From Gordius sp. MW1 (taxonomy: Eukaryota > Nematomorpha > Gordioida > Gordea > Gordiidae): a DNA stretch of 64,000 nt. The stretch is from positions 27,501,901-27,565,900 of the forward strand of contig OZ038527.1 in assembly GCA_964036665.1 (NCBI GenBank), read 5' to 3'. The position numbers and the translations under genes are program-made. A model generated the notes under the pieces. That model saw only the letters and a list, made by a program, of their open reading frames with translations, made no database searches and was not told where the DNA came from. Of this stretch, positions 1-64,000 are shown piece by piece. The stretch's first letter is position 1. Every line of letters starts with the position of its first letter.

Positions 1-960
1 TAGAAGAGCGAATTAATAATCAATGGAAATCAAGCACAATTATACCCTTATTTAAAGGCAAAGGACCCTCATGACTGAGGCAATTACAGAGGTATCAAGC
101 TAACTTGCCATTCTTTGAAGCTAATGGAAAGGATCTTAGTAAAAAGGCTGAAAAACGAGGTGGAAATATCGGCTAACCAATTCGGATTTGTGGCCGGCAA
201 ATCCACAGTCGACCCAATCATCGCACTAAATCAAATGATTGATAAATATGGTGTAAAGAGAAAAGACTTGCATATGGTCTTTATCGACTTGGAGAAAGCT
301 TATGACACGTTTTCTCGCGATTTAATGTGGTGGTGTCTGATAAAACAAATTATCCCTTACGCATATGTACGGCATATGAAAATATTTATCAAGCCACAAA
401 CTCATGCGTTAGGACGACAGTAGAGACTCGAAACGTTTTCTTGTTAAAATTGGATTACATTCAAAATCTGCTTTAAGTCCCTTTTCTTACATAATTTTAG
501 ACACGATAACGAGAGACATTTAAAAGCCATCGCCATCCAGTATGCTATATACCGAAGATATAGTAATATGCGAGGAAACAAAGAAGAAAGTATTCGAAGA
601 AGTCAAAAATGGTTAAAGGCTGGTAATGGTTTAAAATCCAACAATTAAAAAATGGTATACATGGAAATGCTACAGACAGTCCATCGCAGGGTGACCAGCT
701 AAAATACCCAAAAGCAGACAGGGTTACATACCTCGGCTCGATGCTACATTAAGAGGGAGGTTATGCGACAGAAGTCAATGCCCGGTGGAGCTTGTTTACT
801 AAGCTCGATCATATGACGAATGACTTTCTCATGACAAAATGGGTATTCAACCTATGGCGGGCATGATTAACGAAAATCGAAAGAAGGGACATGAATGACG
901 TAAATCTAAAAGTACTGGACATGGAGCTATCGGGGAAGCCCCCGTGTCACGTGATGGCAA
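1..960 (+). mobile_element. RTE-like LINE remnant, reverse-transcriptase part (cut by window edge)
   Basis: Decayed non-LTR retrotransposon entering from the left edge. A readable stretch at 115-423 carries the RT motifs NQFGFVAGKSTVDPI and FIDLEKAYD, typical of RTE-clade reverse transcriptases, preceded at about 85-114 by an NYRGI-like motif in the same frame. Beyond a stop at 421, shifted-frame pieces continue: LYTEDIVICEETKKK (RT active-site region, normally F/YxDD) near 545-600 and YLGSMLH near 730-755, which matches the RTE thumb/C-terminal part. Several stops and frameshifts make it non-functional. The second RTE-like copy at 38.7-40.4 kb shares the layout. Seen: the motifs and breaks. 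Inferred: RTE clade. Confidence 0.85.
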
Positions 961-1742
961 GTCGATAAAGTTATGAAAATTAAAGAGATTAGTCAAGACA
1001 ATTCGAGTGGTTACTTATAGGTATAAGTTAAATTTATGTTACTCAGTCAATTTTTTCTACAATTTACAAAACAATTCTTATCAAAATAATTTATGATTTT
1101 TGTATAATTTGAGAAGTTTATATGGTGAATCGATTTCAGTAAGCCATTGTCATCTAAAAAACTAGCGCGCTATTATAATTTACCAAGGCTACAAAGGCGT
1201 TTGACGGAGGCGCTGTATGGTGATGTAATATTAAATTTAATAAAAAGCTGTCTAAAATTTAGGGAAACTTAGATGCTTAAAGAATGTTATTTATTATTTA
1301 AATTACACAGGTCTACAAATATTGACTTTCTGATTTCATCCCGTGATCTGACAAATAATTCTGATTTTACGCTAAACAATATGATGTTTTTAGTTTTTCC
1401 AGTCATCCAGATTTATGGTTAAAGATACAAAAAATGGCCTTTTGACTTTTTTTGAGAACCCACGCCATTTTAAACTTATTAAAAAAGAAATTATAAAATC
1501 TCCTTTAGATCATTTATTGATCTACAGGTTCATAATTTTATTTTTTGTATCATCTCGACTTTTGGTTTTATCTCCGTTTGTCTGAACTTTCTCTCCGTAT
1601 TAAAAATTCCCCCCACCATAATTGGTAAATAGATTAAATAAGTACATAACGCTTATACAATGTTCACTAACACATCACTTTCTCCATTCCTCTCTTTCTT
1701 TCTCTTTCTCTCCCTCTGGCCTTCATATCTAGCCAAGCACAC
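961..1742. other. Intergenic AT-rich stretch, no gene seen
   Basis: Probably includes the decayed 3' end of the RTE-like LINE at its left edge. A pyrimidine-rich run (tctctttctttctctttctc) lies at about 1690-1712. I see no exon-like reading frame or repeat shared with the rest of the window. Confidence 0.5.
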
Positions 1743-2752
1743 TAGGGCTGCACCGATATTGGTATCGGTATCGTATCGGTACCGATACCACGATTTTTTT
1801 AACAATATCGGTATCGGTTATTAATCGTACCTATACCGATATTGATACTTGAAATTTTTTTACAAAATATTATATTTGTTAGAGCTGTATATCTATATAC
1901 TTTTTAAAATAAATTTTACTTAATTGCTCTTAAATTTAATTATTTTTTCATTGATTCATTCATTCATATTTCTACAGCCATTATGTAAGTTAATTCGTAT
2001 TTACAATTTATAATATATATAAATAAATTTAATGTAATTAGGTCTAAAAGTAAAAGCAAGTCATTAATTTGGAATTATTTTATAATTGATGAGAACTCAG
2101 CGTCAGTACATATTGCAGCCTGTACAATTGATAACTGCAATAAAAAAGTTTTAAGAGGTGGTAAGACATCAATTAGTTTTAACACCACAAATCTTAGAAA
2201 ACATATCCTTAATAATCATTAAATAATATATAAACAATTATTATTAGAGGAGAAGTCAAAGACATTGACTGATAATAAAAAAACTTCAAATCTGATTCCA
2301 AATTAGTTCAACCAAAAATTAATGACCTTTTAAACAGTGTAAAAAAATTGGATATTAATCATCCCAAGTCCAAAATTATAAATCAATTAATATTAGAGAA
2401 TCAATGGGATCACATGTAAACCCATTAGAATATTAGGCAACAAATATTTCCGATTTTCCAATATTACCAACACTGGCCAGAAAATATCTGTCGTCACCCG
2501 CCACATCTATCCCTTCTGAATCTATCTTTAGTATAACTGGTGATATTGATAATCCACATAGAAGATCTCTTCTACCTGGGACTATCGAAAAATGACTATT
2601 TATGAAAAAAAATTTAGAATATTTTAAATAAAGCTTTATAAATATTAACTAACAAGTCTAATTATAAGATGTAAAATATCGGTATCGGTATATTTATTTA
2701 AATATCGGTCGGTATCGGTATCGGTTGAAAATTTGATATCGGTGCAGCCCTA
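1743..2752 (+). mobile_element. Internally deleted hAT transposon with 8-bp TSD
   Basis: Ends are perfect inverted TAGGGCTGCACCGATA repeats continuing into iterated GGTATCGGTA. The element is flanked by identical 8-bp duplications AAGCACAC (1735-1742 and 2753-2760), the hAT hallmark. About 2060-2220 encodes a BED-type zinc finger (IWNYFIIDENSASVHIAAC, then a C, RGGK and LRKHILNNH). About 2450-2630 encodes the hAT C-terminal dimerisation motif (LARKYLSSPATSIPSESIFS, then RRSLLPG). The middle catalytic part is missing, so the copy is non-autonomous; stops interrupt both ends. The exact TSD suggests a fairly recent insertion. Confidence 0.93.
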
Positions 2753-2850
2753 AAGCACACAAAAGGGGCGGGAGCGGAGGAGATGGAGAGAGATTAAGTA
2801 AAGGGAGAGAGTCATGTGTTAATAAACATCGCATACGTAAAATGTACTCT

Positions 2851-3008
2851 CATAGACGTAGCCAAAAAAGGGGGGGCTGCCACCCTCTAAATCCAAAAAC
2901 TTGTTAAAAATTATTAAAATCATACCTAAAATTTCTAAAAAATTATCATTTTGCCCTTCCCTAAATCAGTATTGCCCCCCGCTAATTCCAATGCTAACTA
3001 CGACCATG
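2851..3008 (-). mobile_element. MITE family A copy, reverse orientation
   Basis: Begins near catagacgtagcc, then a G-run, GGCTGCC, an AT-rich centre and a run resembling TTGCCCTTCCCTAAATCA, and ends with cgaccatg. This is the family A layout read on the minus strand, with decayed ends. Confidence 0.7.
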
Positions 3009-3716
3009 TGTGCTCTAATGTAGTTTGTTTTCCTAGACATAGTGGGGTATTTTATTGCCGGGATGGGGCTCAGATAAAGTCGGATAAAACTAAAAGTAAA
3101 GGTGAAACAATAAAAACAGAATTATGATCCTCTAGATCATAAAATGGGCTACAGGACTTTTCATTAATATCGAAAATAAATTTAAAATGCATAGCCTCAA
3201 AAAATGTCTATCTTTAACCTTATTTATTACAAAATTTGGACAAGTAGGGAAGAAAAAAAACATATTATTGTTTAATGTAAAATGCTCTATCAATATTATT
3301 TGTCAGATAACGTAATGTAAACACAAAGTCAATATTTGTATACCTGTGATATTAGTCTATATTTGAGGTTACTTAAATATGAAACATTAAATCCCCTGAT
3401 CAAAATTTATTGATTAGTTTATTAAGGGGATTTAATCATTTATTATGAGAAATTATTCAGTGTACCGGTCATATGAGCGTAATTAAAAATATAAGCAACT
3501 TGAAAAATCTTCCTTGGTTTAAATTTAAATGTTAATAAATAAAAAGGTCTAAACAGCGTTCGTTATCGGTGCAATAAGGTTAGATGTGATACAATGAAAT
3601 TATTTATAAATTCTGCAAGGTAAAGAACAATATTAATTTATCTACATTCGTTTCTATGGGGAACAAGGATTAACGTAGGGACTTTACCTAATATTATTAT
3701 CATTTATTATAAGACA
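3009..3716. other. Region downstream of the CatSper gene, no gene seen
   Basis: AT-rich; would hold the 3' UTR of the minus-strand CatSper-like gene. The plus strand has several TTTATT words (AATAAA on the minus strand) close to the stop codon, for example near 3702-3708. No other structure noted. Confidence 0.4.
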
Positions 3717-6700
3717 TTAATATTTATTAAAGAAGAAATAAATAAATAGTCCACTTCCAAACATCATTGTGGCACCAGCTTGAATAATGTAAGTATATGG
3801 ATAAGGCATTGAAATTTGCTTGACATATATCTAAGTAAATATCAACCTTCGCCAATATATTATGATAAGTTACCGTGTAACTAGTCCCCCAATTACAAAA
3901 TGACATCCCTTCGAGAATTTTGAAGTTGAAATGATACAGACCTGATCCCTAATTAAAAGCAGTTTAAAATTGGATCGTGTTGCATATTTGTTACTTTGAA
4001 AGTGAGCATGATGTTTTCAAAGTTCATAATATTGGTACCCGGGAACACTAAGGAGGCAGTAGGAGTAAGAGTTGTATTCGAGGCTATATTTGTTAATTTG
4101 AAAATTAGACTAAAAATACAATAGACTGGCCAACTTATTAAAGCACTTAAGCCACCATTTTAAATTAGGTATTTTCTATATACGAACTTCCATGGGCGTA
4201 ACCAGCTTTGAGATTAGAGGGGGAAATAATAATTTAGGGAGGGGCAAAATGATCATTATCTGTTTAGCCACAATTATAATAAACTTCAACAAGTTTTTGG
4301 ATTTAGCGGGAGGGAGGCAGCCGCCCCTCCTTGGCTACATGCGAATTTGTGCAGAGAAAATTTGCAAAATAATGAAAATATTTAAAGGTTATCATATTAA
4401 AAGTTAGTTAAACATTTGATCATTTATACATATCTAGATTTCCCAAAAATTGCGCATTCTTTGTTATAGTATGCTTCTAACATGGCTACCTACACCCTTA
4501 CTTAATAATTATTATCAGCTATTCGCCAATCTTTCGTATTATTACTCTATAGTCATCATAAACTTTTATAACGATATACGTGATATGGTGTAATCAGTCC
4601 TTCCATTTATTTCCACAACAACCCCGTAAAGCATTTGATTGAGGCCAACATTTTTAGGCCGATGTCGTCTTACTACAAAACCCAAATATATTGTAGTTGT
4701 CTGTATTAATGCATCAACCTTTTAAAACAAAATAATTAAAAACAACGTTTTAACAACACACAGATAGATTATTTTATACAAGATTTAATTTCTAACTTCG
4801 CTAATACACGGAATATAATCAATGCTCGATTGATCTATTATTTTGTCGCAGTAATCATGTTTTTCCTAACATAATATATACAATATAAAATCGATTCATC
4901 AACAAAAAAAGTACCCACCGTAATATTTAAGAATACTTTGTTATATACATTAAGGGTAGATGGAATTGCTATGCCATAATTTGAAGGTGGTTTATAGTTA
5001 GGCTACATTTTAGAAGAATAATTAAAAACATAAAACTAATTTCAATTCTAATAGTATTATAAACGTTTTAATCAACTTACTTCTAAAATATATTTTGCTG
5101 GCACAAAATTAGTCCAGCCATTTTTAATTCCTGGTTCGTATTTTTGAACGCTTAATATTTCCAAATATTTGGCATGATCAAGTGTAGGACAAGTCAGAAA
5201 AAGTCGTACAACTTGACTCACTTTGTGACATTTCAACGAGGAATCAGGGATGTATATGAATAGGGCGACAACACCCTAGGCATAAAAAAAGTTTTTAAAC
5301 GTAATATCTAATTTAAAAACTGAGTTATATGTATTGGTCAATATAATGACAATGTCTTCTACTTTTTGATCTTAATTTTATTAGACTTAAGTTTGTTATG
5401 CTCCTCATAGCTACCTAAATTGTAAGGTAGACTATCTTTATAATTACAAGTTTTTTAAATTAAAAAATCATGAGATACCATTTTTCTCATATTGGGTTCG
5501 AGGCATATTTTGAGCGTCTCGAGGTTTGTTTCAGAATCTCGAGTCCACATCTTTTCAATAGCCACTAACTCTCGATTTTTAATAAGCCAATGCATGGTTC
5601 TCGCTTTGAAAACTTCTACACCATAAAAATATATATCAATTTTATAATATTTCGATGTGCCTAATTATGCATTCATTGTTCACCTGTAATGTTGGAGGTG
5701 GAATAAAAAGTAAAACATATTTTTTCGTGTAAGCCTAGTATGTAAGAGTCGCTATAGGTATCATCGGTATAAAGAGCGTGGTTACATCGCGACTCCAATA
5801 GATTCCAATGTATAAGTGTAGACTATGTAAAAACACAATTTATTTTCATTGTATAACATGATTGACTATATACTGATTCATAGTTTAACAGATTATCTTA
5901 TAGATTGTCCTTTAATATTAAGGTGCGTGTATGCTATAATTTAGAAAATACCATAGCTCTTTGAATCTAAGCAATTTAATAGAATCTATAATTCTTCAAA
6001 ATTTTGATAGAATACTTTCAAGAAATTACATCATTAGCATTAACATCTTTGGACACTTTATTGAATCCAAAATTTATTGTGCTCCATTCTCCGGAAGGAA
6101 TCTCTAAGTATTGCTTCGAATTATAAAGCGATTGAGGATGTGGTGTAATGCAGGTCACTGTGGTGGAAGTTAACCGATTTGTGATTAAGCAATTAATGTT
6201 GGGGTTGATAGTAAGTGTACTACCGATGTCATCATCAGTCCATCCTTTAATTATTATATACAAATATAAATTTTATTCCTTTACGTATAATTATGAAATA
6301 TATAGAGGACGGGACATAACAAAATATTTTTCATCAAAAAGTGAGGTCATAAATTGCTGAGCAATTAATTTAATACGTGCTTAAATAACCAGCATGTATT
6401 TAGCACTATTATTTTGAGATACACTTGTGGTTACATTTAATGGAATCATAAATAGGAGAAATTAAAGCTTGTGCAACATAATTAAGAAAATTTTGTCATA
6501 AGTTACCTTTAACTTTATCCACGCCTCCGACGTCAGGTGATATTGATAATGTAACATTGTAAGATTTAATACTCTTTGACAGATTAATGCTATGTTTATA
6601 TTTGACATCCGTTAAAATATTTCCACCTTTTGGTGCCTCTATAACAATTCCCTTCAATATTGTATTAAAGGGTGATGTACTGTTAGCAATACTGACCCCC

Positions 6701-9700
6701 GTTATCAGTACCGTAAATCTTCTTGTGACCCTGGTTAAATATATCTATCTTAAAAATCATTCATATGTGGTGGAATAAAATTAATGAATAAATCAAATTA
6801 TAAGAAATACACAAACTAACAATTACTTTATATCCTTGGGTGTGTGTAACGTTACAATGCGATTGACAAATTGTGATATATCGGGAAAATCAAAATTACT
6901 CGAATGCGTTTTATAAGCGTACAGATATATCAAAGAACCCGATGTCATTTGAATCATGAAAGCTAGATTTGGAATGATAATTGACTTCTCAACCTATTTA
7001 AGCACAATTGAATTATAGACAAAATATAATTTAAAATAAAATACCAATAAATGATCTTCATATAAGTCCCCAATTATAGCACGATTAATTCTTAAAATGT
7101 CATTATTTTTGGCAATTTGGATATGGTAGAGATTACGTAATAAGTTAATGGCTAAAGCACAATACTCCTTCTCACAAGCCGGTATTTTATTACTTTCTAA
7201 CATGATTATCCTTTTAACTCCTAAGCATGTATATTAAATTAAGATTTTAGATAAATCACCTCTTCTCATAAGAATAACGCTGTTATACTCATGATTTAAA
7301 ATGTAGACGCCATCAGCATCACTCATAATGGATGTGCGGGCGTCTGTCTTAGGAACATTTACAGGCTGGTCTATGTTTATTAGACTGGACAAAGTATCGA
7401 ATGTCGTACCACCATCTATCGAATACAATACGTGCCATGGTAGGCGAGAATCGTATATATAAATTTCTTCGGTGAAAGAATTTACGTATATCTTATCAAA
7501 ATCGCCCTTTTCTAATATTGCGTGATCAGGTCTGTGAGGGATCAGCCTGATTTCACCAGGTAAGGATATATCATTAACAAATTTGACGGTTTTAAAAAAG
7601 TGAGAACTGATCCGGCCAGCTTTAATCTCCTAAGACCACATGCAAACAAAATGAGATATATTACACATTAAGATTGACTTAATATTTATTGTTTTCTATA
7701 CGTTGATTCAATCAAATTTATACCTCGTTTATTTGATACAGAATAAATATGTGACCATTCAAAGGTGAGGATTTCACGTCTTTAACAACAAGCCCACTAG
7801 ACTCTTTAGATGCCTCAAGGGTGAGTTTAGCGTTCACAATAATAATTTTAGGTGGATCTAATATATTGCTGGTGCTTAAATCCACTCCAATTCTCCATAT
7901 TTCCAATGAATATTTCAAGGTATTTTTTTCATCGGTCAATTGGCATTGGATAAAAATATCTCCAAAATAATCGACGGACTCCGGAATGCATCCCTGTGGT
8001 TTTGTAAATCTACATTTCTAAATATAATAAGATTATTCTCCTTTCTTCATTGTATTTTTTAAAGGCAACCACAAACATGTATAAGGATATATCTGTAGTA
8101 TATAGAACGCAAATAGCCAACTGTGTCTGTTAATTTAAAGCGTTATTGAACATCACCTTGAAATAATTATTTAAATTGACGTCTTTATTTTACTATATAA
8201 ACAACACCTTACTCTAAACAACGAACTCTTTTCTTTCCCCTCTCTTTAAAATTTACCTTTAATAAATATTACCCCTCCCAAAACATCAAAATGTCCTACA
8301 TACGATCAAATTAACTATAAAAAGGGTTTGAAGGACTTTGACTTCGCAGACTTAAAAACCGATCAAGCCTTACCCTAGAATGACCAACAATTACTTTCCT
8401 TTTTTAAAATGGTATACATGTGACTGGTATAATTGATCACTTAATATATTTTGCAATAAAGTTAGGATCTTATGAGCCTGCTTATTTAACTCTAATTTTT
8501 AACATTGTAAACAATAAAATAATTACATTGTAAGGAATGTTATCGATTGCCATATTGTTAAATGTAACAAACGGATTGGTATAGTTTAGTCTGCTTTGAT
8601 ACACACCGCATGTAGTTAGCAAAAATAAATTCGAACCGCTGATTATACCATCTTTAACCATCAATTCGCATTTTTCTGTTTCTAATAGTATCCGTTAATA
8701 TATTAATTATTTAATGCAAATGTTTTATTTATACACCGCAATATTGATCATTACTAAGTTGGTTAGTAGCATCGAACCACATGTTTGTATAAGGGGCTAA
8801 GTTAGCAGGCGATACAGCAATTATAACTAGATCTAAAGTATTTGTAAAATTATTAACATTTTACTGACTATAGTTCATATGTTTCACTTTACCTACAACA
8901 TCATTTTATTATTATATAAATTAATAATTTAGATTAACATGATACATTAATTGCTATACAAATCCTAAGCCACCATCTTGCTTATAAACACTGTCGTAAA
9001 GTGTCCCTGACGAGTTACGTTACTATGTTTGCTTATTGATTAACTTTGGATACTAAATTGCGTAGCGAATTAAATTACTGCTACTTTATAAATTATAGAA
9101 CCATGGGCGTTACCAGCATTGGAATTAGAGGGTGACAACAATTAGTTAGGGAGTGGCAAAATTCATTTTTTTTTGAGATATTAGCCATAATTTCAATAAA
9201 TTTCAACAAATTCTGTCCCCCCCCCCTTGGCTACGCCCATGTATAGAACATACTGGGTTTGAAACTTACAAAAAAATAAGAGGAGGTAGATTGAGGCACG
9301 GCTTTTAAATATGTTCCTAAAATTGGAAAATATTAATATTATGGAGTTTTTATCCGAAGAATTTAGTTTATACACGTAGCTTTGTCCCCTTCTGTTTAAG
9401 CTTCTAATCTGTTTTTTGTTTTCTATAGAAGCTGAAGTATAATTTTCATGCAATTCTTGGGGGGTAGTTTGACACAATTATCCTCAAATGATAAGATTAA
9501 AAGGCAAGGCTACTTCCAAGCTTTTTACGACAGCCGAACATTTACATGAATATGCACAAGCAAAATTAATTAATGTTTCTATGCTTAGCATGGGCGTACG
9601 CAGGGGGGGGCAGGGGGGGGCGGCTGCCCCCCCCCCCTAATTTATGAAAAAAAAAATTTTTCAATGCAAAAACATTGAAAAATTAAAAAAAATTATGTTT

Positions 9701-10674
9701 TGCCCCCCTCTAAATGAACTTTTGAACGTTTTGCCCCCCCCTAATTCAAAACCTGCGTACGCCCATGATGCTTAGTTTCACGATTATTAATATTGTTTGT
9801 TTCCTATGATCATTATACAAGGAGTAATTAAGTTTACATAGTCGTAACGTAACGCGTCACAGGAAACCATGGCATGATATTTAATTAATAGTGTGGGCCT
9901 TAAAATTTGTTATATATGCAAACATAGCATTTCATAAAACTGAATATAATTTTAAAAGTATTCTATTTGACAGTACCGGGAATCCATGTCGTAACTATTA
10001 CTACATTGTCGACGATGCAGTCGTCGCGAAACATTTTAAATTTTATGAGCTCAGGCTTCGAATTGCTCTTCGTTTTAATTTTAATAAAATCTTGGCCTGT
10101 CGATATTAATCAACAGATCATATTGTGCCAATATGAAGTTTAATAATACCCGCAAAATTTGAATCAACAAACAGGATTATACCATTAGATAAGTGAAATT
10201 CTTGTCCGGTTGTTATGTTCATAAATACTTTGTAGTATTTGCGATCTGTTATTAGTAAGTAAATATATATCAAAAAAGAAATATACTTTCAGAGGATTCA
10301 TATATATCACGTTTCAGTATCGTTGAAATCCACCCATATTTTTTATCATCCTATATAATGCATGTAAAAAATCAAATGCAATAAACACACACCTTCTGTT
10401 TCATCGCTATCGTAATGTTCCAGGTCTGATTATATACCACAATCACAGGGTATTGATTCAAACTTTTATAAGTTTCATAATTTTGCCGGGATCTATTACC
10501 ATCAAACACGGCTAAGACAGTCTTAGGGAATGAGAAATAAAATATCTTTAAATATCTTTCTAATGACATGCATATTGTATTATAGTTACTGTATAACAAA
10601 GAAATAGTAAAGTATAGATTATACCATTGATTCATCGCCAAAAAGGAGTACGTCATTAAAGTCGGCTTTATTGC
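3717..10674 (-). CDS. CATSPERE: CatSper auxiliary subunit epsilon-like membrane protein (multi-exon, N-terminus unresolved)
   Basis: Accessory subunit of the sperm flagellar CatSper calcium channel, a large ectodomain with one C-terminal membrane helix. Exons on the minus strand: 10625-10674, 10393-10588, 10287-10350, 9977-10096, 8737-8832, 8527-8675, 7724-8017, 7260-7629, 7045-7220, 6827-6993, 6507-6730, 6030-6244, 5081-5275, 4919-5002, 4797-4865, 4580-4718, then 3874-3948 and a last exon 3717-3818. All junctions are GT-AG and every phase from 10674 down to 4580 is consistent (about 869 residues). Resemblances to vertebrate epsilon, from memory, come in the right order: AIKP, STILKRDIYES, FRDDCIVDNVVIVTTWIPG, GVVALFIYIPDSSLKC, GSGLYHFNFKILEGMSFCN, and MPYPYTYII before a short hydrophobic helix and stop. 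One or more exons between about 3980 and 4570 are not resolved; nor is the signal peptide. Three family A MITEs sit in introns. It could instead be the related delta subunit. Confidence 0.72.
4191..4341 (+). mobile_element. MITE family A copy in CatSper-gene intron
   Basis: Opens CATGGGCGTAACCAG and closes CCTTGGCTACATG, with an AT-rich centre containing the family words GGGAGGGGCAAAATGAT and CAGCCGCCCCTCC. It lies in the unresolved part of the CatSper-like gene, between the exon ending at 4580 and the terminal exons. Confidence 0.85.
9102..9241 (+). mobile_element. MITE family A copy, complete
   Basis: CATGGGCGTTACCAGC at the left and CTTGGCTACGCCCATG at the right form inverted ends about 140 bp apart. 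Interior shares GGAATTAGAGGG and AATAAATTTCAACAAATT with other copies. Located in the 1.1-kb intron between exons 9977-10096 and 8737-8832 of the CatSper-like gene. Confidence 0.9.
9589..9767 (+). mobile_element. MITE family A, CGTACGC subfamily
   Basis: Inverted ends CATGGGCGTACGCAGG and CCTGCGTACGCCCATG, with long G and C runs just inside. The same variant end occurs at 62274-62499, defining a subfamily in which the usual GTAGCC is replaced by GTACGC. Lies in the same CatSper-gene intron as the copy at 9102. Confidence 0.9.
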
Positions 10675-11400
10675 CTTTCACCTTTGTGTCGTAAAGTAAG
10701 ACAGCTGTCCCACCTTTTAATTTATAACAAAAATGATTACAATAATAAAGATTTAGAAAATTATTTATTTTTTAGACGAATTATATACCTTTTTAAAGTG
10801 AAATAAACGAGTGAAAAAGTAACATTAAAATGTATGGAGTTTAACAAGGTTATATAGCTTAATTATAAATATCGACTGAATACCTTAAAAAACAAAAAAA
10901 TGATATAAAGTAGTTATTGATTTGAGTGGTAAGTTTTCCGGGGATGGATAATTTAAAAATATTCCTCTTATAACGCAATTTATGAAATTTTTGCCTAACG
11001 GAGAGTGTAAAATTGAAACAAAAATAATCAAATATATTTCTGTGCAAAATGAACAATGCAACTTATAGTCTATTACAAAAGTGGAAGATATTTATAAAAT
11101 TTTTATAATACTCAAAGAAATTATTTTTAAGGAGTGTTGGCATTGAATACTTATATCAAACTATTTTTTTAAATACATTTTTTTTAGAAATAGAGTTATA
11201 ATTATAATAAAGAATTTTCTACTAAGAAGCCAGAAAATTAGTTATTTTTAAATTATTGATACTTTAAGGTAGGTATCTATTTATTGACTTTAGTTTAGAT
11301 AATTCACATAGTGCTTCTATAAATTTATTTTTGCTAAAATTCCTTAGATTACCGTTGGTATACATGGGTCTATATGACCTAGCACTTAAAATATCCGTAA
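10675..11400. other. Region holding the unresolved 5' part of the CatSper-like gene
   Basis: The first confident exon of the minus-strand CatSper-like gene starts at 10674 in phase 0 without a plausible initiator, so upstream coding exon(s) must lie at higher coordinates. An ORF on the minus strand at 10859-11056 ends in a segment LSIPGK that might match the residues before AIKP, but no acceptable donor site was found, so it is not annotated. Confidence 0.4.
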
Positions 11401-11580
11401 TTAACTGTTATGCAATTTATGAGATCACTGTTGGTGAAGCATGTCCTGTCCTGTCCAACTTAGGTTTATTAATAATGGAAACTTATGATTCTGTAAAACA
11501 TTTTTTTGCTTCCGCATAGCGGCTAGCTAATGACCGCCGGTTGGCTTTAATTTTTCCGACCTCTGAACCCATATTAACCC
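11401..11580 (+). repeat. SINE-like repeat, copy 1
   Basis: Head resembles GCTATGCAATTTATG, followed by a CCTGTCC-rich part, then a 3' portion (cttatgattctgtaaaac, ttgcttccgcatagc, gaccgccggttggct, tttttccgacctctgaac). The same blocks in the same order occur on the minus strand at 59785-60010, where an RNA polymerase III B-box-like word follows. This looks like a dispersed SINE-type family; copy boundaries are approximate. Confidence 0.6.
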
Positions 11581-11689
11581 AAACCTCCCCCCCCCTTGTC
11601 TACGCAACTGGTTAAATGGGATTCCATTATGGAACTTGTAATTTTATATTTAAACACCAACATTACAAACTAGCCTAAGTTAACGTGGC

Positions 11690-11790
11690 CCGAGATGCAC
11701 CAATGGTGTCAGATGAAACTCAATCTTAGCTTGCCGATTTAGCTAAGCTCTTGTTTGTCATCGGGGCTTATACATACAAAGATAGCCCTA
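11690..11790 (+). repeat. Dispersed 100-bp repeat also found beside the LINE at 41.2 kb
   Basis: The segment from AACGTGGCCCGAGATGCACC through CGGGGCTTATA matches 41200-41290 in reverse complement with only a few differences. The 41.2-kb copy lies in sense at the 3' side of the minus-strand LINE, so this may be that LINE's 3' tail or a SINE sharing it. Confidence 0.65.
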
Positions 11791-11855
11791 GTTAACGTGG
11801 TAACAAATTCTGGCAAGAGCCGTTTGCCCTTATAGACAAGATTTGAGTAAATCAT

Positions 11856-12037
11856 GGTCAAAGTAGCAGAATTATGAAAAAGAGCAGTATTTTTTTGAAT
11901 CATCAAGATATTAGAATTAAATCTCTAATGGGGAGGGAATTTCTGATGTATTCTAACCCTAACCAGAACCCTAACAATCTTGATGAATCCTGACGATATC
12001 TGACCAATTTGGCTGCTATTTTTCTGCTACTTTGACC
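11856..12037. mobile_element. MITE family C, copy 1
   Basis: Ends GGTCAAAGTAGCAG and CTGCTACTTTGACC are inverted repeats 182 bp apart. The interior holds a degenerate CCCTAACC run. The related copy at 38379-38576 has the interior inverted. Confidence 0.85.
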
Positions 12038-13597
12038 GGGTGCCGATTTGAATAATTGGACTGCTCTTGCATTCAATATGTACAAGAATTTAATCGAAAC
12101 AGTTATCACATATTATTAGCACAGCAAATGTATTCAATTGACTTACAACTAATGGCATTGAATAATAAATTTTCTGCGAAAGTTTAAAATGCCCTTAAAA
12201 TGATTATTAATAAAAAAAATTAAACCTTTCGGTGATCGTGCGTACGTCCCTTCAAAGACTACTTGAGTAAAGCATTAATCATTCTAAACTAGTACTTATT
12301 TATCCAATATCGATTTATATGTTGTTTCTAAAGGAAGAAACTTCTCTCTACCCACCCCTAGCAAAAATTAAAAAAAAATTGATTAATAAAAAAAATATTC
12401 GAATTAAAAGTATTTAATAGTTGCACAGACATATATAAATAACTAAAAGCTTGTTTATCTACTTTTTACTTATAAATTAAATTTTTCGCCTGAAGCTTTT
12501 AACCCATTATTTTTACGGAATTCACTTGTTCGCTTGTTAAGAAAAAAGTTGATTAAGCATTTTCCCCACTAGCTCGAACTCCCACACCTATATATATATT
12601 TATAGAAATTATACAAATTTAGGGAAAGTTCTATTCGACAATATGAATCTTTTTCATATCTTGATAAATGTTTCTGCTATACATATTACTATGCAAACAA
12701 TTGTAAAAAGATATCGTTTAACAGGTCATTTCCATTGGAAAGATAACATTACACTCAAAGAATTTCTATAATAATCAGTGTTGGCGAAGAGTTTCATTGA
12801 TTTTTTTATTGGTGAAAGTCAAAGCTAATTTAGATGATTTAGATCTAAATTCAAAGACCTCGATTTGCCAAGAGCTATTTTTTAATAATATTTCAACTGA
12901 ATCTATTGAGGTTTATTATATATTAGCGATAATATATCCCCTCTTCATTGATATATAAATCAACAGTTTTCGATTAAAAAACTAATCCTAACGAATTGTC
13001 TTGTTGCAAAATCTGCTATTGTGCTAGCTCAGAAAAAAATTGACCGAATTTTATTCTAGTGATTTCAATGACACAAGCATAGACTAGATAGACTGCTCAT
13101 GCCATGTTGCATATGGTTAATTGTGTGTCAAATTTTCCTCCATTTTGAAGAGAGCAACTCGTGTATTTTAACCATGTAATTTTGCCCTATAACAGTCAAT
13201 ATACCTTCCTCACTAGTTTATAAATTAAAACGAACGTCAATAAATTAATATTATACAAATAATTGATGGCGCTATATTTTAAACAAACTTTAATCGCAGT
13301 TTTTACATTTTTGTGTATTATGTAAATGATTTTTTTTAAATGCTGTTTTTGATATCTACCCAATTCAATATTTTTTTATTTACCTTTTTAAGATTATTTA
13401 ATTTGCAAAAATTACTCATTTCTATATGATCACCACTTTACCATGTTCACATCAAAATGGTGGAAAAAAGGGTACATATTTTGTGCGTTGATGAGCAGTC
13501 TATGGACACACACAAGCATCAACTTAAATTTAGAAATTATTTATTACGGCTTTGTCTCAATCTCTAAGACCTGTCTTCCCTAGAATGCTTTCAACTA
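12038..13597. other. AT-rich intergenic region, no gene seen
   Basis: No exon-like reading frame with acceptable splice sites, no recognised transposon end and no tandem repeat was found here. One short TA-microsatellite occurs near 12589-12600. Confidence 0.45.
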
Positions 13598-15134
13598 GTG
13601 TGATAAAAACGGCTGGATTTGGTCGGCTAGAAATAAACATATTAACACTTCAGAGGTTGGGTGGGGTTATAATGACCCCAAGTCGTTTAAAAATATTGTA
13701 CAAAATAAATTAGTGGATATTGCAATTTCATTTTTTCAGTAGCTTAACAAAATTTACCCTAGACTATTTCTGCAAAATTTGGCTAGTTTTTATCCTTAGT
13801 TTTTAAGATAGAGAGTGTTTTAGATGCCCGGGGTCTTCCACAACCCTACCTTCCATAAAATGAAAAAAAATTTCAACATTTTTTTTTTAAATATATTATT
13901 AAAACCCATTATTGTAAACCCGTTTGTGAAGAAATATTTTGTATACATATCTTTTTATTTAAAATATTAAACTCTGATTTTAACATAATAAATTTTCCTT
14001 GTGGTATTTCAAAGTTCTTATTTGTATGATTTTTACTGCATTTTTTGATTTTTTAATAAGTCTAATATTAAAAAGTGCAGTTTTTTTTAATTCTTTGTCT
14101 TAAGATGGTATATGAACATAACTATAACATTTTACAAGTTTCTTGATGATATATACTAGTGTAGTCATGAATCTGTGAGTTTAACAGGAGATTAAGATGA
14201 AGAGTTAATTGATATGCCTAACAAAATTAGTTACTTTTATAGGAAATAACTTAGAAGCTTTTATTATATGATAGATTTCAAAGGGAAAGACAATACTAAG
14301 TGGCACAAAAAATTGTTATAATAAAAATGTTAGAACAAAATAGAATTGTGTAATTCATTTAACTGGAGTAAAGCCATATGGATGGGCAACCAAAACTCCT
14401 CTTGATTGTTTAAAATTACTAATTACAGATAAATTAATTAAGAGTAGATAAAATTTAGCAAATTTATGACTATTAATTTATAAATATATGTAGAAAATGT
14501 ATATGTAACTATGTTTGTAGCCTCTTAAAATTTCTTATTAACATTTTTCATTTAAATATTTTTCATTGATTTTGATCTTTTATTATGAATCTTTATAAAA
14601 AATTTTATAAAATAACATTTAACTTTATAAAAATATGAGTTGAGACAATTAGTAACTTTTTTGGCTTAAAAAATTTAAAGCCAAAAATTGCCTAAGTTTG
14701 ACCATCTCTATTTTTTTTGTTTTTGGGTTATATTTTACCAAATTTTCTACATTTATAGTTTCAATCTTCTTTTATATAATATTATTGATTAAACCATAAA
14801 ATAGAATATATTTATTTTGGTATGAGCCAAAATAATCATTAGGGGGAAATTTTTGGGCTTTGCTCTAATTATAGGCATAAAATTTAAACCACTTGATCAA
14901 ATAGGCAAATTAATATATTAATGAACGTATAAGAGTTAAAATATAATTCTTGCAAATTTTGACAAGTTTATATTTAAAAATCTCTAAGTTATAGCTATTA
15001 AAAGTTTGAGGTAATTATAACCCCAAATACCATCCGTGTTAGAATTTTTGACCCAACCTCACCTTTGGTCTGGTTATGTTAAATCGACTAAAATAAAAGG
15101 TTAACCAAACAAAACCCAGCCATTTATTCAATAC
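13598..15134. mobile_element. MITE family B copy split by a piggyBac-like insertion
   Basis: The left piece (13598-13641, GTGTGATAAAAACGGCTGG) and the right piece (15083-15134, AACCAAACAAAACCCAGCC) are the two ends of family B, preceded at the left by TA. They are separated by the TTAA-flanked element 13646-15078, so the older MITE was the target of the younger insertion. Confidence 0.75.
13646..15078 (+). mobile_element. piggyBac-like element, copy 1 (decayed), TTAA flanks
   Basis: 1,433-bp element between TTAA at 13642-13645 and TTAA at 15079-15082. Starts CACTTCAGAGGTTGGGTGGG; its right side carries GACCCAACCTC in inverse. Similar in reverse complement along its length to 31742-33173 (1,432 bp). 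Around 14365-14430 a frame reads PYGWATKTPLD and then LKLLITD, resembling the start of the piggyBac transposase domain (TPLDFFxLFxTDEL-type motif). Many stops. TTAA target and the motif together suggest piggyBac; each alone would be weak. Confidence 0.65.
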
Positions 15135-16309
15135 TCTCGACACCCTAACAACTTTTAAATTATATATTCAAACCTTTGCCTAATATAATCACACTATTTT
15201 GTCTTCTCAACACTATATCCGCTAATGAGCGAAGTTTTTCCGCACTCAGGAGATTAAAAACTTATTTAAAAAATAGTATGTAACATCAATTGAATGAATC
15301 GGCATTATTAGCAAATCATCAAATGCTCCCACATCAGGTGAAGTCCTAGATATACAATCGCTGGGCAAAAGAAAAATCTAACGACTATTTTATTATAACA
15401 TTTAACATACTATATACACAGAGTTTATACCTTTATCATATATGACATATTTGTCTAAAATTTTATGCCATAATTCAGCTCAGTCCAAAATGATAATTGT
15501 TAAATTTTTATCATCAATATTGTCATATTTCGAAAATTTGATAATTCTAGATTCTATGAACTACAATTAATTATTATTATGAATAGTATTATACAATCAA
15601 AGAAAGGATTGACAAAGAAATACATTATATAGAAAATCTCATTAAGCCCAAATCTTATTATGGTACTTGCCTGGGGGCCCAGTAGTGAGTCTGACTTTTA
15701 TAGTTTTTGATCTTTGTTATTAAAAATAAAAATGTTATACATTTTTTCAGTTTTCCCCCCTCCCCCTAAGCGCCTGTGCTCACTTAAATTATTTGTTCCT
15801 TTTAATTTGATGATATTAATATGCATTCCATAAATGGTTGGTGCCATGTTAAAATTGCTTGTTTGTCAATAAAACACTAAAGTCTTTTGAGAGCAAAACA
15901 TTATCACATTGTTTTCCATTTATTTCATTATTTGCCTTTTAACTTGCAAACTACATGCTAATTTCCCTTAAAGTCCTACTTTTGAATATTACATCCTTGC
16001 AATACACAATGATTAACAAGATTTAATATTTATTTAGGTTGTGATATGCTTTTTAGTTTGATTTCCAAGCCATATGTATCAAAGTTAAATGCATGCTATA
16101 TACAGCAAAGTGGCACATATAGGTTGATTTAAAATTTATTTATTACAGTTATACTTTTAATAAATGAATCATTTATTTTTATTAAATATTTTCTCATTAT
16201 TAACATATATTGAATCTTGGAAGCCAACATTACACAAATTAAATATGATGCTTAACAAGTTTATAAGATACTTTTTTGCCAATAAATAACTTTTATTTAT
16301 AAATCCAAA
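15135..16309. other. Intergenic region downstream of mL51, no further gene seen
   Basis: AT-rich. On the minus strand this includes the mL51 3' flank; TTTATT words at about 16165-16178 and 16291-16297 are AATAAA poly(A) signals in mL51 sense. Nothing else recognised. Confidence 0.5.
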
Positions 16310-16912
16310 CTATTTTCTTGGTTTGCCTTCTCGACCAGCCAATTTTACATTATAATAAAAATAAAGGTGTTTTAAACGAGTTTTCATTAAGCGATACCTT
16401 TCAGGCATTTCAGTTTTCATAGCTTCACCCATATAATTATTCTTTCTAATTAGCCATTGCAATTCATTCCATTTTTTTGGTACACCCCTTACCCATAAGG
16501 GCCCTTTATCAATTAAATCAGGTAGTTTAATACCATCCCCTAATATATCTATATAGTCATTCTGCCCAAAATATGCCTTTTCATGTGTCCAAGAGTCTGA
16601 AGGTTTGCATGGTGGAATAGGAGCTGGGGTTTCAGTTTTAACTCGGGGAAGAAAGCCACCATTAAACCAATTTATTTTATACCCACTTCTTCTTTTATAA
16701 GGATAAGGTGGAATACGTCTAGGTTTGTAATAGATGTCCCCTCTTTTAATAGGGACTGAACTAGTGTCATTAGGGTTTTCCCGCCATGATTTTACAACAG
16801 TTATTTTATTCAAATGCTTATGTATCCAAGAATAATTAGTCGAACAAGAGCGAAGCACGATTATCGAAGTAGCATTGATATACTGTAAAATTTTATTATG
16901 CAAAGTCTGCAT
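16310..16912 (-). CDS. MRPL51: Mitochondrial large-subunit ribosomal protein mL51 (single exon)
   Basis: 200-residue protein of the mitochondrial ribosome large subunit. The C-terminal half is diagnostic: PSDSWTHEKAYFGQNDYIDI (about residues 105-124), then GPLWVRGVP, WNELQWLIRKNNYMGEAM and RLKHLYFYYN, which follow animal mL51 in order; FGQNDYIDILG matches the fly protein as I remember it. The first roughly 90 residues are basic, lack acidic runs and are longer than in vertebrates (about 128 residues total), consistent with a mitochondrial presequence plus an insect-like N-terminal extension. Start chosen as the first Met of the open frame; no intron is needed. Stop is TAG at 16310-16312, with an AATAAA on this strand just 3' of it. 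Confidence 0.93.
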   Translation of the reverse strand: MQTLHNKILQYINATSIIVLRSCSTNYSWIHKHLNKITVVKSWRENPNDTSSVPIKRGDIYYKPRRIPPYPYKRRSGYKINWFNGGFLPRVKTETPAPIPPCKPSDSWTHEKAYFGQNDYIDILGDGIKLPDLIDKGPLWVRGVPKKWNELQWLIRKNNYMGEAMKTEMPERYRLMKTRLKHLYFYYNVKLAGREGKPRK

Positions 16913-17637
16913 CCTACATTTACCCTAAGCAACTGATACAAATAACATGCAAATAACACTTACAAAATTTGAAGAACAAAATGTTTGCAAACGGTATGAT
17001 AATACAATGAGACAATATCGATATCATACCAATGGGGATAATAGAATATACCATAAGAATTTATGATATTCTTAAGTTCTAGAACTTATTTAAATGTGAT
17101 ATACCATTTATAATAGCTTTTTTGGGTACTAATTAATATAATTTATAAATTAGTTATTTAATTTTATATTTTAAATCTATAATTCTTGATTCTCATACTA
17201 AATATATATCTGTAAATTCAATTTTATTAGTGATGAATTCCAGGTTAAATAAAAAATTATATTTAATTAGCTGCATGCAGAACGCTATTTCTATTTAATA
17301 AAAATTATGCTACTTAGCTCTACAATTTATAGATGCTAACATAATATCAGTGGACATCTCTTGTAAGAAAAATGGTTAATCCTTTCTCAACCTTCTCAAT
17401 GTATTTATCTCTTATGCAGCTGATTTCAGTATAATTTTCCATTTTTATCTTGCGTTAATCCAAACTCTTATAGATTAAACTTTGTTTGAACTATCTAAGG
17501 CTTAGTCTGTCTCTAAGCGATCTTAAACTTATTAACTGTGCAAATTATATAAAAATAAATGATTATCGCCGATATTTTGCAGTTAATAATTTCTTTAAAT
17601 GATAAATTAGGAAAAGCAAACTGTCCCTTATTTGGAC
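16913..17637. other. Upstream flank of mL51, no other gene seen
   Basis: Should contain the mL51 promoter and 5' UTR on the minus strand. AT-rich, with no recognised core promoter element or reading frame. Confidence 0.4.
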
Positions 17638-18622
17638 TAGAGACCTGCACGGTCCGGTCCGGCTCGCGGATGGGCCTAAAAGGCCGGCCGGCGGGCCGGG
17701 CTTGGACGGGCTTCTGCTTAAAAATAAAACAACGGGCCGGGCCTGGACGGGCCGTAATATAACCTAAAGGGCTCGGGCAGGGCCCAAGTATGATCAATTA
17801 GATGGTATAAAAGAAAGTGTTTTTATAATGTTCTAATTTACAATTATTATATGTATATTAAATGAATTAACAAGGTGAGTTAAATTATATTTCCATCTTA
17901 GTTAATTATTTCATCAATATCTCAATCCGCATTATAAATGTTAAAGATAATTTCTACAAGTGATCCCATGGGCGTAGAAATTTTAAATTAGAAGGGGGCA
18001 GTTTAGGTAGGGCAAAAAATGTTTTTTTGATGAAGAATATGTGGATTTGAAGTAGGGGTTCCTGCTCATCCTTGCCTCCCCATTTAGACCCTCTAGTAAT
18101 ATTAAGGCAATTAATTTAATATTATGGCAGATTATTTATATATATATACTCACAAATTTTAAAATTTAGTAAGTGTCTTTTGTAAAATATCACTGTTTTT
18201 TCATTTTCTATCAATAACCTAAAAATTTAAAATGGCGGAAAAGGTAAAAAAACATAACATAACTTTATTAAAAACATTATAAACTTATATGAGGGTTTTA
18301 AAAGTTTATTTGGCTTATATAGTTTTATGTATCGCGAAGTGCCACTAAAGAAATTTTTTTTCTGTGGGTCGCCTCTTAAAAGATAGAAGATCTCGTCCGA
18401 TCAGGAATTATTAATTAATTATATTTACACTATTTTTATTAACATTTTTAACACATACATATTGTTTACCATAACTGTGAAAAATAAAACAAATTAAAAT
18501 AAATAAATTTTACGGGCCCGGGCCGGGCTCGAGCTTTGTATAAAATTAGTAGGCTCGCCGGGCTTTTAAATTTTTATTACGGGCGGACCGACTGATCTAA
18601 ACAGGCCCGTTGCAGGTCTCTA
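17638..18622. mobile_element. Non-autonomous hAT, GC-rich ends, 8-bp TSD
   Basis: Inverted ends TAGAGACCTGCACGG / CCGTTGCAGGTCTCTA, flanked by identical ATTTGGAC (17630-17637 and 18623-18630). 985 bp. The outer parts are GC-rich (GGGCCGG, GGCCGGCC) while the core is AT-rich with no transposase left. Same end family (TAGAGRCCTGCA) as the elements at 24134, 30406 and 33254 and the solo end at 61556. Confidence 0.92.
17967..18100 (+). mobile_element. MITE family A fragment nested in hAT
   Basis: CATGGGCGTAG followed by AATTAGAAGGGGGCAG and GTAGGGCAAAAAATG; the right end is lost. Lies wholly inside the hAT at 17638-18622. Confidence 0.6.
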
Positions 18623-18778
18623 ATTTGGACTACTTATATTTATGTTAGTCGGTAGAGCCAATGGTAGTTAAGTGGTAAGTGAATATTTTTACTGTAATTT
18701 TAGAAAAATTAGAACAGAATTAGTTTAACATCGATATGCATGTTCAAGACCGATTCGCTGATAAGATAATTAGAACTG

Positions 18779-19505
18779 TGTTGTATTTCCGAACTACTGT
18801 TGCGTCTCAGAACTAGGGGAGGGGGTGTTTTATCTCGGAAAATGGGAGAAGTATTGGCACCTTTAATATCAATTTCCAAATAATTTATTTCGCCACTTTC
18901 GCTTTCAATAACAACGATAGGTATATATAACTATGTAACCACGAAACGAATTACAGTACAATGATAATAACGCGGGAATATAAATTTCTGGCGATTAAAC
19001 AGGGGGGAAAAAAATTGATTCTAATGTGGGAAATTCTCTAGTTCTCTTAAGTATTGGAGGAAGGAACTATTTGGAGTAACGTTCGGAAAATAACGTTCTG
19101 GTGTGTATCGATCTTCATGGAGCTTTTATAGGTTCGATTTTGTTGGCCTGGATCTTTATCCTTGAAACTTCTTTTCTTTTTGACCCATTTTACCGCGCCA
19201 ATTTCGTGATGAATGGCCCTAACTTCCAAGGTTTTCCCACGGCCTTTGGAAACTTCAAGTGACAGTTATAGTTTTCCCCTACGTTTCTTGTGCCAATTCA
19301 ATATTTATTACTAGGGTTTGTTGTATCCTTGCTTCTTTCTGATCCTTCTTTCGGGCCAAGTCGTAATTTACGGCTTTGTTTTGCTGTATCCTTGTGCTAT
19401 TTTGTTACCAACCCAAACTTCTGTGACCTTCCTTCGTTCTTAGCCCTCCTTCCGAAGCGCGTCACGTGCGCTACCTATTATGGAGTGGATCTCATGGATA
19501 TGACA
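18779..19505 (-). repeat. LTR copy 1 (3'-most on minus strand)
   Basis: 727 bp, TG...CA termini on the minus strand. Differs from the other LTRs at a few sites (for example taatatcaat rather than taatataaat near 18870, and accacgaaac rather than accacaaaac). Confidence 0.9.
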
Positions 19506-20152
19506 CCTTTCTTTTTTCTGGGATCAAGTCTCGGGGGGGGGGGTCTCCTGTTGCGTGTTCACGGTGATTGGGTCGCGCAGGTGGGTGAAGCAGGTGGGTG
19601 AAACAGGTGGTTGTGTCAGGTGGTTGGGAACTTGAGAGTACTTCTTGTTCAGGGGATAATCCGGATATATATCAAGCATGATTGTCTCTTGTTATCCATC
19701 GTCTGTCTGTCGCCGATATTCTAAGAAATATATCAATACTACCCAATCCCTTACTCAGGATCGATAGTCATAACATGTTCATATTTAAATTAAAGTCTTT
19801 ATTCACCCCTTTTCTTTTTTATTTTTAAACTTTATTTGCATTTAGTATTTGGTATTACATGATCGCACTCAGTTCGACAGGCAATTATTCCTACATAAAA
19901 ATACAATAAATGGGCATCTTTCTAGCTGGTCAAAATTTTGGCTTTACTCCTTCCTTCAATCTCATTGTGGCTTTTGACCGATCGCTTGTTACGGCGGTTT
20001 AGTATCGATTGTCTCCCTAAGGTCGTAGTTCAGTTGACCGTTCACTTGTACTCGACTGTCTTTCTAAGGTCGTCTTCGGACTTTTGCTTTAGGCTGGTTT
20101 GATTGAAGGCGTATCTTAAGGTCGCTTCTTGTACACTGTACCGGGGCACCAC

Positions 20153-20879
20153 TGTTGTATTTCCGAACTACTGTTGCGTCTCAGAACTAGGGGAGGGGGT
20201 GTTTTATCTCGGAAAATGGGAGAAGTATTGGCACCTTTAATATAAATTTCCAAATAATTTATTTCGCCACTTTCGCTTTCAATAACAACGATAGGTATAT
20301 ATAACTATGTAACCACAAAACGAATTACAGTACAATGATAATAACGCGGGAATATAAATTTCTGGCGATTAAACAGGGGGGAAAAAAATTGATTCTAATG
20401 TGGGAAATTCTCTAGTTCTCTTAAGTATTGGAGGAAGGAACTATTTGGAGTAACGTTCGGAAAATAACGTTCTGGTGTGTATCGATCTTCATGGAGCTTT
20501 TATAGGTTCGATTTTGTTGGCCTGGATCTTTATCCTTGAAACTTCTTTTCTTTTTGACCCATTTTACCGCGCCAATTTCGTGATGAATGGCCCTAACTTC
20601 CAAGGTTTTCCCACGGCCTTTGGAAACTTCAAGTGACAGTTATAGTTTTCCCCTACGTTTCTTGTGCCAATTCAATATTTATTACTAGGGTTTGTTGTAT
20701 CCTTGCTTCTTTCTGATCCTTCTTTCGGGCCAAGTCGTAATTTACGGCTTTGTTTTGCTGTATCCTTGTGCTATTTTGTTACCAACCCAAACTTCTGTGA
20801 CCTTCCTTCGTTCTTAGCCCTCCTTCCGAAGCGCGTCACGTGCGCTACCTATTATGGAGTGGATCTCATGGATATGACA
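20153..20879 (-). repeat. LTR copy 2 (central)
   Basis: 727 bp. Shares taatataaat and accacaaaac with LTR 3 but keeps the LTR 1 states near its other end, a mosaic expected for a recombinant central LTR. Confidence 0.9.
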
Positions 20880-21525
20880 CCTTTCTTTTTTCTGGGATCA
20901 AGTCTCGGGGGGGGGGTCTCCTGTTGCGTGTTCACGGTGATTGGGTCGCGCAGGTGGGTGAAGCAGGTGGGTGAAACAGGTGGTTGTGTCAGGTGGTTGG
21001 GAACTTGAGAGTACTTCTTGTTCAGGGGATAATCCGGATATATATCAAGCATGATTGTCTCTTGTTATCCATCGTCTGTCTGTCGCCGATATTCTAAGAA
21101 ATATATCAATACTACCCAATCCCTTACTCAGGATCGATAGTCATAACATGTTCATATTTAAATTAAAGTCTTTATTCACCCCTTTTCTTTTTTATTTTTA
21201 AACTTTATTTGCATTTAGTATTTGGTATTACATGATCGCACTCAGTTCGACAGGCAATTATTCCTACATAAAAATACAATAAATGGGCATCTTTCTAGCT
21301 GGTCAAAATTTTGGCTTTACTCCTTCCTTCAATCTCATTGTGGCTTTTGACCGATCGCTTGTTACGGCGGTTTAGTATCGATTGTCTCCCTAAGGTCGTA
21401 GTTCAGTTGACCGTTCACTTGTACTCGACTGTCTTTCTAAGGTCGTCTTCGGACTTTTGCTTTAGGCTGGTTTGATTGAAGGCGTATCTTAAGGTCGCTT
21501 CTTGTACACTGTACCGGGGCACCAC

Positions 21526-22251
21526 TGTTGTATTTCCGAACTACTGTTGCGTCTCAGAACTAGGGGAGGGGGTGTTTTATCTCGGAAAATGGGAGAAGTA
21601 TTGGCACCTTTAATATAAATTTCCAAATAATTTATTTCGCCACTTTCGCTTTCAATAACAACGATAGGTATATATAACTATGTAACCACAAAACGAATTA
21701 CAGTACAATGATAATAACGCGGGAATATAAATTTCTGGCGATTAAACAGGGGGGAAAAAATTGATTCTAATGTGGGAAATTCTCTAGTTCTCTTAAGTAT
21801 TGGAGGAAGGAACTAATTGGAGTAACGTTCGGAAAATAACGTTCTGGTGTGTATCGATCTTCATGGAGCTTTTATAGGTTCGATTTTGTTGGCCTGGATC
21901 TTTATCCTTGAAACTTCTTTTCTTTTTGACCCATTTTACCGCGCCAATTTCGTGATGAATGGCCCTAACTTCCAAGGTTTTCCCACGGCCTTTGGAAACT
22001 TCAACTGACAGTTATAGTTTTCCCCTACGTTTCTTGTGCCAATTCAATATTTATTACTAGGGTTTGTTGTATCCTTGCTTCTTTCTGATCCTTCTTTCGG
22101 GCCAAGTCGTAATTTACGGCTTTGTTTTGCTGTATCCTTGTGCTATTTTGTTACCAACCCAAACTTCTGTGACCTTCCTTCGTTCTTAGCCCTCCTTCCG
22201 AAGCGCGTCACGTGCGCTACCTATTATGGAGTGGGTCTCATGGATATGACA
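21526..22251 (-). repeat. LTR copy 3 (5'-most on minus strand)
   Basis: 726 bp; private differences include actaattgg (actatttgg elsewhere), cttcaactgac (cttcaagtgac elsewhere) and gtgggtctc (gtggatctc elsewhere). It abuts the AACTG target duplication. Confidence 0.9.
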
Positions 22252-22256
22252 AACTG

Positions 22257-23456
22257 AATAGAAAATTAGTAAATTTCCTGATAAAAAGTAATACACAAAA
22301 TATTGACGACTAAAGCAAGTTGAGATTAAAAATTACTCAAATGATAAATTATTTTGAAAAGCCGTTTTATTGTGCACTTAGAATTAGACGTATCTTAATT
22401 TGCTTTTAGGTAAAATGAATCAACTTTATTTTATTTAAAAATCTTAAGTTATTTAAATAAGAATTAAGTTTAATGTTTATTATTCATCTCTTTTCATTTA
22501 AATGCATGATATGTTTACCATGTATATTTTTAAATGGCATTTTTGAATGGTCATAATAAAAAAGCATTTATTAATAGTATCATGCGCGCCAGCTAATTTT
22601 CTATTGTAAATAATGCGTGCTTTAAAATTTTATATGCAATGCGTTAAAAGACCAAGTTGTCTGAAATTTGCCTTAATTATGAATTTAGTATTTCAATTCT
22701 AAAGAAATAATAGTATAATAGTTTAATTTAAATTATAAAAAGGGTATTACATTTTATATATTTGTAAAATGTAGGTTTGAGGTTTTAAAAGCATTAATTT
22801 GATGAATTGAACTTAAATTTGATAAAGACGCAAAAATTTTAATAAAGACCATTTTTTGAATCATGAAAATAAAAAATAACATCTGCCGAAAACAAATATT
22901 TAACATTCAACTGTGTTCGTTAATCGTTATTAATGAATTTTATTTTAATTATTTACAATTGCGACATTTAAAACTATTCTATGGCCACTGTAATATAATC
23001 ATTATCGAAACTGAAAATATATGGTTTTATTTGAAATAATATTTATAAATGTTCGCAGCACGCAGGCTGAAAGTAGAGGGTTCAAATGCATCGCTAAGGC
23101 AAACCCGTTAAGTGAAGATAAAACAAAAACGATTTTTTTACACATTTCAATTTTATACAATCACATCATATTAATATAGAATAGATTTGTAAAAAATGTA
23201 TGAATTAACAACAACTATTAATCATTTACAAACAAATTCGTTGATAACAACCCTCAACACTACAACCATCCTCTCTCTATCAACAAAAGAGCTACTATAT
23301 TTGAAAGATTTAGAAAAAATTTGAACGTTATAAAATGTACTTACAGAATTAAAGGCTCTCAAGTCAATAATATAACAAATCAATAAATTTATGTGTACGA
23401 AATGTGTGCATGTTTGTGGGTGTGTAGATAAAAGTTAATATATACACATATTTGTA
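22257..23456. other. Region downstream of LIN28, no gene seen
   Basis: AT-rich, no recognised repeat or reading frame. A B-box-like GGGTTCAAATGC at about 23079-23090 has no convincing tRNA around it. Confidence 0.4.
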
Positions 23457-23462
23457 TTTAAT
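23457..23462 (-). promoter_or_regulatory. Candidate LIN28 poly(A) signal (ATTAAA)
   Basis: TTTAAT on the plus strand is ATTAAA in LIN28 sense, about 290 nt after the stop codon. Inferred from position only. Confidence 0.35.
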
Positions 23463-23512
23463 GAACATATAACCTTTGACGTGAATAATTAAATGTGTTT
23501 TATGCTAGAGCA

Positions 23513-23519
23513 TCCCTGA
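23513..23519 (-). promoter_or_regulatory. Candidate lin-4/miR-125 seed site in the LIN28 3' UTR
   Basis: In LIN28 sense the sequence is TCAGGGA, a 7-mer match to miR-125/lin-4 positions 2-7 with an A opposite position 1, about 232 nt after the stop. lin-28 mRNAs of worms and mammals are known miR-125/lin-4 targets. No extended 3' pairing is visible, so a chance match is possible. Confidence 0.35.
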
Positions 23520-23750
23520 AATGGTAATTTAAATGAGGGTTTTAAACAAATGAACAAGAAAAATAGGAATCAAACGATGCTATACGAATTTAATTGTATG
23601 TATGCGTGTGTAAGAGAGGTGACCTATTGGATAGGAGAGAAGAATAAAAGTAGTCCTGAGTTAATTGTGAAAAGGGGTAGAGAATCAAATAGTAGAAAAC
23701 AATTTAATTGTGTATATAGATTAATCAAGAATATCTCTCTCTTCCTCTAT

Positions 23751-26700
23751 TCATTCGTCTAGTGTGGTTGAGGTTAAGGGTGGTGTAGTTGTTGCATCAC
23801 CATTTGCATTTATAGTGAGTTCGGCCATTTCTGTTACAGGAGTTGTTTCTTCATGCGAAGAGGCTTTTGGCGCAGTTTCAGCATTATTATTACCGTCCTT
23901 GTCCTTTTTTCCATCCTATTGAACATTTGGTAGAATTCATCATGTTACACGTTAAAAAATTATAAATGATATTACAGCTAAAATCCAATATAGGTTTAAA
24001 CTAGAAACTTAAGTGGTGATTTTATATTTCTAATGTTAAATTGTCCTTGATGATGAAGCCCTGTTGTCTGAAATATTACAACCATATTCCCCTCTCTCTT
24101 TACTTTAGACTATTATAGATGTTTACCTTCTATTAGAGAACTGCAAAGTCACTTTTTCTCAACCCGAACCCGACCCGCCCCGAAATCATTTTCAAATTTT
24201 CTACCCGGACCCGACCCGACCCGAAAAATTATAAAAAAAATTACTTTCGAGCGCGAAAATTGCTGTGTGTAAAATTAAATCGACTAATAAAAGCCATGAT
24301 GATTTGTATTCTTTAAAGGGGATGGTGAAAAAAAACCATAATCATTTATCTATATTTAGTTTCTTAATATCAAGTAAACTGCTCATATGTTATAGACTTG
24401 AGACAACTATTTAACATCCATTTATTGTTATTATGAAACCATTAATATATAGCTGATTATAATCAATATAGTAAATAAGATAAAATTTATAATGACTGTC
24501 CAAATGTTTTAAGTTTGAAGTGCAATTTAAGATAAATTCATTTGATATGAAACTTTAAAATAATTATAAGTTATTATAAAAAAAATTGCACATGAAACAT
24601 TTATAAAATTATAACTTACTTTTAAGTTGGCTATGTATTAAATGTAATTTAAATTAACGATGAGGATTAGCTAAAACTTCACTGTTAACACAAAAAAAAT
24701 TTAAAATATAACTTTATTGAAATACTTTATCTTTTAATAGTCAAATTAAAAACAGGAGTAATTTATGTAGTTTGAATTAGTGATGAGAATTAGCTAGCAC
24801 TTCAGAGTTTGGAGTTTTAAAATTTAAAAAAAGAGGGAGAGAATTAAATAAATGAATGATCCAAATTAATTGTGCATTTCGATATTTAAAACACTCTTTG
24901 CTTAGCAATTAACATTAATTAAAAAAATAGGTCTCGCGTGTTTTTTACAATGTATAAACCTTGGACCCGACTCTATAAATTTGACCCGACCCGAAAGCAT
25001 TTTCAAATTTTTTACCCGGACCCGACCCGAAATCATTTTCAAATTTTCTACCCGGACCCGACCCGAAATCATTTTCAAATTTTCTACCCGAACCCGACCC
25101 GAGGTCGGGTTCGGGTCGGGTCTCGGGTCACCCGTGCAGTTCTCTACCTTCTATTTTAGTAATTAATAACGCTACACTCTACACTGCCGTATAAAATAAA
25201 TTTCACCTTCTCATCCACTATAATAATTTCGGTTTCAAGCTGAAAGGACTCGACACTAAGGAACAAAAGAGGAGAGTGTTGTGTGACTTATAAAATACTT
25301 ACCGCTTTTTTAGAGGCTCCTTTCCTACCGCGTCCCCCTGTGGCATTATTGTTTTGTTCTGTCGTGGGTGGGGGTGCATCTGGGCAATCTCTCAACAAAT
25401 GCTTATCCGATTTACAATGGTAACATTGCTTGGCCACTTTTTGATTAGGGTCCACCTTAGCCGACACTCCTTGTGGTGCAAAAGGGCATTTTGCAGCAAT
25501 ATGATCGGAAAAGCGTCCGCAGTTATAGCACCTTTAACAAATAACAGATTAGGATTATTTTTATGTAATTTATAAAACTCTAAATTAAACTGTATAGCAT
25601 GCTGTTAAGTTAAGGTGATGCATAGCATATAGATACGCGAAAATAAATATATGATCGTTAGAAAGCGTAACATTTACAGGCTCGGTGATAATATAATAAT
25701 TGTGAAAAAAAAATTTAGTAGCTTCGAATTGTAAGATGCGACACCATCAATATTAACACTCTATATAAAATTGAACCCATTATATATCATGATCTTTTGA
25801 TACAAAATTAATCCTATTCCCCTCACATTAAATATTAATTATTCATAATCACTCAACTTAAAAATAAATATTCCGTTTTATTTTTGAAAAACTAAACACA
25901 ATCCTAGCTTCCTCATAAAGACCCCGCCCCCTAATATATAGTTTGTTATTTAACTTGTTTAAGTTATATCAAAGTGCATATTTCAAAATGGCGGATGAGT
26001 GCAGAACATTATCACCATATACCACATATATGAAATAAAGAGTCCATGTATGTGTAAAGATATTGATTGTAGGAAATAAAAAATTTACCTAATTCTAGGA
26101 GCGCGCCTTTTAGGGACAGGCCTTCTGGTACTGCCTTTACAATCTTTACCTTCTGGGCCCGTTACTAAAGTAGCCTCGACACCTTTATCCGTATCATGAG
26201 ATTCAAATTCAACTTCTTCATTTTCATCCAAACTGCGGAAGCCTTCCATGTGGATAACGTTCTGTTAAATATAAAAATAAATACCCGTAAGTTTTAATGT
26301 ATTGTATAAGATCAATGTGAAAAATATAAAAAATTTATGCATAATCTGTATGTGCATATTATTGTTGCAAAAACGGCTGGGTTTTGTTTAGTCGACCTTT
26401 TGTTTTACTAAGACTTATGGTCGCTTCTGGTCTATTTATCAAATCTCGACTAAGCCTAGAGGTCGACAAAGATGTTGAGTCGACTAAAAGCAAAGGTCGA
26501 CCGAACATAACGCAGCCGTTTTATAGCATTAATGCCTAAGTTGTCTAGAGTATACCTGGTGAACAAAAACATCGGGTTGCCCATCTTCTGGAACGATGAA
26601 ACCATAACCCTTTACCACGTTGAACCACTTGACTTTACCTTTGCGGCGAATACCTAATAATTCACAAAACATTATTAGTTCAAAATTCAATGCGTCAACA

Positions 26701-28642
26701 TAGTATTTCTTCATTTAAAAAGTGTGTCTTGAATTTTTTGTAATTATCATTAAAATTTCAAAAATTAAGCTCCTTCCTATATTGCTAATTTTTTACTCTC
26801 TCATCATGGGCGTAGCCAGCATTGGAATTAGAGGGTTTAGGGAGGGGAAGAATTAACAGTTTTTGAAAATTTAGTCATACTTATAATAAAATTTTGGAGA
26901 GAGCAGCCGCCCCTCCCTACCCCCCCCCCTTGGCTACGCCCATGCCTATCATGTAATGTCGCGTTCAAAATCCTGAGAAGACATGAAGGCGGACATTCAT
27001 TTTTTATTTACCCTTTAACAACTCAAAAGGGTGGTTGAGGAATGTGAGAAAGGTGAAAGGAGAGGAGGACAGGGTAAAAAAGAAACGCATTTCTTTGATG
27101 TCATTATTTAGTGGGCCACCAAAAATATGACACCAGAATTACAAAAAAATGCCAAAGCTATTTTGATGGAAAGCCATCTGACGACAAAGCAAATGTGTTG
27201 TTTTTTCTTACGTATCGTTAAAAGAAACAAAAATTATGCAGCGCATCGCCATTTATCAGCTGTTGAAATAAGGAGTCAAGCAATGCCGTGAATTATTAAA
27301 GAGTTGTTATGTAGAAGGCAATTTTTAGCAGAGAGAGCGCGAGGGGGTGAGGGGAGATGGAGGAAGCATATTTGAGGAGGCAATGGCCTCAGGCATTCTG
27401 GAATAAGCAGAAAATGTGAAGAGTAAGCGTTTTATATTTATGCTGCCGTGGTAGTAGAAAGAGTGCAAATAGTGGAGATGGAGTATCAATAAAAACAAAT
27501 TTGCTGTTGTTAGTCCTATTATACTCTCGTGGAGGTGGGATTAACTTATTGTTTATAACTAATTTTAATCGATAACCTACGATAAAAGTATATAAACTAT
27601 ATGAGACTTTTGTGCAGCTTAGTTTAAATTCCAACAATAGTTTTAAAAAGTTACGGAATGGTTTTGAGCAAAGCGCATTTGGATAATTCACCATGTTATT
27701 TAAATAATTTGTTGGGGTGGAATGTAAGATATTAATTATTCGTCGCCAATAAAAATGCTTAGAGTACTCATGTCCAAATTGAGATCATTTTTAATTACTT
27801 ATTATAAATAATTAAATTGGTGCCAGGTACTTAATGGCATAAATTTAATATTTAAATTCGTCCTGCTGAATAGAATACTAAGGAGACCTGTTATTTCAAA
27901 CTTCGCTGCAGTTTTATGTAAGGATTGTGAAGACGATGATAATATCGATTGACACCCTTCAATTTAGCGATACAGAATCAAAATGATTAAAAAAACCTAA
28001 ACCCTTTTTCTATTCGGGCCAAACAATTTAACTTTTAATTAAAATAATATAAAAATAAACTTGTCTCTTTTAACTTCCATTTACACTAAAGTTATACTAC
28101 ATGTTAAAAGTAACGAATAATTTTGCCTAAACAACATTTAAGGTATATAAATTTCAAACAAGCCTTGAAAGCTTTATGACCTCGTAGAGCATTCAAATCG
28201 CCTTTAAATTGGCAGGCCACATTTAGGTCACCCTTGCATAAATAATAAGTAAACAAAACACAGTTTTCTAATTAGTATTTTCTATTAAAATTCAAGTTTA
28301 AAATCGCAATACAAACGATAACGAATTAATTTTAAAATAAAAACCTTTTTGATATCAAAAAATTTTTAACAAATGCAACAATTTAAAGTATATCTTGTGG
28401 AAAATAGTAATTTTTTTAGATTCTCATTAAAGCAGTATGGATTTATTTATTGACGCCTCTCAAGTTAAAATCAGTTTCATAAATATATATATAAATAACT
28501 GCACAATAATTAATAACAATAACTCACGCGAAACAAATCATTCAAATCAATAAATATATGATCATAAATAATACAAATTAATTAATAATAGTTAATAAAT
28601 ATAAGTTTTAAAGAAGTTATAAATTATATTACCTGATGACAT
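23751..28642 (-). CDS. LIN28: LIN28 RNA-binding protein (cold-shock domain plus two CCHC knuckles)
   Basis: Five coding exons: 28633-28642 (ATG, MSS), 26556-26653, 26089-26261, 25303-25531, 23751-23915; 675 nt, phases consistent, 224 residues. LIN28 binds pre-let-7 and many mRNAs and controls developmental timing. Residues about 5-80 are a cold-shock domain with [16 protein letters not shown] and DVFVHQ (RNP1/RNP2-like), continuing [11 protein letters not shown] and [12 protein letters not shown]. Two retroviral-type zinc knuckles follow: [15 protein letters not shown] and [14 protein letters not shown], a combination unique to LIN28. The tail is low-complexity Thr/Asn/Glu-rich. The tiny first coding exon (10 nt) is supported by phase: the longer upstream frame does not splice in phase. 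The last intron carries a 1-kb hAT and earlier introns carry MITEs of families A and B. Confidence 0.95.
24134..25146. mobile_element. Non-autonomous hAT in LIN28 intron 4, 8-bp TSD
   Basis: Ends TAGAGAACTGCA / TGCAGTTCTCTA, flanked by identical CCTTCTAT (24126-24133 and 25147-25154). 1,013 bp. Near both ends are iterated ACCCGACCCG units; at 24985-25110 a roughly 38-bp unit containing ATTTTCAAATTTTCTACCCG repeats about three times. No transposase readable. Confidence 0.93.
26362..26522. mobile_element. MITE family B copy in LIN28 intron 2
   Basis: Left end TTGTTGCAAAAACGGCTGGG, right end GACCGAACATAACGCAGCCG, with inner TAGTCGAC/GTCGACTA words typical of the family. Confidence 0.85.
26805..26944 (+). 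mobile_element. MITE family A copy in LIN28 intron 1, complete
   Basis: 140 bp between CATGGGCGTAGCCAGC and TTGGCTACGCCCATG; interior GGAATTAGAGGG and CAGCCGCCCCTCCC as in other copies. Confidence 0.9.
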
Positions 28643-30180
28643 TATATACTCCAACAACCAAACTTTGACTCATGGAATTTCGCTGAGCGAATATGAAATA
28701 TAGCACAAGCCTCTAAACAACCAATGAGGTCACAATTAATATATAATATTCCTTAGCCGTCAATAATTTGTGTATCGATTATAGAAACTTAAACTAATGA
28801 GAGGCGAGGGGAGGTTTCGATTGATTTGTGTTTGTTGTTTAATAGACTATACACACAACACGAAAAACACACGTGGATATTATTTAAAGTATGATTAGGG
28901 AAATCAATACTTTTCCCTAATGATGGGGGGAGCTTACAAAATAGGAGGGTGCGATGTTTTAAATGGCGCCGTTAGTTATGTTTGTCAACCGAGTAAATAT
29001 CGAAAGGAAGAGAGATCGGTGAACCTAACTAATCTAACTGTGTAACTCTATATAAAAAAGTATGGGGAGGGAGGAAGAGGAGGTTAGAAGTCGCCTGTGA
29101 TAATTATATTAGTAGTTGTAAACAATCTATAAATGTAGTAGTAAGTAGAACCGTCAATCCCTCACCCCTCCGGTCGTAGATTTCTAATAAGGTCAATAAC
29201 AACAAAGCTGTCACTATACTACTAGAGTTGCACGTGCACGGCACGCTATGCTATGAGGAGTAAATCAGACTAACAAACTAGGAGGTGTTGTGTCGATAAT
29301 TTTAAACTGTCGCCCATAGCATAAATTCCTATTTATATGTAACACTACCCTTCTTACTTAAATTAAAGCCTTCCTTGATCAAACACTCTTTTAATTGCTA
29401 TGCAATTTTTTATTTACTGTCCTCCTCAAAGGAAGGCACGCTCTGGCTAGCTAGTAGTCAAACGTTGACCCATTATGCTTAATTTTCCATTTTTTATACT
29501 ACTTATTTTTAAGGATTTCACACTTAATGGTTTTCACTTCCCTTAAATAGGGCTTTAAAACGACAAATTGTCATCACAAATATCGAGCAAATATTAATTT
29601 TTTGCATAATCTAAATGCGTGGGTGGTGGTCATATGGGGGGGGGGGGACGGGAAATAATTGAGCTAGCCAATTTCCTGTCACTTTAACTAAGTGTCTGGC
29701 GGCCCTCTCATGTTCTGCAGCATTCTACAAGGAACGTGAATTTAAGTCATCAATCATGACTTCCCTTTATATGAAGTTTTTTTGTAGAAAGGGTAAAGGC
29801 ATATGACCTCCCAGCAGACTATCATACATAATAGTAGACGCATCATTAGAAAAATGTGTTGTTTATGTATCAGCATTTTTTTGGGGGCTAGCTAGCTACT
29901 GCCAAAATTTATACATAGTCTATCTCGCTCGCCTACATATTTTCTATCTATATATGTCCGTCCAGACGTCTCAACAACAACATATAACTGTCACAGGGGA
30001 ATGTGTATAATATATCTCATTTTCACAAATAATTTTCATCGTGACCTATATTAGGGGTCGGTGATATATGGAATTTTTAGTGCGTCCACCTTGTTGCTAG
30101 GTAGAAGCAGCATGACATTAAAAGACTCCCTAACAAAAATTTGAGCGTTATAATACTACCAAAATATAGTTTGACACGCA
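28643..30180. other. 5' flank of LIN28, no further gene seen
   Basis: Should hold the LIN28 5' UTR and promoter on the minus strand, just above the ATG at 28640-28642. An AATTGCTATGCAATT word at about 29393 is the head of the SINE-like family but no full copy follows. A G-run occurs at about 29637-29647. Confidence 0.4.
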
Positions 30181-30310
30181 TAGCGTGGCGAGCATTAAAA
30201 TTAGAGGGGGGCAATAATGATTAGGTTTGGAAATTTTAGCCATGATTTTAATAAATTTCAACAAATTATTGGATTAGAGGTCCCTGCTTCCCCCTTTGGC
30301 TACACCCATA
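30181..30310 (+). mobile_element. MITE family A copy, decayed ends
   Basis: Reads AGCATTAAAATTAGAGGGGGG, the AT-rich family centre, and CTTTGGCTACACCCATA. Confidence 0.75.
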
Positions 30311-30318
30311 ATGACGAG

Positions 30319-31440
30319 CATGGGCGTAACTTGGATTTTTTAGGTAACTTTTTTGGACAAAATCTAAATCAGAGTTAAGGTACTTTTTTAGGGGGGGGGC
30401 AACAGTAGAGGCCTGCACGGGTCACCCGAAACCCGACCCGAGGTCGGGTCGGGTCGGGTTAGAGTTAAAAATTTTCGGGTTCGGGTTGAAAATTTTAGAA
30501 TGCATTCGGGTCGGGTTGGATTTATAGAGTCGGGTCAAAGGATATGAATCTTACATTACAAAATGAACGAAACGTATTTGTTAAATTAATGATATTTTCT
30601 ATAATTTTAGTTATACAATCTCGAATTGTATGACTAAACTAATTATATTCATTCATTCATAGAATCAATTTCCTTTTCGATTTTTTAATTCGTTTAATTT
30701 GGAGGCAAATTTGAATTTAAAGCTGAATCACGAAAGGTAAAATATTAACAAATGTGTATTTTTTAATTGTTTATAGTCTATTCTATACTCTATAAGGAAG
30801 ATTATAAATTTAACTACGTTATTCAATTTAAAGTCGAATAACGAAAGGTAAAATATTAACAAATGATTATTTATTATTGTTTATAGTCTTTAGAGTAAAT
30901 TAGAAATTTAACTAAAAAAAGATATAACTACATACTTATAAATCAACAAAAAAGTAAATCTATTATTCCTACATCCTACCCTACCAATATATATATCTAT
31001 GACACTAATTTTATTTAAGTGAATAAGAATGACCAAAATGAAAATATGCAACATAGGATAAAGAATATGCTGAGAGGTCCTTTTCCACTGCTGGAAGAAT
31101 TATAGAAGAGAGAAGGTCTAATTTACGCCCCGAAATTGTAGACGCCATAATATTTATACATAATTATAGTAAATCAATTTAATAAATTTATTAATCAAAT
31201 TTTGTATGATCATTTCTGTCGAATAAATTTTTCATCCTCAAATTTTTCTACTGGTTCGAGTCGTTGAAAATTTAAAAACGCTTTCGGGTCGGGTCGGGTT
31301 CGGGTTGAAATTTTAAAAACGCTTCAGGTCGGGTTCGGGTTGAAAATTTAAAAACGCTTTCGGGTCGGGTCGGGTTCGGGTTGAAAAAAAGTGAATTTGC
31401 AGGCCTCTAGGCAACAGCCACCCTTGACTAGGCTTAGGGT
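30319..31440 (+). mobile_element. MITE family A copy interrupted by a hAT
   Basis: CATGGGCGTAACTTGG starts a family A end at 30319. A G-run and GGCAACAG precede the hAT, and GGCAACAGCCACCCTTGACTA resumes after it, compatible with the family right half. The right boundary is approximate. Confidence 0.5.
30406..31409 (+). mobile_element. hAT transposon remnant with 8-bp TSD and dimerisation motif
   Basis: Ends TAGAGGCCTGCACGG / TGCAGGCCTCTA, flanked by identical GGCAACAG (30398-30405 and 31410-31417). 1,004 bp. At about 31070-31165 a frame reads SFSTAGRIIEERRSNLRPEI then DAIIFIHN, the hAT C-terminal dimerisation core. This links the GGGTCGGGTCGGG-ended family to a hAT transposase. The rest of the transposase is deleted. 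Confidence 0.95.
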
Positions 31441-31459
31441 GACAAGTGCCACAAGATAG

Positions 31460-31599
31460 CATGGGCGTAGCCGGGGGGGGGGGGGGGGGAATGCAAAAAG
31501 ACTTATAAAAAAAATTATGTTTTTTCCCACCCCCCTAATTGAACTTTAAACGTTTCGACCCCTCCCCCCCCCCTAATCCAAAACCTGGCTACGCCCATG
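31460..31599 (+). mobile_element. MITE family A copy, complete
   Basis: CATGGGCGTAGCCGGGG (long G-run) to CCTGGCTACGCCCATG, 140 bp. Confidence 0.9.
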
Positions 31600-31741
31600 G
31601 TAGATAGATTTAACAAACCACTCTGTCGCTGCTCGAACTATTTTTAAAATGCTTGATAATTTATAAATGGAGACTCAATAATTTTATGCGTTTGTTAATT
31701 TAGAGTAAAAGGTTTTCTTGTTATATTTACATTAATTTTAA

Positions 31742-33173
31742 TCTTTCACCCTCAGACCATACTCCGTCGGTCGGGTCTAAAATGCTAACACGGATGGTAT
31801 TTGGGGTTATTATTACCCCAAACTTTAAATAGCTATAACTTCCATATTTTATAATATAAACTTGTCAAAATTTGCAAGAATAATATTTCAACTCTTATAC
31901 GTTCAAATATATTAATTTGGCAATTTAATCAAGTGGTTAAAATTTTATATCTATGTTTACAACAACCCCCAAAATTTTTCCCCTAATGGCTATTTTGCCT
32001 CATACCCAAAAAACTATATGATATTTTATGGTTTAAATAATAAGATATTATAAAAGAAGGTTGAAACTATAAATGTAGAAAATTTGGTATAAACCCAAAT
32101 ACAAACAAAATAGAGATGGTCAAACATAGGCAATTTTTGGCTTTAAAAAGCCAAAAAAGATACTATTAGTCTCAACTCATATTTTTATAAAGTTAAATGT
32201 TATTTTATATAGATTTTTATATAGAATCATAATAAAAGATCAAAATTAATGAAAAATGTTATATAAGAAATTTTATGAAACCACAAAAATAGTTACATAT
32301 ACATTTTCTAATATTTATATAGTCATAAATTTGCTAAATTTCACTCTACTCTTTTTTATTACATCTTTAATAAGTAATTTAAAAGAATCAAGAGGAGTTT
32401 TGGTTGCCCATCCATATGGCTTTACTCCAGTTAAATGAAATACACAATTCTGTTTTGTTCTAACATTTTTATTATAACAATTTTTTGTGCCACTTAGTAT
32501 TGTCTTTTCCTTTGAAATATTATATAATAAAAGCTTCTAAGTTATTTTCTATAAAAGTAACTAATTTTGTTAGGCATATCAATTAACTCTTCTCATCTCT
32601 CCTGTTAACTCACTCACAGATTCATGACTACTCTAGTATACGTAATCATAGAATCATCAAGAAACTTGATTAAATGTTATAACTGTTATGTTCATATACC
32701 ATCTTAAGACGAAGAACTATAAAATAACTGCACTTTTTAATATTAGACTTATTAAAAAATCAAAAAATGCAGTAAAAATCACACAAATAAGCACTTTGAA
32801 ATACCACGAGGAAAATTTATTATGTTAAAATCTGAGTTTAAAATTTTAATATTTAAAATAAAAAGATATGTATACAAAAAATTTCTTCACAAATGGGTTT
32901 ACAATAATGGGTTTTAATAATACATTTCAAAAAAAAAAATTTTGAAAATTTTTTTTCATTTATGGAAGGTGGGGTCGTGGAAGACCCCAGGCATCTAAAA
33001 CACTCTCTATCTTAAAAACTATTGGATAAAAACTAGCCAAATTTTGCAGAGATATTCTGGGGGAAATTTTGTTAAGCTACTGAAAAAATAAAATTGTAAT
33101 ATTCACTAATTTATTTTGTACATCATTTTTAAACGGCTTGGGGTCATTATGACCCCACCCGATCGACGGAGTG
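31742..33173 (-). mobile_element. piggyBac-like element, copy 2 (inverted relative to copy 1)
   Basis: 1,432 bp between TTAA (31738-31741) and TTAA (33174-33177), matching 13646-15078 in reverse complement throughout. Minus-strand start CACTCCGTCGATCGGGTGGG corresponds to CACTTCAGAGGTTGGGTGGG in copy 1. In the middle the minus strand reads VKPYGWATKTPLDSFKLLI, close to the start of piggyBac DDE domains. Interrupted by stops, so inactive. Confidence 0.68.
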
Positions 33174-33253
33174 TTAAATAAATAACGCACCGTCAGATGA
33201 TAGTCTCCGGGTTTAATGCAAATACTCGTCATCGTAGTATTAAATATAACAAC

Positions 33254-33604
33254 TAGCGACCTCCGTGGGTCCAGGCCAGGCCCATTTTTTCGGCCAGCCC
33301 GCAAATAAACCCCAAAATTTGCACCTCATCAGGCATGGCCCGCACTTATAAAAACAGGTCGACGTTGTTTAAAAATTATGATTGATTTGTATAAAAAAAC
33401 TTTGTGTTGTTCATAAAGTAACTTAGCTAGAGCACATAAAATCAATCTCCAAGTCCAAGGTCATAATGTAATAATGTCGTTTTAAATCCTATAGTATATT
33501 CTTTTTTTGTTCCTATATTTACTAAGCCATGTAAATTTAAATTATTTTATATCTAGGCCCAAACACACTTTTTGTACTGTTCTTTTAGGTCATGCAGGCC
33601 TCTA
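33254..33604. mobile_element. Short non-autonomous hAT with 8-bp TSD
   Basis: 351 bp; ends TAGCGACCTCCGTGGGTCC / TGCAGGCCTCTA, flanked by identical ATAACAAC (33246-33253 and 33605-33612). A miniature member of the TAGAGRCCTGCA hAT family. It lies 80 bp from piggyBac-like copy 2. Confidence 0.9.
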
Positions 33605-33620
33605 ATAACAACTGTATTGA

Positions 33621-33770
33621 CATGGGCGTAGCCAGGATTGGATTAAGAGGCGGGCAATAATGATTGGGGAAGAAGCAAAATGATAATTTGTAATTTTACC
33701 CATAATTATATTTAATTTTTGGATTTAGAAGGGGGCAGCCGCCCCTCCCTGCCACCACTGACTACGCCTA
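33621..33770 (+). mobile_element. MITE family A copy
   Basis: CATGGGCGTAGCCAGGATTGG to CACTGACTACGCC, with GCAGCCGCCCCTCCCTGCC inside. It starts nine bases beyond the TSD of the preceding hAT. Confidence 0.85.
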
Positions 33771-34041
33771 AAGGTGGTCCTTTTATTTAATCTGGCCAAC
33801 AAGTTAGGTCCCATTCATTATGTATACTCCAGCACAGCACAGATGAGCCCGGGTAAAGACTTTAAAAGATTAGATCGCCTCTTTGAAAGATAAGAAGTAT
33901 AGGTCAGCTTGAGCTTTGTAGGAAAATGCTAAAAAATATAAGTATATTTATAGCTTTTGGTTCACTTAGTTAGCCTTGCTCGAATTTTTACCATTTCAGC
34001 TTTTTCATTCCCAAGCGAATTATTTTCAATGGCTGGGCGTA

Positions 34042-34135
34042 GTGTTGTAAAAACGGCTGGGTTTTGTTTGGTCGGCCTTTGCTTTTAGTCGACTAAACAT
34101 AAACGACCAAATAAGCCCAGCCGTTTTTACAACAC
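34042..34135. mobile_element. MITE family B, shortest complete copy, TA TSD
   Basis: 94 bp. GTGTTGTAAAAACGGCTGGG at the left and CCCAGCCGTTTTTACAACAC at the right are perfect inverted repeats flanked by TA on both sides. A TA duplication suggests a Tc1/mariner-type source. Confidence 0.93.
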
Positions 34136-34145
34136 TAGGCTGGCG

Positions 34146-34309
34146 CTAGGACATATCCAGGATTGGAACGAGAGGCGCAATTATGATTTAGGGATGGGCA
34201 AAATGACAATTTACTGAAATTTTACCCATATTTATATGCAATTATCTATAATTTATGGATTTAGAGAGGGGCACCCGTCCCTCTATGCCTCCCCCTGGCT
34301 ACGCCCATG
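34146..34309 (+). mobile_element. MITE family A copy
   Basis: Decayed left end (acatatccaggattgg) and intact right end CCTGGCTACGCCCATG. Confidence 0.8.
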
Positions 34310-34979
34310 GCTGGACGAAGTAACAAAAAGTTTTATCATAGGAGGTCAAAGCTAATCCTTTGTTTGAGGGATGGGGTATAAGATATTAGCTTTTCATACT
34401 TCACAACGTGTAATCTCTAAATGTTTTTGCATTTAGTTATACTTCTCAATTTTGGTCGTATACAAGCAAAGATCTTTTTCAACAGTCTATCACCTATTTT
34501 GTGCCTTCACCTACCTTCTCTGACTAAAATTGAAAAATTTGATAAAAATGATGGGGGAAAACAGCAGGTGGTATGATAGGGACTTTGCCACCTCCCCCCT
34601 ACGGTTATATTTTTTTCCATTGTGATTTATGGTTTTATTAAATATGTTATGTTGTATATTAGTAGTAATTTATAGATTTTTTTTAATATATATTGTTTAT
34701 TTCAAAGTAAGAACGTTATAAAAACGAAGTGTTAAAATTGGAAAAATATAAGAGCGGGTATAAAAAAAATAAAAAATAAATTATAATTCAAAAGCGTCGC
34801 ATGTGTAAGTATAAGGTAAGCAATTGATAATTGTTCTGTATGGAGTTAATGTTGTTGTGCAAGATTTTATTTACTGCAAGACGTTCCTTACTAACGGATC
34901 AAATTTTTCTCTTAGATAAGGAGCGAGATTAATTTAAGAAGTCTATACCTTTTCGTTAAGTTGACTGGTAAAATTATTA

Positions 34980-35122
34980 AGGGGGGCTATAGATAAATAT
35001 GACAGGGAAGGGCGGCTGCCGCACTCTAAAATATAATTATGGTTTTAATTTCAAAAAAATAATATTTTGCTCTTCCCTAAAGCATTTGCCCCCTTCTAGT
35101 TCCAATCCTGACTTCGTTCATG
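34980..35122 (-). mobile_element. MITE family A copy, reverse orientation, decayed
   Basis: Reads AGGGCGGCTGCCGCACTC, AATATTTTGCTCTTCCCTAA, CCCCTTCTAGTTCCAATCCT and ends cttcgttcatg: the minus-strand family layout. Confidence 0.75.
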
Positions 35123-35132
35123 TAAATATTAA

Positions 35133-35195
35133 TTGCTATACAATTTATGGTCTCTCATTTGGTTGTCCGTCCGTCCTGTCCTGTCCAATTAATTA
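35133..35195 (+). repeat. Head of the SINE-like family, truncated copy
   Basis: AATTGCTATACAATTTATGG then TTTGGTTGTCCGTCCGTCC, as at 59945-60010 on the minus strand. No 3' portion follows. Confidence 0.5.
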
Positions 35196-35642
35196 TTTTG
35201 TAAATTATACCAACCAAAAAAATCACTCACCTCTCCCCATTTAATATTATTAGCAACCTGTATCTCATCCCATTTGACCTTAGCAAACTACTGACTCGAT
35301 CGGAACAGAGACCCTCACCTCGACAGGGCATTTTAGGATCGAGACGACCTTAAACTTAAGTCTTTAACTAGTCCACCAAGAACCACCCAAAAAATAAAAA
35401 AATTTATTACGCCCCGTACCTTAGCATTCTTCCGACAACCTGTCATTTGGGAGACTTCTTATCAATTGAGCGTCCTACCAGTGGTTACTAATGGCTGGAT
35501 TACTCTGACTTTTTGTCGGGCGAGGAAGTTCGCATTGCTGCAGGCCTGCATCTCGGTTGTGGCAATGTGTATCAAGCCTGCTTTAGTTAATAGTCAGCAA
35601 TTCCTTTCACCGCCAATACAGAGAAAGACGATCGGTCGTTTC

Positions 35643-37064
35643 CAGTGGCGTAGTTAGCCTTTTAGCCTTGGGGGGGGGGGGCGAGCTTTGATTTCACACA
35701 GGTGAGAAGGGGTCAAACGCAATTGAATTTTTTCTCCCATACACATTCCTATTTTTTCGTTTAGCATCATACTCGCTTAAAGTTTTATCAAATTAAGTCC
35801 ATGTCACATATCCTTCATATGTTTATAGGGTAGCTGAAACACTTATATCAAGACAATATAATATTTTTTACAAGGTATAGGAAGTTTGGGTACAAATGAA
35901 CTGTAGGAGCACAAAGTGGAACCGGGATTTTGACAAGAAACTTTAATATTTTAAAAAATAATACAAAATTAAAAAAACTATACAACAAAGTTTTCATATC
36001 AAATCTTGTATTGCCACCCAATTGGCCATATATATAACAAATCTTAATTTTACATATACAATATTGGCAGCATTTATCATGAAAATAATTTAAAGCCTTT
36101 TAGATCCTCAAAAGGCGATATTATAACATAAAATATTAAAAAACTTAACTATGATATTAAAATTCGCAATGCGAGAATGAATATTTAAAAGTTATAGTCC
36201 CTGATCATATTATAGATTTTTGCCCAAACCCCCTTTACACCACCAAAAGTTTATGAACTAATAAATTTAAAGGCTAAAATGATCCTTAAAAATATTCAGT
36301 CAAAATTAATTGATTCAAAATTACATTTAAGATTTTAGATGAAATTAGAGATTGAGATGCGCAGAACAACTTAGTGTTTGTGTCAATTTTGTTGAATCCA
36401 ATAATAAATAAAAAAAGTAGGATTTTTATCTATTGAAAGTTTTGATGCATTAACAATTGTCAATATAATTCAGGAATTTTTCATTAATATAAATTTAAAA
36501 GCAATATGTGCTGCTCAAACTTATGATGGGGTAAAACTAATGAAGGGGAAACAATGAAAAACATTGGCTTTATAGGTCCATGTGGTACATAAAAATATTA
36601 CAAGAGATGTTAAACAATAAGTATATGAGATGGAGAAATAAATTAAATCTAGAATGGGATTTTCGTGAATTTAATAATAAATAACTATAAAAACGAGTTT
36701 TTTAGATAATAGCATTTTAAATATCAATACGATTTAAGCTATTGTTTGGATCTAAGGGCTTCAAAAATAAGTTAAGCTTTAATTGCTTGCTACTATTTTT
36801 CATTGAGGATTAATTGATAGAAGTAAAGCAGAAATTAATTATAAAAAACTCGGATCTTAATTTAAAAAAATTAATATTAAATTATGGAATTATGTCGACT
36901 CAACAATTTTATTAAAATTGCATCCTTTATTGTCTTAAACAGAATCTTTATTTGTTGCTTAAGGGGCCAAAGATGTTTCCCTTGGGGGGGGGGAGCTAAA
37001 GGAGCCTGGTTTTTGCTCTTTGAGTGGCCATGGCCCCCACTTACCCCCCCCAGCTACGTCACTG
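35643..37064 (+). mobile_element. hAT element with ZMYM/TTF-type transposase remnant
   Basis: 1,422 bp. Ends CAGTGGCGTAGTTAGCC and CAGCTACGTCACTG are imperfect inverted repeats, flanked by GTCGTTTC and GTCGTTCC (7 of 8 identical), a hAT-size duplication. Around 36420-36555 a frame reads VGFLSIESFDALTIVNIIQE then AAQTYDGVKLMKGK, the central region of ZMYM1-like (TTF-finger) hAT transposases; stops abound. The same end type occurs on the short element at 52491-52652. Confidence 0.82.
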
Positions 37065-37167
37065 GTCGTTCCATAGTTAATAAAATTATTGGTACTTGTA
37101 AAGAAAACTGGCGATTCTAGATCTTGGCTTAAGCTCAGCGAATGGCAAGTAGCCCTATGCCCATTAT

Positions 37168-37333
37168 CATGGGCACAGCCAGAGGAGGCAGTGAGGGGCG
37201 GCTGCCCACTCCCTCTGAACTACAAATAGTTTAAAATTTAATATAATTTTGGCTAAAATTTCAAAAAATTATTATTTTGCCCCTCCCTATATCATTAATG
37301 CCCCTCTCTAATTACAATCCTGCCTACATCATG
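37168..37333 (-). mobile_element. MITE family A copy, reverse orientation
   Basis: CATGGGCACAGCCAGAGG, then GGGGCGGCTGCCC, and ends AATTACAATCCTGCCTACAT then CATG. Confidence 0.85.
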
Positions 37334-37729
37334 GGCATTATTATCATACAATGGCTCTCGGCCTATGTTGAAATTTTAAAACGGGGTATGAATTTGTTAA
37401 ATCAAAAGCTCCCTCGACCTCCTCTACTGAGAGAAAGAAAGTGTAGAAATAGAAATGACTTAACTATTTGATCTTTGTCTTAGTAGTAGCCACGACCCTC
37501 TGTCACCTAGAACCCAGAGGTAAACAATTTTCCAAACGAATATCCAAGTGTGTGACCGCAATAACCCACTAAACCAATGTTTTTTTTTATTTCAAGCGGA
37601 ATAATATTATGGAGATTTATATCCTTTACTAGTTTAACAGATCAATTTATAATCAGTTTAATTTATTGGTTCACTTCACATTTAGGAAAAATTTTTATTT
37701 TAATTTATACCTAAATCTAGTGTAGTAAA

Positions 37730-37916
37730 AAAGGCTGAGTTTTGTTTGGTCGACCTTTGATTTTAGTCGATTGAACATACACAGACGAAAGGTTTAACCA
37801 AAAAACTTGTCCGTTTAAACGACTAAAAAAACAGACCAAAATATCTTTGGTTTATCTATGTTTAGTGGACTAAAACCAAAGGTCGACCAAACAAAACCCA
37901 GCCGTTTTTACAACAC
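37730..37916. mobile_element. MITE family B copy
   Basis: 187 bp; GTGTAGTAAAAAAGGCTGAG to CCAGCCGTTTTTACAACAC, with TA at the left flank and the internal GGTCGACC / GGTCGACC palindromic words. Confidence 0.9.
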
Positions 37917-38378
37917 GATTCAAAATATTACTTGTATTAGCTAGCACTAGTCAAAGTTGTTTTTTAACAGCCTGACCTCATTCTGTCTGTCATACTTTAA
38001 GACCAATAAGAAAAATTATTTTACCATGTAGATTTTTTCTTGTCTACGTGTTACGATATATTAAAAAAAATTAATTTTTTTCAAGTTATTTATATAATTT
38101 TTAATCGTGTTATTTCAATAGCAAGGTAATATATGTATAAATCGAAAATTGAGAATAAAAATTGAATTGGATTATAAGTTTGTTAGCTTAGGGCTGCTTA
38201 TGGCCGTCTATGTCATTGGTTTAAACCATATGGCCATACCCTAAGTTCAGTTGGTGAGCCCGGCCCAAAATTCAAAGCCTAAACATAAATTAATAAAATA
38301 AATATATTTAAAATATTATTTAGAATGAACATTTGCCCTCAAAACATTACTTTATCAATATTGAATAATCCGGCACCC

Positions 38379-38576
38379 GGTCAAAGTAGCAGAAAAAAAG
38401 CAGCCAAATTTATCAGATCAAGATTGGTCAGGAGGGTTAGGGTTAGTGTTTTAGGTTGGCGTTTTAGGTTAGGGTTATATGCACATCAAATTCCCTCCCC
38501 ATTTGATTAATTCTAATATATTGATGATCTAAAAAAATATTTTCTGCTACTTTTTCATCATTCTGCTACTTTGACC
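38379..38576. mobile_element. MITE family C, copy 2
   Basis: GGTCAAAGTAGCAG to CTGCTACTTTGACC, 198 bp; the interior has GGGTTAGGGTTAG and is inverted relative to copy 1 at 11856-12037. Confidence 0.88.
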
Positions 38577-38689
38577 CCGATTCAATAATCCATTATAAAA
38601 TTGGAAATTTAAAAAATATTATTTGCAGCCTATAGTATATAAATATAATTATCCTTCGTGTAAAAAATTTAATCGAAAAGAATAAGCTT

Positions 38690-40350
38690 GGCAAGTCTTG
38701 GGGTTGTCCATAAGTTCAGCACACTAAAACTAAACTCAAAGGAAGGAGAATTGATCTACAAAATCACAAAGTCAAGGGCCCGAAATTCGAAAGATTACAT
38801 AGAATGCCGGTCAAGGGACAGAAAGGAGAAATACTAATACACGACAGCCATATACTACAAAGATGGTAAGACATTTATCAATTGAAAAGGGGCCTTTAGT
38901 CGAAGATCATAACCAAGAAAATATAATAGGAGAATTAAACAAGCGGATTGGATCACGGAAACTGAGGTAGGAGTTGCTATGTGTAAATTAAAGTCAGGAA
39001 AAGCTCTCGGACAAGACAACATACTAATAGAAGACTTTAAAGCGTTAGGCAATACTGGTGTACAAATCCTCGCAAAACTTTTCAACAATATTTTAAAAAC
39101 GGGTAAAATGTCTAACAAGTAAAGGGATAGCTATATGATACCAATATACAAGATAAAAGGGGATATTTAGGATTGTAACAAGAACAACTACAAAGGGATA
39201 AGCTTATGGGTCACACTTTCAAGGTGAGAAAAAAAGTGATCAAAAATGGGTTCGGAGTTTAGTTAAAATTCGAGATAACCAATTCGGATTTATGCCGGAG
39301 AGGTCTACAGCAGATGCCCTGAAAAGTGTTCGAAGATTAATGGAACGGTTTAGAGAAAGGGAGGAGGATTTGCACATGTGTTTCATCGATCTAGGAAAAG
39401 CGTTTGATAATGTCCCCCGGACTTTAGTGTGGAAATGTCTAGAAAAGAAAGTGCCAGAATTATATTATACGTCTTAGCTATAAAAGCAATATACAAGGGA
39501 AATAGAACATACGTTAGAGCAACGGTGGTGACTACAAAGGGTTTTGCCATTAACACTGGAGTCCATCAAGGTTCAGCTCTCAGTTCCTTCCTATTCATAA
39601 TAATAATAGATACAAAGGATTTGGGCCAGGAAGCTCCTTGGGCAATGATCTTTACAGACGATATAATCCTCTGTGCCAAAAGTAAATAAGAATTGGCTAA
39701 TACTGTAAATAGATGGGTAAATGTAATAGAAGAAAGTGGTCTCAGGGTCAATCGAAAGAAAACAAAATACATGAAGACAAAGTTTAAATCAAATAAAAAT
39801 CAGTTAAGTGCATCCCTTATTTTAGGCGATTGCAAGCGTGGATTCCTCTAAATATTTAGGAACAACACTTCAATCGGATGGTGAAATGGACAAAAAAATC
39901 CAAGTAAGGATAAATTCCGGATGGCTAAAATGGAGAGCGTTCTTGTGATAAAAACATTCCAAGAAGACTAAAAGGTGCACTGTATAGGTCCATCGTACAG
40001 CCAACAGTCCTGTATAACTCGGAATCATGGCTATACGTAAAAGGGAAGAGCAGCGCCTTGCGTCCATGGAGATGAGAATGTTAAGATGGGTGCTAGGAGT
40101 AAGCAAAAAGGAACATAAGCGAAATGAAGTAATAAGAAGAATTTTGGGTACAACATCTATTAAGACAAAGCTCCTAACAAAAGATGGTATGGCCATGTCA
40201 AGAGAAGGGAGGATAGCTGCGGCGGAAAGAAAATCGAGAAGATAAATTTCGCGGGAAAACGAAAGAGAGAAAGAACGAAGCTTATTTGGATTCATAAAAT
40301 AAGGCACGATATAAAAATTCACAAGATAAAGAAAGTTAGTGACAAATAGA
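38690..40350 (+). mobile_element. RTE-like LINE remnant, second copy
   Basis: Broken open reading frame with recognisable RT order. About 38940-39115: ETEVGVAMCKLKSGKALGQD (pre-RT block). About 39290-39475: MPERSTADALKSVRRLMERF and CFIDLGKAFDNVPRTLVW. About 39540-39690: GVHQGSALSSFLF and IFTDDIILC, where the catalytic YxDD is TDD. About 40027-40245: REEQRLASMEMRMLRWVLG, the RTE thumb. Frameshifts and stops separate the blocks. Same lineage as 1-960. Confidence 0.9.
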
Positions 40351-41189
40351 AACAAATAATGAATGACTAACCACCAGCCTAGGTGATGGTCGTATATGTG
40401 AATACGTGAATAAGGAATAGTTTAATTTAGTATAACTTTTGTTTGTATAAAATATATATAACAGTGATATACAGTCATAGAAAGAAAAATCTATTCACTT
40501 CTTGAAAAGTATTTTATAAAAAAAATTCGCTTGATAAAAATAAATTATTTTTACCAATAATTAGCAATTTTAGAAGCCTTTATTAGGTCACCTTCTGCAA
40601 AAGCAAATGGGGATAAAATAATTTTAAATATGAGATTAAGCTACAAAAACAAAATTAAATTCTAATTTGATTTATAGCAAGATTTTATGTAAGACCTTAA
40701 TTTTTTGAAAATAAGATGCCTAGACCTAGAGTAATTAAGAATTTCCACTTTTTGCTCTTACTTTATTTAAGTTGTTGAAGAAGAAATGAATTCCAGAAGG
40801 CAGGAAGGATTATTTTAGAGGAGCCATCACAATTAACGCTTTATTTGGAAGGAGGGACTAATGAGACAATATATGTATTCAAATTAAGTGCGTAATACAA
40901 TCTTAATATCACATCACGAGGAATAACGAAATATAAATATTAAATACTACATCAATCGAAACATTAAACACAAGTAATCTCACAATCTTTAAACCCTCAA
41001 CAAAAGTGTTAGAAATTTACTATGTTATTGTTCTAAGTCTTCTATATATTATTTTAAATTTCAAAATTTAAAAATGAGAAAAAAAATGGCTGACTTACGA
41101 GAATTATTATAAATTATTTTGATTACATCAGTTAACGTAAAACAAGCTATACAGATTTATAAAATTTCTTCTAAATAAAAGAGGTAGCT
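40351..41189. other. Stretch between two LINEs, no gene seen
   Basis: AT-rich, possibly the 3' UTR of the RTE-like LINE at its left. No exon-like frame or inverted repeat recognised. Confidence 0.4.
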
Positions 41190-44100
41190 AGGTAGGTAGT
41201 ATAAGCCCCGATGACAAACAAGAGCTTGGCTAAATCGGCAAGCTAAGATTGAGTCCCATCTGACACCATAGGTGCATATCGGGCCACGCTAACCAGAGGT
41301 TACGTGTTCAGTTGTTAGTAGATTAGTGGTTAGTAATCAGTATTGTTAGTAGCAGGAATCATTAAAGTAAAATCCAAGCAGAGCACACAATTAAATAGTA
41401 TAAGGACATTACTCTGGGATTCTGGGAAGAGGATTTGCAGGTTACCAAAGTTTGCTAGTTTTGAACGACGGACTTGGGGTCATGTATGAAGGGTATGAAA
41501 GGAAAGTGGCTCTTCTTAGTTAGCTGGTTTGGGCATCACACTCAGACTCAGGAATAGATAAGATCATTTCGAAAAAGCGGTTGGGGAGGAATACTTTGAA
41601 GGGAAATTGGAGGCAGAAAAGGTTTTCCAAGCGGATCTGTTTTGCATTATAGGGAATATAGTATTCCAATCATGATTAAGAGAACGAAGTTCAGAGAAAG
41701 TTTTGTCGATCCAGGATCCTCGACATTTTAAATTTTTAAGTTGGGGGGGTCTCCATAGAATTGATCTTAAGCATATGTTAAGTCCATTAAGTCTAGTTTG
41801 GTGGGCTAGGAAGTTCAACTTACGTGCTATAATTATATTTTTATAGGAGGGATTTCGCAAAGGGACCAAAGGTTTGAAATGCTGATTACCTCCGGGTAGA
41901 ATATTTTACAAACTATTCTTAACATTTTATTTAGTTTGGCCTGGGCAGTTTTAAGAGTCGAGCCTTTTAGGGACCATGTTTCACATCCATAGAGGAATAT
42001 AGGCAATATGGTGGTTTTGTAAAGACGAAGGCGGGTCGGTCGAGCCAATTCATTGGATTTCCATATCGAATAGCAGGAATAATCTCTTTAATACTTTAGA
42101 TATTTTATTAGAGACATCTTGTTGAAAATATGTATCTGAAGATAGAGTCACACCTAAGTAGTTTATTGAATCTGAAAAGGGGATCAAAGTGTTGTCAATA
42201 ATCAAAGTATTAGTATGATGGGATAAGTTAATAGCCAGTATGTTAGACTTTTTTGGGTTAATTATTAAACCCGCTTTTTGGATTCTATGACGAATCTATC
42301 GACAAAATTCTGTGTTTTGAGAATTGAATCCGATATGATGCATAAATCATCCGCAAATAGCAGTGAAGAAACTTTGATACCGTTCATGTTAATACCGTCG
42401 TAAGAAAGGGTAGATCTTTTAATTATAAGATCCATTGCTGTGATGAATAGTAAAAGAGATAATGGACATCCCTGTCTAACTAATCACTCTCATGTCCTTG
42501 TAAAGAGAGAAGATCAGTCTAATAATATTTTTGGGAATTCCTAGTAGACACAAAGATTCCCATATGTAAAAGTGGGATAGGGAATCGAAAGCTTTCTGAA
42601 TGTCAACAAACGTTAGGACTAAAGGTGATTTGGATTTAGAGGAGATATCATTAATATTTTTGAGAGTAAGGATATGTTCAATTGTAGTTTTTGACTTACG
42701 AAAGCCTGCTTGATTACTTTTTAAATTATCGTCAATGAATGGATATATTCTCCTATATAATATTTTTATAAAAACCTTTGAGATGTTATTTATAATTGTA
42801 ATCCCTCTATAATTATCGGGAAGGGATGGGTCTCCTTTTTTATAAATTTTACTAAGTAGACCAGTAGACCAAGCGTGGGGGATGATCTCTTGTTGCCAGA
42901 TTTTTGTGAAAAGTTGAAGCAAAAGTTCACTAAGGGTGTAATCAGCTTAAAGGGCTTCCGCTGTGATTTTGTCTGCATCGGGAGCTTTATGAAGTTTGAG
43001 GGATTTTACTACATATTTTATTTCACACAAGGAGGGTGGTTCTACTCTGATATATGGGGTGCAGGGTGTTTTGAAGTTATTAACGAATTCAAGGAATATG
43101 TCGGAACATGGGATTAAATAAGGGCAATCTAGAACGGAACGAAAGTGATTCTCCCAAGCCTCCGTTTGGATCAAAGAATCGTTGGAGTTATATTCGTTTT
43201 TTAGTATGTTGTAGTTATATTTATCCTCAAATTTTGTAGTGATATTCCTGAGAATTCTGTAAAGGTTGTGTGTAGAGTTAGTGCGAGCAGCAGATTCTGT
43301 TTCCCGTAGTTTGCTCGATAAGTATTTTGCCTTGTCCTTTTTTATTGCTGCTTTAATCTTTTTTGTAAGTAGTTGGACCCTAGCTTTTTAATTTCTAAGT
43401 GTCTTATCCTTAAAAACGTTGTACCGTGACTCGAGTAAATTAATGGTATCAATGGAGAACCAGGACTTAACGTTGATATGGATATGATTACACTGTTAAG
43501 GGGTGAAAAACTTTGCTAAAGTGTCATTGTGGTTATTAACTGAGAGGGGGGCCAGATCGCCAAGTTCCTTCGAGTCTGTTTGTAATCTGGACTCCAGTTG
43601 AGAGATGTCTCTGATTATGTCTGCTCGAGATGAACATTTTTTAAGTTTTTTTGACGAGTGAAGAGAGGAAGATTAATAAAGAGATCAGCTGAGATAACTA
43701 AATGATCTGTCTTTAAAAGAGAGTGAAAGGTGTGAAAATTCTTCACCATTTTGTGATTTTTTAGTTGACATATTATATGATCAATTTGGGTACCTCGATG
43801 ATTTTCATTTTTTTGGTATGTGATTAGGTTATCAAAAGGAAGGTCAGAAAAGGTTGAGGTTATCTTTAGTTTGTGTTTGTAGCAAAATTTTTTAAGTAAT
43901 TTACCGTTCCGGTTAGTCGGGCCAATCGAATTCGGGCCAACTATTAGATTATTATCACCCAATGAACGCTGTACTGAAGCATTGAAGTCCCCAACGAGGA
44001 TATTAAGATGCTTATTTTTAAATATATCTGAGATGTTTTGGAGGAGAGATCCCATCACTTGGGAATTTTTGGAAGCGGGAGGAGCGTATATATTAAAAAT

Positions 44101-44395
44101 TGATAAACAACTTATTTGTAAGTGAATGATTAACAGTCTGTTATTCACATAGTCAATGCTACCCACTATGAGGTCCTTTTTTTTAAAGAATGCCTACGCC
44201 TGATGCAGGTTCTAGGCCGCAATCCGTGCAATAGAAATTATAGTCGTTAGCGGGGAGAATTTTGCGATGTGAGTATCTAGTTTGTTGAACGCATAAAATG
44301 TCAATTTTATGGTTGGAGGCCAATAGGGCCAGGGTCTGTAAAGCTCCAGCTTCTCTTAAGGTTTGAGTGTTAAGTGAAGCCAGTTTTAAAATCAT
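41190..44395 (-). mobile_element. APE-type LINE remnant (endonuclease, RT and C-terminal parts)
   Basis: Minus-strand non-LTR retrotransposon with several frame breaks. 44183-44395 and 43615-44166 encode an apurinic-type endonuclease (ASLNTQTLREAGALQTLALL, ILVGDFNAS, RGTQIDHIIC, LLKTDHLVISADL). 42476-43174 carry the RT start (LHKAPDADKITAEAL, DNYRGITIINNISKVFIKIL, FVDIQKAFDSLSH). SSLLFADDLCIIS, the active site, lies near 42340. 41564-42048 give the C-terminal part (LPIFLYGCETWSLKG). The tail at 41200-41290 matches the repeat at 11690. Clade not resolved. Confidence 0.9.
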
Positions 44396-44878
44396 TTAAA
44401 TTCGAGTATCACAGTTTAAAAGTTGGGGAGGAGTGAATCGGATTTATCAACAAATTTTAAAACTTACTAAATTAGTAGATAAGATAATTATAAGAAGCAA
44501 TCTCAGTTGTGTTTTGTATATCGTTAATAATTCGGGATATCCCTATGAAATTAGTTAAGATTGTATTAATGTTTAATGATGCGATCTTAAGCCTTATGAT
44601 TGTTTATATTTCGACCAATCTTTTCCTATGTAAACCTTTGATATTATTAGTTAAGATTTAGAGAAGGGATCAGTGTTAAATTTATTATGGATAATGAAAA
44701 TTAGAGATCCTAAATAATTGAGGCTAGTTTAAATATCCTTACTTTGATCTGATCATAAACATCAGCTGTTTTTTAAATTCAGATTTGGCCATACGTGCCT
44801 CTTCGGGACATATGTCGCAATTGTAAACCTTTCTCATAAAAATAAATAAATTAATATTTAGTGGTTATTCAGGCTTAG

Positions 44879-52092
<7,214 letters not shown>

Positions 52093-52490
52093 ATTTCATC
52101 TTTTATATACTTTTACATCTCCACCCATTCATCATATATATCACACGAAATATATTTCCATATGTATATTATTTGTTGTAAGACTATCGTTAGGAAGATA
52201 CCTAAGAAAAGATGGCACAAGTGCATTACTACTACCCCCCTCTTTATTTACAGCGCCTCTTTATTTATGTGTTTTTTTGGTTTTGACGTGCAATTTATGT
52301 TTATCACATTCCGCTCTTTTAATGTGTTTTACATTCCACAGTAACCGTTGTTTATTCCTCTCTCATATTATTGTTTTGTTTTTCAACTACACACCTTACT
52401 TTTTGTACTCAGCTTAGATAGTCATACACTAGCACCACATTCCAATGAATTTAGGTTTACATAAATTAATGATTGAAATTTTGTAATGGC

Positions 52491-52652
52491 CAGTGGCGTA
52501 GCTAGGGGGTGCCTAGGGGGCCAATCCCCCCCAGATCAAAATTTTGGCCCCTTCACCCCCACAGGATAAAATCTTTTATCGCATTGACCCCTCCCTACTG
52601 ATGTTAAATTTAAATTCGGGCCTTTGAAGAGAAAAATGCTAGCTACGCCAGT
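52491..52652. mobile_element. Short element with CAGTGGCGTAGC ends
   Basis: 162 bp from CAGTGGCGTAGCTAGG to GCTAGCTACGCCAGTG. Ends match the hAT at 35643-37064, so it is likely a miniature derivative. No clear target duplication. Confidence 0.75.
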
Positions 52653-53593
52653 GTGCATGGTTCACATTTTATTGGTTTTTGAACCTCTCGTAACCTAGCT
52701 ATAATATAACTTGATGGAATTATTCAAGTCTAATTAAATTTCTTATTTACTCCATTCTCTGCGTGGAGTATATGTATACTAGCCTTTCAAATCTTTTATG
52801 AATATATCGACTAAGTGAATGAAACATTTGAAATTGTTTAATACGCCTAATGATTTTTTGTTTTAAAATATTTTACTATTTTTAATTTTTCGAGGTTTCT
52901 AATTGGAAAATAAAATGCGTGATCAAAACTGTTGAAGTTTAACTGGACACTGTTTTTTTATATTTATCAAATTGAAATAAGTTGGTTCGACCTTCATTAT
53001 TATTAAATCTATTAACTAATTAAAAATTTGAATCATCTAACAGAGTGCGTGCAAGCATAAGCATATATGTGTAATATATTGTTAATATACTTTTTGCGTG
53101 GCTGTTTAGCGTTTTACCCTATTATTTTGTGTTTCAGAATATTAATATCAATTTGTAAGATGAGATTTATGCAATTATCTACGGCAAATATTACAGGTAA
53201 TATAGCTGCGACACATTATAATTTCCTAAACATTATTTTAAATAAACTTTAAATATATTTAAATTATGCAAAGCACACAAAAAGTAAAGGTGTTCATTTA
53301 GGTGATTTCAGAAATAAAATTTATATGACTGAGACGATTTAGACAACTCAAAATTTAAATTTCTCTTTGAACCCAAACATTTTTTATTCTGATAAGATCC
53401 TTATTTTTTCAAAAAACTATTGTGCTAAATTTTAAATTAGTGTCGAGACTAAGTTTAGATGTAGCATTCATTTTATTCAGATCTCAATTAGCTCATAGTC
53501 TCTACTTTAAATACATTAAGGTGACATGAAGAATATTAGGGTGAATAATAAAAAGTAATGAACATTAGGCAAGCAACAAAACACTTTCTTCTT
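52653..53593. other. AT-rich stretch after ICA1, no gene seen
   Basis: Includes the region between the ICA1 3' flank and the small membrane-protein gene on the other strand, so the two genes converge here. No repeats recognised. Confidence 0.4.
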
Positions 53594-54368
53594 TCATTTT
53601 AACTTGATGGGTTCACAATGTTTGGCATTTATGACACATACCTTTGGAAATGACCACACCAAATCCAAGTAATACCAAGCCTTGCATTCCGGATAAATCA
53701 AGCAAGAGAATGGTATGAGGAATACATACCAGTCCACCATCATATAACATATGGGCCATGCTATTGCATTATTTATAACGCATTTATTTATCACATTTTT
53801 TTTAAAATACTGATTCAAAGACTATATTTTTAAATTCAAGTACGATTTTTAATGAGTTGGTAATAATGTTGGAAAAACGGCTGGGTTTTGTTTGTCGGCC
53901 TTTGGTTTTAGTCGACTAAACATATGCAAACCAAAGAATTTTTGGTCTATTTTTCTTAGTCGACCACTAGGCTTAGTCGAATTTTGAACAACAGACCACA
54001 GTCGACCATTAGTCTGGGTGCATACCAAAGGTGGTGGACCAAGCAAAACCCAGACGTTTTAACAACATTAGTTCATAATACTCCAGCCAGATACAACCAC
54101 CTAACTATCTGGACTTTATAAAATTGTATTAAGTTCGACAGCTTTATACTAGCGCTGGAAAAAGGTTTTGTTTATTGGTTTTACTAAGAATAACGGTCGC
54201 TTCTGGTCTTTTCAAATTTCAACTAAGCCTAGAGGTCAACTGAGTAAAACAGACCAAGTCCATTAAGATTTATGAAATACACTGACCTATGAATATAAGT
54301 ATGGCTATCCAAATAGCTGACCAAAAGTATTTGTGAACTTTTGTGTGATTCATGTCCTGATCAGGCAT
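53594..54368 (-). CDS. Small two-exon membrane protein, family not recognised
   Basis: Exon 1 54287-54368 (ATG at 54366-54368) and exon 2 53594-53760, joined by a GT-AG intron in phase; 249 nt, 82 residues plus TGA. The product begins MPDQDMNHTKVHKYFWSAIW, followed by a hydrophobic run IAILIFIGAWPICYMM and a second one YVFLIPFSCLIY; it continues CKAWYYLDLVWSFPK and ends basic (IKLK). Two membrane segments are likely, with no signal cleavage site seen. Alternative: exon 2 could splice out at CCAAAG|gtatgtg near 53640, adding unseen exons. The intron contains two family B MITEs. I do not recognise the family, and the model rests only on splice sites, phase and composition. Confidence 0.5.
53866..54068. 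mobile_element. MITE family B copy
   Basis: 203 bp, ATGTTGGAAAAACGGCTGGG to CCCAGACGTTTTAACAACAT, flanked by TA. In the intron of the small membrane-protein gene. Confidence 0.9.
54152..54262. mobile_element. MITE family B fragment
   Basis: Starts GCGCTGGAAAAAGG after TA and includes AGACCAAGTCC-type internal words; the right end is missing. Confidence 0.65.
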
Positions 54369-54552
54369 ACTAGTATAGGCTGAGAGAAGAAATGATGAAA
54401 GCTTCTTACTTTGATGATTTAATACCGATTGATGAATAGAAAGAATTATTGTAAACGCATTGTCGCTGCTTCGTTGAACTTAAATTTATGTTATTCATTG
54501 TTGCGTCACTAACTTTATTACTACTGTTTTCTGAAAGCACTTTAAATTTCTA

Positions 54553-54756
54553 GTGTTGTAAAAACGGCTGAGTTTTTTTGTTTGGTCGACCTTTAGTTTC
54601 AGTCGACATCCCATAAACAGACGAAAGGTTTGACCTAAAAACCTTTCGTCTGTTTATGCGACTAAGAGAAACAGATCAAAAAATCTTTGGTTTATTTATG
54701 TTTATTCAACTAAAACTAAAGGTCGACCAAACAATACCCAGCCGTTTTTACAACAC
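54553..54756. mobile_element. MITE family B copy, TA TSD
   Basis: 204 bp, GTGTTGTAAAAACGGCTGAG to CCCAGCCGTTTTTACAACAC, TA both sides; it lies within 200 bp upstream of the small membrane-protein start codon. Confidence 0.93.
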
Positions 54757-54782
54757 TACTAACAACACCAATATTATAATAC

Positions 54783-55543
54783 GGGAGATCGGGGCTAGAA
54801 TGGCCATAAAAAATAGAATCGCAAATTTTTTTTTAAATTTTTTCTTGAAATATAATTTTAAGGTCTATTTTACCACAGGAATCGGACAAATTAAGTAAAA
54901 AAACCAAATTTTAAAAATGCTCGGGTCTAGTAGTTATAGCTTCGTTAGATTAACCTTTACGTTTCCACATCTTTTTGGTGTATGCCAACTCAAACGAATA
55001 AAAAGATTGTTTTATTATAAAAAACATAGAGCAAGCAAATGTAATATATTTATAATTACAACACAAATACAAAAAGAGATGACAACCTGACTTGTGTATC
55101 CATAAAAGACAGATGCTGCAAAGATTCTTTTAATTAATTAATAATCATACTCTATCTTCCATAATAAATAAGTTAATTTTGAATAGCCAGGACTAGCCCC
55201 AATCCCTATTTTATAAACAATATAGATTAACATGTAATAATGGAAATAGAAGTTTAATCATTAGACGGTTTCTATAGAAAATCTTTTATAAGATAAATCT
55301 AAAATTAGGGTTACACAAACAACCAAAACATTTTATGTGTAATATACAAAATTTTGTCAAGGCTACCAATAATCCAAAAAATGTTTGCCCTATAATCTAA
55401 TTTTAAGTTATCTCAACTTCACTTATTATACCCTATGACAAAATACACATATCTAATTTAAATTTTAATGTTTTATTATTTATATTTTAAGAAACGATTA
55501 AAAAGATAAAAGTAAACCCGGTCTACTACTAGCCCCGGTCTCC
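54783..55543. mobile_element. Unclassified inverted-repeat element
   Basis: GGGAGATCGGGGCTAG at the left and CTAGCCCCGGTCTCC at the right are inverted repeats 761 bp apart. The AT-rich interior has an extra CTAGCCCCAATCCC at about 55194-55207. A similar right end (CTAGCCTCGGTTTCC) is at about 61260-61274. No coding remnant seen. Confidence 0.6.
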
Positions 55544-56746
55544 TATTTGGGATTCGGTATCAAGTGTTAAGAGCTTAGCTGAGGGGGGGGGGCATAAAAA
55601 GGAGGAGAGATTAATCATTTTTTCGATATTTGGTCCATGATTAGATTAAAAATTCCCGTAGCATCCTGATAATAATATGTAAATCCAAATTACTGGCAAA
55701 TAATATTACTAGTAGAGATTGGGTTTGAAGGCTAGTTCAGTCTGTCTGAAGTTTTAATTGATATATATAACAAAGGATTTTTGAAAATCAATAACATTTT
55801 GATCTAAGTAATAAAAAGGAAATGAAAATGAGCAGTTTAGTTTGTTGAATACTATATTTTGTGAAAAGGATCAAGTCAAAATTCTTTTTTTGCCATATAC
55901 ATTTATGATACAAAAATTGGTATTTTACTATAGGTGATTAAGGCCAATACTGGGCAAAAACAGGCTTTATAAAATTTTTTAAGCCCATTTATTCTGGATT
56001 TCTCTTTGTTATAACCTAAGGTCGACCAACATAACCCAGCCGTTATAAGACTACTTGAAACGTTTTACTGAAAATTTGGAACCTTGTATAGAAATTATTG
56101 ATATATAATTCCACTTCAAAATAAATATGTTAATCATTCCACGATATTATAACTTTTAAATTTCCTTACAATTCAGTCTTCTAACCTCTAAGCATAAATA
56201 ACATGCCAAAAGAAACATAAATTATACTTGTTGAAAACCTTTTATAACTCTCAAGATTTATGTCCTGGCCTGGCCGACTAACTTGAAAATTTTTATATCA
56301 AATTTTAATTTCTTTTTAAGTAATGATAAAACTAAAACACAAGATATTTAATTTAAAAATGGTATCGGAAGGTTACCAATAAAATTTAATATATTACTAA
56401 AATATTAAATAAAGTTAAATTTTTGCACTCCAAGTTTATTTTTTGAAATTACATTATAAATTTGAAAATCATTTCTATAAACATTAGAAGAAGGTTAGTG
56501 ACGGGCTAATTGAAAGTTACTTTTCCCTACTCCACAGCACGCGCTAGTTACCTTGATACATATTGTGGATATATATATACCTACAAGGTAATAAAAATAT
56601 TTTTGGGTTGTTAGTGGGCGACCTTAATTTAACCTCAAGAACCCCCCCCCCCCCTTGTTCAGCTAATAAATATCGATTAGTGCCCTGCCCTCAAAATTAA
56701 AAAGTTAATCAATAACCTGCGTTTACCTGATATAAAATGTAAATTA
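55544..56746. other. Intergenic stretch with a family B end
   Basis: GGTCGACCAACATAACCCAG CCG at about 56020-56043 is a lone family B end. G- and C-runs at about 55582-55592 and 56641-56655. No reading frame supported. Confidence 0.5.
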
Positions 56747-56898
56747 GGGGCGTAGCCAGGGAGTGGCCGGGGGGCGGCTGCCCCCTTCCAATTCCAAAAT
56801 CTTTTAAATTCTAATATAAATTTGGCTAAAATTTCAAAAAATGTTCATTTTGCCCCTCCCTAAATCATTATTGCCCCCCTATCCTGGCTACGCCCATA
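56747..56898 (-). mobile_element. MITE family A copy, reverse orientation
   Basis: GGGGCGTAGCCAGGGAGTGG, GGCGGCTGCCCCC, TTTTGCCCCTCCCTAAATCA and TATCCTGGCTACGCCCATA. Confidence 0.88.
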
Positions 56899-57824
56899 AT
56901 AGTTGAGGGGGTAGTGTGACTTGTTAAGGTTAGTAAACACATGTTTAATCACCCACCACCCCTCTCTGCTTTTTATCTCTTTTTATTTAGACAGGTAAGC
57001 GTGCTTAACACATGTATCATATATCTATATTATACAATAAACGTTTCCCGTTCGCCATCTTAAAATGAGCAGCAAAAAATAGTGGTCGCATAAATTATAT
57101 CGATAAATGGGAAAAATAATTATATAACAAAGCGACGTTGAAGAGCTAGCTAGTGTCTCGCGCGACATCACTAATGCTATTATTTAAACAGCCCAGCTAA
57201 CCACCCCCCCCCCCTCTGACCATCGGTTAACTCAATTTAGTCCAAAAATATATATTTATTTTCCTATAAATTTGCAATTTATTTATCAATCAGTATCAAC
57301 TTTCTTTGGCAATTCGTGAATTTGGTAATATTTTTGAACCTTTTTTGTTATAAATAAATGTTTTATTAACAGACAAAAAAAGTAATTTAATGACGACTAA
57401 TATAATTAGTTAAATATTTTGACTTTTTTGTGATTTTCTTATCGATAGACGAAGTAGTTAATTACTGATGGGAATTGTGGTTTTTGTAATTTGAAATAAA
57501 GTCAAATTTTAAAATTTAAAGTCTTAACAATTTAAATTAATGCCCATGGAATTTTGTTTATAAATTTACTTAGTTATTACGAGTTATATGTACATATGGG
57601 TGTAAGGGAGTAATAGGGACCCCCCCTCCTCAGCCCAATGGTTATATTATTCTAATTATGTTCATGAATGTACAAAATATTCTAAAAATGTATGTATGTT
57701 GTTATGGGCAAGCGAGAATAGAAAAATCAGTGATTTATTTTCCTTTAAAGAATAAACGATAAAATCAATAATAAATCTAAATGTCTTAAATGCTAATTTA
57801 TAGAAACCCTTTTAAAATATAAAA
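56899..57824. other. Intergenic stretch, no gene seen
   Basis: AT-rich, with a C-run at about 57202-57215 and short C-runs near 57620. No transposon ends recognised. Confidence 0.4.
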
Positions 57825-58969
57825 AAATGTGCTCATTGGTAGTGCACAAATGCCAGCAGTTGTGGAACTTGCAAGGTAGATCAACTCATGCTGCTGAGTT
57901 GATTAAAAAACAACTTGGTTGTTATTTTATATGTCCTGTAATTACATAATGGAGTTCCTTATATAATTCTATGAGGCACATAACTTCCATTATAAAGAGA
58001 CAAATTGATGGGTTACAAAGTGTAGGTGACAAGCTGAATCTTCAAAAGTTCAAATCACATGAATATGATTTTATTGCACAATATTGCGATGTAAAATTTT
58101 ATTTTAACATTAGCATTATTTTAAAATAGTTTTTAAAGGTCATGGAACCAATTGCAAAGGCAATTGAGTTTTTGGAGGGGCAAAACTATATGTATCTTGC
58201 AGATTATACGCCGACAATCACTCAAATATTGATGTTGAATCTATGGGCTCCTTGAAATGGTGTAAGCCATTAAAAGATGCTATTACTCAAGGCATTAATA
58301 ACAGGTTTAATATTATTTATAACGTCTAGTCTAGCTAACTAATAGATTTATGGATCTTTTTAGCAAAGAAAATCTGTCGGCGGCTATTCTCCATCCTGCT
58401 TTTAAAACAGATTGGAATTGGATTCGCAAAGAATGCGCTGCGAACATGAAAGCAAATATTTTAGAGGATATCAATTTGTTAGTTCCTAAATCTCAATCGA
58501 CCTAGTTTATCAGGAATGGATTTTTTTGAATTAAAAAATGATGAAAAGAATGAATCAATTGAACGTTTTTTGCTTTCTAATAACCGAAATTTAAGTCTTT
58601 TAGACAGTTTTCCCCATTTAAAAAAACTATTTATTAAATATAATACGCCATTACCATCAAGTGCCCTTGTGGAAAGATTATTTAGCTTGGGCAAAATTTT
58701 ATTTGGAGACAAGCGAACATGTCTTTTAGATGACAACTTTGAAAATAATATTTTGTTAAAATTAAATAAACATTTATTACCTGATGATTTTTATAAATTG
58801 TAATATATAATATATTGGTTTTATGAATTAATAAAAGATGTTTGTACATTTAAAAAAAATTAAAAAAAAGAATTGGAACTAGTTCCTTTTTGAAATGAGG
58901 AACTAGGAACTGGAACTAGTTCCATTTTAGGCAAAGGAACTGGAACTTGACGAACTTTTAACAGCTCTA
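57825..58969 (+). mobile_element. hAT transposase remnant, 3' end intact
   Basis: Frames on the plus strand follow hAT transposase order: CQQLWNLQGRSTHAAELIKK with QLGCYFICP near 57850-57940, NSMRHITSIIKRQIDGLQ near 57965-58020, FLEGQNYMYLADYTPTITQI near 58165-58225, LHPAFKTDWNWIRKECAAN near 58390-58450, then SFPHLKKLFIKYNTPLPSSA and LVERLFSLGKILFGDKR at 58600-58720, the C-terminal dimerisation domain. The right end is AAAGTTCGTCAAGTTCC-type inverted to GACGAACTTTTAACAGCTCTA at 58949-58969. The left terminal repeat is absent, so the copy is truncated; stops occur. Confidence 0.85.
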
Positions 58970-58978
58970 CTCATAATC

Positions 58979-59779
58979 AATGTTCTTCATAATATATCTA
59001 TGAAGAAAAGTGTCAAAATTTATTCTAAATTTATGAATAAAAGCATAAAAAATGCATTTTCATTTTTTTTTCATTTAGCAGTCCACCCAGCAAACACCAC
59101 TAATTTGGTGGTCATTTCACGAAATCTTACTTCCATTTTACTTGCATTAATATGCAACACACGCTGCTCCGTGCAAACCAATAATTTTTTTTCAGTAAAA
59201 GTTATCGGGGAGTGAATCTAAATTTAGGCTCTTTTTTTATATATTTTATAAAGTAATTCACTATAATCGAAATATAGGCACGGGAATGGGGAGGGGGGGG
59301 GGGGGAGGGGGAGAGGGCGTCATTCACCCCCTTACCAAATATTTTTAACCATTTAGCTTTGCCCATAAAATCGTTTCTTCTTTATCGTGTTAGATGTTAA
59401 AAGCAATTTCTATGTTTTCATATATAATTTGTCCGACATCAACCAAAGCCCAATTTATTTTTAATTTTGCTCAAACCTAGCCCGAAATCCTCTAATTTAA
59501 GGTAAATTTTGCATTTGAAAGTTATTTTATTTATATATGAACAAATTGGTAGATCTTAATAAGTAATAAAGAGAGATAAATACGATAGGAATTATTAATT
59601 CTTTTCATCTCGCTACAAATAAATGAACAAATTTTTTTAAATATATTTAGTTAAACTTTATAGTTATAAAATTTTAGAGGGTCTTTCCAAATCATCTTTA
59701 ACTAAGTATATTTCGTACAATTCATAATAATATCCGTTATGCCAAAAGAAATTAATAAATAAAGGTAATCTGTCAGCCC
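58979..59779. other. Intergenic stretch, no gene seen
   Basis: G-run rich patch at about 59290-59316; otherwise AT-rich with no supported feature. Confidence 0.4.
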
Positions 59780-59784
59780 CAGAA

Positions 59785-60010
59785 ACAAATATGGATTTGA
59801 ACTCGGGCGAGGTCACAAAAATTTATGCCAACCGACGATCATTAGTTAGGCTACTTGCGAAAGCAAAATAAAAGTCTTTTACAGAAGCATAAGTCCACAG
59901 CCATTAAAAACCCCTATAAATTTTCACAGAAATTATTAAAAAATTACAAGTTGATAGGACGGAGGGACGGACAACCAAAAGAGAGCCCTTAAATTGCCTA
60001 ATAATTTAAA
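59785..60010 (-). repeat. SINE-like repeat, copy 2, with tRNA-like boxes
   Basis: Minus strand: head GGCAATTTAAGGGCTCTC, TTGGTTGTCCGTCC, then GGACTTATGCTTCTGTAAAA, TTGCTTTCGCAAGTAGCC, GATCGTCGGTTGGC, GTGACCTCGCCCGAGTTC. An A-box-like TAGCCTAACTA (59842-59852) and a B-box-like GAGTTCAAATCC (59793-59804) are spaced about as in tRNAs. The blocks match 11401-11580 in order. Confidence 0.62.
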
Positions 60011-61555
60011 TCACAAAAATTTAATAATTGCAAGGGGCTAATAATATTTTCCTTGCTCATTTAAAGATTCACTCACTCATTTATATTCTACAATTTAAAA
60101 TTATAAAATGTTTAAAAAAAAAAGAATTTTTCTTAAATATTTTTAATTATTGGAGCCATGAATTAATTTTGATGTTTTCATCAATGTTCATTAGCTGTAA
60201 TAGTTAAATTTTATTTTTATTAATTATACGTTAACATTATTCAAAGTAAAATCCTTGGGGAAATACTAATACCAATTGATGTATAAATCCTTTCTTCAAA
60301 ATTTGATTTAAATATTACAATTAAAAATACAAATTATTATTATTATGAATGTTAAATCGTTAATAATGGAATTTTTAACTAAACATACTACCTCTTATAT
60401 GGCGACTTATAAAATTATTTTTATTCCAGTCGGGCCCGGTACTTATTTATATTATTTTAATTATATGTTCGAGTCTGACCCGACATTCTAAATTGAAGCC
60501 TCACATCGATTGAAGGGAAAAAATTTTTTGCTATTATTTAGTCATTTCAAACGATACAAATTATAGGTGATAATTACGAATTCATTTAAATAGCTTTTAA
60601 GGGGCTAATAATTTAAAAAAGATAAAGTTTGGTGGGTTAGCTAGAAAGGGGCAAGCCCCCCCCCCCAAGAGTCAAATACAGGCCCCTTCGGCTCCCCAGA
60701 GGGAAAACTCTTGGCCCTTTTAACCCCCCAAGCAATTATTTAATATATCGTAGCTTTATTACTAATAACACTTGTCAACAAATAATGAATGGACTTGTAA
60801 AATCCACCGGCAAACTGTCCGCAGATTCTTCTAGAGTTTTTTACGGTGAACACAAATATAATATTTTTAATTTGTTCATTAGGTCAAGTTTTCCAAATAT
60901 TTGCTATCAAAGTTGCTAAACAGCGATATTGACCTTTTTCAAGCGTCAATAATTTCCAAATTTATCAATAAAATTTTAGTTTTAAATTTAAGTTATAAAT
61001 AGAAGGGGAAGGAATACATTAATTTTTTTTATCTCATTTAATTTTTCACATCTATTCAAAATTAACTTATCTCTATCTTTTCATATTGAACAATTACCCC
61101 CCAAGGGTAAAACGCAGCCACGCCCCTGAAACAGGTATTTTATTCAGTAAAATTTATATGCTTTAATATATTATCGCTTATTATAAGATAAGTTTTTTTT
61201 TGTTTAAATTTAATTTATAAAATTTTATTAGTGAAGATACAATATACCCTAGGCTATAACTAGCCTCGGTTTCCTTTAATAATTTCCTTCATAACTGTTA
61301 CTGACTAATATTAAATTTGATTAATTTAATCATAGATTTTTTGGTTGCAATAGAAATTAAACTTTAAATTAAATATGTTAAAAAATAAAAAGAGCTTTTT
61401 ATTATTTATTACCCTGCTAATGCTTAAAACCTACTTATTTGTCCATTTTGGTTAATTAACTTTTTTAAAGCTTTTATACATAAGTACGGGAGTTGGGAAA
61501 AAAATAAAATAAAATAATGGAGCGTAGAGATTTTGACGGGTGATCATTTTAGAAT
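60011..61555. other. Intergenic stretch with decayed element pieces
   Basis: At about 60635-60735 a GGGGCAAGCCCCCC-rich segment resembles a MITE end but its partner is unclear (cagccacgcccctg at 61115). An unclassified-element right end lies at 61258-61274. No gene supported. Confidence 0.4.
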
Positions 61556-61650
61556 GTCCCGGGGCCGGGCCGGGTTCGGGTTAAAAGTTTTAAAATACTT
61601 TAGGGTCGGGTCGGGTTGAGGTTAAAAAAATTGGGTTTTGCAGGTCTCTA
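61556..61650. mobile_element. Solo right end of the TAGAGRCCTGCA hAT family
   Basis: GGGCCGGGCCGGGTTCGGGT, GGGTCGGGTCGGGTTGAGG and TTGCAGGTCTCTA as at the right ends of 17638 and 30406. No matching left end or target duplication found. Confidence 0.75.
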
Positions 61651-61973
61651 ATGGAACGTTTGACTTATTAAGACTTACCCGCACTTATACAACAAATCAA
61701 TAATTGTATATTAGTAAAAGTAGAAACAACTTTATCGAACCTGCTATAACTTAATTCAATCACGCGATGTTTATTCACATTACCATTCAAAATGAGTCTA
61801 AAATGGAAATTTTACTTTTGTCGTGGTGCTATCACCTAAAAAAAGCTTCAAATATCAATGGACGCACCATAAAATTATGCAACGATCGATGTGAAAAATA
61901 CTGTTATACAAATGAAATAAGAAACAATATTTTTTATTTTTATTAACGGCCAAAAGATGTGTCAGCAGAGATA

Positions 61974-62090
61974 GTGTTGTAAAAATTGCTGGGTGGGAGT
62001 TCAAATCAGACTAACTGTCGATTCTGGTCTGTTTTTCAAATTTCGACTAAGCTTAAAGGTCGACTATCAAAAACAAACCCAAAAAACTAT
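61974..62090. mobile_element. MITE family B fragment
   Basis: GTGTTGTAAAAATTGCTGGG after TA; then CTGTCGATTCTGGTCTG and TTTCGACTAAGC internal words; right end lost. Confidence 0.75.
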
Positions 62091-62273
62091 GCTCTTACGC
62101 AAAGCTGTTTTAACAGCAATATTAAGAGAAAACATTATACTTTGTTTTCAGATAGCCTAACAATTTATTATAGCAAACCTAATAAAACAATCAAATTATT
62201 ATTTAAATACTATTTAAAAATTAAATCTGCCCCAAAATGTTGTCTCCAACTCTATTTTTATAAATGAAATAAT

Positions 62274-62499
62274 CATGGGCGTACGCAGGTTTTGAATTGG
62301 GGGGGGGGGCAGATTAAAATTTTCCTGCGACCAAAAAAGAATTCAAAAAATTTTTCGAGAGCAAAAAAAAAAAAAAAAGGTCACGACTATCCTAAAATTT
62401 TCCTGAGAGCAAAAAAACATACTATCCAAAAATTTTCCTGAGCAAAAAAAAGAAAAGGGCTCGACTAAAAATTTGAGGGGGGGGGCGCGTACGCCCATG
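62274..62499 (+). mobile_element. MITE family A, CGTACGC subfamily, longest copy
   Basis: CATGGGCGTACGCAGG to CGCGTACGCCCATG, 226 bp. The centre contains three irregular repeats of AAATTTTCCTGAGAGCAAAA, absent from the usual copies. Confidence 0.88.
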
Positions 62500-63375
62500 G
62501 AAATAATAATTAGTATATTTCGGTTTTTTAAGCTATTTGTGATTATTTCATTTTCCAGCCTAAAATAAAGATACAATAGTTGGCGCCACCCAATTTAAAC
62601 CATCTAAGCAAATAGGAGTGGCAGCAATAGAGACATTCTAATTTTCAACTTGTTGTTGTAATTCCCAGATATGTTATATAGCCAGCTAGCTCACGCCTCT
62701 CTGTCTATAATAACACAAAAGTAATTTCCCAATTTTTTGAAACAACTTTATAATTTCTTGTTTTATCGATTACACATTTAGAAAGCGTGATCACAACAGC
62801 CAATCAATAATTACGTGCTCTTAATTAGACGGGAAGAGCTACACTTCGGGAAAATTTATTGATCAATTGGCCAGGAGCCGCCCCTTCCCCACCACTAGAA
62901 TGAGAGGGGAGCAATGCTCTATCGACTACTTTTATTGATTGGGTAATATAGGAAGATCGATTGAGAGTGTGCCTGGGTTAAATTTAGGTGATTAAAGCAA
63001 TTATTCGATGTTATGTACTAAACAACACAAATAAACACGCATAAAACCAATAAAAACAGCCCCCCCCCGCCCGCCGGCCCTCTGTGTTTACATTTCTGTA
63101 ACCTCCATTGCATCAATATCATCAATAAAATTTACGCATATATAATACACACATTACATACGCTCGAAGGAACAACGTCAATAGCAGTCATTCCATCTTA
63201 TTCCTCACAAACAAAAAGGATGAATTAAGAATACATTTATCACCAACATCATAATTAATAATTATATAAATATTCATGAAAATCGTCTTTTAATTTGTCG
63301 GCAGGCGTAAAATAACTAATTTTTTGCAGCAAATATATTCGATGAGGGATTCAAAGTGATTTCGGAGCTATAATT
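62500..63375. other. Upstream flank of the first-exon gene at 63376
   Basis: A GC-rich patch (ccccccccgcccgccggccc) at about 63061-63080 lies about 300 bp before the ATG and may belong to a promoter. Otherwise no feature. Confidence 0.4.
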
Positions 63376-63487
63376 ATGAATATAAACGCATTTAAAAATA
63401 TATTCTCCCATGACAAAAGCAAGTACGAGTCTGGTGGTGGTGGCAGTCAGGAGTCCCATTTGTCTCAAGCAGAAAATTTGGAAAAAG
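63376..63487 (+). CDS. Putative first coding exon of an unrecognised gene
   Basis: ATG at 63376 opens a 37-codon frame ending at a strong donor (AAG|GTAAGC) at 63487/63488. It reads MNINAFKNIFSHDKSKYE, a Gly/Ser run SGGGGSQ, then ESHLSQAENLEK. The frame is hydrophilic with an amphipathic start and no signal peptide. The next exon would lie to the right, past 63810 or outside the window. I do not recognise a family. The donor strength, codon pattern and upstream GC patch are the only support. Confidence 0.45.
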
Positions 63488-63605
63488 GTAAGCGCTCATG
63501 TATTTTATTTTTTGTTTCATTGCGTTTTTAGTTAGAAAATTAATATTTTTTTGGAATTGGATTTATAGGGGGGGGGGCTTATTTAGATAAAAAGTCTTGA
63601 GTGGG

Positions 63606-63809
63606 GGTCAAAGGAGCTCATCAGGAAAGGAGCACACTTTGTTATTATAACCCTTACCCTAGCTCTAACACTTACCCTAACCCATATATTTACTTGTTAT
63701 GATTTCACTAGGACATGTTAATATAAAATATTTTGTGCTAAGACAATATGTTAAATTCATCCTGAACAATCATGACGAGTTTCGCTCCTATTTCTGTGCT
63801 CCTTTGACC
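63606..63809. mobile_element. MITE family C-related copy
   Basis: GGTCAAAGGAGCTC to GTGCTCCTTTGACC, 204 bp; shares the GGTCAAAG start and an internal CCCTAACCC run with family C, but the end continues GGAGCAC rather than TAGCAG. Confidence 0.75.
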
Positions 63810-64000
63810 GGTTTCCATATTTTGATTTAGGCTCTAGCATAACATCGTAGATTATATTGAAATGATGACTTGACAATGAAATCATATTTTCACCCTTAAA
63901 ACTTAGTCCAACCTTATGTAATTTTGTTCAACATTTCATATATAGCTTACTTAAACAATAATTGCCTATTTGTAAATTAAAAAAGTGTTTTCCGCCTAAA

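Follow-up and report, generated by a model that had tools for sequence, protein, structure and literature searches.

Tandem architectures of LTR retrotransposons are common in plants, with TLI1 and TLI2 of rice as examples, and gypsy elements were suggested to be more prone to them (PMC11899658). There, TLI2 is described as three LTRs and two internal regions with a 5 nt target duplication, cases from kangaroo centromeres and tandem insertions in Drosophila are cited, and the authors leave open whether the origin was recombination or a complex insertion. In maize, Wukong elements carry three to seven LTRs, the family having 230-bp LTRs, a size of 532 bp in all and 215 members (PMC4528315). Tandem TRIMs were likewise reported from bivalves (biv-TRIM) in PMC6934838, which also cites tandem TRIMs in cestodes. 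Wukong, Cassandra (PMC7215508) and biv-TRIM are small non-autonomous elements with the arrangement LTR-int-LTR-int-LTR, for which unequal recombination was proposed. A literature search for three-LTR tandem LTR retrotransposons in insects found nothing, which is no proof of absence in print.

The window analysed here is a stretch of 64,000 nt from Gordius sp. MW1 (contig OZ038527.1) that harbours no N; positions refer to the window unless stated otherwise. An LTR-int-LTR-int-LTR array occupies 18779-22251 with exact edges, and its five parts (727/647/727/646/726 bp, all on the minus strand) are LTR1 (18779..19505; 727 bp), the non-coding INT1 (19506..20152; 647 bp), LTR2 (20153..20879; 727 bp), INT2 (20880..21525; 646 bp) and LTR3 (21526..22251; 726 bp). 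The target-site duplication AACTG abuts the outer ends of LTR1 (18774..18778) and LTR3 (22252..22256) and is absent from all inner LTR edges, so that the earlier note, which had described one insertion within a single AACTG pair, was exact in its coordinates and right on this point. TGT at the LTR start, ACA at the LTR end and AACTG on both sides mark the insertion of an LTR retrotransposon, and three LTRs plus two internal regions in one orientation within a single target duplication make it a tandem one. The LTRs are mutually 99.2-99.7% identical and the internal parts 99.8%, thus chance is no issue. LTR1 and LTR2 differ at 2 sites, LTR2 and LTR3 at 4 (3 substitutions plus 1 homopolymer indel) and LTR1 and LTR3 at 6 (5 substitutions plus 1 homopolymer indel), while the sole difference between INT1 and INT2 is one G within a G run.

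A tandem LTR element is a known kind; what is added here is a case with uncommonly clear evidence for its origin and a readable order of events. The array resembles rice TLI1 and TLI2 (PMC11899658) in that tandem elements have a common internal LTR inside one short target duplication, yet here the host is an animal, the element is internally deleted and polarised sites give the event order. In contrast to the multi-copy families of Wukong, Cassandra and biv-TRIM, it is one locus, with 727-bp LTRs that belong to a coding gypsy family.

The sense of the element is the minus strand. Since the polypurine tract and the primer-binding site make sense on that strand only, the element is read right to left, and LTR3 is thus the 5′ LTR and LTR1 the 3′ LTR. 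Read in this direction, every LTR begins with TGTCATATCC and finishes with AATACAACA, and the internal part opens with G plus TGGTGCCCCGG and closes with CCCAGAAAAAAGAAAGG against the following LTR; a primer-binding site therefore follows the 5′ LTR and a polypurine tract precedes the 3′ LTR. In INT1 the polypurine tract CCCAGAAAAAAGAAAGG (19506..19522, minus strand) directly precedes the sense start of LTR1, and the primer-binding site TGGTGCCCCGG (20141..20151, minus strand) lies 1 nt from the LTR; the counterparts in INT2 are at 20880-20896 and 21514-21524, respectively, also on the minus strand. The two sites claimed in the earlier note are thus present, but the plus-strand orientation given to them was wrong: a plus-strand reading was rejected, as the internal start on that strand is the complement of the polypurine tract.

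Over its 11 nt, TGGTGCCCCGG matches genomic tRNA-Met(CAT) and tRNA-Leu(TAA) at their 3′ ends, CCA included. Four genomic stretches served as tRNA candidates, among which ARAGORN called two tRNA-Met(CAT) and one tRNA-Leu(TAA) and, in the fourth stretch, none; it is these calls in three of four stretches, not the pattern count, that support a tRNA. When all 18 nt complementary to the primer-binding site were searched for in the genome, no tRNA was found within 3 mismatches of the pattern; several of the matches were the retroelements themselves, and with 15 and 23 matches against 41 and 40 for the backward control the count is meaningless. In the window, neither a tRNA nor an Rfam match reaching the gathering score was found. 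The longest stop-free stretch of INT1 is 58 codons and nothing recognisable is encoded, which bears out the descriptions of the internal part as devoid of coding capacity and of the element as non-autonomous. A TATAAAAG box in LTR2 (20497..20504, minus strand) is, as a motif only, a putative promoter.

The genome (211.8 Mb in 12 contigs) holds at least 47 matches with the array and at least 42 with LTR1, the best 40 candidates having been scored for each; 32 of the 39 listed LTR matches outside the window are 92-97% identical. The family was sampled in 20 fetched stretches (loci L009-L028). Gypsy relatives harbour gag-like and pol frames. For example, L013 carries a 1264-aa frame with RVT_1 (residues 508-666), RNase H (729-858) and integrase (976-1135) by Pfam; integrase zinc-binding and core domains are both present, as are a weak protease match (306-393; E 0.0011, below the Pfam cut-off) and, in a separate 114-aa frame, a CCHC knuckle. 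The order protease-RT-RNase H-integrase in relatives sharing the LTRs is that of Ty3/gypsy, although the window copy encodes none of these. Because the pol-bearing members share the LTRs and both internal ends, the window copy belongs to this Ty3/gypsy family.

Insertion hallmarks recur across the family. A 5-bp target duplication, named earlier as a feature to look for elsewhere, was present in 11 of the 12 copies with both outer flanks compared, and the sole copy lacking it (L023) has a truncated LTR; three solo LTRs (L026, L027 and L028) each carry one. The 11-nt primer-binding core TGGTGCCCCGG was found in 9 of the 20 fetched stretches; 11 of the stretches show the polypurine tract, each with a one-base difference. 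Some LTRs of L013, L025 and L027 have a 19-bp duplication of the outer end, and for L013 and L027 the target duplication was located beyond this extension. One deletion is common to five loci (L010, L011, L012, L015 and L024), which lack 4371-6985 of L013 and with it most of RT, RNase H and integrase; L009 has a different one (4290-6943 of L013). Deletion derivatives of this gypsy family seem to have spread, presumably in trans.

The internal part of the window copy is composed of two pieces of such an element. In sense direction, the 5′ part of INT1 is 190 bp of gypsy leader that reaches an ATG (99.5% to L010), and the other piece, 468 bp that end at the polypurine tract, derives from the element's 3′ portion (98.7% to L014). 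The two matches overlap in an 11-bp microhomology, AAGCCACAATG (19963..19973, minus strand), which lies at the internal deletion junction, itself template-switch-like or end-joining-like. When the genome was searched with the internal part (best 40 of 99 candidates scored, so that counts are lower bounds), the whole 647-bp form was found in 2 of the 50 matches listed, both at this locus, and no dispersed family with the same internal form was found elsewhere in the genome among the matches listed.

This bears on the family assignment, as distinct from the duplication. A TRIM usually has short LTRs and a tiny internal domain and is multi-copy, and a LARD is a large multi-copy family with a long non-coding internal domain. 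The short non-coding internal part with its primer-binding site and polypurine tract would suit a locus that founded a non-autonomous, TRIM/LARD-like family having large LTRs, but that reading is very improbable. The complete internal region was seen at this locus alone (2 of 50 matches listed), its pieces are gypsy leader and 3′ end, and the LTRs are common to coding gypsy copies. An LTR of 727 bp and an internal part of 647 bp at one locus among the matches listed are not those of a TRIM, nor is a 647-bp internal part at a single locus among the matches listed that of a LARD. Since the complete internal form was met at this locus alone among those matches, the locus is best read as a single internally deleted copy of a Ty3/gypsy family, not as a TRIM/LARD family. 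The TRIM/LARD-like family proposed in the earlier note, at odds with LTRs and internal ends that are Ty3/gypsy, is replaced by this single deletion derivative.

The three LTRs vary at six sites (92, 165, 230, 292, 481 and 711). In plus-strand order, LTR2 equals LTR3 at 92 and 165 and LTR1 at 230, 292, 481 and 711, with one switch. For polarity, 30 family LTR rows from the 20 fetched stretches were used, these being the LTR1 matches that span >500 LTR positions, with shorter pieces left out. At site 92 the family LTRs have C in 28 rows, T in 1 and a gap in 1, and A in 0 of 30; at site 165, G in 27, A in 1 (L028), C in 1 and a gap in 1; at site 292, T in 30 of 30; at site 481, C in 29 and G in 1 (L023); and at site 711, G in 25, T in 1 and a gap in 4, with A in 0 of 30. 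LTR3 accordingly bears derived A at sites 92, 165 and 292, the last private to it, and LTR1 derived G at site 481 and derived A at site 711. Site 230 is the length of an A-run, 7 in LTR1 and LTR2 and 6 in LTR3; this run is variable in the family (7 A occur also in L021 and in one LTR of L024), so no polarity can be taken from it.

LTR2 thus has two derived substitutions in common with each neighbour: sites 92 and 165 link it to LTR3, and sites 481 and 711 link it to LTR1. The idea that LTR2 is merely an unmutated copy was ruled out by these derived states, each held in common with one neighbour, and a pattern arisen without exchange would need repeated parallel or back changes. On these four polarised substitutions, which carry the case, LTR2 is best taken as a true recombinant of LTR1 and LTR3, and the mosaic noticed earlier stands, with a single switch and derived states on both sides of it. 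The change from LTR3-like to LTR1-like sequence falls between LTR sites 165 and 230 (20317..20382); by polarised substitutions alone the interval extends to site 481 (20633). Stepwise identity along LTR2 against the family copies revealed no single closest copy.

The age of the duplication can be compared with that of the insertion. If the switch is set within the interval from site 165 to site 230, comparison of the two 1.37-kb unit copies shows 0 substitutions over 1372 positions, plus a single homopolymer indel, against 5 substitutions over the 726 positions that lie beyond the unit (Fisher p = 0.005, rising to 0.008 when indels are included, for a breakpoint picked from these same data). 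Between INT1 and INT2, 0 substitutions compare with 4.4 expected if they were as old as the LTR1-LTR3 pair (P about 0.012; conditional test, 0.041). LTR1 and LTR3 have diverged by 0.34% per lineage, about three times the 95% bound of 0.11% per lineage on divergence since the duplication. Substitution-free units together with diverged LTR1 and LTR3 put the insertion first and the duplication later, and the order of events would then be insertion of a simple element, divergence of its LTRs and, last, duplication of the unit. These data indicate that divergence of the outer LTRs preceded the duplication and that a later exchange between those two LTRs, at the locus, gave rise to the middle one.

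Most probably, therefore, the array arose by post-insertion duplication of a unit through unequal LTR crossover in an internally deleted Ty3/gypsy element. The order of derived sites in LTR2 is the one predicted for a crossover of the right-hand with the left-hand LTR, a one-switch chimera with two polarised substitutions on each side, although a cDNA route gives the same order. A non-autonomous LTR-int-LTR element of about 2.1 kb, with minus-strand sense, would have entered by one insertion that made the AACTG duplication, presumably in trans via the proteins of a longer relative, and its two LTRs would then have accumulated differences at the locus. Later, pairing of the 3′ LTR of one copy with the element's own 5′ LTR on the sister chromatid or the homologue would have led to a crossover that added one LTR plus internal unit, leaving a middle LTR with LTR3 sequence on the left and LTR1 sequence on the right. 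The single target duplication, the polarised one-switch LTR2, the absence of substitutions between units and the gypsy kinship are observations; a DNA crossover as the type of exchange, and the choice of partner, are what we infer. Unequal LTR recombination, named in the earlier note as an origin of the third LTR, gains from the polarised mosaic and the substitution-free units. Against this, the diagnostic sites number only six in all, of which 230 is unpolarised and 292 private to LTR3, and 'derived' letters occur also in single family copies (site 165 in L028; site 481 in L023). The loss product of LTR recombination is present in the family as the three solo LTRs; they too result from LTR by LTR recombination, whereas the present locus is a gain-of-unit product. 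The locus is a small, clear illustration of how a single retrotransposon can start a tandem array.

An LTR made by reverse transcription owes its U3 to the 3′ LTR and its U5 to the 5′ LTR, so that a DNA crossover and a route through cDNA cannot be told apart by the mosaic's direction alone. On that route, a trans-made cDNA or one-LTR circle of the simple element would have recombined into its parent locus free of integrase, the new LTR taking U3 from LTR1 (the 3′ LTR) and U5 from LTR3 (the 5′ LTR); read in sense direction, the LTR2 mosaic is arranged as a reverse-transcribed LTR should be. The switch, at sense 498-563, lies between TATAAAAG (376) and AATAAA-type signals (617 and 639), all of them motifs only, as is a further AATAAA-type signal at sense position 197; judged from these motifs, the R region could lie between the TATA box and the polyadenylation-like signals, where the switch falls. 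If R starts near the TATA box, however, a full-length strong-stop cDNA would bring the LTR3 states at 230 and 292, and LTR2 has neither (292 could be a later change). The internal form was seen nowhere else among the matches listed, there is no sign that the locus yielded mobile cDNA, and more steps are needed, all of which makes the route quite unlikely. Integrase-independent tandem formation in yeast and single-LTR circles are discussed in PMC11899658, and were the route true, the locus would be a case of natural integrase-independent self-tandemisation of a non-coding gypsy derivative in an animal.

About equally unlikely is an assembly artefact in which a repeat loop was passed twice, adding a unit to what is truly a simple LTR-int-LTR locus. 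A false loop would also yield a middle LTR that begins LTR3-like and finishes LTR1-like, and it agrees with the absence of substitutions between the two units. Against it, an array of 3.47 kb is usually spanned by long reads (the assembly has 12 contigs for 211.8 Mb), the window is free of N, and INT1 and INT2 differ by one homopolymer base, a weak argument. Insertion in one step of a ready-made three-LTR cDNA, of the kind proposed for tandem TRIMs in PMC11899658, would place the whole array within one target duplication, as observed, but is scarcely credible: with outer LTRs identical at insertion, four parallel or back changes would be needed at 92, 165, 481 and 711, and zero substitutions between INT1 and INT2 misfit the supposed age. 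The unequal crossover between diverged LTRs is thus preferred.

Other rearrangements involving the family were seen at two fetched loci. L019 (genome C2:2772300-2782200) contains a tandem duplication (3112-4542 and 5036-6460; 99.4% identical) that includes a partial family LTR (sites 21-639 and 35-639); its edges look, by eye, like the CAGCCAGCGGACGG-type repeats at 47237-49102 of the window, and it is possibly an LTR-bearing satellite-like array. The same locus has, at 1315-2456, a head-to-head LTR palindrome with arms 96% identical. In L021 (genome C8:31073800-31083000), gypsy-related segments recur in inverted orientation about a centre, and the frames of one strand are found again on the other.

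In the window itself, the gypsy array lies between the arms of an inverted repeat of about 1.4 kb (13642-15058 and 31769-33177), which are about 17-19 kb apart and were found in pieces that are 82-95% complementary. A frame for mitochondrial ribosomal protein L51 (Pfam MRP-L51, E 2.5e-24) is located at 16310-16924 on the minus strand; the array has the same orientation and is situated some 1.9 kb upstream of this frame. Two minus-strand frames with RVT_1 and endonuclease-reverse transcriptase domains (42476-44193) are probably a non-LTR retrotransposon. At 49108-49353 there is a 58-bp tandem repeat. As judged by eye, its unit also borders the gypsy copies of L015/L016 and L020, so gypsy elements may often have this repeat family as a target or neighbour.
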